Origin: an uncultured Erysipelotrichaceae bacterium
GTDB lineage: Bacteria; Bacillota_I; Bacilli_A; Erysipelotrichales; Erysipelotrichaceae
Direction: 5' to 3'
Assembly: GCA_903789495.1 (NCBI GenBank)
Contig: CAIFEQ010000015.1
Coordinates: 1 to 44,276, forward strand
Length of the DNA stretch: 44,276 nt
Below, one piece after another: positions 1-44,276 of the stretch (positions within the stretch are counted from its first letter, which is position 1; the number at the start of each line of letters is the position of its first letter). A program made the translations under genes and the position numbers. Below the pieces are notes generated by a model that was not told the origin of the DNA, ran no database searches, and saw nothing but the letters and a program-made list of their open reading frames with translations.

Positions 1-1175
1 AGATTGACGATCGTGGTCTTGCCGGCTCCGGTCGGTCCCACGATGGCGACCTTCTGTCCGGCCTTGATGTCCGAGGTGAAGTCATGAATGCTTTCATGAT
101 CCTTGTGATACCCGAACTTCACATGGTCAAATGCGACATCGCCTCTGACATACTTCAGGACTGCTGTCTTGCCGGATTCGTCTTCCATTTCCTCTTCTTC
201 CAGGAAGGTGAAGATCCGGTCACAGGCCGCAATCATGGACTGCATGGAACTGAACGCCTGGGCCAGATTCTGCAGCGGATTGGTGAAGTTTCTGATGTAC
301 AGCATGAAGGCGACAATGACCCCGAAGGTGATCTCCCCTCTCATGGCCAGGACCGCACCGGTGATGCAGACAACCACATAGGCCAGGTTGCCGATGAACA
401 TCATCAGCGGCTGCATGATGCCGGAAAGATAGGTGGATTTCCAGTTGGCTGTATAGAGTCTTTCGTTCTTTTCCCTGAATACCTGCCGGGAAGCCTTCTG
501 ATAGTTGTAGGCCTTGATGACCAGCAGACCGCTGTAGGTCTCTTCAATATGCCCGTTCAGACTGCCAAGTTCCATCTGCTGCTGGGAAAAGTAGCCCTGG
601 GATCTGGAGATGATGAACAGCACAATCACAAACCCGATCACCGCGGAGAGAATGCCCAGCAGGGCCATTTTCCAGTTTGTCACCAGCATCATGATCGCCG
701 TTCCGACCAGCAGCGCCACGTTCAGAATGATCGTGGACAGCGACTGATTGAGCATCTGCCCGACGGTATCCACATCGTTTGTGACCAGCGACAGGGTGTC
801 GCCGGTATCATGCGAGTCAAAGTACCGTAAGGGAAGCCGGTTGATCTTTCTGGAGATATCTCTGCGCATGGACTTGGTGATGTCCTGCGACACCGTAGCC
901 ATGATGAATCCTTCCACATAGTTGACTGCCCAGCCCAGGACATAGAGCGCTGCCAGAAGGATGCAGATCCGTCTGATCCAGAACAGATTCATTTCTCCGG
1001 ACAGGCCTTCCGTGATCAGATCCGTCACCTTGCTCAGGGCATTCGGCCCGATCAGGTTCAGAATGGCTGCAACCAGCGACAGGGCGGCAAAGATATAGAT
1101 CCAGGATCTGAATTTCCTGATGTAGTGCAGGAACTTCTTCAGCGGTTCCATCTGGTTCTTCTTCTTCTCAGGCAT
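1..1175 (-). CDS. ABC exporter, second half-transporter (partial, 3' end outside window)
   Basis: This is a half-size ABC exporter with an N-terminal membrane domain followed by an ATP-binding domain. About 391 codons are visible, and the protein is cut by the window edge just after Walker A (GPTGAGKTT). The N-terminus MPEKKKNQMEPLKKF is followed by several hydrophobic segments of the type 1 exporter fold. The start at 1175 overlaps the end of the preceding exporter gene by 8 bases, so the two are translationally coupled and very likely form a heterodimer. Partners of this kind (BmrCD, LmrCD, TM287/288) export drugs, lipids or peptides from the cell. The partner upstream has a degenerate Walker B, so this subunit should carry the catalytic glutamate, but that part is not in view. 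Confidence 0.9.
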   Translation of the reverse strand, partial: MPEKKKNQMEPLKKFLHYIRKFRSWIYIFAALSLVAAILNLIGPNALSKVTDLITEGLSGEMNLFWIRRICILLAALYVLGWAVNYVEGFIMATVSQDITKSMRRDISRKINRLPLRYFDSHDTGDTLSLVTNDVDTVGQMLNQSLSTIILNVALLVGTAIMMLVTNWKMALLGILSAVIGFVIVLFIISRSQGYFSQQQMELGSLNGHIEETYSGLLVIKAYNYQKASRQVFREKNERLYTANWKSTYLSGIMQPLMMFIGNLAYVVVCITGAVLAMRGEITFGVIVAFMLYIRNFTNPLQNLAQAFSSMQSMIAACDRIFTFLEEEEMEDESGKTAVLKYVRGDVAFDHVKFGYHKDHESIHDFTSDIKAGQKVAIVGPTGAGKTTIVN

Positions 1176-2928
1176 GTGCAAGTTCCTCCTTGGAAAGCTG
1201 TGACGAGGCAATCTCCTGATAGACTTTGCAGTTCTTCATCAGTTCCTCATGGGTGCCCTTGCCGACCACCCTGCCGTGCTCCAGCACCAGAATCTGATCG
1301 GCATCACGGATCGTGCTGATCCGCTGGGCCACGATGATCTTGGTCGCATCGGCTGTTTTTTCGGCCAGCTGCTGGCGGACTTCCTTATCCGTCTTATAGT
1401 CCAGGGCTGAGAAGGAATCGTCGAAGATGAAGATCTCCGGTTTTCTGGCCACGGCTCTGGCAATGGAAATCCGCTGCTTCTGCCCGCCGGAGACGTTCGT
1501 GCCGTTCTGGGCAATGGCCGCATCGGCCCCGCCGCTCATCCGGTCCACAAATTCATCTGCTTTTGAGACAGCCAGAGCGTTCCGGACATCTTCGTCCGTC
1601 CCCGCTGATTTCCCGTTCTCACCGAAGAGAATATTGGATCTGACGGTACCGGAGAACAGCTTTGCTTTCTGGGAACAGTAGCCGATCTTGTTGCGGAGTT
1701 CATTCTGCCTGTATTCCCTGACATCGATGCCGTCGACCAGCACTTTGCCCTCGCTGGCATCGTAAAAACGCGGAATCAGATTGACAGCGGTCGTCTTGCC
1801 GGAGCCGGTCGCCCCGATCAGGGCACAGGTTTCGCCTTTCTTCACCTTGAATGAGACATGTTCCAGAACGTCGCCGCCGGCTTCCGGATAGCGGAAGGAA
1901 ACATCTCTGAATTCAATCGTTCCGGTCTCCTCGGTATCATCATTCTTTTCACCGTCTTCAATGGAGACCGGCGTGTTCAGCACTTCCATGATCCGGTTGG
2001 CACTGACCTGGGCACGCGGCAGCAGGATGAAGATCATGTTCAGCAGCATGAAGGCCATGATGATCTGCATCGCATAGTTGGAGAAGACCACCATGTCGGA
2101 GAAGATCGACAGCTTTTCTGCGGCATCTGCTGCCTCGATGAGATAGGCACCGATCCAGTACACCGCCAGCGTCAGGCCGCTGTTGAGCAGCGACATGGTC
2201 GGCGACATCAGGGCCATGACCCGGTTGGCAATCGTGTTGTTCTCCGTGATGATTTCGTTCTGCTCATCAAACTTGTTTTCCTGATACGCTTCGGCATTGT
2301 AAGCCCGCACGACCCGGATGCCGGAAACCTGTTCCCGGGTCACCGTATTGAGGCGGTCGTTGAGCTTCTGGACCTTCTGGAACCGCGGTACCGCAATCAC
2401 CAGCGTAATCGCCAGGACGACGATCAGAATGACCACCGCAATGGTTGTGGCCATGGTCCACTGCCAGCTCTTGCCGGCAATCTTGAGGATGGCCCATACC
2501 GCCAGGATCGGTGCCTTGATGATCGCCTGCAGGCCCATGGAAACCAGGGTCTGAATCTGCGTGACATCATTTGTGGTCCGGTTCAGGAGGGAATCCGCCG
2601 AGAACTGATGCACTTCCTGCATGGAGAAGTCCAGGGTCTTGTCATAGACCAGTTCACGCAGGGTCCGGGAAAGACCGGCTGCGGTTTTCGCCGCAAAGTA
2701 GCCCGTCACAATCGAAGCTGCCATGGAACCGATGGCACAGGCGATCATGCCCCAGCCGGCGCTGAGAATATCGCTCATTGCGGACCCTTCTGTTTCGACA
2801 AGGGTAGTGATTTCGGACATGTAATCCGGCAGTTTCAGATCCAGCCATACCTGTATGACGATGAACACCACACAGAACGCTGCATACATCCATTCTTTCT
2901 TCTTCAGGTATTTCAGTATTTTCAGCAT
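1168..2928 (-). CDS. ABC exporter, degenerate-site half-transporter
   Basis: A 586-residue half-transporter with six predicted membrane helices (about residues 15-310) and a C-terminal ATPase. Walker A is GATGSGKTT (about 370), the signature is VSGGQKQR, and Walker B reads IFIFDDSFSALD. The residue after the Walker B aspartate is Asp, where the catalytic Glu normally sits. This is the hallmark of the degenerate subunit in heterodimeric exporters such as BmrC or TM287. The start has an AGGGAG site nine bases upstream. Its partner overlaps its stop by 8 bases. A MarR gene lies 174 bases upstream on the same strand and a MATE pump beyond that, so the whole block looks devoted to efflux. The substrate cannot be read from sequence. 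Confidence 0.93.
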   Translation of the reverse strand: MLKILKYLKKKEWMYAAFCVVFIVIQVWLDLKLPDYMSEITTLVETEGSAMSDILSAGWGMIACAIGSMAASIVTGYFAAKTAAGLSRTLRELVYDKTLDFSMQEVHQFSADSLLNRTTNDVTQIQTLVSMGLQAIIKAPILAVWAILKIAGKSWQWTMATTIAVVILIVVLAITLVIAVPRFQKVQKLNDRLNTVTREQVSGIRVVRAYNAEAYQENKFDEQNEIITENNTIANRVMALMSPTMSLLNSGLTLAVYWIGAYLIEAADAAEKLSIFSDMVVFSNYAMQIIMAFMLLNMIFILLPRAQVSANRIMEVLNTPVSIEDGEKNDDTEETGTIEFRDVSFRYPEAGGDVLEHVSFKVKKGETCALIGATGSGKTTAVNLIPRFYDASEGKVLVDGIDVREYRQNELRNKIGYCSQKAKLFSGTVRSNILFGENGKSAGTDEDVRNALAVSKADEFVDRMSGGADAAIAQNGTNVSGGQKQRISIARAVARKPEIFIFDDSFSALDYKTDKEVRQQLAEKTADATKIIVAQRISTIRDADQILVLEHGRVVGKGTHEELMKNCKVYQEIASSQLSKEELAHA

Positions 2929-3102
2929 TTCATCTGTCTCCCTGTTTTCCTCATTTTTCTGTCTTGAACCAGCGCTTCCGGGAAATTTTTTCAGAAGGAA
3001 TCATTCCCTGAAATAAAACCGAACCGAACATTGCTTTTCCGTCTTTTCCGTCCTCCTGCTGTTCTCTGAACAGCGTTCCGCAGCTGCCTGCCAGGGAAAA
3101 GA

Positions 3103-3537
3103 TCATTCTGACAGTTTCTGATTGATCCGTTCCAGCATATCGTGAAAGGCTTCTCTCTCATCCTCCTGCAGAGCGCTGAGGATCAGTTTCTCTTCATTGC
3201 CGCGTTCAATTCCCGAATCAGCGATCAGCTGCTGTCCTTTGGCAGTCAGCCGCGCATTTTTGGCCCGGCCAAAGTCAGCGTCTTCCACTACAATCAGCTT
3301 CTTATCTGACAGGCGGCGCATGATGCCGGAGACAGTCGGCTGTGATGTCTGAAAGTGCTTTTCCACGTCTTTGAAGGAAACGGGACCATCCGCATGATTC
3401 AGATATTCCAGGTAGCGGAACTGCGATGCGGTCAGATTTATTTTCTGCAGCAGCCGGTTGGTATGACTCTGAATATGATCCGAAATCTGTTTCAGCAGCA
3501 TGCCGCAGTCAACATACTCTTCTTTACTGTTTTTCAT
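3103..3537 (-). CDS. MarR family transcriptional regulator
   Basis: A 144-residue winged-helix regulator of usual MarR length. The core reads LTASQFRYLEYL, then FQTSQPTVSGIMRRL as the recognition helix and a wing with basic residues (DFGRAKNARLT). Helices at both ends would form the dimer interface. The start codon lies inside the last 14 bases of the MATE gene, so it is co-transcribed with and coupled to that pump. MarR proteins usually repress the efflux gene beside them and are released by small aromatic or oxidising ligands. The two palindromes on the MATE promoter (4951-4975) are the obvious operators, which would make this an autoregulated repressor. The ligand is unknown. Confidence 0.92.
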   Translation of the reverse strand: MKNSKEEYVDCGMLLKQISDHIQSHTNRLLQKINLTASQFRYLEYLNHADGPVSFKDVEKHFQTSQPTVSGIMRRLSDKKLIVVEDADFGRAKNARLTAKGQQLIADSGIERGNEEKLILSALQEDEREAFHDMLERINQKLSE

Positions 3538-4918
3538 AGTTTAGTTCTCTCTCTGAACTGAAGGAGGCGGTTTTCAGTTTTTCAGGCTTTGCCATCACCG
3601 CCCTGTAGAGGATGATTTCCAGCACCAGTGACAGCACATCAGCCACAGGCTGTGCCCAGGCCAGACCGTTCAGCCCGATCTGTGCTTCCAGAATGAACAC
3701 CGAAGGAATATAGATGACTCCCTGTCTGCATAAGGAAATGATCAGGGACGGACGGCCTGCTCCGATTGCCTGCAGAGCATTCAGCAGGACATAGAATATG
3801 CCGAACAGCCACGCTGTTGTCAGCATAATCCGGGAAAACTGTGTGCCAAGCGACAGAGCCTCCTCATCTGTCAGGAATGCCGCAACGATCTGCGGGGCAG
3901 AGAGATAGCAGAGAACCGTCAGTCCGGTGCAGAGCACAAAAGCAAAGAACAGAGAAAAACGGAAGGACTTTTCAAATCGCTCTCTGTTTCCGGCTCCGAA
4001 GCAGTAGCCAAGCAGCGGCTGTATGCCCTGGCCGATGCCGATGCCGACAAGCGACACGATCATCAGAACCTTGGCAGAGACCCCGTACGCGGCAACAGCC
4101 ATATCGCCATACGCCGACATCCGGCTGTTTGTGATGATCTGGGAGATGCTCATCAGGATATTTCCCAGAGCGGCGGGTATGCCAATGGACAGCACACCGC
4201 TGCAGATTCCGTCCTTCATGCTGAAATCAGCCAGATGGATACTGAGAATGGATCTGCCCCGCCAGAAATAGATCAGATAACAGAGTGCACCGGCCACGTT
4301 TCCGATCACTGTGGCAATGGCCGCTCCGGCAACACCCCAGTTCAGGCCAAGAATCATGATCGGATCCAGAATCACATTCAGGAGATTGCCGATCAGCGTT
4401 CCCATCATGGCCGTCGTAGATCTGCCCTCCGCCCGGATGATATTTGTATAGCAGTTGGAAATGATGGAGAATACGCCGCTCAGAGAAACGATGCTCAGAT
4501 AGGTCTTTGTATAGCTGAGTGTTTCCGGGCTCGCCCCGAGCATGACAGAAAGTGGTTCGGCAAAAATCAGCAGCAGTATGGAACAGACAGCCCCGACGGC
4601 AACCCCTGCCCACATGCAGAATGACGAGACTTTTCTGGCATATGCCCTGTTCCCCGCTCCCAGGGCGCGGGAGATCAGCGACGTGCCGCCCATGCCGAAC
4701 AGCGTTCCCAGCGACATGAACAGGAGAAATACCGGTGTTGCCAGGTTGACCGCCGCAACCATGTAGTCATTGTCAGTCTGGCCAATGAAAAATGTGTCCG
4801 CGAGATTGTAAATCAGTACCATGATCATCGCGGCGATCGCCGGTACCACATTCCGGAGGACTGCCGAACTGACAGAACCGGTGACAAAGGAATCCAGAGA
4901 TGACTGTTCGTTCTTCAT
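3524..4918 (-). CDS. MATE family multidrug efflux transporter
   Basis: A protein of about 464 residues with twelve hydrophobic segments in two similar halves, matching the MATE (MepA/NorM-like) family of Na+ or H+ coupled drug exporters. Typical features are the early segment VVPAIAAMIMVLIYNLADTF, the FIGQ motif, and GAGNRAYARK, which is echoed in the second half as GAGNRERFEK. An ATG at 4924 is also possible. The ATG at 4918 sits nine bases from AGGA and was preferred, because the first ATG is only three bases from it. The gene is the first of a likely MATE-marR unit with a strong -10 box overlapped by palindromes. Substrate range is not predictable. Confidence 0.93.
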   Translation of the reverse strand: MKNEQSSLDSFVTGSVSSAVLRNVVPAIAAMIMVLIYNLADTFFIGQTDNDYMVAAVNLATPVFLLFMSLGTLFGMGGTSLISRALGAGNRAYARKVSSFCMWAGVAVGAVCSILLLIFAEPLSVMLGASPETLSYTKTYLSIVSLSGVFSIISNCYTNIIRAEGRSTTAMMGTLIGNLLNVILDPIMILGLNWGVAGAAIATVIGNVAGALCYLIYFWRGRSILSIHLADFSMKDGICSGVLSIGIPAALGNILMSISQIITNSRMSAYGDMAVAAYGVSAKVLMIVSLVGIGIGQGIQPLLGYCFGAGNRERFEKSFRFSLFFAFVLCTGLTVLCYLSAPQIVAAFLTDEEALSLGTQFSRIMLTTAWLFGIFYVLLNALQAIGAGRPSLIISLCRQGVIYIPSVFILEAQIGLNGLAWAQPVADVLSLVLEIILYRAVMAKPEKLKTASFSSERELNYEKQ

Positions 4919-4950
4919 GCCCATATGTCCTTTCTACGCATTTTCATAAA

Positions 4951-4975
4951 ATAGCGTGCTATCATAGCGCGCTAT
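4951..4975. promoter_or_regulatory. Tandem palindromic operators for the MarR regulator
   Basis: Two 12-base palindromes sit side by side with one base between them: ATAGCGTGCTAT (4951-4962, arms perfect with central GT) and ATAGCGCGCTAT (4964-4975, perfect). They overlap the end of the MATE -10 box and lie in the 5' leader. This geometry fits a repressor blocking polymerase, and the MarR gene in the same unit is the natural binder (inference). Confidence 0.75.
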
Positions 4976-4979
4976 TATA
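4974..4979 (-). promoter_or_regulatory. -10 box of the MATE-marR unit
   Basis: On the minus strand a perfect TATAAT reads from 4979 to 4974. Upstream, TTTACA (5005-5000) lies 20 bases away, longer than ideal, so the -35 is uncertain. The box touches the palindromic operator pair. Confidence 0.65.
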
Positions 4980-5145
4980 CTAGTACTGTTCTTATGTGAT
5001 GTAAAGGGCATTTACCCGGATTTTATCAATTATTTTCCGGCAGGGACTGCCTGCTGTTCCGGAGATCTTTTCCCGGCCAGATAAAACGCGATTTCATGCT
5101 ATTCTTATGGCAGACTTCTTATTCTCCGAAAGCAGGAAAAACAAA

Positions 5146-5535
5146 ATGAAATACAACAAGACGACTGATTATGCACTGCATATCATGTATTACATGGTCC
5201 ATCATGATGAGAAGAATAATATCCCGCTGCAGGACATCATCGGCCAGTTCCGTGACGTTTCCAGGACCTATGTCTCCAAGATCCTGACACAGCTGACCAA
5301 AGCCGGTCTGGTCCGATCAACGCCCGGCAAGAACGGGGGCTATCAGCTCATCAAGGATCGTAAGAAAATCACTTTTCTGGATGTCATTGAAGCCGTCAAC
5401 GGGAAGCAGCTGGCTGAACCGATGCCGATCTGCCGCGCACAGAAATGTGCCATTCAGGAGATCATTCAGAATTCCGAGAAAAAAGCGCTGGACTACCTTG
5501 CTCATACCAGACTGTATGACATCTCAGAGCATTGA
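5146..5535 (+). CDS. Rrf2 family transcriptional regulator
   Basis: A 129-residue winged-helix regulator beginning KYNKTTDYALHIMYYM, the usual Rrf2 N-terminus, followed by DVSRTYVSKILTQLTKAG (recognition helix) and GKNGGYQL (wing). Two cysteines lie near residue 92-98 (PICRAQKC). IscR-type members use three cysteines plus another ligand, so cluster binding is possible but incomplete by this count. The ATG at 5146 was chosen over 5107 because AGGAAA lies just upstream, whereas 5107 has no ribosome site. It converges on a SufC/SufB-like pair, which suggests it senses Fe-S or redox state and controls those genes (inference). Confidence 0.88.
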   Translation: MKYNKTTDYALHIMYYMVHHDEKNNIPLQDIIGQFRDVSRTYVSKILTQLTKAGLVRSTPGKNGGYQLIKDRKKITFLDVIEAVNGKQLAEPMPICRAQKCAIQEIIQNSEKKALDYLAHTRLYDISEH

Positions 5536-5537
5536 CG

Positions 5538-5564
5538 GCATGGCGCACCGTGCTGCTTTTTTTT
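5538..5564 (+). terminator. Intrinsic terminator of the Rrf2 gene
   Basis: Stem GCATGG/CCGTGC (one G-T pair) with loop CGCA, followed by TG, C and eight T (5557-5564). It lies three bases after the stop codon. Confidence 0.8.
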
Positions 5565-5598
5565 CTTTGCACTGGCTCAGCCACTTCCGGTGCAGAGA

Positions 5599-6519
5599 TC
5601 ATCTCAGGAAGCCGCGGATGATCTCTTCTTCTGCTTCCGTCTCCGTCAGGCCAAGCGTCATCAGCTTGATGATCTGTTCGCCGGCAATCCGGCCGATCGC
5701 TGCCTCATGTACGAGAGATGCGTCCGGATCATTAGCCTCCAGTGACGGCACAGCCAGGATTCTTGCCTGGTCAAGAATGATGGAATCACATTCCGTGTGA
5801 CCGGAGCATCTTGCATTGCCGGAGATGCCAAGATTCAGAGTCTGCACCGAATGGTCTCTGGCAACACCGCGCGATACGAGATCCGCATTGGAACCCGGAC
5901 CGTTCAGGCTGATCTGATAGCTGCTTTCGGCCGTCTGATCCTGATGGGTCAGGAGACGTTCACGGACAATCAGACTGGCGCCGGCAGCGAGTTCTGCCTT
6001 CGTATCCCTTACGGTATGATCAACGCCTCTGATCTGCGTCATTTCCATCTGCATGACACTGTTTTCTCCCAGCTTGACAACTGTCCCTGGATTCAGGATG
6101 CGTTTTCCTGTTCCGCTCCCGCTGCCAAAGTGCTTTTCAATGTATTTGACCCTGCAGTTCCTGCCGATCTGAAATCGGTGAACGCCATCGTGCTCTGAAT
6201 TGAGGCCGCCGCAGTTGTCAATACCGCAGCCGGCAACAATGACGAGATCACAGTCGTCTCCGATATAAAAGTCGTTATAGACCGTTTCCTTCAGGCCGGT
6301 CTGACTGAGCACAACGGGAATATGAACACTTTCCTTCCTGGTTCCCGGTCTGATCCGGATATCAATCCCGCTGCCATCTTCTTTGGATGTGATTTCAATA
6401 TTGGCAGTCGAATTCCGAATGGCCGCTTTGCCATTGACACGGATATTGACAGCGCCGGCCGGCAGCTGATCCAGATCCGCAACTTCCTTCAGCAGCTGTA
6501 ACTGAATCTTATCTAGCAT
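5599..6519 (-). CDS. sufB: SufB/SufD-like Fe-S scaffold subunit (short, SMS type)
   Basis: A 306-residue beta-helix scaffold protein that pairs with the SufC-like ATPase just upstream. The C-terminal core carries HTECDSII, equivalent to the SufB cysteine region, and LVHEAAIGRIAGEQ, the family's E/V-HEA motif. The usual SufB is about 460-490 residues. The short length and pairing with SufC alone match the minimal SmsCB systems described in archaea and anaerobes. No SufS, SufU or SufD gene is nearby. The ATG at 6519 was chosen because AGAAGGAG lies eight bases upstream, which removes 14 spurious residues. It starts 16 bases after sufC ends, so the two form an operon. Role: assembling Fe-S clusters in the cytoplasm. 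Confidence 0.87.
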   Translation of the reverse strand: MLDKIQLQLLKEVADLDQLPAGAVNIRVNGKAAIRNSTANIEITSKEDGSGIDIRIRPGTRKESVHIPVVLSQTGLKETVYNDFYIGDDCDLVIVAGCGIDNCGGLNSEHDGVHRFQIGRNCRVKYIEKHFGSGSGTGKRILNPGTVVKLGENSVMQMEMTQIRGVDHTVRDTKAELAAGASLIVRERLLTHQDQTAESSYQISLNGPGSNADLVSRGVARDHSVQTLNLGISGNARCSGHTECDSIILDQARILAVPSLEANDPDASLVHEAAIGRIAGEQIIKLMTLGLTETEAEEEIIRGFLR

Positions 6520-6535
6520 TCTGTTTCTCCTTCTG

Positions 6536-7264
6536 TCATTCTGACAACGTTGAGCAGGCATTGACGGCAGAGTCCGTACCGATCAGAGCCGGCAGAATTT
6601 CTTCTCTTGATCCCCGGCGCTGCACACTTCCGTCGGCTATCACAACAATCTCATCGGCAATGTTCAGGATTCTTTCCTGATGCGAAATGATGATGATCGT
6701 ACCCTTGCTGTTTTTCCGCATGCGTTCAAAGACATGGATCAGATTCTGAAAGCTCCAGAGATCGATGCCGGCCTCCGGTTCATCAAAGACAGACAGGGGC
6801 GTTTTCCGGGCTATGACGGTCGCAATCTCAATCCGCTTGAGTTCTCCCCCTGACAGAGAGGAGTTAACCTCCCGGTTGATATAGTCTTTCGCACACAGAC
6901 CGACTTCGGAGAGATAGCTGCAGGCACTGTCAAGCGTTATGTTTCTTCCTGCTGCGATAGACAGAAGATCCATCACACGGAGACCCTTAAACTTGACTGG
7001 CTGCTGCAGGGCATAGCTGATGCCCTTTCTGGCGCGATCGGTGACCGACATCTCTGTGATGTCTTCGCCGTTAAACAGAATATGGCCCTGATCCGGTTTT
7101 TCAATTCCGGCGATCAGGCGGGCAATGGTGGATTTTCCGCCTCCATTCGGCCCGGTAATGACAGTCAGTCTGTTGTCATCGAAGCTGAGACTTAAATTCC
7201 GGATGATTTCTTTTGCGCCTTGAGCAGTTTCTACTCCGAAAGAAATATTCTGAAGTTCTAACAT
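6536..7264 (-). CDS. sufC: SufC-like ATPase of the Fe-S assembly pair
   Basis: A 242-residue soluble ABC ATPase. Walker A is GPNGGGKST (about residue 40), the signature is SLSGGELKRIEIA, and Walker B is LSVFDEPEAGIDLWS with the catalytic Glu present. The form DEPEAGID, rather than the SufC-typical DEPTSGLD, is one I associate with the minimal SufC/SufB pairs. The start at 7264 has a strong AAGGAGG site four bases away; the upstream alternative has none. It is the first gene of a two-gene unit with its scaffold partner. It should drive conformational change in SufB-like dimers during cluster assembly. A promoter with an inverted repeat sits just upstream. Confidence 0.9.
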   Translation of the reverse strand: MLELQNISFGVETAQGAKEIIRNLSLSFDDNRLTVITGPNGGGKSTIARLIAGIEKPDQGHILFNGEDITEMSVTDRARKGISYALQQPVKFKGLRVMDLLSIAAGRNITLDSACSYLSEVGLCAKDYINREVNSSLSGGELKRIEIATVIARKTPLSVFDEPEAGIDLWSFQNLIHVFERMRKNSKGTIIIISHQERILNIADEIVVIADGSVQRRGSREEILPALIGTDSAVNACSTLSE

Positions 7265-7328
7265 GCTTTCCTCCTTGGTTGTTCTTAGCAGAGTCATGAG
7301 TGTAACAGCATATGGAGATATTTATTGA

Positions 7329-7371
7329 AGATATTACGTGTCTATTATATCTGCATAAATACAAATGTCAT
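7329..7371 (-). promoter_or_regulatory. Promoter and candidate Rrf2 operator of sufCB
   Basis: On the minus strand ATGACA (7371-7366) and TATAAT (7349-7344) are 16 bases apart. An inverted repeat with arms AGATAT (7329-7334) and ATATCT (7347-7352) overlaps the -10 box, where a repressor would act. The convergent Rrf2 regulator is a plausible binder (inference). Confidence 0.55.
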
Positions 7372-7743
7372 TTCAAGTGCCTGCTCAGAAAACGGCAGCG
7401 GGTTTTGGCTGGGTATCTGCCGGTCCTGGCTTGTGATCAGACTGCAGCTCAGCGCTTTCCTGTGTTTTGCAGACGTAAGTCTGTGCGGAAAAAGAACTGC
7501 CGATCCCATACCGCTTCAGATCTTCTGCCGAAATCTGTCCCTCTGATTTCTGTCTTCCTGTGCCGTATTCTGAGATGACTGTCCCCCTGACTTTGAACAG
7601 CTTTCTTCCCGGCGGATCTGCTCAGAACACCCTCATCGGCTCGGCAGAGCCGTCATCCATCACGGACGGATGCATTTTTTCTGGATTTCCGCATGATTCC
7701 CTGGTCTGCCGCAGAGACTTTGATCCCTTCAGACCGCAGATAG
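7372..7743. other. Intergenic stretch with nothing recognised
   Basis: About 370 bases between the sufCB promoter and the terminator of the next gene. Short open frames exist on both strands but none has a ribosome site, family resemblance or hydrophobic pattern. I see no RNA gene. Confidence 0.5.
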
Positions 7744-7774
7744 AAAAAGCCCCGAAACCCAATCGTTTCGAGGC
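7744..7774 (-). terminator. Intrinsic terminator of the DUF362 gene
   Basis: The stem formed by GCCCCGAAAC and GTTTCGAGGC (7749-7774, near perfect) is followed on the minus strand by five T (7748-7744). It lies 16 bases after the stop of the DUF362 gene. Confidence 0.85.
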
Positions 7775-7790
7775 AGTGCAGAAAGTTTCC

Positions 7791-8780
7791 TTATTCCTGC
7801 ACGAATGGTACGACGTGCGCGACCGCTTCTTCACGGCTGATGAGCTGATGATCGTTGTCCAGATCCACCAGCAGATAGCGGTCATTGCCCATGCCCAGTT
7901 CCTTCATGTAGGAAAGCTGACGCAGACCATGACGGGATTCCATACGCTCTACCAGATCATGATGGTCTTCTTCCTTCATGGCATAGACCAGATCCACGCA
8001 GGCCTGATCCACCGCCAGGATATCGGTGGAGGCCAGGATGCCGACGTTCGGCGTGACCACCGGCGCAGCGGCGGTTCCTTCACAGTCGCAGGAGACCGAC
8101 ATGTTGCGCATCACGTTGACAAAGGTGATATGCCTGCCAAAGAAGTCGACGGTGGCCTTGCTGGATTCACTGATCCGTTCCATCAGCTCTTCCTTGCTGA
8201 CGGACCACTGGTCTTCCCCTTCATGGGTATGGATCCATCTCTTGCCGATCCGGCCATCCGCGCAGCCGATGCCGATGTTCTTGTTCGAACCGCCGAAGCC
8301 GCCCTGGACATGTCCCTTGAAATGGGTCAGGACAACCAGGGAATCATAGGTGGTCATGTGCGAACCGACGGACATTTCCTTCATCCACTTGCCGCCCTTG
8401 ATCGGCAGCAGTGCCGTGCCCTCTTCATCCATGATGTCCACCGGGCAGAACGTCCAGCCGTTCACCTTCAGGGTTTCCCGATGCTGGGCCGTGGTATAGC
8501 GGTCTCCTTCATAGTACGTGTTGGTTTCGACAATGCAGGCATCCTTCAGTTCCGGCTCATTCTTCATGAGACTCTCGACCCAGGCATGCGGAATGATGTT
8601 CGGGCCGTGCTGTTCGCCGGTATGCAGTTTCACGCCTGTCTTGCCGCAGATGTTGCCGTTTACGCTCTCATACGCCTTGGCCAGACCGGCCGCGGAAAGA
8701 TCGCGGGTGAAGTAGACGATCGACTCATTCCCGCTTCTTTTTTCATAAGGAACATAGACGCTTCCATCAACTGTTGTCAT
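7791..8780 (-). CDS. DUF362 domain protein
   Basis: A 329-residue cytoplasmic protein of the DUF362 family. The diagnostic segment is VVLTHFKGHVQGGFGGSNKN followed by IGIGCADGRIGK, where His and Gly-rich loops are conserved. Many relatives carry a ferredoxin domain at the C-terminus. This one has no CxxCxxC cluster and ends in an acidic tail, so it is the short form. Function is not established; relatives are often annotated as iron-sulfur or uroporphyrin-linked proteins without proof. AAAGGA precedes the ATG by eight bases. It is a single-gene unit with its own -10 box and terminator. Confidence 0.85.
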   Translation of the reverse strand: MTTVDGSVYVPYEKRSGNESIVYFTRDLSAAGLAKAYESVNGNICGKTGVKLHTGEQHGPNIIPHAWVESLMKNEPELKDACIVETNTYYEGDRYTTAQHRETLKVNGWTFCPVDIMDEEGTALLPIKGGKWMKEMSVGSHMTTYDSLVVLTHFKGHVQGGFGGSNKNIGIGCADGRIGKRWIHTHEGEDQWSVSKEELMERISESSKATVDFFGRHITFVNVMRNMSVSCDCEGTAAAPVVTPNVGILASTDILAVDQACVDLVYAMKEEDHHDLVERMESRHGLRQLSYMKELGMGNDRYLLVDLDNDHQLISREEAVAHVVPFVQE

Positions 8781-8820
8781 AGCAATTCCTTTCTCTGACG
8801 AGGTGTCAGTCTTCAGTCAG

Positions 8821-8826
8821 ATTATA
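8821..8826 (-). promoter_or_regulatory. -10 box of the DUF362 gene
   Basis: A perfect TATAAT on the minus strand 40 bases before the start codon. No good -35 is visible at 16-18 bases, so the promoter call is tentative. Confidence 0.4.
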
Positions 8827-8975
8827 GCATTCTGCTTTCGCAACCTTGGCCCTGAAGCAGACTCGAAGTCTGAAAAATATCCGAAACCTGCGCGGCGGCC
8901 GGCCTGGACAGGCATGCATCCAGACAGCTTTTTCCTCCTGTTCCTGCCTGGAACAGAACCGCGGACAGAAAGAAA

Positions 8976-9014
8976 ACGGGATCCGTGACACCCTTTGCGG
9001 TGTGCAGATCCCGT
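8976..9014 (-). terminator. Terminator of the ECF sigma/protease/lipoprotein unit
   Basis: Perfect 8-bp arms ACGGGATC and GATCCCGT (8976-8983, 9007-9014) enclose a second small stem (ACACC/GGTGT). A T-rich run follows on the minus strand. It closes the operon 14 bases after the last stop codon. Confidence 0.8.
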
Positions 9015-9028
9015 CTTCCGCTTAAGCC

Positions 9029-10525
9029 TTACACATCGTAGTCTTCCAGGCTGACGGCCATCAGACCGCCGTCATCATAGACGGTCAGGCGCATGTAGCG
9101 GCCATAGTCATCCGTTCTGTAGGTCAGGCTGTAGTACTGCAGGCTGTCGGAGTAATACGGCTCTTCCGTCGGCGTGCCGTAGGCAGCGTAGATTTCATCC
9201 AGGGTGGAACCCCAGGTGATGCCGCCGGGCAGCGTGATGGAAGGCCAGCTGCTGGCCCATTCAATGGACATGCTCACGGCCCAGACGCTGTTCTCCGTGA
9301 TGTCCTGGGTGCTGCTGCTCACGTTCGCCAGACCGACCTGGAAGTCCATGTCATACTGGCTGTTGTTCAGCGAGATGGTTGCGGCCTGCTTGTCGCCCGG
9401 GTTGGTGACATAGCCGTCCGGATAGCCATAGTCCGCGGTGCTGAAGGACCAGATGGAGGCGATATCCTGGTAGGCAAACGGCAGAACATAATCCGTACTG
9501 TCCAGCGTGAAGGACATGGTGGTCCAGTCGGCGCTGCCGGTGGTCACCTGGCTGTCCGTGGCAGCCGTGCTGGCGGCTTCAGCCGTTGCCGCTGCGGTCG
9601 GGGTGGAAGTTGCCGTCGAAGTATTGCTGTTGCTGCCGGAGAACAGACCGCTGTCGGTGTATTCATCGGCATTCAGGGCATCCTCCGGAATTTCAATCGA
9701 ATCGATCGAATTGTAGTCCGACATGGCCACTTCCGTCTGGAAGGTATCCATCGCGACTTCATAATCCCCCAGGTCCTGCCCTGCCAGGAGGTTATCGAAG
9801 AGGGCCTGGCCGAGGTCCGCCATGTCAATGACCATGCCTGCCAGATTCTTCGAATCCTTGCCGACATAGATCGTGATCGGCAGAGAGACATCCGCCAGAT
9901 CATCACTCGTCATGAATTCCATGAGCACATCGCTCAGACCGGTCTGATCCAGCGTGCTCTGCAGCTGATCGCCGCTGACCGTGGAGGTGATCACGTAGCA
10001 TTCCTCGTCGTGGAAGGTTTCGGTGTCTTCCGCCAGTTCTGCTTCGATGCTGCCATCCGCGATGCCCTGGATCAGATCTTCATTGTAGAGGCTCGAGACG
10101 GCTGTCACCTCGTCATCCGTCATGTCCTGGGTATATTTGACATACGGATCGCCGTCGGAGGTTTCATAGATGGTCAGCACGTTGTCTTCCAGCACCGTGT
10201 AGTCTTCAAAGTCCATGGTTTCGCTGGAATCCAGGAAGGACATGGACAGCGTACCGGTGGAATGGGTGACCAGCGGATCGATGGTGATCTCGGAATCCTG
10301 CGTGGCCTGGATCGTCATCCCGATGCTTGTGTTGTAGGAGGTCAGGTTGACCGTACCGTCAAAATCCATGCTGACGGATTCCTCAGCCGACTGGACATCG
10401 GCCATGTTGTCGACAATCTTTCCGGCCAGACTCTGCGCGGTAACGGATCCGCAGCCGCTGAGCGGTGCGATCAGACTGAAGGACAGGACTGCGGCAGAAG
10501 CCATTTTTACTGTTTTGTTCATCAT
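9029..10525 (-). CDS. Two-domain surface lipoprotein of unknown function
   Basis: A 498-residue lipoprotein. The signal peptide ends in the lipobox LSGC (Cys about residue 25), so it should be anchored on the outer face of the membrane. Residues about 30-275 form an acidic, beta-rich domain that resembles LppX/DUF6612-type lipoproteins. Then comes a Ser/Thr/Ala linker (about 290-330, SNSNTSTATSTPTAAATAEA). A second domain (about 335-498) has a GGITWGSTLDEIYAAYGTP segment typical of small extracytoplasmic modules. The gene follows the clostripain-like lipoprotein by 26 bases and is the last of the ECF sigma operon. GAGGG precedes the ATG by seven bases. Function is unknown; a role in the envelope response is inferred from position. 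Confidence 0.85.
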   Translation of the reverse strand: MMNKTVKMASAAVLSFSLIAPLSGCGSVTAQSLAGKIVDNMADVQSAEESVSMDFDGTVNLTSYNTSIGMTIQATQDSEITIDPLVTHSTGTLSMSFLDSSETMDFEDYTVLEDNVLTIYETSDGDPYVKYTQDMTDDEVTAVSSLYNEDLIQGIADGSIEAELAEDTETFHDEECYVITSTVSGDQLQSTLDQTGLSDVLMEFMTSDDLADVSLPITIYVGKDSKNLAGMVIDMADLGQALFDNLLAGQDLGDYEVAMDTFQTEVAMSDYNSIDSIEIPEDALNADEYTDSGLFSGSNSNTSTATSTPTAAATAEAASTAATDSQVTTGSADWTTMSFTLDSTDYVLPFAYQDIASIWSFSTADYGYPDGYVTNPGDKQAATISLNNSQYDMDFQVGLANVSSSTQDITENSVWAVSMSIEWASSWPSITLPGGITWGSTLDEIYAAYGTPTEEPYYSDSLQYYSLTYRTDDYGRYMRLTVYDDGGLMAVSLEDYDV

Positions 10526-10551
10526 TGCATTACCCTCGTTTCTACATCAGC

Positions 10552-12516
10552 TTACTGAAAGCTGTCAGCACTCATTTCCAGATAGTTCGTGAAGTAGCGG
10601 TTGCCCTGCGTATCGGTGATCCGGAACAGGCACACATAGTCACTTGTCGTATCTTCGTTGGCCTTCAGTTCCACCCGGAAGTCCCCCTGGACGACCATGC
10701 TGGAACCGACCCCCGAAGAGCTCTCCCATTCCTCAAACGGCGCTACCGTCTGATCATCGTTGAAGACGATGTCTCTGGCGAACAGGAACGGCGTGATGTC
10801 ATCGCCCTCCTGAATTTCGATCAGGTTCTTGTCCGGGTACAGCGAGCTTTCGGTATCCAGCACGCTGTAGACCCCGATGATGACTCCGTTGGGATTGGCG
10901 TCATCGACCCGGACATGGATGTAGGCTGTCTTGACGTCTTCGCTCATCATGTTGATGATGACCGGGACCGCATAGGTGACATAATCATCTGTCCGTTCGA
11001 TTTCGGTGGCACAGCACGGCAGGCTGTTCCCGCTGTCGTCCATCAGGTAGAAGATCCGCCCGTCGAAGCTGCTGGCCAGAACGCCGCTGTCGCTCAGGGT
11101 CACATCTCTGGAGTTGATCCAGCAGATGTAGGTATTCTCATCATCCGCCTGCCAGATCGAAGCCTTGGCATCGGAGAGGTTGGACATCTGTTCTTCACTC
11201 AGCTGGATGTAGTATTCCGAAGCGGTCTCGCCCTGGGACGGCACGACCTCCGAGACATTCCAGGTATACAGCGTATCGCCGTTCAGCGTCGCCGTGAAAT
11301 CCTTGATGAAGGAGGTGTAGACCGGGCTGAAGCCGTTCTGCTCATAGGCGGCCACCCAGGCATCGGCATATTCCTTGTTCTCATACGGGAAGTAGATGGA
11401 GATGCCGTTTGCCCTGGCAATGTTGGAACCGTTCACGACCACCGCACTCTGCAGGGCATCAGCCAGCGCAGCCGATTCCGTCGGGAACTCTGACTGCATG
11501 GCTGTGGACAGCGAGTAGAGGTCGATATAGTCATAGAAGCTGTCCGGGCTGACCATGCCGAAGGTCTTGGCGCTGCCCCGGCACTGGGCAATACGGGCAT
11601 AGCCGCCATTCTTCAGCGAATCGTCTGCCGTGCTGACCAGGGTTTCCAGGCTGCTGACGACATCCGGAACCTTGGCAAGATCCACACAGGACAGAGAGTA
11701 GTCCGGCGCATAGGAGCCATAGCTGTCATAGAAGGCAGAATAGGCATCGATGATGGAAGCTGCGCTCTCGGCACCATTCCAGGCATTCTCTGCCGTGATG
11801 TCTGCCAGGCAGCTGTAATCCCAGCCGTACCCGGTTTCCACTTCTTCCGAAGCGATCAGGTAACTGGCATCTTCCTGCAGCGCATCGGCCACTTCAATCA
11901 TGCCCATCAGGCAGGCATCGAAGCCGATGAATTCCAGTTTGGTATCCTGCTCCAGCTGTGAGGCGTCCAGACCCGACTGCAGTTCGTTGACAGAAAGCAG
12001 ATCGTAGTCATAGTTCTCATCCGCGCCATAGCCGATGACCGCCCCGCCGCCGTGATTCCAGAAGATCATGCTGTAGTGCTGCGCCGGATAGTTTTCATAG
12101 GCATAATCCATGAATTCCGTCACGGTCGCCGCATCACCCATGTTCTGGGATGTCATGTCATAGACCAGATGCAGGTCCTTGTTCCTCAGTTCATAGATCC
12201 CGAGCTGGTCCGCACTCACCGATGAGTTCCACCAGTAGCTGGAACCGCCGGCACAGACTACGACGTTCATCTCACTCGTGTCGTAGCCGCTGAGCGCCAT
12301 CTCCTGCAGGTCCGCTGTGGCGGCACCCGCCTCGGATTCCAGATTCGATCCGACCATGTACACCAGCAGAGTTTCCTCTGTCGTGTCTTCCGGCTGGCTG
12401 GTGACCAGCCCGGACGCCGTCTTTTCCGCTTCCGCCGTACTCTGTGACGAGCACCCTGATCCGCAGAGAAGCAGAGCTGCTGTCAAAACCGGTACTGCTT
12501 TCCTGAACTGTTTCAT
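10552..12516 (-). CDS. Clostripain-like (C11) cysteine peptidase lipoprotein
   Basis: A 654-residue lipoprotein peptidase. The signal peptide carries a lipobox ending GSGC. The catalytic pair of the C11 family is visible as His155 in IFWNHGGG and Cys202 in FIGFDACLMGM, both in the expected order. The N-terminal half holds the caspase-like fold and the remaining 350 residues are beta-rich accessory domains. The ATG at 12516 has AGGGAGGAAAC upstream and removes 21 residues that lack signal character. Clostripain relatives cut after Arg or Lys and often mature by self-cleavage. The gene lies between an ECF sigma/anti-sigma pair and another lipoprotein, so it could be a product of that stress response. 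Substrate unknown. Confidence 0.9.
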   Translation of the reverse strand: MKQFRKAVPVLTAALLLCGSGCSSQSTAEAEKTASGLVTSQPEDTTEETLLVYMVGSNLESEAGAATADLQEMALSGYDTSEMNVVVCAGGSSYWWNSSVSADQLGIYELRNKDLHLVYDMTSQNMGDAATVTEFMDYAYENYPAQHYSMIFWNHGGGAVIGYGADENYDYDLLSVNELQSGLDASQLEQDTKLEFIGFDACLMGMIEVADALQEDASYLIASEEVETGYGWDYSCLADITAENAWNGAESAASIIDAYSAFYDSYGSYAPDYSLSCVDLAKVPDVVSSLETLVSTADDSLKNGGYARIAQCRGSAKTFGMVSPDSFYDYIDLYSLSTAMQSEFPTESAALADALQSAVVVNGSNIARANGISIYFPYENKEYADAWVAAYEQNGFSPVYTSFIKDFTATLNGDTLYTWNVSEVVPSQGETASEYYIQLSEEQMSNLSDAKASIWQADDENTYICWINSRDVTLSDSGVLASSFDGRIFYLMDDSGNSLPCCATEIERTDDYVTYAVPVIINMMSEDVKTAYIHVRVDDANPNGVIIGVYSVLDTESSLYPDKNLIEIQEGDDITPFLFARDIVFNDDQTVAPFEEWESSSGVGSSMVVQGDFRVELKANEDTTSDYVCLFRITDTQGNRYFTNYLEMSADSFQ

Positions 12517-12603
12517 ACGTTTCCTCCCTTCACAAGCAGGCTTCTGTAATGCCTGTTGTCCGCCGGCTTTCACATACAATACTGTTCAGGTCTGCCAAAG
12601 GTT

Positions 12604-13275
12604 TCAGCCGGCCAGGAAATTTTTTACGATTTTCTTAAACGTGCTTTCCTCTGCGGAAACGCAGTAGAGATAGTAGCTGATATCGTCTTTCTCCCCGGCC
12701 GCATAGTACGAAGCACTGCCGCTGCTGCCGCTGCGGGCCAGGATGACTTCCTGCCCGGCGACCCGGCTGGCGGGAAGATCCGACATGCTGTCGGGCATGA
12801 CCGAATGCGTCCTGCTCAGCACCACCATGACGTCCGTCCCGTCATATTCGTAATAGAAGATGCCCGCATCGTCCGTCACCACATCATTGTCCCGGATGAC
12901 GACGGCGCTGCCCTCGGTATACACGGCATCCGGAATCAGCGTCGTGCAGTCAAAGCCGATCCAGTCGCTGTATTCTTCCACACTGATCTTCTGCGATCCT
13001 TCGGCCGGCTCATTCAGTTCCCGGATCATATCCGTCCCCGGAATCAGGGTCCATTCATAGACATTCCGGACCGGCAGGATAAACGCAATCACCAGAGCAG
13101 CTGCCGCAGCCAGGGCAATGCCCCAGCTCTTCCGGAATCTCCAGCCATGGCGCTCTTCCGGCACCGGCACGTTTGCCGGACCGTTCTGCTTTTCGGCTTC
13201 AATGCTCTGCAGGGTCTTCTGGATCAGCGCTTCCGGAGCGTGCAGGTTGTCGATATCATTTTTATAGGAGTTCAT
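12604..13275 (-). CDS. Membrane anti-sigma factor (ECF partner)
   Basis: A 223-residue single-pass protein. About 50 cytoplasmic residues begin with a helix (LHAPEALIQKTLQSIEAEKQ). One membrane helix follows (about 51-70, WGIALAAAAALVIAFILP), then an extracytoplasmic domain of about 150 residues. The topology and N-terminal helix match anti-sigma factors that hold ECF sigma factors at the membrane, and the C-terminal part resembles DUF4367-type sensor domains. The start overlaps the sigma gene by 14 bases, so the two are coupled. GGAG lies nine bases before the ATG. It should release the sigma factor on an envelope signal. The protease gene just downstream might act in that pathway (inference). 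Confidence 0.82.
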   Translation of the reverse strand: MNSYKNDIDNLHAPEALIQKTLQSIEAEKQNGPANVPVPEERHGWRFRKSWGIALAAAAALVIAFILPVRNVYEWTLIPGTDMIRELNEPAEGSQKISVEEYSDWIGFDCTTLIPDAVYTEGSAVVIRDNDVVTDDAGIFYYEYDGTDVMVVLSRTHSVMPDSMSDLPASRVAGQEVILARSGSSGSASYYAAGEKDDISYYLYCVSAEESTFKKIVKNFLAG

Positions 13276-13774
13276 CCTCGTACGCTCCTTTCAGTTTCTT
13301 CTTCAGCAGTTCCCTGCCCCGGGAGAGTCTGGTCTTGACGGCTCCTTCACTGAGCTGCAGGGCCTCGGCCGTCTCCCGGATGGACAGCCCTTCATAGTAG
13401 AAGAGATGAATCACCTGCCTGTATTTCACAGGCAGTTCCAGTACTGCCTGCGTCACGTCGGAGTAGTCTTCTGCCGGTTTCACAGAAGGTTCCGGCAGGG
13501 CATCCATCGCGACCCGGCGCTTCCGCCACGGCAGCGACATCGCCGAATGACATTCGTTGATCGTCACCCGGATCAGCCAGGCCTTCAGATGCTCCTCACT
13601 CGTAATACTGTCCTGATGGCGGAAAAGTTCCAGAAATACGTTCTGAAAAATATCATCCACCTCCGGCGCATGATTGGTATTCACCACTGCCAGCCGATAG
13701 ACCATGTCGGCATATTTCCGCACGGCTTCCTCGACGTTGACCTGATAGGCGTTTTCTGGCTTCTGTTCATCCAT
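13262..13774 (-). CDS. ECF-type RNA polymerase sigma factor
   Basis: A 170-residue sigma-70 family protein with only regions 2 and 4. Region 2 includes VDDIFQNVFLELFRH and AWLIRVTINECHS. Region 4 includes LPVKYRQVIHLFYYEGLS and ETAEALQLSEGAVKTRLSRG, the -35 recognition helix. Length and layout are typical of ECF sigma factors. No Shine-Dalgarno sequence is visible before the ATG, and a candidate promoter sits only 11 bases upstream, so the message may be nearly leaderless. It overlaps its anti-sigma by 14 bases and heads a unit with two lipoprotein genes. It probably activates its own operon under envelope stress (inference from the class). Confidence 0.93.
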   Translation of the reverse strand: MDEQKPENAYQVNVEEAVRKYADMVYRLAVVNTNHAPEVDDIFQNVFLELFRHQDSITSEEHLKAWLIRVTINECHSAMSLPWRKRRVAMDALPEPSVKPAEDYSDVTQAVLELPVKYRQVIHLFYYEGLSIRETAEALQLSEGAVKTRLSRGRELLKKKLKGAYEDELL

Positions 13775-13785
13775 AAATCAATGAA

Positions 13786-13814
13786 ATACTACATGAGCGT
13801 CTGCCCAAATGCAA
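13786..13814 (-). promoter_or_regulatory. Candidate promoter of the ECF sigma operon
   Basis: On the minus strand TTGCAT (13814-13809) and TAGTAT (13791-13786) are 17 bases apart. The -10 ends 11 bases before the ATG, which would place the transcript start four or five bases from the start codon. Both boxes are imperfect. Confidence 0.35.
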
Positions 13815-13938
13815 TGTACAATCCCGCTTTCGGAGCGCCTCAGAGCCCTCTGAATCCTGCTATAGTAGTAGCGGCAGCCATGAGCCATCATGGTTTCTCT
13901 GCCCGCCGTCAGGCGGATCGTTCATCCCTTTGATATTC

Positions 13939-14769
13939 ATGGAGCAGCAGGAAGAACAGAAGAGTGCCAGGGGGTTATCGGCAAAAGCACTGAAATGGAT
14001 CGCCATGCTGACGATGCTCATCGATCACATCGCAGCGGCGGTCATTTTGCCTCTGTATTTTCGCGGCAGTTCTGCAGGTGTGCTGGCCTGGCCGCTGTAT
14101 GAAAAGATGCGGCTCATCGGACGGCTCAGCTTTCCGCTCTTCATCTATCTGATCGTGGAAAGCTTCTTTCATACCAGGAACCGGAAACGGTTTGCCGCCG
14201 GCCTGTTCCTGTTTGCCCTGCTTTCCGAGCTGCCGTTTGATGCGGCGGTTGTCCTTCCCTTCGGCTGGCAGAATGTCACGGCAGAAACTCTGTTCTACAT
14301 GCAGAACATCTACTTTACCCTGCTGATCGGAACGCTCTGTATGCTGCTGTCGGAATCTGTCCTGCATGGCAAGGCGGCACTGGTTTCCGAAGCCGAGGTC
14401 CGGAAAAACAAAGATCTGCTTTCCGACCGGCCGCTGGCTGTCACGGTCCTGCTGTGCGGATTCATCACGTTCGGCGGCTGCGCTCTTGCCAGCCTGCTGC
14501 GGGTGGATTATGACCTCTATGGTGTTCTGGCTGTGATCCTGGCCTACTGGATCCGCAAGAGCGGGCGGAAGAATCTGGAGATCTTCGGCATCGTTCTGCC
14601 GCTGGCTCTTATCAGTACGACAGAACTGTTCGCCCTGCTGGACGGCCTGCTGCTCCTGGCATACAACGGGCAGCGGGGCAGCATCCGTCATAAATGGCTG
14701 TACTATCTCTTCTATCCGGTGCATCTGGCCGTTCTCACTGCGGTCCGCTTTTTCCTGCTTCGGGGGTGA
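13939..14769 (+). CDS. TraX-like integral membrane protein
   Basis: A 276-residue membrane protein with about seven to eight hydrophobic segments. It matches the TraX family, which in F plasmid acetylates pilin and in Firmicutes is a chromosomal protein of unknown role. Characteristic segments are KWIAMLTMLIDHIAA near the N-terminus, GRLSFPLFIYLIVESFFHT, and KWLYYLFYPVHLAVL at the C-terminus. The Asp-His in the first motif and the Tyr-Pro-His near the end are the likely active-site residues of this acyltransferase-like fold (inference). No conjugation genes are nearby, so a conjugative role is unlikely. The start has no clear ribosome site; a TTG at 13930 is an alternative. Confidence 0.85.
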   Translation: MEQQEEQKSARGLSAKALKWIAMLTMLIDHIAAAVILPLYFRGSSAGVLAWPLYEKMRLIGRLSFPLFIYLIVESFFHTRNRKRFAAGLFLFALLSELPFDAAVVLPFGWQNVTAETLFYMQNIYFTLLIGTLCMLLSESVLHGKAALVSEAEVRKNKDLLSDRPLAVTVLLCGFITFGGCALASLLRVDYDLYGVLAVILAYWIRKSGRKNLEIFGIVLPLALISTTELFALLDGLLLLAYNGQRGSIRHKWLYYLFYPVHLAVLTAVRFFLLRG

Positions 14770-14796
14770 ATCCTCTGATGTCCGGACAAAGGAAAA

Positions 14797-14849
14797 GAAG
14801 ACTGCTGGTACAGTCTTCCTGCTCAGGCAGCCGCCTGAGTGATTTTTTT
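14797..14849 (+). terminator. Double hairpin terminator after the TraX gene
   Basis: First stem GAAGACTG/CAGTCTTC (14797-14818, perfect, 6-base loop). Second stem CTCAGGC/GCCTGAG (14822-14839) followed by TGA and seven T (14843-14849). The second is the functional terminator for the plus strand. Confidence 0.85.
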
Positions 14850-14913
14850 ATTCATGCTTCTTCCGCAGTCCTTTGTCGGTGAGGATGTCTGCGGGTCTGG
14901 CCGCGGCAGGAAG

Positions 14914-16356
14914 TCAGCGGAACGGATCCGGGGCATCTGCCGTATTCGGGACCGGACTGCGCTGCGGCTGTCCGGCAGATGCCGGGGCTGCTTCTGCCGC
15001 AACAAGATTATTGAACGTGATAGCCGAGACCTCTGCCCCGTTCCTGGTGATGACCGGATCAGCCAGGATGACGGAGGCGTCGTTCGGATCCAGATATGGG
15101 GTGACGATGATCCGGTAAACACTGCTGTCATAGGTGGTGTTTTCATCGGTACCGGTCAGTTCTCTGATCTGATAGATGTATTCCGTTCCCACATCGTCGG
15201 CACCATAGGAGATCGGATCAAACTGAACGGTTCCTTCAGCATCATTCTGTCTGGTCTGCAGCGTATATCCGTCCGCATCCAGCAGGCAGAACGAGTAGCT
15301 CTGCTCTGGTGTGCCGCTGTTTACGGTTTTCCAGGCGGTCAGGGTCAGGGAACCGGACGGCTCCTCCTGTGTATTGGTTACCGTGAACCCGCTGGCCGCA
15401 TCACCGGCAATGCTGGTTTCATAACCCGTCAGCGGATCTTCGCTCAGGGTGTACGTGATCCGGTTTCCCTCACTGTCCGCCTGATCCAGGTGGGTAAAGG
15501 TTTCCGTCCAGGCGTTCTCCTCCGTCAGGGTGGCACTTGCCTGTTCGCTGCCGTCGGCCAGCAGACGCACCGTCACTTCGTCCTGAATATCCCCGTACCA
15601 TATCTTGGAAACCGGGATCCGGATGGCATTGTTTGTGAGCATATACTGCAGATGGACCGTAGTGATTCTGGTCCAGTTAGGACCATCCCAGGTTGTGACG
15701 GTATCTGATGAGGTGGTCTCCTCAACGGCATATTCATATTGGGTACCGCTCGCTGAGGATTCACTGAAGGTGAGTGACTGCAGGGCATCCGGTGCCAGCA
15801 GGGCCAGCAGGGAATCATAATAGATGAAATAATTCTGATCCTTATAAAGGGTGTCACTGTTATTGGTCAGGGTCACGTCATCAAACGCCAGGGTGAATGC
15901 GGCAGAGTCCGGTTCCGGATTCCTGACGAGCTGAAAAGATGCTGAAGGCAGTCCCGTCTCTTCATCCGTGGTATAGGAAGAAAAGTGAACGGGAACGCTG
16001 AGCGTGCCGGTATAGCCCTGGCAGTGCACTGTCTGACCCAGTTCGGATCCTGATTTGACGACGGTACCGCAATCCTCACCATTAAAGCTGATCGCAATGC
16101 TCTCTGGAAAGACACCTGTTTCCGAGCCTTCATGATACAGTTCAAAAGACATCGGATACGAGATGGAGAGATCCACTGCCTCCGGGATGGTATTCGCTGC
16201 CCAGGCGGCAGTGACACGCAGATCATAGACGGTAATCGACTGTCCGTAACTGGAAGCCTCTACCGGAAGCGGTGCTGTAAAGAAAACAGCCGACAGTACT
16301 GCCAAACTGCCAAGCAGGATTTTCCTGATTTTCTGACTGGCATATTGAATCAACAT
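14914..16356 (-). CDS. Secreted Cna-B / pilin-type surface protein, anchor missing
   Basis: A 480-residue secreted protein. A signal peptide (to about residue 35, ending VEASS) precedes a unique region of about 225 residues. Next are one Cna-B domain (about 260-335, IPVSKIWYGD to FTVTNT) and a pilin isopeptide domain (about 345-455, SLTLTAWKTV to AITFNN). Lys in VSKIW, Glu in LSEDP and Asn in VTNT would form the intramolecular isopeptide bond. The C-terminus ends with SPVPNTADAPDPFR, an LPXTG-like motif without a hydrophobic helix or basic tail. It is paralogous to the plus-strand protein at 36289, which has the same defect. ATG 16356 is preferred because the signal peptide starts there, although its ribosome site is weak. 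Confidence 0.85.
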   Translation of the reverse strand: MLIQYASQKIRKILLGSLAVLSAVFFTAPLPVEASSYGQSITVYDLRVTAAWAANTIPEAVDLSISYPMSFELYHEGSETGVFPESIAISFNGEDCGTVVKSGSELGQTVHCQGYTGTLSVPVHFSSYTTDEETGLPSASFQLVRNPEPDSAAFTLAFDDVTLTNNSDTLYKDQNYFIYYDSLLALLAPDALQSLTFSESSASGTQYEYAVEETTSSDTVTTWDGPNWTRITTVHLQYMLTNNAIRIPVSKIWYGDIQDEVTVRLLADGSEQASATLTEENAWTETFTHLDQADSEGNRITYTLSEDPLTGYETSIAGDAASGFTVTNTQEEPSGSLTLTAWKTVNSGTPEQSYSFCLLDADGYTLQTRQNDAEGTVQFDPISYGADDVGTEYIYQIRELTGTDENTTYDSSVYRIIVTPYLDPNDASVILADPVITRNGAEVSAITFNNLVAAEAAPASAGQPQRSPVPNTADAPDPFR

Positions 16357-16512
16357 AGTAGGATATCCCCCAGCAAAAGTTCTATCACGATTCTGCATAA
16401 AGGAAAAGCCAGATTCAGATGCCCTTCTGTCATGATGGCGGAAGTGCTGTACTGAATCAGTGAAAATGATTGTGGATCCGGTCTGAATCCGATCATATTT
16501 TCATCTGCCGGA

Positions 16513-17097
16513 TCAGTTCTTCTGTACTATGCCTCTGCCCGTCTGACCGATGTCCGGCAGGATCCAGAGCACGGCGACCAGGACATACAGAATATAGGAA
16601 ACCACCGGCAGATAATAGGACAGCGGCATCGCCGCGGCATAGGCAAGGATGGTGATGAGACTTCTTCTGTCCTGGCTGAGCAGGCCTGCCAGCGTCGCCT
16701 TCCGGCCATTGGCGCGGTAAACCGCTGCCGCCAGGATATGGTAGGCAATGGCGGAAAGGAACAGAATGATGCTGTACAGAAGACCCGGCGTGCCGCCGAA
16801 GCCGGCTTTTGAGGTCCAGGCCGTGGCAAACGGAATCAGGGAAACACAGAACATCCAGAGCAGATTGGCCCACAGGGTCTGCCCGCTGATCTGTTCGGCA
16901 CCGGCAAGCAGACGGTGATGATTCACCCAGTAGATGCCGATATACACATAGCTGATCAGATAGCCCAGAAAGGTGGGAACCAGACCCGCCAGGTCCGCCC
17001 AGGTGCTTCCTTCCGGCGCACTCATCTCCAGAACCATGATGGTAATGATGATGGCCAGCACGCCATCACTGAATGCTTCCAGTCTTCCTTTGCTCAT
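16513..17097 (-). CDS. TMEM175/DUF1211 family channel protein
   Basis: A 194-residue membrane protein with six hydrophobic helices. The first helix holds the family signature RLEAFSDGVLAIIITIMVLE, including the FSD motif that lines the potassium pathway in TMEM175 channels. Bacterial members form tetrameric, weakly selective K+ channels in the cytoplasmic membrane. A strong GAGGAGGG site lies eight bases before the ATG. Flanking genes do not indicate a physiological partner. Length is normal for the bacterial single-repeat form. Confidence 0.88.
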   Translation of the reverse strand: MSKGRLEAFSDGVLAIIITIMVLEMSAPEGSTWADLAGLVPTFLGYLISYVYIGIYWVNHHRLLAGAEQISGQTLWANLLWMFCVSLIPFATAWTSKAGFGGTPGLLYSIILFLSAIAYHILAAAVYRANGRKATLAGLLSQDRRSLITILAYAAAMPLSYYLPVVSYILYVLVAVLWILPDIGQTGRGIVQKN

Positions 17098-17153
17098 TGA
17101 GAATCCCTCCTCAGCTTATGTTCCTGTCAGGATACCTGTTTTCCGTTCCTGCC

Positions 17154-17501
17154 TCACTCCGCATCAAGCATCGGCAGGGCATGCCTTTCCAGCACATCGG
17201 CGATCTTCTCCAGTGCTTCCTGATATGATGCGTCATCCTGATAATCATACCAGTAACCATTCGATGATTCAGGATGATTCCGCTTCGCCGCAGCCATCAC
17301 GGCCGTTCTGACTGCCAGAGTCTTATCGATGCTTTCGCCTGTCTGTACGTTTGAGATCAGACAGATCCTCAGCGGTCCATACCCGGGAGTCTCGGCGATC
17401 CGGACCGTCTGCCTCGCTGTATCGGATGCATTCTCAACGGTGCGGATCACGGCTCTGCGGTTGAAATCCCAGTCCGAAAAATCATCCCATCCTTCAAATC
17501 G
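17154..17501 (-). pseudogene. Truncated coding fragment beside the radical SAM remnant
   Basis: An open frame of about 115 codons with no credible start. Reading in phase from 17501 gives RFEGWDDFSDWDFNRRAVIR and continues to the stop at 17154, ending HALPMLDAE. A TGA stop lies directly before it. The only internal starts are a GTG at 17450 and later codons without ribosome sites. The composition (NRNHPESSNGYW-like soluble, mixed charge) looks like genuine coding sequence. I do not recognise the family. It abuts the broken radical SAM gene with no space, which suggests that a deletion removed the 3' part of one gene and the 5' part of the other. Confidence 0.55.
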
Positions 17502-17765
17502 TCATGGGATAACCCTTTTCCTTAAGGTAATGTAGAAGATTCTAAAAGTCAGGATTCAGGATCGGATCCCCGCCTGCGATGTAAAAGTAGGGAACCCGTC
17601 AAATGTGCTGCAGAATACTTCACAGGAAACAACGACTTTTTTCTTTTGCTCAAAATTCATCATGCACAGCGGCATCGCCTGGTTCTCGGCAAAGTTGTAG
17701 CAGTGTTTGCACTGCTGGTCACAGTCATCGAAGATATGCCACTGAAATGCGAAATACTCTGCCAC
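17494..17765 (-). pseudogene. Radical SAM peptide maturase, broken fragment
   Basis: The first 45 or so codons (GTG start at 17765 with GGGAGGAGGG upstream) encode FAFQWHIFDDCDQQCKHCY, carrying the CxxxCxxC motif of radical SAM enzymes that binds the 4Fe-4S cluster. After about 55 codons the frame shifts near 17600. The continuing frame reads VPYFYIAGGDPILNPDF, the GGDP motif that contacts S-adenosylmethionine. A TAG stop follows, then NLLHYLKEKGYPMTI and a TGA. Only about 90 of the usual 350-450 residues remain, so the enzyme is dead. The style is that of enzymes modifying ribosomal peptides. A 29-codon open frame sits 41 bases upstream. Confidence 0.82.
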
Positions 17766-17798
17766 CGTTCCCTCCTCCCGATTTCTCTATCTCTTCTG

Positions 17799-17833
17799 GC
17801 AGCAGATTACTTCTGTTCCGGCTTATCTGCTGC
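17799..17833 (-). other. Hairpin between peptide gene and radical SAM remnant
   Basis: Perfect 9-bp inverted repeat GCAGCAGAT / ATCTGCTGC (17799-17807 and 17825-17833) overlapping the stop of the small peptide frame. There is no T-run, so it is more likely an mRNA processing or stability stem than a full terminator. This arrangement is common between a peptide precursor and its maturase. Confidence 0.5.
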
Positions 17834-17896
17834 GCCGCAGGCCGTGCCTTTGTCAGTGTTTTTCCGGTTCCAGAGTGCCAGATGTTTTAATACCAT
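17807..17896 (-). CDS. Candidate 29-residue RiPP precursor peptide
   Basis: A short frame starting ATG at 17896, with AAAGGAT six bases upstream. It encodes MVLKHLALWNRKNTDKG followed by TACGAADKPEQK. It has one cysteine and a hydrophobic/basic leader-like first half. It is on the same strand as, and 41 bases before, the remains of a radical SAM peptide maturase, the classic order for ribosomally made and modified peptides. A stem-loop lies at its end. The maturase is broken, so the peptide could be unmodified, orphaned or no longer expressed. Family assignment is not claimed. Confidence 0.5.
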   Translation of the reverse strand: MVLKHLALWNRKNTDKGTACGAADKPEQK

Positions 17897-18055
17897 AGTG
17901 ATCCTTTTCACCAGCATTCAGCGGCAAGCATCAGCTGCTTACATGCTGAATATAATTGCTGAACATTTGAAAAGGAAATGAAAAAATTCAGCTCATGATC
18001 TTTACTGCAGTCAGAAGGACTGACGGAGGAAAACGGTATTCCTTCCGGAAAACAG

Positions 18056-18089
18056 AAAACGGTTTTCCTGCGGGAAAGACCGTTTTTCT
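18056..18089 (-). terminator. Bidirectional-looking terminator after the permease
   Basis: A long stem of AAAACGGTTTTCC against GGGAAAGACCGTTTTT with a one-base bulge and loop TGC. T-runs follow on both strands. It lies 25 bases after the permease stop. Confidence 0.8.
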
Positions 18090-18113
18090 CAAGAACTGAT
18101 TTTTGCAGAGACT

Positions 18114-19448
18114 TTATTCCTCAATACCTTCGATACTGCGGAGTTCAACCTTGCCGCTCTTAAGCCGCCAATGAGCATAGATGAACATGGCAATGGTCAG
18201 CACGATGTTGCCGATGATGCCGACCCGGTCCAGCAGCTGCAGGCTGAAGATGCCGATGAGCAGCGATGCAATCCCGGAAATGGTCAGCAGGATGCAGTAC
18301 ACCGGATAGGAGCAGTGCAGCGAACAGTTTTCCCAGGCTTCCGGAAATTTCTGCGGCAGACGGTAGCTGAGCGCCACGGCAACGACGTTGACAAAGGCAC
18401 CCGGTGCCGTAATGAAGGACACGATCGTGTCGAGGGAAAAACCGCAGATGACAGGGACAATGGCAATCAGCCACATCGTAATCAGGACATTGGAAGCGAC
18501 TCCGTTCTCATTGCGCTTGGCCAGGAATTTCGGCAGCCAGCCGTCATTGGCACCCGCCCAGATCGGTGCCCACATGCCGGCAATGCCGCCCAGCAGGGAG
18601 GTCAGCAGGGCAAAGATCGCACCGCCGATCATAAAGAAGATATAGAGGGCATGCGGCATGAGCTGCTGTGCCACATAACCCAGGGTATAGGAAGCCGCTT
18701 CCGACACCGGCAGAACTGCGGCTGCGGTGTGACCAAGGAGAGCATATACGACAGCACAGATGGCACCGGAAACAAACATGGCAATCGGGATGTTCCGCTT
18801 CGGATTTTCGGCGTCAGCGGTGACGTTCAGAATGGAAGTTGTCCCGTTGCAGGCAAAGCTCATCAGCGCCACTGCCATCATAAAGGATCTTGCCCCGTTG
18901 GCAAAATACGGAGTGCCGTCATGTACGGCAACGCTGTCCCCATTGATGAAGCCGAAAATGATCAGCAGAAACAGAGCCGCATACATGCAGACCGTCAGCA
19001 CATTCTGAATCTTTGCCAGGAAACTTGTACCTTTCAGAGAAATCAGGAAAAACAGTGTCAGAATACCGACGGAAATGAGTTTTGAATAAGGGGCCAGGGC
19101 CGGAATCAGCTGAATCAGATAATTGGCAACTGAAATGCCCAGCACTGAGAAGGAACAGTTGGAAATGACATAGACAATCGCCATGACACCGGTAAAATCC
19201 GGCGGCAGAACGAGCGCCTGCTGGGCATAGACACCGCCGTCCTTGGCGAACATGGAAGAGATGAAGATGTTGCGCATCTGCTGGATGATGGCGAAGAACA
19301 TGGCCACTACCATCGCCAGTTCGATACTGCGGTCGGTGATGCTTACACCCATGCACAGCATCGAGAATATGCCGGAACCGATGACAGATCCTACGCCAAT
19401 GGAAACCAGACTGAAGAGTGAAATCTTTTTGCTGTTCTGTTTTGTCAT
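18114..19448 (-). CDS. APC family amino acid permease
   Basis: A 444-residue permease with about twelve membrane helices. The first helix carries LVSIGVGSVIGSGIFSML, the G-S-G-I-F substrate-binding loop of the APC superfamily. It should import or exchange an amino acid using an ion gradient. Start 19448 was chosen because GGGGAG lies six bases upstream; the ATG at 19454 has no spacing. It begins 12 bases after the PatB-type C-S lyase gene and is expressed from that gene's MarR-controlled promoter. The pairing suggests uptake of cystine, cystathionine or a related sulfur amino acid for the lyase (inference). Confidence 0.9.
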   Translation of the reverse strand: MTKQNSKKISLFSLVSIGVGSVIGSGIFSMLCMGVSITDRSIELAMVVAMFFAIIQQMRNIFISSMFAKDGGVYAQQALVLPPDFTGVMAIVYVISNCSFSVLGISVANYLIQLIPALAPYSKLISVGILTLFFLISLKGTSFLAKIQNVLTVCMYAALFLLIIFGFINGDSVAVHDGTPYFANGARSFMMAVALMSFACNGTTSILNVTADAENPKRNIPIAMFVSGAICAVVYALLGHTAAAVLPVSEAASYTLGYVAQQLMPHALYIFFMIGGAIFALLTSLLGGIAGMWAPIWAGANDGWLPKFLAKRNENGVASNVLITMWLIAIVPVICGFSLDTIVSFITAPGAFVNVVAVALSYRLPQKFPEAWENCSLHCSYPVYCILLTISGIASLLIGIFSLQLLDRVGIIGNIVLTIAMFIYAHWRLKSGKVELRSIEGIEE

Positions 19449-19460
19449 AATCATCTCCCC

Positions 19461-20660
19461 TTAGCTGAGATCAGCAAATGCTTTTTCAATCCGCTGCCAG
19501 GCTTCCTGAATCAGTGCCCGGCGTGTAGAAAGACACATCCGTTCAAAACCGGCCCCATAATCCGGATCAAACATCTTGCCGCCTTCGAGCAGAACGTCCG
19601 CATCAAAATAGATGCGGCGGTGAATCTCCTCCGGTGAAATGCCATAGTCACGGAAATCAAGCCAGAGAATATAGGTTCCTTCCGGCCGGGCCGCATGAAC
19701 TTTCGGCATATGCTCATGCAGGAAATTCAAAACCCAGTCGATATTGCCATCGAGGTAGACTTTCAGTTCGTCAAGCCATTCCTCGCCGCCCTCATAAGCT
19801 CCCTGCATGGCGGCCAGTGTCAGCGGATTTGGACTGATATAGTCAATGGCCTGATCAAAGGCTGCCTTCAGTTCCGGATTTGTGATGATGGCATTGGTGC
19901 CCTGCAGGCCGGCCAGGTTGAAGGTCTTGTTCACACCGTTGAAGGTAATCAGATTCTTCCCGTCAACCAGTGTAGCCAGCGGATGGAATTCCTGATCCGA
20001 CCGGATCAGATCACCATGAATCTCATCGGAAATCACTAGGACATCATTGGCTGTACAAATTTCATACATGCGCACCAGTTCTTCATCGGTCCAGATCCGG
20101 CCGGTCGGATTATGCGGATGGCAGAGAATAAATATTTTCACATCCGGTTCTGCGCATTTCTTTTCAAAATCAGCCCAGTTGATGGTATAGTGCAGGTTTT
20201 CATCAGCGATCAGCTGGGAATTGCATACCTTTCGTCCAACCTTTTCGATATTAATGGTGAAAGGGCCGTAGATCGGCCGGTTGATCAGGATGCTGTCGCC
20301 CGCATTGGAGAAAGCCCGGAAGGCAGCCTTCAGCGCTTCAATAGTGCCGTTGGCGTAGGAAATAGTATGCGGTTCAATCTCCCAATTCTGTCTCTTCCTG
20401 TACCAGCGGCAGACGGCCTCATACCACGCCGGATCTACTTCCGGTGCGTGTGCCAGATAGCCGTAGATATTGTGCCGGGCACGCTTCATAATGCTTTCCC
20501 GTACCGAGTCCGGTGCACTGAAATCCATATCGGCTGTAAACAGTGGAATGGTGTTGGCATCATAGTGATCGCAGAATCCGTACCTCAGCATCAGCGGACC
20601 GGCGTCCCATTTTGAAGCACCGGTACCATGACGATCGATTGGCTCATCGAAGTTGTACAT
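19461..20660 (-). CDS. patB: PatB/MalY-type C-S lyase (aminotransferase class I/II fold)
   Basis: A 399-residue pyridoxal-phosphate enzyme of the MalY/PatB group, which cleaves the C-S bond of cystathionine or cysteine conjugates to pyruvate, ammonia and a thiol. The cofactor lysine is in FNGVNKTFNLAGLQG. Other landmarks are ADMDFSAPDSV near the N-terminus, HPHNPTGRIW, and ISDEIHGDL with the Asp that binds the pyridine nitrogen. The C-terminal arginine region (CLSTRRAL) is present. A GGAGG site is six bases before the ATG. It heads a two-gene unit with a permease, under a promoter whose operator is shared with the dehydrogenase gene upstream. Confidence 0.92.
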   Translation of the reverse strand: MYNFDEPIDRHGTGASKWDAGPLMLRYGFCDHYDANTIPLFTADMDFSAPDSVRESIMKRARHNIYGYLAHAPEVDPAWYEAVCRWYRKRQNWEIEPHTISYANGTIEALKAAFRAFSNAGDSILINRPIYGPFTINIEKVGRKVCNSQLIADENLHYTINWADFEKKCAEPDVKIFILCHPHNPTGRIWTDEELVRMYEICTANDVLVISDEIHGDLIRSDQEFHPLATLVDGKNLITFNGVNKTFNLAGLQGTNAIITNPELKAAFDQAIDYISPNPLTLAAMQGAYEGGEEWLDELKVYLDGNIDWVLNFLHEHMPKVHAARPEGTYILWLDFRDYGISPEEIHRRIYFDADVLLEGGKMFDPDYGAGFERMCLSTRRALIQEAWQRIEKAFADLS

Positions 20661-20675
20661 GCTTGTCCTCCATTT

Positions 20676-20718
20676 AGTTAGTCTATCTAACTTATAACAC
20701 TGTTTTTCCAGCTGTCAA
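20676..20718 (-). promoter_or_regulatory. Promoter and operator of the patB-permease unit
   Basis: On the minus strand TTGACA (20718-20713) and TATAAG (20696-20691) are 16 bases apart. A perfect inverted repeat AGTTAG-N5-CTAACT (20676-20692) overlaps the -10 and the start site. The same half-site CTAACT is at the dehydrogenase promoter. The local MarR protein is the likely binder (inference). Confidence 0.75.
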
Positions 20719-20753
20719 GATCCGAGAATATGGAAAAGCAACGGCAGACCAAA

Positions 20754-20790
20754 ACTGCGGACAGCTTCTTTTTCAGAAACTGTCCGCAGT
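20754..20790 (-). terminator. Terminator after the alcohol-dehydrogenase-like gene
   Basis: A perfect 11-bp stem ACTGCGGACAG/CTGTCCGCAGT (20754-20764, 20780-20790) with a 15-base loop, followed by TTTTGG on the minus strand. Confidence 0.8.
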
Positions 20791-20823
20791 CTTTCTGCCT
20801 GATTGTTTTCAGAAAATGCTTGA

Positions 20824-21831
20824 TCAGCCGGTTATCATGACCTTCATGGCTGTATCTGCCTGATCAGCTGTTTCAAAAGCCTGCGGGCCCTCAGACAGCG
20901 GGAAGCAGTGAGTGACCAGAGCTTTGGTGATGTCATGATGCGTTGCCAGCAGTCCGCGGCTCTCCTTCAGATCCTCACCCGAGAACATGACCGAACCATG
21001 AATCTGCGCATTGTTATAAACGAGTGCCTGCATATTCAGCTCTGCTGGCTTCCGGTGAATAGCCAGGACGACAATCGCGGCATTGTATTTCAGCATATCA
21101 ACAACCTGCCCGAGCAGCGGACCGACACCTGCCGCATCCAGATACAGATCCACATCCGGTGCATCCGGCATCGTCATGGAGAATGCCGTACCAAACTGCT
21201 TCTGCAGCGCTGCTTTGAGATCCTGTTCTTTTGTATTTACCGCAGCTGCCCCTTCCTGAGCCGCCCTGGCCAGCCGAAACGGTACAATATCGGCCAGGAC
21301 AACAGGTCCGATGCCCTTTGCCTTCAGGTACTCATAGGCACATAAACCGATAATGCCGCCGCCAAGAACTGCCACATGGGCATTCTTATTCATCGGAACT
21401 TTCTTCACGCCGCTCATAGCGACGCTGAACGGCTCCATCAGAGCTGCTTCCTGAAAGCTCATCTCGTCTGGAAGCGGGTACAGATCAACATCCTTCTGTG
21501 GATGGCAGACCTTGATATATTCTGCGAAAGCACCGATATAGGCACCTGGTTTGTCCGCTGCATAGCCGACCAGGTTCCGCGAAAGATTGGAGATAAAGAC
21601 GCGATCCCCTTCTTTAAATTCGGTGCGGGCGCCGGCCCTAGCAACAACCCCGGCCATCTCATGGCCGAAGCCGCCTGGCACACCGCTCCGGTAGCTGGCC
21701 AGATCCGTCCCGCAGATGCCCCGGCTCTGAATCCTGACCAAGACATCTTCCTCAGAGACCTCCGGAACCGGGCATTCCTGCACCGATACTTTCTTCACGC
21801 CATCCAAGAACAGGCATTTCATCATTTCCAT
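20824..21831 (-). CDS. Zinc-type medium-chain dehydrogenase, lacking structural zinc lobe
   Basis: A 335-residue medium-chain dehydrogenase/reductase. Catalytic zinc ligands are visible as Cys in GICGTD and His-Glu in GGFGHEMAG, with a later Glu in ALMEPFSVA. The NAD(P) fold motif is VAVLGGGIIGL. The four-cysteine structural zinc loop is absent, as in sorbitol and galactitol-phosphate type enzymes. Such enzymes oxidise secondary alcohols or sugar alcohols; the substrate is not clear. The gene has its own strong promoter with an operator like that of patB, and the MarR gene lies 128 bases upstream on the same strand. The ribosome site is AAGGAT, 13 bases away, so the exact start is uncertain. 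Confidence 0.88.
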   Translation of the reverse strand: MEMMKCLFLDGVKKVSVQECPVPEVSEEDVLVRIQSRGICGTDLASYRSGVPGGFGHEMAGVVARAGARTEFKEGDRVFISNLSRNLVGYAADKPGAYIGAFAEYIKVCHPQKDVDLYPLPDEMSFQEAALMEPFSVAMSGVKKVPMNKNAHVAVLGGGIIGLCAYEYLKAKGIGPVVLADIVPFRLARAAQEGAAAVNTKEQDLKAALQKQFGTAFSMTMPDAPDVDLYLDAAGVGPLLGQVVDMLKYNAAIVVLAIHRKPAELNMQALVYNNAQIHGSVMFSGEDLKESRGLLATHHDITKALVTHCFPLSEGPQAFETADQADTAMKVMITG

Positions 21832-21853
21832 AGCAGCAGTACGATCCTTTCTT

Positions 21854-21906
21854 TTATTAGCTTATCTAACTAATAATAACTATAAAAAGATCAGTCTCTT
21901 TGTCAA
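21854..21906 (-). promoter_or_regulatory. Promoter and operator of the dehydrogenase gene
   Basis: On the minus strand TTGACA (21906-21901) and TATAGT (21884-21879) are 16 bases apart. An inverted repeat TTATTAG-N9-CTAATAA (21854-21876) overlaps the start region, and inside it TATTAG-CTTAT-CTAACT copies the layout of the patB operator. Confidence 0.72.
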
Positions 21907-21959
21907 GAAACTGATCCAATAAATTCCCTGTCTGAAAGGATGCGGATCACAAAAGCGGA

Positions 21960-22469
21960 TCAGCTGGTTTCTTTCTCTGATTCATTCTGATCCAGTTCAT
22001 TCAGATAACGGGTGTACTCAGCCAGAATCTGATAAAAGGTTTCCAGGTCCTCTTCGCTGTAATTCGCCATCAGCCGTCTGATTAATGCGTCAGACTGTTT
22101 TTTATCATAACGCGTGTGCGCTCTATCTAGCTGCTGCCCCTTAGCTGTCAGATAAAGGTGCTGGATCTTGGCATTATCCGCATCCTGCCGCTTCTCCAGA
22201 TATCCATCCTTGATCAGACGGTTGATCTGAGCAGAGACAGTTGCCTTGGTCTTATGCCAGTAAGCAGCTATTTCCGTAACGGTTGTTCCTTTGTGATAAC
22301 GGATATAACGGATTGTATGCGCATCGATTTCATAGATCTGCGTTCCGGGAACATAGCTGCGCGGCATCATCTGATTTCGGCTGTATGCCTGTACGAAATC
22401 ATAGATCATATCCGTCGCCCAATGTTCCTTTTCGTACGCTTCCGTTATTTTTTTAAATTCCTTTTTCAT
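21960..22469 (-). CDS. MarR family transcriptional regulator
   Basis: A 169-residue MarR protein. The winged-helix core runs KGTTVTEIAAYWHKTKATVS and AQINRLIKDGYLEKRQDADN, with flanking helices for dimerisation and an acidic C-terminal tail (NELDQNESEKE). Its nearest targets are the dehydrogenase gene 128 bases downstream and the patB-permease unit. Both have near-identical promoters overlapped by CTAACT-type inverted repeats. It probably represses both until a sulfur or alcohol metabolite binds (inference). The gene's own upstream region shows no matching repeat, so it may not regulate itself. The ribosome site is weak. Confidence 0.9.
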   Translation of the reverse strand: MKKEFKKITEAYEKEHWATDMIYDFVQAYSRNQMMPRSYVPGTQIYEIDAHTIRYIRYHKGTTVTEIAAYWHKTKATVSAQINRLIKDGYLEKRQDADNAKIQHLYLTAKGQQLDRAHTRYDKKQSDALIRRLMANYSEEDLETFYQILAEYTRYLNELDQNESEKETS

Positions 22470-22575
22470 ATCTGCTCAGTCTTTTCTTCAGCAAGTGTAT
22501 CAGAATTGCTTGATGACTGCCAGTATGGCACCACTCTGTCGCAGGCCGTTCAGGCCCATGATTCGATCCTCTGAC

Positions 22576-23064
22576 TCATCGGACAGGATGATTCTCCAGG
22601 ATTGCCTGTTCCAGATTTGCTTTCAGCAGGGCGAGTCTTTTCCGGGTATCCGGATTGGTGCCGCAGTAAGAAGGATCCATCTCCTGATTAGGCTCATACG
22701 GACACGGAATACCGTACAGACTGAACTGATCGCTGGTGAGGTCGATATAGAGGCCGTTGATCCTGTTGAAATAATGCGTACCGCCCCCCGGCACCCGGAT
22801 CCGGTGAATACTGCCGCCGAAATATTCATAGACGATGACGGCAGTGATGGCGCATTGGCCATAGGTCGGATCATTTTTCCTGTCATACTGCGGATCCAGC
22901 TGTGCCGAAGGATAGGCCGTCTCCCTGACCCAGTTCTTCAGCAGCAGGGTGAAGAGATCATTCAGAGTCGATACGGAATCCTGCTTTCTGCCTGCCAGAG
23001 GAATATCGCCATACTCCTCACCGAAATAATGGATCTCTCTGCCAGAATCTGTAAAAAAGTTCAT
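22576..23064 (-). CDS. YunG-like protein
   Basis: A 162-residue soluble protein resembling Bacillus YunG. The core reads DPTYGQCAITAVIVYEYFGG, then IHRIRVPGGGTHYFNRING and YIDLTSDQF. The conserved Cys and His spacing recalls a papain-like or transglutaminase-like fold, but activity is not established for the family. The ATG at 23064 was chosen because GAGGGAT lies just upstream; the longer reading adds 24 residues of no family match. It stands alone between the MarR gene and the next terminator. Confidence 0.8.
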   Translation of the reverse strand: MNFFTDSGREIHYFGEEYGDIPLAGRKQDSVSTLNDLFTLLLKNWVRETAYPSAQLDPQYDRKNDPTYGQCAITAVIVYEYFGGSIHRIRVPGGGTHYFNRINGLYIDLTSDQFSLYGIPCPYEPNQEMDPSYCGTNPDTRKRLALLKANLEQAILENHPVR

Positions 23065-23391
23065 GTTTTCATCCCTCTTATCTGCATACAGCTTTGGACT
23101 CGATGCAGGCCAGGAATCAGCCTGAAGCCTGTTCATATTTCATATCTTCATGATATGTTTTTACCTCTCGTTTCTCAATCCTGTCTGGATGTTTTGTCTG
23201 CTGATCTGCATGCAGGATCAGCCTGTTCCGTATCAAGGCCTTCCCTGCACTGCTTTTACCTGCCAGACGAAAAATTCACATCACAGATCGGATTATCGAA
23301 GAAGGCTGATCGAATATGGCTGTTCATGCATGCAGTCCGGCATCCAGATCCTGTCAGATGAATCTGATTCTGTCTCTGACACAGAAAGCAG
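23065..23391. other. Intergenic stretch with nothing recognised
   Basis: About 330 bases between the YunG-like start and the terminator of the next gene. Short frames on either strand lack ribosome sites and family likeness. No RNA gene or strong promoter was found. Confidence 0.5.
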
Positions 23392-23422
23392 AAAAAAACT
23401 GATCCTGAACCATCAGGGTCAG
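23392..23422 (-). terminator. Terminator after the zinc-ribbon membrane protein
   Basis: Stem CTGATCCTGA/TCAGGGTCAG (one G-T pair, loop ACCA, 23399-23422) followed on the minus strand by seven T (23398-23392). Confidence 0.85.
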
Positions 23423-23445
23423 CGTCATCTGTCAGGTATCCGATG

Positions 23446-23895
23446 TCAGAAAACAGTCTTGACCAGTTTGCTGAGCAGTCCGTAAGCCAGGTTGATCGCA
23501 ATCAAAGTAATGATGAGCCGGATCACCAGCGGCCTGACAGCCTGTTGGTTTTCTTCTGCGATCTTGTTGACATCGTGAATGTCTGCCCATTCCATGGACT
23601 GGCAATAGGGGCAGAATACCTTACGCGCATAACTGCTGTACTCTGGACTGTTAACCACTGCGGCTCCTTCGGTTTTCGTCCTGGTCGTGCTGACTTCTTT
23701 GTGCATGACACCCATCTTCAGGCTGTCCTGCGTCCCCTCAAACGTATTTCCGCATTTACGGCAGGTCACGCGGATGACCCGGCTGGCCATCTGTTTCTTC
23801 TCGTACTGCTTAATGGTTCTGAGAAAGCGGATGACACAGATGACGATGAGCGCGAACTCAATCAGTGACAGCACCTGAAGCAATCCTTCTTCCAT
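23446..23895 (-). CDS. Membrane protein with a zinc ribbon
   Basis: A 149-residue protein with an N-terminal membrane helix (about 8-24, LSLIEFALIVICVIRFL) and another near the C-terminus (about 122-140, PLVIRLIITLIAINLAYGLL). Between them lies a soluble loop with two CxxC pairs, VTCRKCGNTFEG and VFCPYCQSMEWAD. This spacing fits a zinc ribbon facing the cytoplasm. I do not recognise a named family. GAGGGGT lies eight bases before the ATG. It is a single-gene unit with its own terminator. Confidence 0.75.
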   Translation of the reverse strand: MEEGLLQVLSLIEFALIVICVIRFLRTIKQYEKKQMASRVIRVTCRKCGNTFEGTQDSLKMGVMHKEVSTTRTKTEGAAVVNSPEYSSYARKVFCPYCQSMEWADIHDVNKIAEENQQAVRPLVIRLIITLIAINLAYGLLSKLVKTVF

Positions 23896-24070
23896 TTTCT
23901 CTTACCCCTCATAAGATTTTCTGTTTAGTATGCCGACAGTCATTGCCGCTCTGCATTTCTGCGGATTTCCTAGACCATCCCGCCTGTCTTGTTCCACCCC
24001 CAATACTAGCATAAACAGACGAACCGGAAAGCTTCGGGGAAAACTGCTCTGCCCCTTCCCTGACGTAGCC

Positions 24071-24105
24071 AAAAAAACGCCAGCCTGTTTCTGCACAGAC
24101 TGACG
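24071..24105 (-). terminator. Terminator downstream of the AlaX-type gene
   Basis: An imperfect stem between CGTCAGTCTGT and ACAGGCTGGCG (minus-strand reading, two mismatches) is followed by seven T (24077-24071). It ends the transcript carrying the structured trailer at 24143-24213. Confidence 0.7.
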
Positions 24106-24142
24106 CCATCGGAAAATGACAGATATGGACAGCTGCTTCTGA

Positions 24143-24213
24143 AGCCCGCTGGTGTGTTCTGCCTACAGCATTCCGAAAGATCGGAAGGACCGGAATGCGG
24201 AACGAAGCGGGCT
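24143..24213 (-). other. Structured RNA trailer with competing stems
   Basis: Outer arms AGCCCGCT/AGCGGGCT (24143-24150, 24206-24213) enclose inner arms GCATTCCG/CGGAATGC (24168-24175, 24191-24198). Within this, TTCCGA/TCGGAA (24171-24176, 24181-24186) offers a mutually exclusive hairpin with loop AAGA. The element lies between the AlaX-type stop codon and a terminator. It resembles no riboswitch I know. Confidence 0.45.
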
Positions 24214-24248
24214 GAAACAGAATGTCCTGCAATGTCTCTGCCGTCAGT

Positions 24249-25364
24249 TTACAGGCCCAGTTTCTGCACCGCCGCCAGGAATGCTTCTTCAGTCTGATCC
24301 GTGCGGCCGCTGACGATCTTATCACTGCCACCGCCCGAGCAGTTCAGATCTTCCTTCAGAGCCGCAAAACAGGTCCGGGCCCTGCCGGCTTTGGAGACAA
24401 TGGCAAATTCAATCTGATCCCCGCACGTGTAGAGGATCCGATCATGCTCGTCAACCCGTGCCATGGCCTGGGAAAGCAGCCGCAGATCAGCCGTGTCTTC
24501 ACCGGTTAAGGGAATAACGGCAGAACCCTGTTCTGCATAGGCCCTGGCCTGAAAATCCATCAGCTGCTGCTTCAGCATATGGATCGTCTGCTTGTTCTTT
24601 CCGTTTGTTTCCAGAAGAGCCCTGACCTTTTCAGCCAGATCCTTACGCCCGATGGAAAGCAGATCGTCAAGAACCCGCAGCTCTGCCTCGTCTTCCTTCA
24701 GCAGCTGTGTGGTCCGGCCGGCACAGGCAAAGTGGATCCGTATCCCGTTTCTGCCATGGTTTTCATGATCGAGGATGACAAAGGATCCGATTTCACCGGT
24801 GTGATTGATGTGCGGCGTGCCGCAGGGCTGCTGATCCAGTCCTTCAATCGTGACGATCCGCACTTCATCAAACTTCTGGTACGCCAGGTCTTTGTATTCA
24901 CTGCCTTTGACATAGGAAAAATGCACCGGCGCATCCTGGCGGATTGCCTTCTGCATATAGGCTTCCGTTTCCGCAATGTCCTGTTCACTGAGACCGCGCG
25001 CGTTAATGTCATAGTACATCGCGTTCTGACAGCCGGTACTGGTGATCAGCAGTCCTTTCTGGTGGTAATACGAGTCCAGAATATGCAGGGCGGACTGGGC
25101 TGCAGAACGGGCCAGACGCTTGTCAAAATCTACATGCATGACGATGGGATCCTGCAGGGGCGCACCGCCTACGTGGTGCCAGAGGGTTTCTCCCTGCCAC
25201 CGCAGACCATCCACCGCCTGGCCGTTGATCGTGCCTTCATCGGAAGGCATGCCGCCCTTTTCACCATAGAAGACCGTATCGGCAAACCGGTACCAGCCGT
25301 CTTTCTCTTCCTGAATGGATGTTACCGCATCCACCTTGGCATAGTCATCGTAGTTTCTGTTCAT
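24249..25364 (-). CDS. AlaX-like editing protein with DHHA1 domain
   Basis: A 371-residue protein with an alanyl-tRNA editing (AlaX) domain followed by a DHHA1 domain. The editing zinc site appears as ALHILDSYYH and QQPCGTPHINHTGEIG, the second carrying the Cys-x-x-x-His pair typical of the AlaRS editing family. The first motif has an altered spacing compared with the usual HxxxH, so activity on Ser- or Gly-tRNA(Ala) needs care. The C-terminal part ends LNCSGGGSDKIVSGRT, the Gly-rich tRNA-binding signature of DHHA1. The role is probably hydrolysis of mischarged tRNA(Ala) in trans. Its start overlaps the preceding small gene's stop in ATGA, which indicates coupling. Confidence 0.87.
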   Translation of the reverse strand: MNRNYDDYAKVDAVTSIQEEKDGWYRFADTVFYGEKGGMPSDEGTINGQAVDGLRWQGETLWHHVGGAPLQDPIVMHVDFDKRLARSAAQSALHILDSYYHQKGLLITSTGCQNAMYYDINARGLSEQDIAETEAYMQKAIRQDAPVHFSYVKGSEYKDLAYQKFDEVRIVTIEGLDQQPCGTPHINHTGEIGSFVILDHENHGRNGIRIHFACAGRTTQLLKEDEAELRVLDDLLSIGRKDLAEKVRALLETNGKNKQTIHMLKQQLMDFQARAYAEQGSAVIPLTGEDTADLRLLSQAMARVDEHDRILYTCGDQIEFAIVSKAGRARTCFAALKEDLNCSGGGSDKIVSGRTDQTEEAFLAAVQKLGL

Positions 25365-25669
25365 CCGTTTCTTCCTTTCTTCTGACTGTCATTGGTTTTG
25401 CGGCAGCAGATCTGTACGGGAAAACCCATAACCGCCAGATCCCTGCTTCGCAGGATTTCAGAAGTCTGATCAGAAAAATACAGCAGAGCCTTGTTCATCT
25501 CGGCCATGGTGCGATGGAAACGGACCGCAGCCTGGTCCGTCTTCAGATTTTCATCATCATAATGCTTACTGAGATAATGCGCAATCATATGGAAAGGGTG
25601 CCTGATATTACTGGAACAGGCTGTCCTTACCTGTTCGCAGATCCTGCAATTCAGAACAGGTAATGCCAT
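25361..25669 (-). CDS. Small hypothetical protein coupled to the AlaX-type gene
   Basis: A 102-codon frame whose stop overlaps the next start as ATGA, the usual sign of an operon. The protein begins MALPVLNCRICEQVRTACSS and has a helical middle (AAVRFHRTMAEMNKALLYF). It contains five cysteines, including CRIC and ICC. I recognise no family and there is no clear ribosome site, so the start could be the internal ATG 27 codons on. Coding status rests mainly on the overlap. Confidence 0.45.
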   Translation of the reverse strand: MALPVLNCRICEQVRTACSSNIRHPFHMIAHYLSKHYDDENLKTDQAAVRFHRTMAEMNKALLYFSDQTSEILRSRDLAVMGFPVQICCRKTNDSQKKGRNG

Positions 25670-25729
25670 GTCAGGCGCTAAAACAGCAGGTAATACGGTG
25701 GTTCAGATCAGCAGCATATCCTCACATGA

Positions 25730-25782
25730 CAAAACCGGTGCGATGATTCGCATTTTCCTTATAACAGGGATAACCGCACCGC
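25730..25782 (-). terminator. Weak candidate terminator of the toxin-antitoxin remnant
   Basis: Arms CGGTGCG/CGCACCG (25736-25742, 25775-25781) with a long loop, followed on the minus strand by TTTTGTC. The loop of 32 bases makes it weak. The rest of 25670-25879 holds nothing recognised. Confidence 0.35.
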
Positions 25783-25879
25783 TTTCTTTTCTGTATGATC
25801 TGCCCGGGAACCTGATCAAACAGCCATCAGAGAAATGTCATTCATCTCAGGCAGTTTCTGAAAGTCATTTCTCATAACT

Positions 25880-26090
25880 CCTTATTCCCATACAATCCTG
25901 TCTGTCACAGACCTGAGTCTTTATGATGAATTCTGTTGTCTCTATGCGATCCTGATCATCTATATGAGGATTCATGGATCTATTGTTGTCAAAATGCTGC
26001 TGAGGGATTCCTCCATACCTTGACTGTCTAGCTGATGCATGGATCGATCTGATGTTCTGTATGTTTTGGTATCTCAAGCTTATAAGCCAT
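25880..26090 (-). pseudogene. RelE/ParE-type toxin, inactivated
   Basis: An ATG at 26090 overlaps the antitoxin stop by 11 bases, and the frame reads MAYKLEIPKHTEHQIDPCIS, the N-terminus of RelE/ParE toxins, before a TAG stop at codon 21. In the same frame TVKVWRNPSAAF follows, then TGA and TAG. A neighbouring frame carries LTTIDP and, further on, MGIRSYEK, which resembles the C-terminal toxin core (xKGxRxYEK). At least three stops plus frame changes are needed to read the full-length toxin, so it is dead. Confidence 0.85.
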
Positions 26091-26340
26091 ATTTCTTACT
26101 CACATCAGACAATGCTTCTCTGGCTCCTCGGGTTTTTCCCTCTCTGATGTCGTCTTCAGACATTTCCAGATCACGATAGAGCTGTTCCTTCTGAAACATT
26201 TTTTCGAAGGTTTCCATGCTCATCAGCACCATATCGCCATACCCATTCTTTGTCACAAAAACTGGTTCAGTGCTCTTATGGCACATTTCCGAAACCTTTG
26301 CTGTATCCTTTAGATCCTTGATCGGAATAATCTGCGGCAT
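26080..26340 (-). CDS. Phd/YefM-type antitoxin
   Basis: An 86-residue antitoxin. The N-terminus MPQIIPIKDLKDTAKVSEMC is the Phd/YefM DNA-binding fold, continuing to EPVFVTKNGYGDMVLMSMET, the family hallmark. The acidic C-terminal helix (YRDLEMSEDDIREGK) would bind the toxin. AAAAGGAG is seven bases before the ATG at 26340; the longer upstream reading is not coding. Its toxin partner immediately downstream has stop codons throughout, so this antitoxin is an orphan. Such orphans may persist as regulators or protect against an incoming homologous toxin (inference). Confidence 0.9.
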   Translation of the reverse strand: MPQIIPIKDLKDTAKVSEMCHKSTEPVFVTKNGYGDMVLMSMETFEKMFQKEQLYRDLEMSEDDIREGKTRGAREALSDVSKKYGL

Positions 26341-26572
26341 CTTATTATCTCCTTTTTGTGGGTTTATTATGTCTTTTTTATGCCATTTAATGCATATTGT
26401 TTCAATCCTCAGCATCAGAATCTGAATCAACAGCTGTGCCCGTCTGTTTCTGCAGAAACGGGTCCGGTATCCTTCCCGATGAATCCGAATCAGAAGAAAA
26501 CGAAGATTCCTTCTGCAGGTGATCTCCGGTCCGCAGGAATGATTCCCCTGTCTGCTGCTCACTGAAGTCTGG

Positions 26573-26601
26573 AAAAAAAGCAGGTGGACTCCCCTACCTG
26601 C
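26573..26601 (-). terminator. Terminator of the six-gene sirtuin operon
   Basis: Stem GCAGGT/ACCTGC (26580-26601) with a ten-base loop, followed on the minus strand by seven T (26579-26573). It lies 33 bases after the Rrf2 stop codon, the last gene of the unit. Confidence 0.85.
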
Positions 26602-26633
26602 CTGAAACTGAAACAGATCCCATGCAGAAAAGA

Positions 26634-27071
26634 TCAGGTGTTCTGCTGAGCCCGTTCAATGGTCTGATAAACTTCCTGTATGTGATGAGAGGCAAGGTCC
26701 TTCTCAAAATCGGACTGTATTTCCATCAGAGACTGATCCAGTGCCTTATGAATGTTTTTCCCCACCGGACAGGACGGGTTGGGATTTTCATGAAAGCGGA
26801 ACAGGTTTTCATGACTGTTTGTCTCTACTGCCTGATAAACATCCAGATAGGATATTTCAGACAGCGGCCGCTTCAGGGTGATTCCGCCCGGCCCGCGCCT
26901 GACCTCAATGATCCCTGCTTCCTGCAGCTGCAGCATGATGTTTCTCACGATGACCGGATTGGACCCGATGCTGTCTGCCAGAAACCGGCTGGTGATTTTC
27001 TGCTCTCCTTCAAAATACTTTGCTGCGACAAGGAGATGTATCGCAATCGTGAATTTCGTGGAAATCTGCAT
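26634..27071 (-). CDS. Rrf2 family regulator, last gene of the sirtuin operon
   Basis: A 145-residue Rrf2 protein of the YwnA/Cys-poor type. The N-terminus is QISTKFTIAIHLLVAAKYF, the recognition helix region SNPVIVRNIMLQLQEAGI, and the wing VRRGPGGITLKRP. One cysteine remains (PSCPVG, about residue 100), so Fe-S binding by the IscR triad is not possible; a single-thiol switch is. It follows the ABC ATPase by 15 bases and is the sixth gene of the unit. The repeated AGATGTAA motifs and inverted repeats at the promoter (31761-31809) are plausible operators, giving feedback control (inference). Confidence 0.88.
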   Translation of the reverse strand: MQISTKFTIAIHLLVAAKYFEGEQKITSRFLADSIGSNPVIVRNIMLQLQEAGIIEVRRGPGGITLKRPLSEISYLDVYQAVETNSHENLFRFHENPNPSCPVGKNIHKALDQSLMEIQSDFEKDLASHHIQEVYQTIERAQQNT

Positions 27072-27086
27072 GTCTAACCTCCTGCC

Positions 27087-27914
27087 TCACCTGGCGGCAT
27101 CGCCTTCCGGCAGCCGCAGGCCGCACGCGGCACCGCTGAACTCACAGCCCCCGACCCGATCTTCACTGAGGAAACAGGTATGTCGTTCCCGCCGGACCAG
27201 CTTTTCCACAAATTCATTGGCGGGATGGCGGAGAATATGGACCGGTGTATCGTACTGCTGAATCTCACCGTGGTCCATGATGAACACCTTCGTGGCCAGT
27301 TTCAGCGCTTCCTGAATGTCATGCGTCACGAAGAGGACCGTGATATGCGTCTCCCGGTGAATCCGCATGATCTCATCCTGCAGGGAAGAACGGGTAATCT
27401 CATCGACGGCACCGAACGGTTCGTCCATCAGCAGGATCTGCGGCGAAGCGGCCAGGGCCCGGGCAATGCCGACACGCTGCTGCTGACCGCCGGAAAGTTC
27501 ATTGGGATAGCGTTCTTTCAACGCCGGATCCAGACCGACAATCTTCATCCATTTATCCACGGCCTGGGCGGTCCGGTTCCTGTCCTTTTTATGCAGCAGG
27601 TTCGGGACATAGGCAATGTTCTGTTCCACCGTCATATTGGGAAACAGGACACTGCCCTGGATCGCATAGCCGATCGAACGGCGCAGCTGAACCGGATCGC
27701 GTTCCCTGATATTGGTACCTTCCACAAAGATATCGCCTGCCGTCGGTTCGATCAGCGCGTTCACCATCTTCAGCGTGGTGGTCTTGCCGCAGCCGGAGGA
27801 ACCGATCATCGTGACAAAGTCGCCTTTCTCAACCGAGAAACTCAGATCAGGAATGATGACGCTGTCACCATAGGCTTTTTTCACATGCCGGAATTCAATC
27901 ATTTTTTCACTCAT
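27087..27914 (-). CDS. ABC transporter ATPase, OpuCA/EgtUA type
   Basis: A 275-residue ATPase of the osmoprotectant (OpuA/OpuC/ProV-like) group. Walker A is GSSGCGKTT, the Q-loop is in YAIQGSVLFPNMT, the signature is ELSGGQQQRVGIA, and Walker B is ILLMDEPFGAVDEIT. It lacks the CBS domains of longer OpuCA proteins and ends in a cysteine-bearing tail (HTCFLSEDRVGGCEF) that I do not recognise from the family. The ATG at 27914 follows AGAGGTG. It begins 11 bases after the fused permease/binding protein gene, which it energises. Substrate: betaine, choline, carnitine or ergothioneine are all possible. Confidence 0.9.
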   Translation of the reverse strand: MSEKMIEFRHVKKAYGDSVIIPDLSFSVEKGDFVTMIGSSGCGKTTTLKMVNALIEPTAGDIFVEGTNIRERDPVQLRRSIGYAIQGSVLFPNMTVEQNIAYVPNLLHKKDRNRTAQAVDKWMKIVGLDPALKERYPNELSGGQQQRVGIARALAASPQILLMDEPFGAVDEITRSSLQDEIMRIHRETHITVLFVTHDIQEALKLATKVFIMDHGEIQQYDTPVHILRHPANEFVEKLVRRERHTCFLSEDRVGGCEFSGAACGLRLPEGDAAR

Positions 27915-27925
27915 TGCGGACACCT

Positions 27926-29464
27926 CTACTGGATCAGGCCGCGTTCGGCCAGGAATGCTTCTGCCACATCCCGCGGTTCCTTTCCTTCTACTTCCACTTC
28001 GTAATTCATTTCGACCATATCTTCATTCTGAATCTGACCGGTCAGCTGATCAAATACCTCCTGCAGTTCCGGATACTGTTCCAGCACTTCCGTCCGGACC
28101 ACATTGCCGCAGAGATAGGACGGGAAGAAATCCAGATCATCTCTCAGCACCACGGCATCCGCTGTGGACAGCTGACCGTCGGTGGTAAAGACCACCATGA
28201 CATCGATCTGCTTCTCTGCCAGGGCCTGATATTTCAGACCGATATCCAGATCCATCGTCCTGCCGAACCGGAAGCCGTATGTATTACATAACGCATCATA
28301 GCCGTCTTCCCGTTCATAGAAATCATACTCCGCGCCGAAGGTCAGGCTGGAAGCGATGGCCCTGAGATCAGAATAAGTCTCGATACCGTACTGATCGGCA
28401 ATCTCCTTGCGCACAGCCAGTCCGTACGTATTTTCAAACCCGTACAGGCACGTCCAGGTCATGCCCATCTCTTCATACGCAGACTGCAGTTCCTCAAACT
28501 GATCTTCCGTATAGACACTGTCCTTTTTCAATACGGCATTCCATGCGGTACCCGTATATTCCGGATAGAGATCGAACTCACCGCTTTCCATGGCCGGTTC
28601 GATGTTGGAGGTACCGCCCCCGACGCCCTGGGTCAGTTCCACATTGAGATCGGTTTCCTGTTCAATCAGAATATCCAGCATCTCGCCGAGCACATACTGT
28701 TCGGTCATCGGCTTGGTGGCAATATGGATGGTCTTTTCACTCTGTCTGCCGGAAACAGCTGCGGCAAGGATCAGGCAGCCGGCCAGGATCAGGGCCGTGA
28801 TTCCCATCACTTTGTTCTGGCGCTTCGCCTGTTTCGAATGCTTCTGCATTCTCTTTTCCACAATGCTCAGAATCAGATCGGCAATCAGGGCCAGCGCTGC
28901 CGTTAACAAGCTGCCGGCAACCGTCATGGCCGTATTGTTGGTGGTAATGCCCCGGTAAATCGCAACGCCCAGGCCGCCGGCGCCTATGAAGGAGGCAATG
29001 CCGGCCAGGGCAATCGTCATGGTCACCATGTTCCGGATCCCGGACATGATCACCGGCATGGCCAGCGGCAGCTTGACCTTGAAAAGAATCTGCTTTCGCG
29101 TGCTTCCCATGCCTTTTGCCGCTTCCACAATCGCCGGATCCACATTGGTCAGACCGGTATGCACAGACCTGACCATCGGCAGCAGCGCATATATCGTCAG
29201 TGCAATGACCGCCGTGGTGTTGCCGATCCCGGAAAAAGGAATCAGGAAGCCCAGCATGGAGATGGACGGGATCGTATAGATGAAGTTGATCACGCCCAGC
29301 GTCCATTTTGCCGATTTCTGATACTCGCTGATCAGAATGCCAATGACACTTCCGGCTGCGATTGCAATCGCAATGGCAAGGAAGGAAATCTCCAGGTGCT
29401 GGATCAGCAGATTTTCAAAGAAATCCCAGCGCGAGATCAGAAGCTCGAATATTTCCTGAATCAT
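27926..29464 (-). CDS. Fused ABC permease and substrate-binding protein (OpuFB/EgtUBC type)
   Basis: A 512-residue fusion. Residues about 1-210 form a five-to-six helix OpuB/C permease with the EAA loop VDPAIVEAAKGMGSTRKQIL. A further helix (about 220-245) anchors the C-terminal binding domain (about 250-512, IHIATKPMTEQYVLGEML to FLAERGLIQ). The binding domain has VGGGTSNIEPAMESGEFDLY and PEYTGTAWN, the family's ligand-cage region. This architecture is found in quaternary-amine importers and in the ergothioneine importer EgtUBC. The ATG at 29464 lies four bases after the preceding stop codon. A low-molecular-weight thiol or betaine import role fits the redox context (inference). Confidence 0.9.
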   Translation of the reverse strand: MIQEIFELLISRWDFFENLLIQHLEISFLAIAIAIAAGSVIGILISEYQKSAKWTLGVINFIYTIPSISMLGFLIPFSGIGNTTAVIALTIYALLPMVRSVHTGLTNVDPAIVEAAKGMGSTRKQILFKVKLPLAMPVIMSGIRNMVTMTIALAGIASFIGAGGLGVAIYRGITTNNTAMTVAGSLLTAALALIADLILSIVEKRMQKHSKQAKRQNKVMGITALILAGCLILAAAVSGRQSEKTIHIATKPMTEQYVLGEMLDILIEQETDLNVELTQGVGGGTSNIEPAMESGEFDLYPEYTGTAWNAVLKKDSVYTEDQFEELQSAYEEMGMTWTCLYGFENTYGLAVRKEIADQYGIETYSDLRAIASSLTFGAEYDFYEREDGYDALCNTYGFRFGRTMDLDIGLKYQALAEKQIDVMVVFTTDGQLSTADAVVLRDDLDFFPSYLCGNVVRTEVLEQYPELQEVFDQLTGQIQNEDMVEMNYEVEVEGKEPRDVAEAFLAERGLIQ

Positions 29465-29468
29465 CGAT

Positions 29469-30080
29469 TCATTCCCCGCGTCTGACGATGGCCTGAACCG
29501 GGCAGTTTTCAAAGCACAGGCCGCAGTGCAGGCAGTTCTCCTGCCGGATCACAAACGGCTTGCCGGCGTCAATGCTCTGCTGCGGGCAGTTTCTTCTGCA
29601 CTTGCCGCAGCCGATGCACCGCTCCGTGATCCGGAAGCCTTTTTCAGGTAAACTGCTTTCCCCGAAGCTGAAGCTTTGCCGGTAAATCGGATTCGTACTG
29701 AGATCGAAGAACTCAAGGTTTCCGGATTCGATGGCAAACGGATCGAGAATATATCTGGATTCCCCCGGATACACATCATTCATCGAAGGATTTTCCTCGA
29801 AGATGCGGTCGATCCACTTCTTCTGTTCCGTCAGTTTCTTCACGGCCCCGGTCAGGCGGATCATCTGCCAGTTCCTGTTCAGGCCGCTGATGGCCACCTG
29901 CGGATGGACCGTCAGCTGACGGTAGAAATCCTTCCCCCGTCCGGTGCAGAAGACCAGCCGGTTTTCTTCCACGATCATGACGTCAATGATCCGGCTGTGC
30001 GGCATGCCGTTTTCATCTACCGTGGCAAAGGAAACATCCTTGATCTCTCTGCGCATCTGTAAGCAATCCTGCTCATTCAT
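29469..30080 (-). CDS. Flavin split-barrel protein fused to a 2[4Fe-4S] ferredoxin (copy 2)
   Basis: A 203-residue fusion. Residues 1-135 match the pyridoxamine-phosphate-oxidase-like split barrel that binds FMN (VSFATVDENGMPHSRIIDVM, VFCTGRGKDFYRQL). Residues about 150-203 carry two [4Fe-4S] motifs, CIGCGKCRRNCP and CLHCGLCFENCP. Such fusions should pass electrons between a flavin and Fe-S clusters in the cytoplasm. It is a paralogue of the protein at 31054. It lies between the sirtuin gene (19 bases before) and the transporter (4 bases after), within one transcript. The electron partner is unknown. Confidence 0.9.
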   Translation of the reverse strand: MNEQDCLQMRREIKDVSFATVDENGMPHSRIIDVMIVEENRLVFCTGRGKDFYRQLTVHPQVAISGLNRNWQMIRLTGAVKKLTEQKKWIDRIFEENPSMNDVYPGESRYILDPFAIESGNLEFFDLSTNPIYRQSFSFGESSLPEKGFRITERCIGCGKCRRNCPQQSIDAGKPFVIRQENCLHCGLCFENCPVQAIVRRGE

Positions 30081-30099
30081 ATCCTTTCTTCCTCCTGTC

Positions 30100-31050
30100 T
30101 CAGTTCTGCTGATTCTTTTCTTTCAGGTCATGCAGAACCTCTGCAATATCCTGATTGATGCATAACGAACGTGACTGCAGCGCCTGCGGGGCTGCGGCTT
30201 CTCCCCTGTTCAGACAGGCATAGAAGGCTTTGGGATTCTTACCCACGGCCTGCCAGAAGGGAAACTTGATGATGACGGGCGTATTCATGCCAACCCCCAG
30301 TTCCAGATAAAGGACGTGCTGCTGTTCATGACACCGGACAAAATTCTCATACCGGTTCTGGGCCGCATACCAGCCGTCATCCTCCACGAAGGTATCATCA
30401 CAGCGCAGATTCACCGTCATCTCACTGCCATCGTCCGGACATTTCGGAATCAGTTCCGTCGGGACCATCATTTTCAGTCTGCCATCTGCCGGCACCTGGA
30501 AGATGCCCTTCTCATCACAGACAAATCCCTGGGCTTCCATCATCTTGCAGATGATCTCTTCATTGTCATAGGTCTTTCTGATTTTCGGATTGACACTCTG
30601 CAGCAGACCGTAATCCCCCTGGGTATAGAACAGTCTTTCTTTGGCAAACCCGTTCAGCTGAAACTGATGATCCACATTGGTGGTCAGGACAAAATAATCC
30701 TTGCCGTTTACCAGGGAAAGCAGAGTCTCGTACACATCAGAAGGTGCTTTCACATAACGGTTGTAATAGATGTGGCGGCTCCACCAGGCCCAGTATGTTT
30801 CCCGGTCCGGAAACGGATAGAACCCGCCGGAGTACATGTCCCGGATGCCGTATTTCCGGGCAAAATCAGCGAAGTATTTCTGAAACCTTTCTCCGGAATA
30901 GGTCAGTCCGGCAGCGGTGGAAAGACCGGAACCGGCACCGATCAGAATCGCATCTGCCTGCTCAATCTGCCTGCCAAGGATTTCGATCTGCTGCTCATAG
31001 CGATCCGTAATTCCGGAGGACATTCTGCCAAAAAGATCTGTTAACGTCAT
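30100..31050 (-). CDS. Class M sirtuin (SirTM-like), probable protein ADP-ribosyltransferase
   Basis: A 316-residue Sir2-family protein matching class M sirtuins. The NAD loop is IGAGSGLSTAAGLTYSGERF (about 37-56). The active-site segments are LTTNVDHQF with Asn125, YTQGDYG with Gln144 where deacylases have His, and NLRCDD with Arg216. Asn, Gln and Arg are the residues that characterise SirTM, which ADP-ribosylates a lipoylated carrier in Staphylococcus and Streptococcus. The region after VPTELIPKC reads CPDDG, without the paired Cys (CPxC) I expect in relatives. No macrodomain, GcvH-L or LplA2 gene is in view, unlike the known clusters; two flavin/ferredoxin genes flank it instead. Its target is unknown. 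Confidence 0.88.
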   Translation of the reverse strand: MTLTDLFGRMSSGITDRYEQQIEILGRQIEQADAILIGAGSGLSTAAGLTYSGERFQKYFADFARKYGIRDMYSGGFYPFPDRETYWAWWSRHIYYNRYVKAPSDVYETLLSLVNGKDYFVLTTNVDHQFQLNGFAKERLFYTQGDYGLLQSVNPKIRKTYDNEEIICKMMEAQGFVCDEKGIFQVPADGRLKMMVPTELIPKCPDDGSEMTVNLRCDDTFVEDDGWYAAQNRYENFVRCHEQQHVLYLELGVGMNTPVIIKFPFWQAVGKNPKAFYACLNRGEAAAPQALQSRSLCINQDIAEVLHDLKEKNQQN

Positions 31051-31053
31051 CTT

Positions 31054-31713
31054 TTACCTCCTGACGACTGCCCTGACCGGGCAGTCTGTATAGCAGTTGC
31101 CGCAGTGCAGACAGTGCCGCTGATCAATCCGGAAAGGAACCGCATCATGCCGGATACAGTTCTGCGGGCATACCGTCAGACACGTTCCGCATCCCGTACA
31201 GGTTTCGGTAATGCGGTACGGTGCACGGGTCCCGTCTTCCGCGTGCTGTTCCGCATCGCCTATGGCAAACGATTCTCTTGTGATGGGGTTTGTGGAAAGG
31301 TCGAAAAATTCTCCTCTTCCTTCCGTCATCTTGAAAACGGCAAGTGCCTCCCGTGATTTTCCGCTCGGATAGATCTCGGCCATATAGGGATTTGCCGCAA
31401 AGATCTCTGCCAGCTTTTCGGTACCGATGCAGGCAACGGAGCCGCGGATCGAAACAGCCCTGATATGCAGCGAGGCCTCTGTCCGGTCCAGACCTTCACC
31501 GCCTGTCATCCCGGTCAAAGCGATGTACTTCCGCTGCATCAGCTGTTTATAGAAGTCTTTCCCTTTTGCGGTCAGAAAATAGAATGTTTTCTCATCCGAC
31601 AGCATAATGTCTATGACTCTGGTAACCGGCTTATTCTCTTCATCCGTCGTGGCACAGACTGCAGAATGCATCTCATTTTCCAGCATCTTCAGATATCGAT
31701 TTTCAGTGTCCAT
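31054..31713 (-). CDS. Flavin split-barrel protein fused to a 2[4Fe-4S] ferredoxin (copy 1)
   Basis: A 219-residue paralogue of the protein at 29469. The flavin barrel is at residues 1-150 (AVCATTDEENKPVTRVIDIM, TAKGKDFYKQL, GEFFDLSTNPITRESF). The two ferredoxin motifs, CTGCGTCLTVCP and CLHCGNCYTDCP, lie at about 165-215. It is the first gene of the sirtuin operon, with AGGAG seven bases before the ATG and a strong promoter. It ends three bases before the sirtuin start, so translation is coupled. Two different copies bracketing one sirtuin suggest they deliver or sense reducing power for the same process (inference). Confidence 0.9.
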   Translation of the reverse strand: MDTENRYLKMLENEMHSAVCATTDEENKPVTRVIDIMLSDEKTFYFLTAKGKDFYKQLMQRKYIALTGMTGGEGLDRTEASLHIRAVSIRGSVACIGTEKLAEIFAANPYMAEIYPSGKSREALAVFKMTEGRGEFFDLSTNPITRESFAIGDAEQHAEDGTRAPYRITETCTGCGTCLTVCPQNCIRHDAVPFRIDQRHCLHCGNCYTDCPVRAVVRR

Positions 31714-31760
31714 GTGATCTCCTGACCTTTCCGGAAATAAAGGGATCTTTATCCCGTATT

Positions 31761-31809
31761 TGTAATATATTTTGTTACATCTAAGATGTCAACATTTTTA
31801 TTACATCTT
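31761..31809 (-). promoter_or_regulatory. Promoter and candidate operators of the sirtuin operon
   Basis: On the minus strand a perfect TTGACA (31792-31787) and TATATT (31769-31764) are 17 bases apart. Around them lie an inverted repeat TGTAA-N9-TTACA (31761-31779) covering the -10, a second one ACATCT-A-AGATGT (31777-31789) in the spacer, and a second AGATGTAA copy upstream (31801-31808). This density of repeats suggests tight control, with the operon's own Rrf2 protein the first candidate. Confidence 0.75.
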
Positions 31810-32194
31810 CTGAATCAAATCATGGTTCCGTCCGGCAGAATAACGGGAACTTCTTCCGGATCAGCCTCTCCGGTGTGCTGCTTATTCCTTTCCTGCTTTC
31901 CCGGCTGCAGCTGATCAGGATCCGCCTGTCTGGATTACGGATGCGGCATAAAGACTGTCCCCATTGAAGATCAAAAAATCCCTGCCGGCCTTTTCATTTC
32001 AGGACCCGCAGAGATCTGGGCTTTGATTCTGATTCCGCTCCGTAAAAAGTATCTCTGTCTGCGTGTTTTCTTAGGAATGATCACGGGGAACCGGATTGTT
32101 CTGCATACCGATTCTGCTTGCTGAAGAAGCGATCTCAGAGCTGAACCAGTCCTATCCTGATGCCAGGACTGGACAGGACACCTGCTGTGTGAGG
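31810..32194. other. Intergenic stretch, mostly featureless
   Basis: About 385 bases. A hairpin CCAGTCCT/AGGACTGG (32146-32153, 32165-32172) lies just after the lipoprotein stop codon; it has no T-run, so it is at best a weak terminator. A plus-strand frame with a hydrophobic patch near 32010-32060 has no start or family likeness. Confidence 0.45.
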
Positions 32195-33912
32195 TTACTG
32201 ACTGATCCCATCGTAATACATGACCGAATATCCATAGGCATCTACGGTGGAAATCTTCACGACCTTTTTATCGATATCCGTCAGGATGTCGAGATAAAGC
32301 TCATCTCCCTCACTGATGCGGTAGCTGAAGCTTCCACTCCCATTCCGGTCATCATACAGAGGCGTACCAAACTGTGTGACGAACTCTTCCGCAGTACTGA
32401 TCTGGCCCTCTCTGCAATAGGACAGAATATCGTCCAGAGACAGCGTCTGGCTGTTCTCCTCACTATTGCAATAGCAGCCTTCGATGAGGACCGGATTCAC
32501 CGAGAGAGACGCATCTTCGTAGAACTGAATGCCATAGGTCATCAGCTGGTCATCCATTTCCTGAGTGCGGTAATCGTCCAGTCTGATCAGATCTGCCCGC
32601 TCGGCCGCCACGAAATCCGCCGTGAGCAGTTCGACCTGGACGATCCCGATATAGTCCACTGCGGCGCTCTCATTGCGGCTGTCTTCCGTGCTGATTTTCA
32701 GTCGGAGCCGGTATCTGCCGGAGCTGTTCTCCACATTGATCACGGTACCGCAGGCATAGTACCTCACGCCATCCGGATAATGGATCGTTCTCCCTGTACC
32801 GCCGCGGTCCGGAATTTCACGGATGCAGGTGCCTGCACAGTACTGAAAGAGTGTATCGAGGCTTTGGTCAAAACCGTCTGTCTGCTGTGTATAGGCGGCG
32901 AACAGACTCTTTGCCAGCTCCTGGTCGCCGGTCTGGAGTACCTCCAGCAGGCGGCCCGTATAGTAATCCGTTGGTTCTTCCTGTCCGAGCGCTAAATCAT
33001 GCACGTTCTGTTCCTGTTCGGATCCTGTGGGCACCAGCTCCCAGGTATCGCTGCGCGCCTGCAGACGGCGGATCAGGACGATCTGTCCATCCACGACGGT
33101 CAGCTCGGTATAAAGCTCCGGCGCATCAGACAGCTGATAGTAATACCGCACTGCGTTCTGGATCTGCGTTTCCTCAGCCGCCCCGTCAGCCGAAGCATTT
33201 GCCGCACCGAAAGTATCTTCGAATGCCTGCCAGGAGAGGTCCTTCTCTTCTTGTACATAGATGATGACATCCGACTGCGTCAGCGTGCGATCGGTCAGCG
33301 TGTAGAACAAGGGCTGACCGTCGATGCGGCAGACCGCCTGTGTGAGTCCTTCATCGCTGATGATATGGATACCGTTCTGCTCATTGTCCGCATAGCTGTC
33401 CGGTCCCGCATAAACGTCCGTCTGACCTGCCTCATACATCGCCTGGGCTTTTTCCGGCACGAAATCGATCTGGTGCAGTCCTGCCGTCCCGTCATCGGAA
33501 TCGTCATCCACGGTACCATGCAGGTAAACGTAGTAGGCGCCTTCTGCCGTGCGGCTATAGAAGGTACCGTGTATGCGGTTCGGTCCGCCTCTTTTCAGGC
33601 CCTCGTCCTTCGCCAGGCTGTCGCACCATTGGTCAAAGTACAGCACAGGACCCGTAAAGGCATCGCACAGTTCCTGTGCCTGTTCCTTTAAGGTGCTGTT
33701 TTCCTGCTCCTGCGCGGAGAAAAGCGCCGTAATCCCGTCTGCGTCATGAAAGGTCAGGGCCTGGATCAGTTCCTCACGCCAGTCCGGAAAGCATACCCAG
33801 TCATCTGCCGTGTAATCTGTGCTCTTCGTTAGGATCAGATCCACCAGCCTGCACCCGGTCAGGGACAGGAGCAGTGCGATACAGATCAGTTTTGTGAATA
33901 TTCTTTTCCCAT
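32195..33912 (-). CDS. DUF5104-like lipoprotein with frameshifted signal peptide
   Basis: A protein of about 570 residues with two tandem domains. The first (about 25-200, including FPDWREELIQALTFHDADGI and ALFSAQ) resembles DUF5104. The second (LLEVLQTGDQELAKSLFAAY) looks like a copy, followed by a C-terminal module. The continuous reading frame from 33844 (GTG) lacks a start with a signal. Just upstream the same frame reads FTKLICIALLLSLTGCR, an ideal lipobox, but no start codon is available. The ATG at 33912 is one base out of phase. Adding one A to the AAAA run (33904-33907) gives MGKRIFTKLICIALLLSLTG and a complete lipoprotein. Sequencing error, decay or slippage are all possible. Confidence 0.75.
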
Positions 33913-34107
33913 TGCCGCTCTCTCTGTAAAGTCAGGCATTTTTCCTTGAAAACAAAGAACTTTTTCCGGCATCTTCTGCCTGCTGTTGTTCCTCTCGCCT
34001 GGCAAGTTTCCTGTTCCTGAACGCTGCCATGTTCATCAGATTTCCGATGAGGCGCGATTGCTGCTTTTTCTCTTTCAAATGCTTTCAATCCGCCGCTGCT
34101 GTTTTCA

Positions 34108-34470
34108 TCAGCGCACGGATCTGAACGTCTTGGATCCGAGGCTGTCCGCATATTCCGGATAGGCCTTTTTGATGCAGCTGACATACTGCTTCTTCGGCAC
34201 TGCGAATACGACATAGATCAGGAAAGCAAATACCCCTGCCAGAACAAGAGCACCTCTCAGGATCATGAAAACCTCCTCCGAGCTGTCTGTATTGACCATG
34301 CACAGCACTAACAGCGCAATCGCCGCTGCGGCTGCGATCAGCACGGATTTCCTGCTCTTCCGGTAATCTCTCTCCAGGGCATCGTGTATCTGCTGCAGCT
34401 GCTCTCTGGAATACTGTCGGTTCAGAATTGCTTTCTTAATCTCAGGCTTCAGGGTCTTGTAATATGCCAT
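34108..34470 (-). CDS. Small two-helix membrane protein (copy A)
   Basis: A 120-residue protein. The N-terminal 42 residues are soluble and basic (KAILNRQYSREQLQQIHDAL). Then come two membrane helices, about 43-60 (VLIAAAAAIALLVLCMV) and about 70-92 (ILRGALVLAGVFAFLIYVVF), and a short tail. It is nearly identical in the first 60 residues to the protein at 38449, so the two are recent duplicates. I recognise no named family. The DUF5104-like lipoprotein gene follows on the same strand. The upstream sequence also matches that of the other copy. Confidence 0.75.
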   Translation of the reverse strand: MAYYKTLKPEIKKAILNRQYSREQLQQIHDALERDYRKSRKSVLIAAAAAIALLVLCMVNTDSSEEVFMILRGALVLAGVFAFLIYVVFAVPKKQYVSCIKKAYPEYADSLGSKTFRSVR

Positions 34471-34759
34471 AGTTCATTCCTCACAGAGACTGCGGATGAT
34501 TCCTGTTCCGTGTCTCTTTCTCTCTATTCAATAAAACTGCTGGTTCCGCTGATTGGTTTCAGAATTCAGCCATTTTTTACAAGATCTGCTGTCAGAAAGA
34601 AAAGGCTGCAGCAGCTGAGCTGATTCAGAATCAGGTTCTGAGGACTCCAGATCCGTGTGCCTGCAGCCGATGCACGGTCATTCTGTACGCAAAATGTACC
34701 AGCCAGCGTATAAACCCTGCAGGTCCGATTCATTCAGAATCTGCAGGGATTCCGTTCTT
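34471..34759. repeat. Upstream part of duplicated cassette (copy A)
   Basis: No gene is supported here. The DNA is recognisably similar to 38785-39095, sharing for example AAAAGGCTGCAGCA, GATTCAGAATC, ATGTACC and AATCCCTGC in the same order. The duplicated unit therefore includes the leader of the membrane-protein gene and runs to the guaA stop codon. Confidence 0.65.
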
Positions 34760-35740
34760 TTATTCCCATTCGATTGTCGCGGTCGGTTTCGGTGTGAAAT
34801 CATACAGCACCCGGTTGACGCCGGGAACCTCATGAGTGATCCGGTCTGTGATATGTTCCATCAGCTCAAACGGGATATTCTCGACAGTGGCGGTGACGGC
34901 GTCTTTCGTATTGATGGCGCGGATGATGACCGGCCATTCAAAGCAGCGCTTGCCATCCCGGATGCCGGTAGACTTGAAGTCGGGGATGATGGTGAAATAC
35001 TGCCACACCTTGCCCTGCAGACCGTTCCTGGCAAATTCTTCCCGGAGGATCGCATCCGATTCCCGGACTGCTTCCAGGCGATCCCGCGTAATGGCGCCCA
35101 GGCAGCGCACACCGAGGCCTGGTCCGGGGAAAGGCTGACGGTAGACCATGCTGTCGGGCAGGCCGAGCGCCTTGCCCACAACACGGACTTCATCCTTATA
35201 GAGAAATTTCAGCGGTTCCACGAGTTCAAAGTGCAGATCTGCCGGCAGACCGCCGACGTTGTGATGGGCTTTGATGCCGGCCTTACTTTCCAGGATGTCG
35301 GGGTAAATGGTGCCCTGCGCCAGGAAATGAATGCCTTCCAGCTTCCGGGCCTCTTCTGCAAACACATTGATGAATTCGGCGCCGATGATATGCCGTTTCT
35401 GTTCCGGATCCGTGACGCCGGCCAGCTTATCGAGGAAGCGGTCCGACGCATCTACATAGATCAGATTCGCGGACATCTGGTGGCGGAATACCTGGATGAC
35501 CTGCTCAGACTCCCCCTTGCGCAGCAGGCCGTGATTGACATGCACGCAGACAAGCTGCTGGCCGATCGCCTTGATCAGCAGCGCCGCGACAACTGAAGAG
35601 TCGACACCGCCTGACAAAGCCAGAAGAACCTTTTTATCGCCCACCTGCTCTTTCAGGGCGGCTAACTGTTCCTCAATGAATTTTTGTGCCTGTTCGGGTG
35701 TTTCGATACGCTGCATGGTTGCTGGACGATTCTCCGTCAT
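34760..35740 (-). CDS. guaA: GMP synthase, ATP pyrophosphatase part without glutaminase
   Basis: A 326-residue protein covering only the second half of bacterial GuaA. The PP-loop is ALSGGVDSSVVAALL (about 42-56), followed by VHVNHGLLRKGE and the dimer domain with RQPFPGPGLGVRCLG. It ends at the usual TIEWE tail. Normal GuaA is about 510-525 residues with a class I glutamine amidotransferase domain first. That domain is absent here, and AGGAGG six bases before the ATG shows the short start is genuine. It makes GMP from XMP, ATP and an ammonia source. Ammonia could come free or from a separate GuaAa-type subunit encoded elsewhere, as in archaea (inference). Confidence 0.9.
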   Translation of the reverse strand: MTENRPATMQRIETPEQAQKFIEEQLAALKEQVGDKKVLLALSGGVDSSVVAALLIKAIGQQLVCVHVNHGLLRKGESEQVIQVFRHQMSANLIYVDASDRFLDKLAGVTDPEQKRHIIGAEFINVFAEEARKLEGIHFLAQGTIYPDILESKAGIKAHHNVGGLPADLHFELVEPLKFLYKDEVRVVGKALGLPDSMVYRQPFPGPGLGVRCLGAITRDRLEAVRESDAILREEFARNGLQGKVWQYFTIIPDFKSTGIRDGKRCFEWPVIIRAINTKDAVTATVENIPFELMEHITDRITHEVPGVNRVLYDFTPKPTATIEWE

Positions 35741-35857
35741 ATAGGCCTCCTATGAATAGTTGCAGACAAAGATATTCTACCGCAAGGAACCAAAATGTCA
35801 TCCCGAACCGCAGCCTGACAGGCGGAGATGCTTTCCGGAAACGCATACTGCTGTTCC

Positions 35858-35880
35858 AAAAAAGCTGTGAAAGCAGCTTC
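35858..35880 (-). terminator. Intrinsic terminator upstream of guaA
   Basis: Stem AAGCTG/CAGCTT (35862-35867, 35874-35879) followed on the minus strand by a T-run ending at 35858. It sits 25 bases after a short reading that ends in TIEWE and stop, so it may belong to a lost gene. Confidence 0.7.
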
Positions 35881-35904
35881 ATTTAGCCATTTACAGAGCT
35901 TCTG

Positions 35905-35925
35905 TCACTCCCACTCTATGGTTCC
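35905..35925 (-). pseudogene. Possible tail of a lost second guaA copy
   Basis: On the minus strand GTIEWE and stop can be read, matching the conserved C-terminus of GMP synthase. Compared with the intact gene's TIEWE plus stop, all five base differences are synonymous or exchange TAA for TGA. In-frame sequence further upstream soon meets stops and does not resemble GuaA, so only this tip supports the call. Confidence 0.35.
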
Positions 35926-36258
35926 AGAAGGCAAAGCGCCATCAACCGTTCCCGTGTCCGATGTCCGCCCGGCATGACGATCTCATTATCCATCAGCAGA
36001 GTGTTCTGTTATTGCCGGCCATTCGCTTCTTTCTATTCCCCGTTCACCACGTCAAAGCAGACGGTGTAATCCTTGGAATCGTGCTGAACCATTCTGCATC
36101 AGTAAAATCCACCGCTCAGATCAGAAAGAGAATATTCTGCTCTTTACAGATCGTGTTCTCCGCGCGGGTCTTAACAGGGATCTGTCGCATCATTAGGATT
36201 CGGAACCGTATTTTTTACAGAAGTTTGGCAAAGAATTATTGCACTTTTCATGTAAAAA
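35926..36258. other. Intergenic stretch upstream of the Cna-B gene
   Basis: About 330 bases with no supported gene. A minus-strand reading near 35925-36000 gives EIVMPGGHRTRERLMALCLL, slightly like the start of a class I methyltransferase, but it ends at a stop codon before any SAM-binding motif. No RNA element recognised. Confidence 0.4.
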
Positions 36259-36264
36259 TATAAT
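36259..36264 (+). promoter_or_regulatory. -10 box of the Cna-B repeat protein
   Basis: A perfect TATAAT 25 bases before the start codon in an A+T-rich stretch. No convincing -35 at 17 bases. The A+T-rich character differs from the surrounding DNA. Confidence 0.45.
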
Positions 36265-36288
36265 ACTTTTATCAGGGTAAATAAGGAT

Positions 36289-37845
36289 ATGCTGCTTCAT
36301 CATTCCTGTTATAAATTAAAGAATTTCCTGCTTGCTGCCTTAGTGGCATTATCTTCGTTTTTTATTTTTGCGCAGATTCATGTACACGCTTCAGACCCGA
36401 TCAGCATTACAGTGAATATAACTTGGTACGGAGATACCAGAGAGTCTGCGACTGTACAACTCTATACGGGTGACACAGAGGTGGCCAGTAAAACCATTAC
36501 AGCAGATGATAACTGGACGTATACTTTTACAAATCTTGACGGAAATCTTGAGTATAGGATGGAAGAAGAGTCGATTGACGGGTATACAGCCGCCGTTGCA
36601 GGATTCGTGGAAACCGGCTTCACGGTGATATATACGCAGCTGATCAGCGTCTCGGTGAAGAAGACATGGATCGGAGATCCCGGATCGTCTGCAACTGTAC
36701 GTATCTATGCCAATGGCACAGAAGAAGCCTCTGCGACACTGCCAGTGGACAATAGCTGGACTTATTCCTTTCCAGGCCTGGCTAAGGCAAACGACGATGG
36801 AGATATCACCTACACCCTGACGGAAGATCCCATTGATGGCTACACCAGTGAAATAAGCGGCAATGCAGAAAATGGCTTTACCGTAACAAATACGAAGCTG
36901 ATCGACATTCCGGTTACGAAGATATGGCTCGGAGATCCCGGATCGTCTGCAACTGTGCATCTCTATGCAAATGGTACCGAGGCAGGAAGTATGACGCTGA
37001 CTTCGTCAAACAGCTGGAACGATACTTTTGAAGACCTTGCCCAGGCAGACAGCAATGGAGAGATCACCTACACCCTGAAGGAAGATGCCATTGACGGCTA
37101 CGCCAGTGAAGTAAGCGGCGACGCAGAAAATGGCTTTACCGTAACAAATACGAAACTGATCGACATTTCGGTTACGAAGACATGGATCGGTGATCCCGGA
37201 TCATCTGCGACTGTACATCTTTATGCAAATGGTACCGAGGCAGGCAGTGCGACGCTTACTGCGGCAGACGGCTGGACCCATACTTTTGAAGACCTTGCCC
37301 AGGCAGACAGCTATGGAGAGATCACCTACACCCTGACGGAAGACACAATGGACGGTTATGAATCCAGCATCACCGGAGATGCGGGCAGCGGCTTTGTGGT
37401 GACCAATACGAAAATACCTGCCGGTACGTTAACGTTAACGGCAGAGAAAACGGTGAACAACGGAAATCCTGATCAGAGCTATACCTTCTATTTATTGGAC
37501 GCAGACGGAAATATCTTACAGACAAAACAGAACGATTCGGATGGTGTGATTCAGTTCGACTCAATTCATTATGACGCCAGCGATGTCGGTAATGAATTTA
37601 CCTATCAGGTTATGGAAATGACGGGCTCTGATGAAGCCGTTACTTATGACAGCAGTGTTTACACCGTGAAAGTAACCCCTTACCTGGATGCGGATGACCC
37701 GTATGCTATTATTGCTGATCCGGTCATTACAAAAGATAATGTGGAAGTATCCTCTATTACATTCAACAATACAGTTGATCAAGAGCAGGAAAGCAGCATA
37801 AGCAATTCTTCGAGAAGAAATGTGCCGGAAACGAGTGTTTCTTAA
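36289..37845 (+). CDS. Secreted Cna-B repeat protein, anchor missing
   Basis: A 518-residue secreted protein. The signal peptide ends near HVHAS (residue 35). A divergent Cna-B module (about 38-118) is followed by three near-identical 86-residue Cna-B repeats (119-204, 205-290, 291-376) and a pilin isopeptide domain (about 379-495). Each repeat keeps Lys in VTKTW, Glu in TLTED and Asn in VTNTK, the triad that forms the stabilising isopeptide bond. The C-terminus ends RRNVPETSVS, an LPXTG-like remnant with no membrane helix or basic tail. It is the paralogue of the protein at 14914. The ribosome site (AAGGA) is only two bases from the ATG. Its stop overlaps a small minus-strand gene. Confidence 0.88.
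   Translation: MLLHHSCYKLKNFLLAALVALSSFFIFAQIHVHASDPISITVNITWYGDTRESATVQLYTGDTEVASKTITADDNWTYTFTNLDGNLEYRMEEESIDGYTAAVAGFVETGFTVIYTQLISVSVKKTWIGDPGSSATVRIYANGTEEASATLPVDNSWTYSFPGLAKANDDGDITYTLTEDPIDGYTSEISGNAENGFTVTNTKLIDIPVTKIWLGDPGSSATVHLYANGTEAGSMTLTSSNSWNDTFEDLAQADSNGEITYTLKEDAIDGYASEVSGDAENGFTVTNTKLIDISVTKTWIGDPGSSATVHLYANGTEAGSATLTAADGWTHTFEDLAQADSYGEITYTLTEDTMDGYESSITGDAGSGFVVTNTKIPAGTLTLTAEKTVNNGNPDQSYTFYLLDADGNILQTKQNDSDGVIQFDSIHYDASDVGNEFTYQVMEMTGSDEAVTYDSSVYTVKVTPYLDADDPYAIIADPVITKDNVEVSSITFNNTVDQEQESSISNSSRRNVPETSVS
36643..37416 (+). repeat. Three 258-bp tandem Cna-B coding repeats
   Basis: Units at 36643-36900, 36901-37158 and 37159-37416 are each exactly 86 codons. Long runs of near identity recur (GGATCCCGGATC-type start, GCAAATGG, TTTACCGTAACAAATACGAA). 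Such tandem units can expand or contract by recombination, changing stalk length. Confidence 0.88.
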
Positions 37846-37997
37846 AAACCTGTTTTGCGGTCAACAATCAGAGCCATGACAGCCAGAATCAGAAGAACCA
37901 GACCGGCTGCCAGAATCATGATCCTGACTGCATTCTTCAGTCCTTTGGATTCAGCCTTCCTGCAGGCCGCCCCTTTACTTTCATCAGGGGTGACCAT
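37842..37997 (-). CDS. 51-residue single-pass membrane protein
   Basis: The ATG at 37997 overlaps the end of the preceding gene by 14 bases. The product has a charged N-terminus (MVTPDESKGAACRKAESKG), one strong membrane helix (VRIMILAAGLVLLILAVMAL) and a short tail IVDRKTGF. Its stop codon overlaps the stop of the convergent Cna-B gene by three bases. There is no strong ribosome site, but overlap with the upstream gene allows coupled translation. It completes a three-gene unit with the two membrane-anchored proteins upstream. No family recognised; coding status is supported by the clean hydrophobic profile and overlap. Confidence 0.6.
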   Translation of the reverse strand: MVTPDESKGAACRKAESKGLKNAVRIMILAAGLVLLILAVMALIVDRKTGF

Positions 37998-38439
37998 AGG
38001 AAATCAGCTGCCAGGTTCCGCTGACATCTTTTACAAAAATCCATTGCCAGCAGGTATATTCCTTATCCTTGTCCCAGAGGCCTTGGCCGGAAAACTTCGG
38101 CGTATGAAAAGATGTTCCGAAAACCATGCACTCTGCATAGGAATTTCCCTGTTCATTCAGCTCTATCCGTTTTTCTTCACTGCATTCATCTGAGATATAG
38201 AAAATTTCATGCAGCTCGCAGCCTTTGAATTCTTTGAATTCCTCTTTCAGAATATCCGCTGCTGCATCCATATCTTCCCTGGAATACAGCTGAGACTGGC
38301 CGTATTCAACGACTGCTTCATCAACCCTTCCAGCTCTGTTGTTCAGCCAGGAGGCAGTAATGGCGAATACAACCGCACCGAGAAGGAATATGCATACGCC
38401 AGTCTTCAGAAATCGGATAATTTTCCCAGTCTTTTCCAT
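37984..38439 (-). CDS. Membrane-anchored protein of unknown family
   Basis: A 151-residue protein with one N-terminal membrane helix (about 9-30, FLKTGVCIFLLGAVVFAITA) and an extracytoplasmic domain. The domain runs through MDAAADILKEEFKEFKGCEL and HEIFYISDECSEE to a conserved-looking C-terminus CWQWIFVKDVSGTWQLISYG. Proteins with this Trp-rich ending are common in Firmicutes but I cannot name a characterised family. It starts nine bases after the small membrane protein (copy B) and overlaps the 51-residue gene after it. This gives a three-gene unit, probably working at the membrane. Confidence 0.75.
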   Translation of the reverse strand: MEKTGKIIRFLKTGVCIFLLGAVVFAITASWLNNRAGRVDEAVVEYGQSQLYSREDMDAAADILKEEFKEFKGCELHEIFYISDECSEEKRIELNEQGNSYAECMVFGTSFHTPKFSGQGLWDKDKEYTCWQWIFVKDVSGTWQLISYGHP

Positions 38440-38448
38440 GGCACGATA

Positions 38449-38784
38449 TCATAAACTGTCTTCATATTCCGGATATGCCTGATGAACACATCTTTGATAC
38501 TGTATGTTCGGCACTGCGGATACGACAAAGGTCAGGAAAGCAAAAACACCTGTCAGAACAAGAGCGCCTCGCAGGATGCTGAAAAGCTCCTCTGAGCTGC
38601 TTGTATTGACCATACACAGCACTAACAGCGCAATCGCCGCTGCGGCTGCGATCCGCATGGATTTCCGGCTCTTCCGGTAATCTCTCTCCAGGGCATCATG
38701 AATCTGCTGCAGCTGTTCTCTTGAATACTGTCGGTTCAGAATCGCCTTCTTAATCTTCGGCTTCAGTGTCCTGTAATATACCAT
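38449..38784 (-). CDS. Small two-helix membrane protein (copy B)
   Basis: A 111-residue paralogue of the protein at 34108. The first 60 residues differ at only a few positions (shared IKKAILNRQYSREQLQQIHD and AAAAAIALLVLCMVNT), and the second helix is a little more diverged. It lacks the last nine residues of copy A. It heads a unit with two further membrane proteins that have no counterpart beside copy A, where a lipoprotein gene follows instead. Function unknown; a membrane adaptor shared by different downstream effectors is one idea (inference). Confidence 0.75.
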   Translation of the reverse strand: MVYYRTLKPKIKKAILNRQYSREQLQQIHDALERDYRKSRKSMRIAAAAAIALLVLCMVNTSSSEELFSILRGALVLTGVFAFLTFVVSAVPNIQYQRCVHQAYPEYEDSL

Positions 38785-39196
38785 AGTTCATTCCTTTCAG
38801 AGGCGGCGGACGATTTCTGCCCTATGTCTCTTTTCATTTCCATAGATAAAACGGTTGTATCTGCCGATAGGTTTCAAAATCCATTCATTTTCTATTTCTG
38901 ATATCAGAAGAAAAGGCTGCAGCATCCGAATCGGATTCAGAATCGGATCCGGAAGATTACAGCTTCGTTGATCGGCTGCCGAGGCACGGTAATCCGTTCA
39001 TAAATCCGTACCCGAAAATGTACCCGGCGAGCAAAAAAATCTCTGCCAGTCCGGTTAACGCAGGAGCAGCAGGGATTCGTGTTTTATTCGAGCTCAGCTT
39101 CGAATCCGATACAGGACATGAATCTGCTTGATTTATGTTCTTAAATCGTATCATTTTGATACGCTTTTCTTCCGTATGCCATGCCCGGCATACCGC
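38785..39196. repeat. Upstream part of duplicated cassette (copy B)
   Basis: Similar to 34471-34759 over about 300 bases. A 65-codon minus-strand frame (39154-38957) has one hydrophobic stretch (GLAEIFLLAGYIFGYGF), but the matching region of copy A does not keep the frame. It is therefore probably not a gene. No other element recognised. Confidence 0.55.
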
Positions 39197-39227
39197 TAAA
39201 AGAGCAGGCGGAATTTACCGCCTGCTC
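39197..39227 (-). terminator. Terminator after the aldo/keto reductase gene
   Basis: A perfect 10-bp stem GAGCAGGCGG/CCGCCTGCTC with loop AATTTA (39202-39227), followed on the minus strand by TTTTA. It closes the flavodoxin-esterase-reductase unit. A palindrome GGTTAATAATTAACC lies nearby at 39245-39259. Confidence 0.85.
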
Positions 39228-39335
39228 ATATTGCAGTTAGTTTGGTTAATAATTAACCGTTTAAATCTTCAATGTAATTTTGATTATATTCCCAACAAAC
39301 TGGAATCTTTATCCTTAAAGGACAGAAACGCAAAC

Positions 39336-40211
39336 CTATTGATTGTTCTTCTTCCCCATCTGAAAGATCATGCGGACCATCTCCGGATCATTACGTCGTG
39401 TACATGTAGCAATACCATTCGTGTCAAGGGTATTGATCATCTCGACTTCATCCTTTGTAAGACTGAAATCCCAGATATCGATGTTCTGCAGAATCCGCTC
39501 CTTATGGACAGACTTCGGTATGATGATGACTCCGCGCTCGATATTCCAGCGAAGAACAATCTGGGATGGTGTCTTATTATATTTCTTTGAGATGCTCTGC
39601 AGGACATCTGAGTCATCTGCATGGTATCTTGTTCCACCTAATGGTCCCCAGGCTTCTACGGCTACACCGTAGCGGCGTGCTTCTCCAAGGTCCTGACTGC
39701 GCACATACCATGGATGGGTTTCGATCTGATTGACAGCTGGTTTTGTGTCTACTGTTTCACAGAAATTGGCGAGTAAATTCGGGTAGAAATTGGAAACGCC
39801 GATGCTTCTGAGCTTTCCGTCTTTCTTTGCATCTTCCAGGGCTCTCCATGCCGAGAAATAATCGCCAAACGGCTGATGAAGGAGATAAAGATCGAAGTAA
39901 TCCAGACCGCTCTTTGACAGAGATGCATCAATCGCTGTTGTCGCCGACTCATAGGACATCATATCAGTTGGGAAGATTTTCGAAGTGATGAACAGCTGAT
40001 CACGGGTAACGAGTCCATCTGAAATGGCCTTTCTCACCGCATTGCCAAGGGCGTCCTCATTGCCGTAGATCGCAGCCGTATCCAGAAGACGATATCCAGC
40101 CTGAATCGCCTGATAGACGGCTTTCTCACACTCTGCCTTATCCGTCACACGATATACGCCGAAGCCTTCCATCGGCATGACATTTCCATCGTTTAAAGTT
40201 TTGTATTCCAT
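39336..40211 (-). CDS. Aldo/keto reductase
   Basis: A 291-residue (beta/alpha)8 NADPH-dependent reductase. The catalytic tetrad is visible: Asp and Tyr in LLDTAAIYGNE, Lys in FITSKIF and His in YLLHQPF. The cofactor region near the C-terminus reads IIIPKSVHKERILQN. Enzymes of this group reduce aldehydes, dicarbonyls or quinone-like compounds. GGAGG precedes the ATG. It lies 15 bases after the carboxylesterase gene and is the third gene of a unit with a flavodoxin. A LysR gene is upstream. The unit looks like a detoxification or redox module (inference). Confidence 0.93.
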   Translation of the reverse strand: MEYKTLNDGNVMPMEGFGVYRVTDKAECEKAVYQAIQAGYRLLDTAAIYGNEDALGNAVRKAISDGLVTRDQLFITSKIFPTDMMSYESATTAIDASLSKSGLDYFDLYLLHQPFGDYFSAWRALEDAKKDGKLRSIGVSNFYPNLLANFCETVDTKPAVNQIETHPWYVRSQDLGEARRYGVAVEAWGPLGGTRYHADDSDVLQSISKKYNKTPSQIVLRWNIERGVIIIPKSVHKERILQNIDIWDFSLTKDEVEMINTLDTNGIATCTRRNDPEMVRMIFQMGKKNNQ

Positions 40212-40226
40212 TTGATTTGCCTCCTT

Positions 40227-41810
40227 CTACCATTCATAATCAGGTGCAAGCAGTTCCAACAGTTTTTCGTCGTGATGATGAGCAAGATAGGATTCCTCAT
40301 CGAGAATCATCACAGCGCCATTTTCACGCGTGTAAGGCTCCCACGTATCCGCACCTGGAACCTCTGGTACGCCAGTCCTTGCAAAAGATGCCCAGATCGA
40401 CTGGATTTCATTTGTCCAGTCCGGATCCGAAGTGCCGGAGCCGGTTCCGAAGATATAGGGCAGCTCTGCCCCGTGGTAAGCGCCGTAACCGGATTCCTGC
40501 TTTGTATAGATATAGCTGTACACCGGTGCGCCACCGTCGCTCTCATACTGATCCGCCTTATGTGCAGTTACGTTAAGAACCGGAAGACGCAGCAGCGTAT
40601 CTACGTCGGCAGCTCCGTCAGGATCCTCATTCGGATAGGCAGACTGATATGCTTCCCTGACCTCATCAGTGACGTTCTGCTTAAGGAGCGATGGAAAAAC
40701 CAGGTTCCATTCATTGAGATTGGAACCGATCAGAATCGAAACATCTTTTGCCGCATCAGTAAAACCACCGTCTTGGACCGGGTCTTCCGGAATAATGTCT
40801 CCATCCACTACGGGCGCCCACTCATAGGAATATCCGGTTCCGATCGACTGCGGAATCTGGTATTCCTCACCGATAGTCTGCACGGCAAGGTCCGCTGCGT
40901 TTTGCAGATCCGCATTCGAGACCTCGTTCAGCTGTTCAATGCCGTCTTCTGAGATGTTCAGATTCTTCAGGATCTCCTTTCCCAGGGCAACACTGACTTC
41001 TTTGTCAGTGAAGGTGACTCCCTGGCGGTCAGTTGCACCGGATTCAATAATGGCGCGGCTGAAAAGTCCTTTTGCGTATGGTGAGGACATCAGCGCAATG
41101 ATCTTTACACCCCCGCCGGATTGCCCGAAGAGCGTGACGTTGTCCGGATCTCCTCCGAACTGTTCGATGTTGTCGTGGATCCATTGCAGTGCGTCGATGA
41201 TATCCAGAATGCAAAGGTTATCAGAGTCTTTGTATTTTTCATCTGCAAAAGAAAGGTCAAGAAATCCATAGACACCAAGCCGGTGATTCACACCGACGAC
41301 TACGACATCCTGATTGCTGGCAAGGTTCGCGCCGTCGCAGGCAGAATCATTGGCGGAGCCAGTGACCAACCCGCCGCCATGCAACCAGACCATGACCGGC
41401 CGCTTTTGATCGTCGGTACCTGGTGTCCAAATGTTCAGGTTCTGGCAGTTGTTGCTGTACCCTGCAGATCCTGCACTCGATGCTCCCGGACCTCCCTGAT
41501 AGGAAATCGAGCCATACTCCGTCGCATCCAGCGTGCCGCTCCAGGCACTCACCTCTTCTGCCGGCTGGAAGAGCTCTTTCGCCTCAGCGTAAGGGACCCC
41601 AAGAAACTGGTAAATACCATCAGTATATGTTCCTTGAATCTTACCCTTATCCGTCGTCACGATCGTGGGATCGGACTCTTCCTGATTCGTAACTGTCATC
41701 GTTCCTGTCTCCTGTGCAGATGAACCCATACTGCTGTCTGTCTTTCCGGCACAGGCATACACATCGACAGCGACGAGCATGCACAGCACCAAACACAATC
41801 TCTTTTTCAT
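40227..41810 (-). CDS. Type B carboxylesterase, secreted or lipid-anchored
   Basis: A 527-residue alpha/beta hydrolase of the carboxylesterase/para-nitrobenzyl esterase family. The oxyanion hole is VWLHGGG (about 145), and the nucleophile Ser is in LFGQSGGG, where GESAGG is more common. The catalytic Glu is probably in GSNLNEWN and His in YGAYHGAELPYIF. The N-terminus has a signal-like segment (KKRLCLVLCMLVAVDVYAC) with Cys in an imperfect lipobox. ATG 41810 was chosen because it starts that signal. It sits between a flavodoxin gene and an aldo/keto reductase. The natural ester is unknown. Confidence 0.9.
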   Translation of the reverse strand: MKKRLCLVLCMLVAVDVYACAGKTDSSMGSSAQETGTMTVTNQEESDPTIVTTDKGKIQGTYTDGIYQFLGVPYAEAKELFQPAEEVSAWSGTLDATEYGSISYQGGPGASSAGSAGYSNNCQNLNIWTPGTDDQKRPVMVWLHGGGLVTGSANDSACDGANLASNQDVVVVGVNHRLGVYGFLDLSFADEKYKDSDNLCILDIIDALQWIHDNIEQFGGDPDNVTLFGQSGGGVKIIALMSSPYAKGLFSRAIIESGATDRQGVTFTDKEVSVALGKEILKNLNISEDGIEQLNEVSNADLQNAADLAVQTIGEEYQIPQSIGTGYSYEWAPVVDGDIIPEDPVQDGGFTDAAKDVSILIGSNLNEWNLVFPSLLKQNVTDEVREAYQSAYPNEDPDGAADVDTLLRLPVLNVTAHKADQYESDGGAPVYSYIYTKQESGYGAYHGAELPYIFGTGSGTSDPDWTNEIQSIWASFARTGVPEVPGADTWEPYTRENGAVMILDEESYLAHHHDEKLLELLAPDYEW

Positions 41811-41835
41811 GTTTTCATCAAACCTGGGGTCTCGC

Positions 41836-42335
41836 CTATTTAGCAACTATCTTTTCACCGGATTGTGCATCTGCAACATGAATTGCCAGACCTTTGCCAA
41901 AGACTGCACCTTTTAATTTCTTCTTCAGTGCGCGTTCACAGTCTGCCATACCGCTTCCCTCATGGGTAACTGCGACCATGACTTTTCCCCCGGTGAAATC
42001 CAGCAGATCTGTCTGGGAATAGACAGCCATCGGGAACTCGCCCGCCAGCTTGGTCCGCATATGAAGATGTTGTCATACATGGAGATATCGCTTATCGCTG
42101 CAGCCAGGTCGGGCCGTATATTGGCACTTTGTTCGGCTTCAGCCTCTTTGATGCAATCGTAATAATCCTTTGCATATTCCCTTACAGTCCAGATCTCAAA
42201 AAGATCTCCGCCGACTGCTCGCTGAATAAAACCTGCAACATACTCGGTGTTGCCTTTTTCAAGATTTTTGACCATTCCATTGATGTAGTTCTCTCCTCTT
42301 CGAGAGAAATACAGGATCAGATTCTCTGCCACCAT
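41836..42335 (-). pseudogene. Flavodoxin-like protein, frameshifted
   Basis: The ATG at 42335 has AAAAGGAG six bases upstream. The first frame reads ENLILYFSRRGENY, a flavin-phosphate loop, to MYDNIFICGPSW. It then continues out of phase. The second half in another frame is GEFPMAVYSQTDLLDFTGGK and MVAVTHEGSGMADCERALKK, ending KGLAIHVADAQSGEKIVAK. Adding one G to the GGG run near 42037-42047 joins both halves as GPSWRGEFPM, which matches flavodoxin-family proteins. So one base is missing: either real inactivation or a sequencing error. It is the first gene of the esterase/reductase unit. An intact protein would be about 166 residues and carry electrons through FMN. Confidence 0.8.
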
Positions 42336-42354
42336 GTACTCCTTTTCCAACGCT

Positions 42355-42376
42355 GAAGTATTATTGTTTTTACTTC
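42355..42376. promoter_or_regulatory. Inverted repeat before the flavodoxin gene
   Basis: Arms GAAGTA/TACTTC with a ten-base A+T-rich spacer, 20 bases before the flavodoxin start. A LysR-type or other regulator could bind here, since the LysR gene is 145 bases away. No clear promoter boxes assigned. Confidence 0.4.
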
Positions 42377-42500
42377 TGCGAGCAGTTTAGAATACGGCAG
42401 ATTGTTTCGGAAGGCTCAATAACTTATTGCATGACAACCACAGGGTTATAGCGATCAGGCCGGTAACCTACTGATGAGAGAAAAATGTTCAGCCAGAGCA

Positions 42501-43391
42501 TCAATAGTAAAGTTTTGAGATGACATCAATGCACTTTTGAATGGTGGCGGAAGGTTTTGCTGCATAAAGAAGTCCGAAGGGAATGCTGTAGTTCCAGTCC
42601 ACGGGAATGATCTTCATCAGCGGGTGAACACTCTTCCAGTTCTCAACAGCCATCAGAAGTTGATTCCCCTGCTCGCACTGATTAAAGACCTCCGTATTGT
42701 AGAAGGGAAATTCCTCCAGATGGATCTCCGGCTCTGTATTTTTTAGTTTTTCACGGAGCAGGTCAACCTCGTGGAATCCGCCGGGACGGATCAGCATGAT
42801 TGTCTGGCCACGGAGGTCCTCCATATGCAGGCACTTTTTCGCAGCCAATGGATGGTTCAGAGAAACGGCAAGACAGATGGGCTCACGCTTCAGGATCAGG
42901 CCCTGACATTTTCTCGTGTTCAGCAGATCCTCATCAAAGATTCCGGCTACCATATCAATATGATCACCGAGGTGTTCCAGTATTTCTTTTGCATTTTCCG
43001 GTGTGTTTTCAAAAGGCACCAGCTGGAATCGAAGACCTGGATATTGCTCATGAAGCGCAGGCCATAGATCCAAAAGAACCTGAGCCGGGGTCATGGGAGA
43101 GGAGCCGACGCGGATGACAGTCTCTTCCTCACGCATAGCCTGCCGAGCCCGCTGGATGGAATCTTCTGTATATTGAAGAATGTACTTTGCGTCCCGATAA
43201 AAAGATTCCCCGGCTTTTGTCAGCTGAACTCCATGATTCGACCGATTGAACAGCCGTACCTCCAGCCGATCCTCAAGAATATTAATCTGCTTGATCACAG
43301 CGGTGGAAGTGACATATAGTTTCTCTCCGGCTTTCGAGAAGCTTCCGGAATCGGCAACGGCGATAAAGGTTTCAAGTTGCTGATTATACAT
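42501..43391 (-). CDS. LysR family transcriptional regulator
   Basis: A 296-residue LysR protein. The N-terminal helix-turn-helix is FIAVADSGSFSKAGEKLYVT and STAVIKQINILEDRLEVRLF. The effector domain follows from about residue 90 (VIRVGSSPMTPAQVLLDLWP) to the end. Length is typical. It lies between the flavodoxin-esterase-reductase unit downstream on the same strand and the divergent reductase genes, so it could control both. Direct repeats CTTAKTATAA at 43447 and 43467 lie in the divergent gap. The effector is not predictable. Confidence 0.93.
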   Translation of the reverse strand: MYNQQLETFIAVADSGSFSKAGEKLYVTSTAVIKQINILEDRLEVRLFNRSNHGVQLTKAGESFYRDAKYILQYTEDSIQRARQAMREEETVIRVGSSPMTPAQVLLDLWPALHEQYPGLRFQLVPFENTPENAKEILEHLGDHIDMVAGIFDEDLLNTRKCQGLILKREPICLAVSLNHPLAAKKCLHMEDLRGQTIMLIRPGGFHEVDLLREKLKNTEPEIHLEEFPFYNTEVFNQCEQGNQLLMAVENWKSVHPLMKIIPVDWNYSIPFGLLYAAKPSATIQKCIDVISKLYY

Positions 43392-43446
43392 AAAAGTCCC
43401 TTCTTTCCAGACTAAAATTTATTTTTCGGCTACACAAAACAGTTAT

Positions 43447-43476
43447 CTTAGTATAACATGATTTTTCTTATTATAA
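43447..43476 (-). promoter_or_regulatory. Direct repeats in the LysR divergent promoter region
   Basis: CTTAGTATAA (43447-43456) and CTTATTATAA (43467-43476) start exactly 20 bases apart, two helical turns. On the minus strand each contains a -10-like box (TATACT, TATAAT), so they may be alternative promoters of lysR, regulator half-sites, or both. Confidence 0.45.
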
Positions 43477-43591
43477 CCTCAGGCTTTATGCACACTTCCA
43501 GAATGAAACTTCAGAAATGGAAGGTCACTCAATAATATAAGAATTGCTTAGATGAGAAAATCATGGTTTTCAGAATAAAAGAAGGTTCATC

Positions 43592-43651
43592 ATGGACCAC
43601 GTAACATTGAAAAATGGTATCAAAATGCCGCGGCAGGCAGTTGAAGAATAA
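43592..43651 (+). pseudogene. Remnant start of an aldo/keto reductase (19 codons)
   Basis: ATG at 43592, with AAGAAGG upstream, encodes MDHVTLKNGIKMP, the standard N-terminus of aldo/keto reductases, then RQAVEE and a stop codon. The reading looks like the head of a reductase gene joined in frame to a few terminal codons by an internal deletion. It ends 10 bases before the intact reductase start and would be translated as a tiny leader peptide. Confidence 0.6.
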
Positions 43652-43661
43652 GGAGGACAAG

Positions 43662-44276
43662 ATGAAATATCGTACTCTCGGAAGAGATCTTGAAGTTTCG
43701 ACTGTAGGGCTTGGCTGTATGGGATTTTCTCATGCTTATGGAAAGCCGATGGAAGAAGAGGAAGCAGTAAAAACCATTCGGGCTGCGGTTGACATGGGAT
43801 ATACCTTCTTTGACACTGCTGAAATCTATGGGCCAACCGAGGATCCTCATGCGAATGAGATACTCGTTGGTAAGGCATTGAAGCCGTATCGGGACAAGGT
43901 GAAGATTGCGACCAAATTCGGTATCCGGTTTGATACAACAAGCAGTAAGGTTCCTTACCCGATCCTGACTGACTCGACACCGCAGCAAATCCGTAAATCC
44001 GTGGAAGGATCTTTGGAAAGACTGCAAACGGATCACATAGATCTTTATTTCCAGCACCGTACAGATCCCAATACAGAGCCGGAAGTAGTAGCTGAGGTGA
44101 TGGCAGAACTGATCAAGGAAGGCAAGATCACGCACTGGGGCATCTCCCAGGTTGAAGAAGATTATCTGCGTCGTGCGAATGCAGTATGTCCGGTCACTGC
44201 AGTGGAGAACCGCTATTCAATGATGGCCAGAAAGTTTGAGACACTCTTTCCCGTGCTAGAAGAACTCAATATCGGT
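43662..44276 (+). CDS. Aldo/keto reductase (partial, runs off right edge)
   Basis: 205 codons are visible. The protein starts MKYRTLGRDLEVSTVGLGCM and contains FFDTAEIYGP (catalytic Asp and Tyr), KIATKFG (Lys) and LYFQHRTDP (His), followed by GKITHWGISQV. This matches the larger IolS/YhdN-type aldo/keto reductases of about 310-330 residues, so about one third is missing. AGGAGG lies six bases before the ATG. It is divergent from lysR and is probably regulated by it. Confidence 0.93.
   Translation, partial: MKYRTLGRDLEVSTVGLGCMGFSHAYGKPMEEEEAVKTIRAAVDMGYTFFDTAEIYGPTEDPHANEILVGKALKPYRDKVKIATKFGIRFDTTSSKVPYPILTDSTPQQIRKSVEGSLERLQTDHIDLYFQHRTDPNTEPEVVAEVMAELIKEGKITHWGISQVEEDYLRRANAVCPVTAVENRYSMMARKFETLFPVLEELNIG

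Follow-up and report, generated by a model that had tools for sequence, protein, structure and literature searches.

A sirtuin, two flavin/Fe-S proteins and an ergothioneine-type importer appear to be switched on from one redox-sensed promoter in a gut bacterium. The six-gene operon that encodes them lies in the window, i.e. the whole stretch of 44,276 nucleotides analysed here, and is probably the principal transcription unit within a small regulon for electrophile/thiol stress; to the proposed scheme as a whole we assign a probability of roughly 55%. The sirtuin retains the active-site residues of class M, the operon has its operator and promoter type in common with the gene of a predicted ADP-ribose eraser encoded in trans, and its gene modules recur in relatives.

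Structure of the operon

Six minus-strand genes without internal stops were recovered by an open reading frame check of the window. In the direction of transcription, these encode FF1, a flavin split-barrel and 2[4Fe-4S] protein (31054..31713, 219 aa), a SirTM-like sirtuin (30100..31050, 316 aa), FF2, a paralogue of FF1 belonging to the kind found with EgtU-like importers (29469..30080, 203 aa), an EgtU-like fusion of permease and substrate-binding domain (27926..29464, 512 aa from the ATG picked as gene start in this analysis), an EgtV-like ABC ATPase (27087..27923, 278 aa, GTG start) and an Rrf2 regulator of the SifR/YwnA type (26634..27071, 145 aa). The gaps between consecutive genes, from FF1 on, are 3, 19, 4, 2 and 15 bases; the close spacing described in an earlier, sequence-only reading is therefore real, with a minimum of 2 bases instead of 3. 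Profile searches assigned PNPOx_N and Fer4 domains to FF1 and FF2, OpuAC fused to BPD_transp_1 to the EgtU-like protein, ABC_tran to the ATPase and Rrf2 to the regulator, and, as that reading had held, detected no macrodomain, GcvH-L or LplA2 gene among the six.

The strong promoter claimed at 31792-31764 has the form TTGACA-17-TATATT (31764..31792, minus strand) and agrees with the consensus at 11 of 12 positions. In a scan of 10 kb it ranks top of 7 candidate promoters, which alone is weak proof, as this number is not above that of shuffled sequences (mean 8.3). Downstream, where a terminator had been placed at 26573-26601, a hairpin scan revealed a terminator-like hairpin with a T-run (26578..26599, minus strand). 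Judged from this layout, all six genes are probably co-transcribed.

Both FF proteins consist of a PNPOx-type domain and two Fer4 motifs with their cysteines, from which the cofactors are predicted; the cluster cysteines are invariant in all 29 aligned rows. The top structure matches for the N-terminal fold of FF1 are 2hhz and 2ig6. This fold is common to NimA/NimC and PNPOx-type flavin split-barrel proteins, which are without the C-terminal 2[4Fe-4S] ferredoxin domain that FF1 and FF2 add.

An Rrf2 regulator and its operator

The single cysteine of the Rrf2 regulator, Cys101 in a CPVG motif, aligns with Cys97 of YwnA, to which Cys102 of SifR corresponds. Cysteine occupies this column in 49 of 50 Rrf2 rows; a narrower motif pattern matched 23 of the 50, and the aligned column was preferred as the measure. 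According to the accessible text of PMC9218516, SifR and YwnA are likewise monothiol Rrf2 proteins with the cysteine in CPVG and the operator TGTAA-N9-TTACA. An exact copy of this SifR/HypR-type operator covers the -10 box of the operon promoter (31761..31779, minus strand), and an upstream operator-like site with one mismatch overlaps the -35 box (31787..31805, minus strand). The assembly contains two exact copies, at the operon promoter and 30 bases before its sole Macro gene, with about 1.6 expected from composition. Only exact sites were used in what follows, because with one mismatch allowed the assembly holds 20 sites compared to 41 for the reversed control.

For comparison, 125 SirTM loci were sampled, comprising the best 80 of more than 592 stretches and 45 from the examined genomes; the sample is skewed to close relatives and some loci end at contig edges. 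Removal of 7 near-duplicates with identical sirtuin residues left 118 loci, in which 69 of the 86 exact operators lie at the starts of module genes. SnoaL2 and NmrA-like genes had joined the module list after the sites were seen; excluding both, 45 of the 86 remain. Four control patterns gave 1, 0, 2 and 3 sites in the same loci, none at a module-gene start. An exact operator at such a start is present in 38 of the 45 loci with Rrf2 and in 6 of the 73 without. Exact sites precede module genes in five of five cases in genome G041 and in four of four in Mobilibacterium. In G041, G048 and G340 the genome-wide number of exact operators is not above that of the reversed control, so that only their positions are informative; of the 45 exact operators in G042, G047, G048, G056 and G340, the surroundings of 4 were viewed. 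Paired operators 26 bases apart also precede SirTM in the Mobilibacterium locus L077 and the SnoaL2-FF2-EgtUV-Rrf2 genes in locus L159. A further likeness to SifR and YwnA is the NmrA-like gene in relatives of the window, which, as a guess, could be the counterpart of YwnB. Unlike SifR and YwnA, as far as described in the text available, the window regulator is predicted from its operators to control a SirTM/Zn-Macro pair.

Recurrence of the modules in relatives

Neighbourhoods with SirTM, a flavin/ferredoxin protein and Rrf2 recur in relatives, which upholds the proposed tie between SirTM and redox genes. The exact six-gene order was found here alone, and the relatives carry two separable modules, SirTM-FF1 and FF2-EgtUV-Rrf2. 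Neighbourhood counts exclude L001-L031, which are short stretches mostly re-sampled at greater length. FF is the commonest SirTM neighbour family after Macro and Rrf2, occurring within 7 kb in 41 of 125 loci; among the 118 loci, 35 have an FF gene near SirTM and most have none nearby. Of these 118 loci, 86 have a same-strand Macro gene no more than 3.5 kb away. In L077, the nearest relative, Macro is next but one to SirTM, and the nearest SirTM, Macro and Rrf2 rows fall within 7.5 kb. Over 60 genomes, 24 contained both FF and SirTM, 2 FF only, 17 SirTM only and 17 neither (p = 0.0006; p = 0.08 within family f2, where G053 is scored as SirTM-positive on a very weak match). FF2-EgtU-EgtV is present in 7 of 15 loci examined, five of them with an exact operator; G056 and G340 have none before FF2-EgtUV. 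Neither was an exact operator found before EgtU in the FF2-less loci L185, L189, L191, L192 and L195 (5 of 8 scanned; L193, L194 and L196 left out).

It is a real possibility that the genes have no more than a switch in common, i.e. that a horizontally acquired SirTM-FF1 pair and the FF2-EgtUV-Rrf2 module came under one redox regulator, while the sirtuin acts on a target elsewhere and leaves the flavin proteins and the importer untouched. The unique gene order and the split or differently ordered modules of relatives would fit this, as would the many SirTM loci that have Rrf2 and Macro yet no FF and the absence of the importer clade, at 1e-90, from the 35 same-genus genomes in the relatives sample. 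The rank of FF among SirTM neighbours argues against it, as does the finding that the two modules adjoin or have operators in common in several genomes.

The importer

The nearest solved relative of the importer is the 8dp6 protein (246 bits, 121 of 267 residues identical), compared to 180 bits for the next match and 160 bits for an EgtUC entry. We take 8dp6 to be H. pylori EgtU, so that the closest match is an ergothioneine transporter, in agreement with the importer type for betaines or ergothioneine put forward from the sequence. As in the EgtU/EgtUV systems of S. pneumoniae and H. pylori (PMC9732360, PMC12918743; text seen in part), a fused permease and binding domain is accompanied by an ATPase. 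Further likenesses are the SnoaL2 gene, which precedes FF2-EgtUV in two relatives and is part of the pneumococcal egtU operon, and the link to SifR, which partly regulates that operon (PMC9732360, available text). Unlike the systems described there, the window importer is in one operon with SirTM, FF1, FF2 and Rrf2. No importer relatives were found in the viral contigs searched, and a phylum-labelled search at 1e-160 returned 12 genomes, none of them new.

Ergothioneine as ligand is a prediction. At the motifs that correspond to the SpEgtU determinants G244 and F293/Y337 (positions from the accessible part of PMC9732360), as placed by motif reading, the importer differs in having M, Y and F, and by the same reading the 8dp6 protein is without these determinants too. 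Together with NCBIfam matches of betaine/choline type, every one under cut-off, this could point to an importer for glycine betaine, choline or another quaternary amine, with FF2 reducing the imported compound or serving as a general electron carrier and no role for ergothioneine. We consider this rather unlikely in view of the score and identity to the 8dp6 protein and the SnoaL2 neighbour.

A variant SirTM with a Zn-Macro in trans

While neither Pfam nor NCBIfam gave a hit for the sirtuin at 0.001, the protein matches 5a3a (SpySirTM) at 8.2e-54, and its fold is nearer to SirTM than to deacylase sirtuins. The class M signature is present, with QG replacing HG and with N125, Q144 and R216 at the places of N118, Q137 and R192 of SpySirTM; these catalytic residues are unchanged in 129 of 129 aligned SirTM rows. 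The protein is thus predicted to be a class M ADP-ribosyltransferase. Four zinc-type cysteines of SpySirTM, presumably zinc ligands and a general sirtuin feature, are replaced at three of four places (S, K, C and D in the window). We therefore regard the protein as a variant SirTM sub-type; CCCC occurs at these places in just 20 of the 129 rows.

The one Macro gene of the assembly is located on contig 3. Its product has the Zn-Macro structures 8rsi, 5kiv and 8rsl as best matches, and its zinc-loop motif GCYQPLHNCEDN aligns to GCFIPMHNCIDN of 8rsi. The Macro promoter has 30 of 38 bases in common with the operon promoter, together with the exact operator. A system free of a macrodomain eraser, as the sequence-only reading had envisaged, was therefore rejected, and with the Zn-Macro in trans the electron carriers are not required to reverse the ADP-ribose mark, a role that had been offered for them. 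The suggested check for such genes elsewhere thus recovered the macrodomain but not GcvH; GCV_H had no match in the assembly (94.8% complete), and GcvH was rejected as ADP-ribosylation target here. Contig 3 also carries a truncated second SirTM copy and a truncated Rrf2 copy. That the system is decaying and no longer works, its sirtuin deprived of the zinc site and of the linked eraser, as the replaced cysteines and these truncated copies might suggest, is very improbable.

The accessible text of PMC11490716 names GcvH-L as the only protein known as a SirTM target and states that what other SirTM/Zn-Macro systems modify is unknown. In S. aureus and S. pyogenes, the extended operon (PMC4518038, PMC11490716; both seen in part) resembles our case in its SirTM, which carries the catalytic N, Q and R, in a genomic Zn-Macro and in nearby flavin oxidoreductases, there OYE and LLM and here FF1 and FF2. 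Unlike that operon, the window operon is without GcvH-L and LplA2, and it has its Zn-Macro in trans, an Rrf2 regulator and importer, and altered zinc-type cysteines. The minimal Macro/SirTM operons in the same partial sources likewise combine writer and eraser without lipoyl genes; unlike these, relatives of the window add FF1 and Rrf2, and the window Macro is unlinked. Titles and abstract openings among the open-access matches listed contained no description of a SirTM/Zn-Macro pair under SifR-type control or tied to EgtU import; most subscription papers were outside this scope.

The proposed regulon

In the regulon that we favour, Rrf2, the product of the last gene, would sit as a repressor on TGTAA-N9-TTACA over the promoter and, by analogy to SifR, leave the DNA once quinones or oxidants have reacted with Cys101. 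Derepression would raise SirTM, the contig 3 Zn-Macro, FF1, FF2 and the importer together. As a class M enzyme, SirTM would attach ADP-ribose to its target, and the Zn-Macro would strip it off. We regard FF1 as the most probable target or client of this switch, because no GcvH was found and FF1 is the commonest SirTM neighbour after Macro and Rrf2. The imported compound may be an antioxidant of the thione or quaternary-amine kind, ergothioneine being the most likely, and FF2 is its candidate partner. The most specific form of this scheme, in which FF1 and possibly FF2 take the place of lipoylated GcvH-L as the proteins marked by SirTM, the Zn-Macro in trans removes the mark, and the switch controls how electrons flow to ergothioneine or another imported thione, is tentative and, taken as a whole, unlikely.

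The locus offers FF1 and FF2 as a small set of candidate SirTM targets in an organism in which no GcvH was found, and its regulator and operator predict when the SirTM system is on. If true, the proposal would provide the target of a SirTM that is not part of the lipoyl operon, and in gut anaerobes it would connect ADP-ribosylation of proteins with both the SifR circuit and import of the EgtU type.

Operon structure and gene content

The six minus-strand genes of the operon encode a flavin split-barrel/2[4Fe-4S] protein (FF1, 31054-31713), the class M sirtuin (SirTM, 30100-31050), the FF1 paralogue FF2 (29469-30080), an EgtU-like permease fused to a binding domain (27926-29464), its ATPase (27087-27923) and an Rrf2 regulator (26634-27071). 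The positions and strand proposed in the sequence-only reading, including promoter and terminator, were borne out, and every frame is open. Spacing is tight as it had claimed, while the gaps of 3, 19, 4, 2 and 15 bases depart slightly from its range of 3-19. Pfam assigns PNPOx_N and Fer4 domains to both FF proteins, which flank the sirtuin, and, downstream of FF2, OpuAC fused to BPD_transp_1, then ABC_tran and Rrf2. The sirtuin had no Pfam or NCBIfam match at 0.001; against solved sequences, phmmer returned two matches at 0.001, 5a3a (SpySirTM, 8.2e-54) and the macro-SirTM fusion 8rsn. The structure model of FF1 (pLDDT 91.7) is similar to flavoproteins of the PNPOx and NimA types, which fits a role in electron transfer. 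A third FF paralogue (G000:C2:6057-6680; L202 6033-6692), 52% identical to FF1, lies beside a flavodoxin-like frame, with no operator in 14 kb when up to one mismatch is allowed.

Just 3' of the operon, 26080-26562 matches Phd/YefM-type antitoxins, with no long open toxin frame after it. Elsewhere in the window, a GMP synthase (34760-35740) lacks the glutaminase part at its N terminus, matching the model only at positions 191-512, and no amidotransferase frame is evident just upstream.

A macrodomain eraser encoded in trans

The whole assembly was scanned (2,115,150 bases, 60 contigs, 94.8% complete). The macrodomain eraser had been thought missing, which is refuted by a single Macro gene found with Pfam Macro on contig 3 (G000:C3:105473-106270, coordinates of the longer query). 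Among solved proteins it matches Zn-Macros best, and its GCYQPLHNCEDN loop lines up with the loops of those proteins. The suggested look for GcvH elsewhere in the genome found none: the GCV_H profile gave zero matches in this 94.8% complete assembly and was positive in 13 of 14 control genomes.

For the contig 3 Macro (74%, SH-aLRT 100), the window Rrf2 (66%) and the window sirtuin (69%) alike, the nearest row comes from one Mobilibacterium locus (L077), which holds all three genes within 7.5 kb. For the sirtuin this pairing rests on identity, because the smallest supported set containing it comprises 56 rows. On these sequence relationships, we read writer, eraser and regulator as one system that became split in this genome. 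Contig 3 also carries a truncated second SirTM (G000:C3:93772-94146, L002; L056 7230-8174; 60% identical over 125 residues), adjoined by a truncated Rrf2-like frame. Both seem to be remnants of an older, decayed copy, and as they lie 11-12 kb from the Zn-Macro gene, the latter may first have served that copy.

SirTM neighbourhoods across relatives

We examined 125 SirTM loci, or 118 once near-duplicates were removed. Within 3.5 kb on the same strand, these 118 contain Macro (86), Rrf2 (42), FF (35), SnoaL2 (14) and NmrA-like genes (6). Where at least 3.5 kb was available on each side (69 loci, both strands counted), Macro was found in 55, Rrf2 in 28 and FF in 23, 20 of the last also with Macro. 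The order Rrf2-FF1-Macro-SirTM recurs; no other locus examined reproduces the exact six-gene order of the window. After Macro and Rrf2, FF is the family found most often beside SirTM (41/125 loci within 7 kb). As most SirTM loci have no FF nearby and FF/SirTM co-occurrence (p=0.0006 over 60 genomes) weakens to p=0.08 within one family, FF1 is a hypothetical SirTM target, for this sub-type.

Of the four zinc-type cysteine places, the first is Ser in 104 and the last Asp in 101 of 129 SirTM rows, and CCCC is kept in 20. The alignment suggests that the zinc site is altered or lost in a large sub-type, the window sirtuin included.

Shared operators and the Rrf2 regulator

SifR in S. pneumoniae and HypR in S. 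aureus both use TGTAA-N9-TTACA as operator (PMC9218516). Two exact sites occur in the assembly, an unremarkable count since about 1.6 are expected from the base composition of the window; what is striking is their positions. One (31761-31779) covers the -10 box of the operon promoter, and the other (C3:106301-106319) lies 30 bases before the Zn-Macro start. Both promoters read TTGACA-17-TATATT, with 30 of 38 bases identical. A second operator-like site with one mismatch, 26 bases from the exact operon site, lies over the -35 box, and this 26-base pairing is repeated before SirTM in L077 and before the SnoaL2-FF2-EgtUV-Rrf2 genes of G047 (L159).

The 118 SirTM loci contain 86 exact operators, 69 of which fall in the interval from 150 bases upstream of the start of a module gene to 60 bases inside it; with four control patterns, the site counts were 1, 0, 2 and 3, and not one of these sites lay at a module gene. 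Forty-five of the 69 precede Rrf2, SirTM, Macro or FF, and the remaining 24 stand before SnoaL2 or NmrA-like genes, two families that entered the module list after the sites were seen. An operator at a module gene was found in 38 of 45 loci with Rrf2 versus 6 of 73 without. In G041 (one contig, 3.2 Mb), all five exact operators of the genome precede module genes, namely SirTM-Macro, FF2-EgtUV, FF1-Macro-SirTM (with 159 bases between site and FF1 frame), Rrf2-FF1-Macro-SirTM and an NmrA-like gene. Mobilibacterium has four, before SirTM, before Rrf2 and as a pair before an NmrA-like gene. Exact operators per genome were not above the reversed control in three of seven genomes (G041, G048, G340); five of the seven hold 45 exact sites in total, with surroundings examined for 4. 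Outside SirTM operons, too, an NmrA-like NAD(P)-binding gene repeatedly follows one or two exact operators (L206 1614-2243 in Mobilibacterium, and other loci); as a guess, it might correspond to YwnB in the SifR regulon.

The closest solved proteins to the window Rrf2 are 1ylf and YwnA (1xd7). Its sole cysteine, Cys101 within a CPVG motif, aligns with the YwnA cysteine and is kept in 49 of 50 rows; the exception is the truncated copy on contig 3. SifR senses quinones through the equivalent residue (PMC9218516), and by analogy the window Rrf2 would do so through Cys101.

The FF2-importer module

The clade of the window's permease/binding protein was recovered at 1e-110 from 14 of the 395 genomes of the class, the window's own included; at 1e-90, none of the 35 same-genus genomes in the relatives sample has it, which suggests acquisition by transfer. 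G300, of the same genus and separate from the 35, has a 52% copy without FF2. FF2 lies directly upstream of the importer in 7 of 15 loci of this clade examined (the window, G047 and 13 others), namely those of the window, G041, G042, G047, G048, G056 and G340, and FF1-type and FF2-type proteins fall on opposite sides of a supported branch. An exact operator precedes the cluster in five of the seven (exceptions G056 and G340). Rrf2, whose co-occurrence with the transporter the sequence-only reading had asked about, is part of four of the seven (window, G042, G047, G048). Macro follows Rrf2 in G042 and, after an intervening frame, in G047. SirTM is in the same gene run in the window and G056, and about 5.5 kb upstream of FF2 in G047; it is present in six of the seven genomes, these six being the ones tested (all but G340). 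The intervening G047 frame (L159 5279-6502, 407 aa) has an HNH-like motif by eye; in the related G042, Rrf2 and Macro genes overlap directly.

The nearest solved relative of the binding domain is 8dp6, which we take to be H. pylori EgtU (246 bits; 121 of 267 residues identical); the next scores 180 bits and the EgtUC entry 9o5f 160. According to a review, H. pylori EgtUV imports ergothioneine (PMC12918743), yet the SpEgtU ligand determinants G244 and F293/Y337 (PMC9732360) are, by our reading of the motifs, not matched in the window protein, so that ergothioneine is the leading guess as ligand. The pneumococcal egtU operon includes a SnoaL2 gene and is SifR-regulated in part (PMC9732360); two relatives with SnoaL2-FF2-EgtU-EgtV-Rrf2 behind the same operator form a close parallel.

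A proposed redox regulon around SirTM

Gene content, active-site residues, the eraser in trans, shared operators and recurrence of the module are established. Together they are best explained by a SifR-type redox regulon with SirTM, Zn-Macro, FF1/FF2 and the importer, to which we give a probability of roughly 0.55, lowered because we infer the FF1 and ligand steps. A quinone or oxidant would derepress the operon and Zn-Macro promoters; SirTM would ADP-ribosylate a target and Zn-Macro would reverse the mark. FF1 may be the target or a client of this modification, and FF2 a partner of the imported compound. Passages of PMC12710355 mention the sirTM operon of S. aureus and, independently of it, HypR as one of the altered regulators, and draw no link between them. 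The parts are of known kinds and, as far as the open-access literature searched shows among the matches listed, their wiring is new, making this locus a variant of the SirTM/Zn-Macro system.
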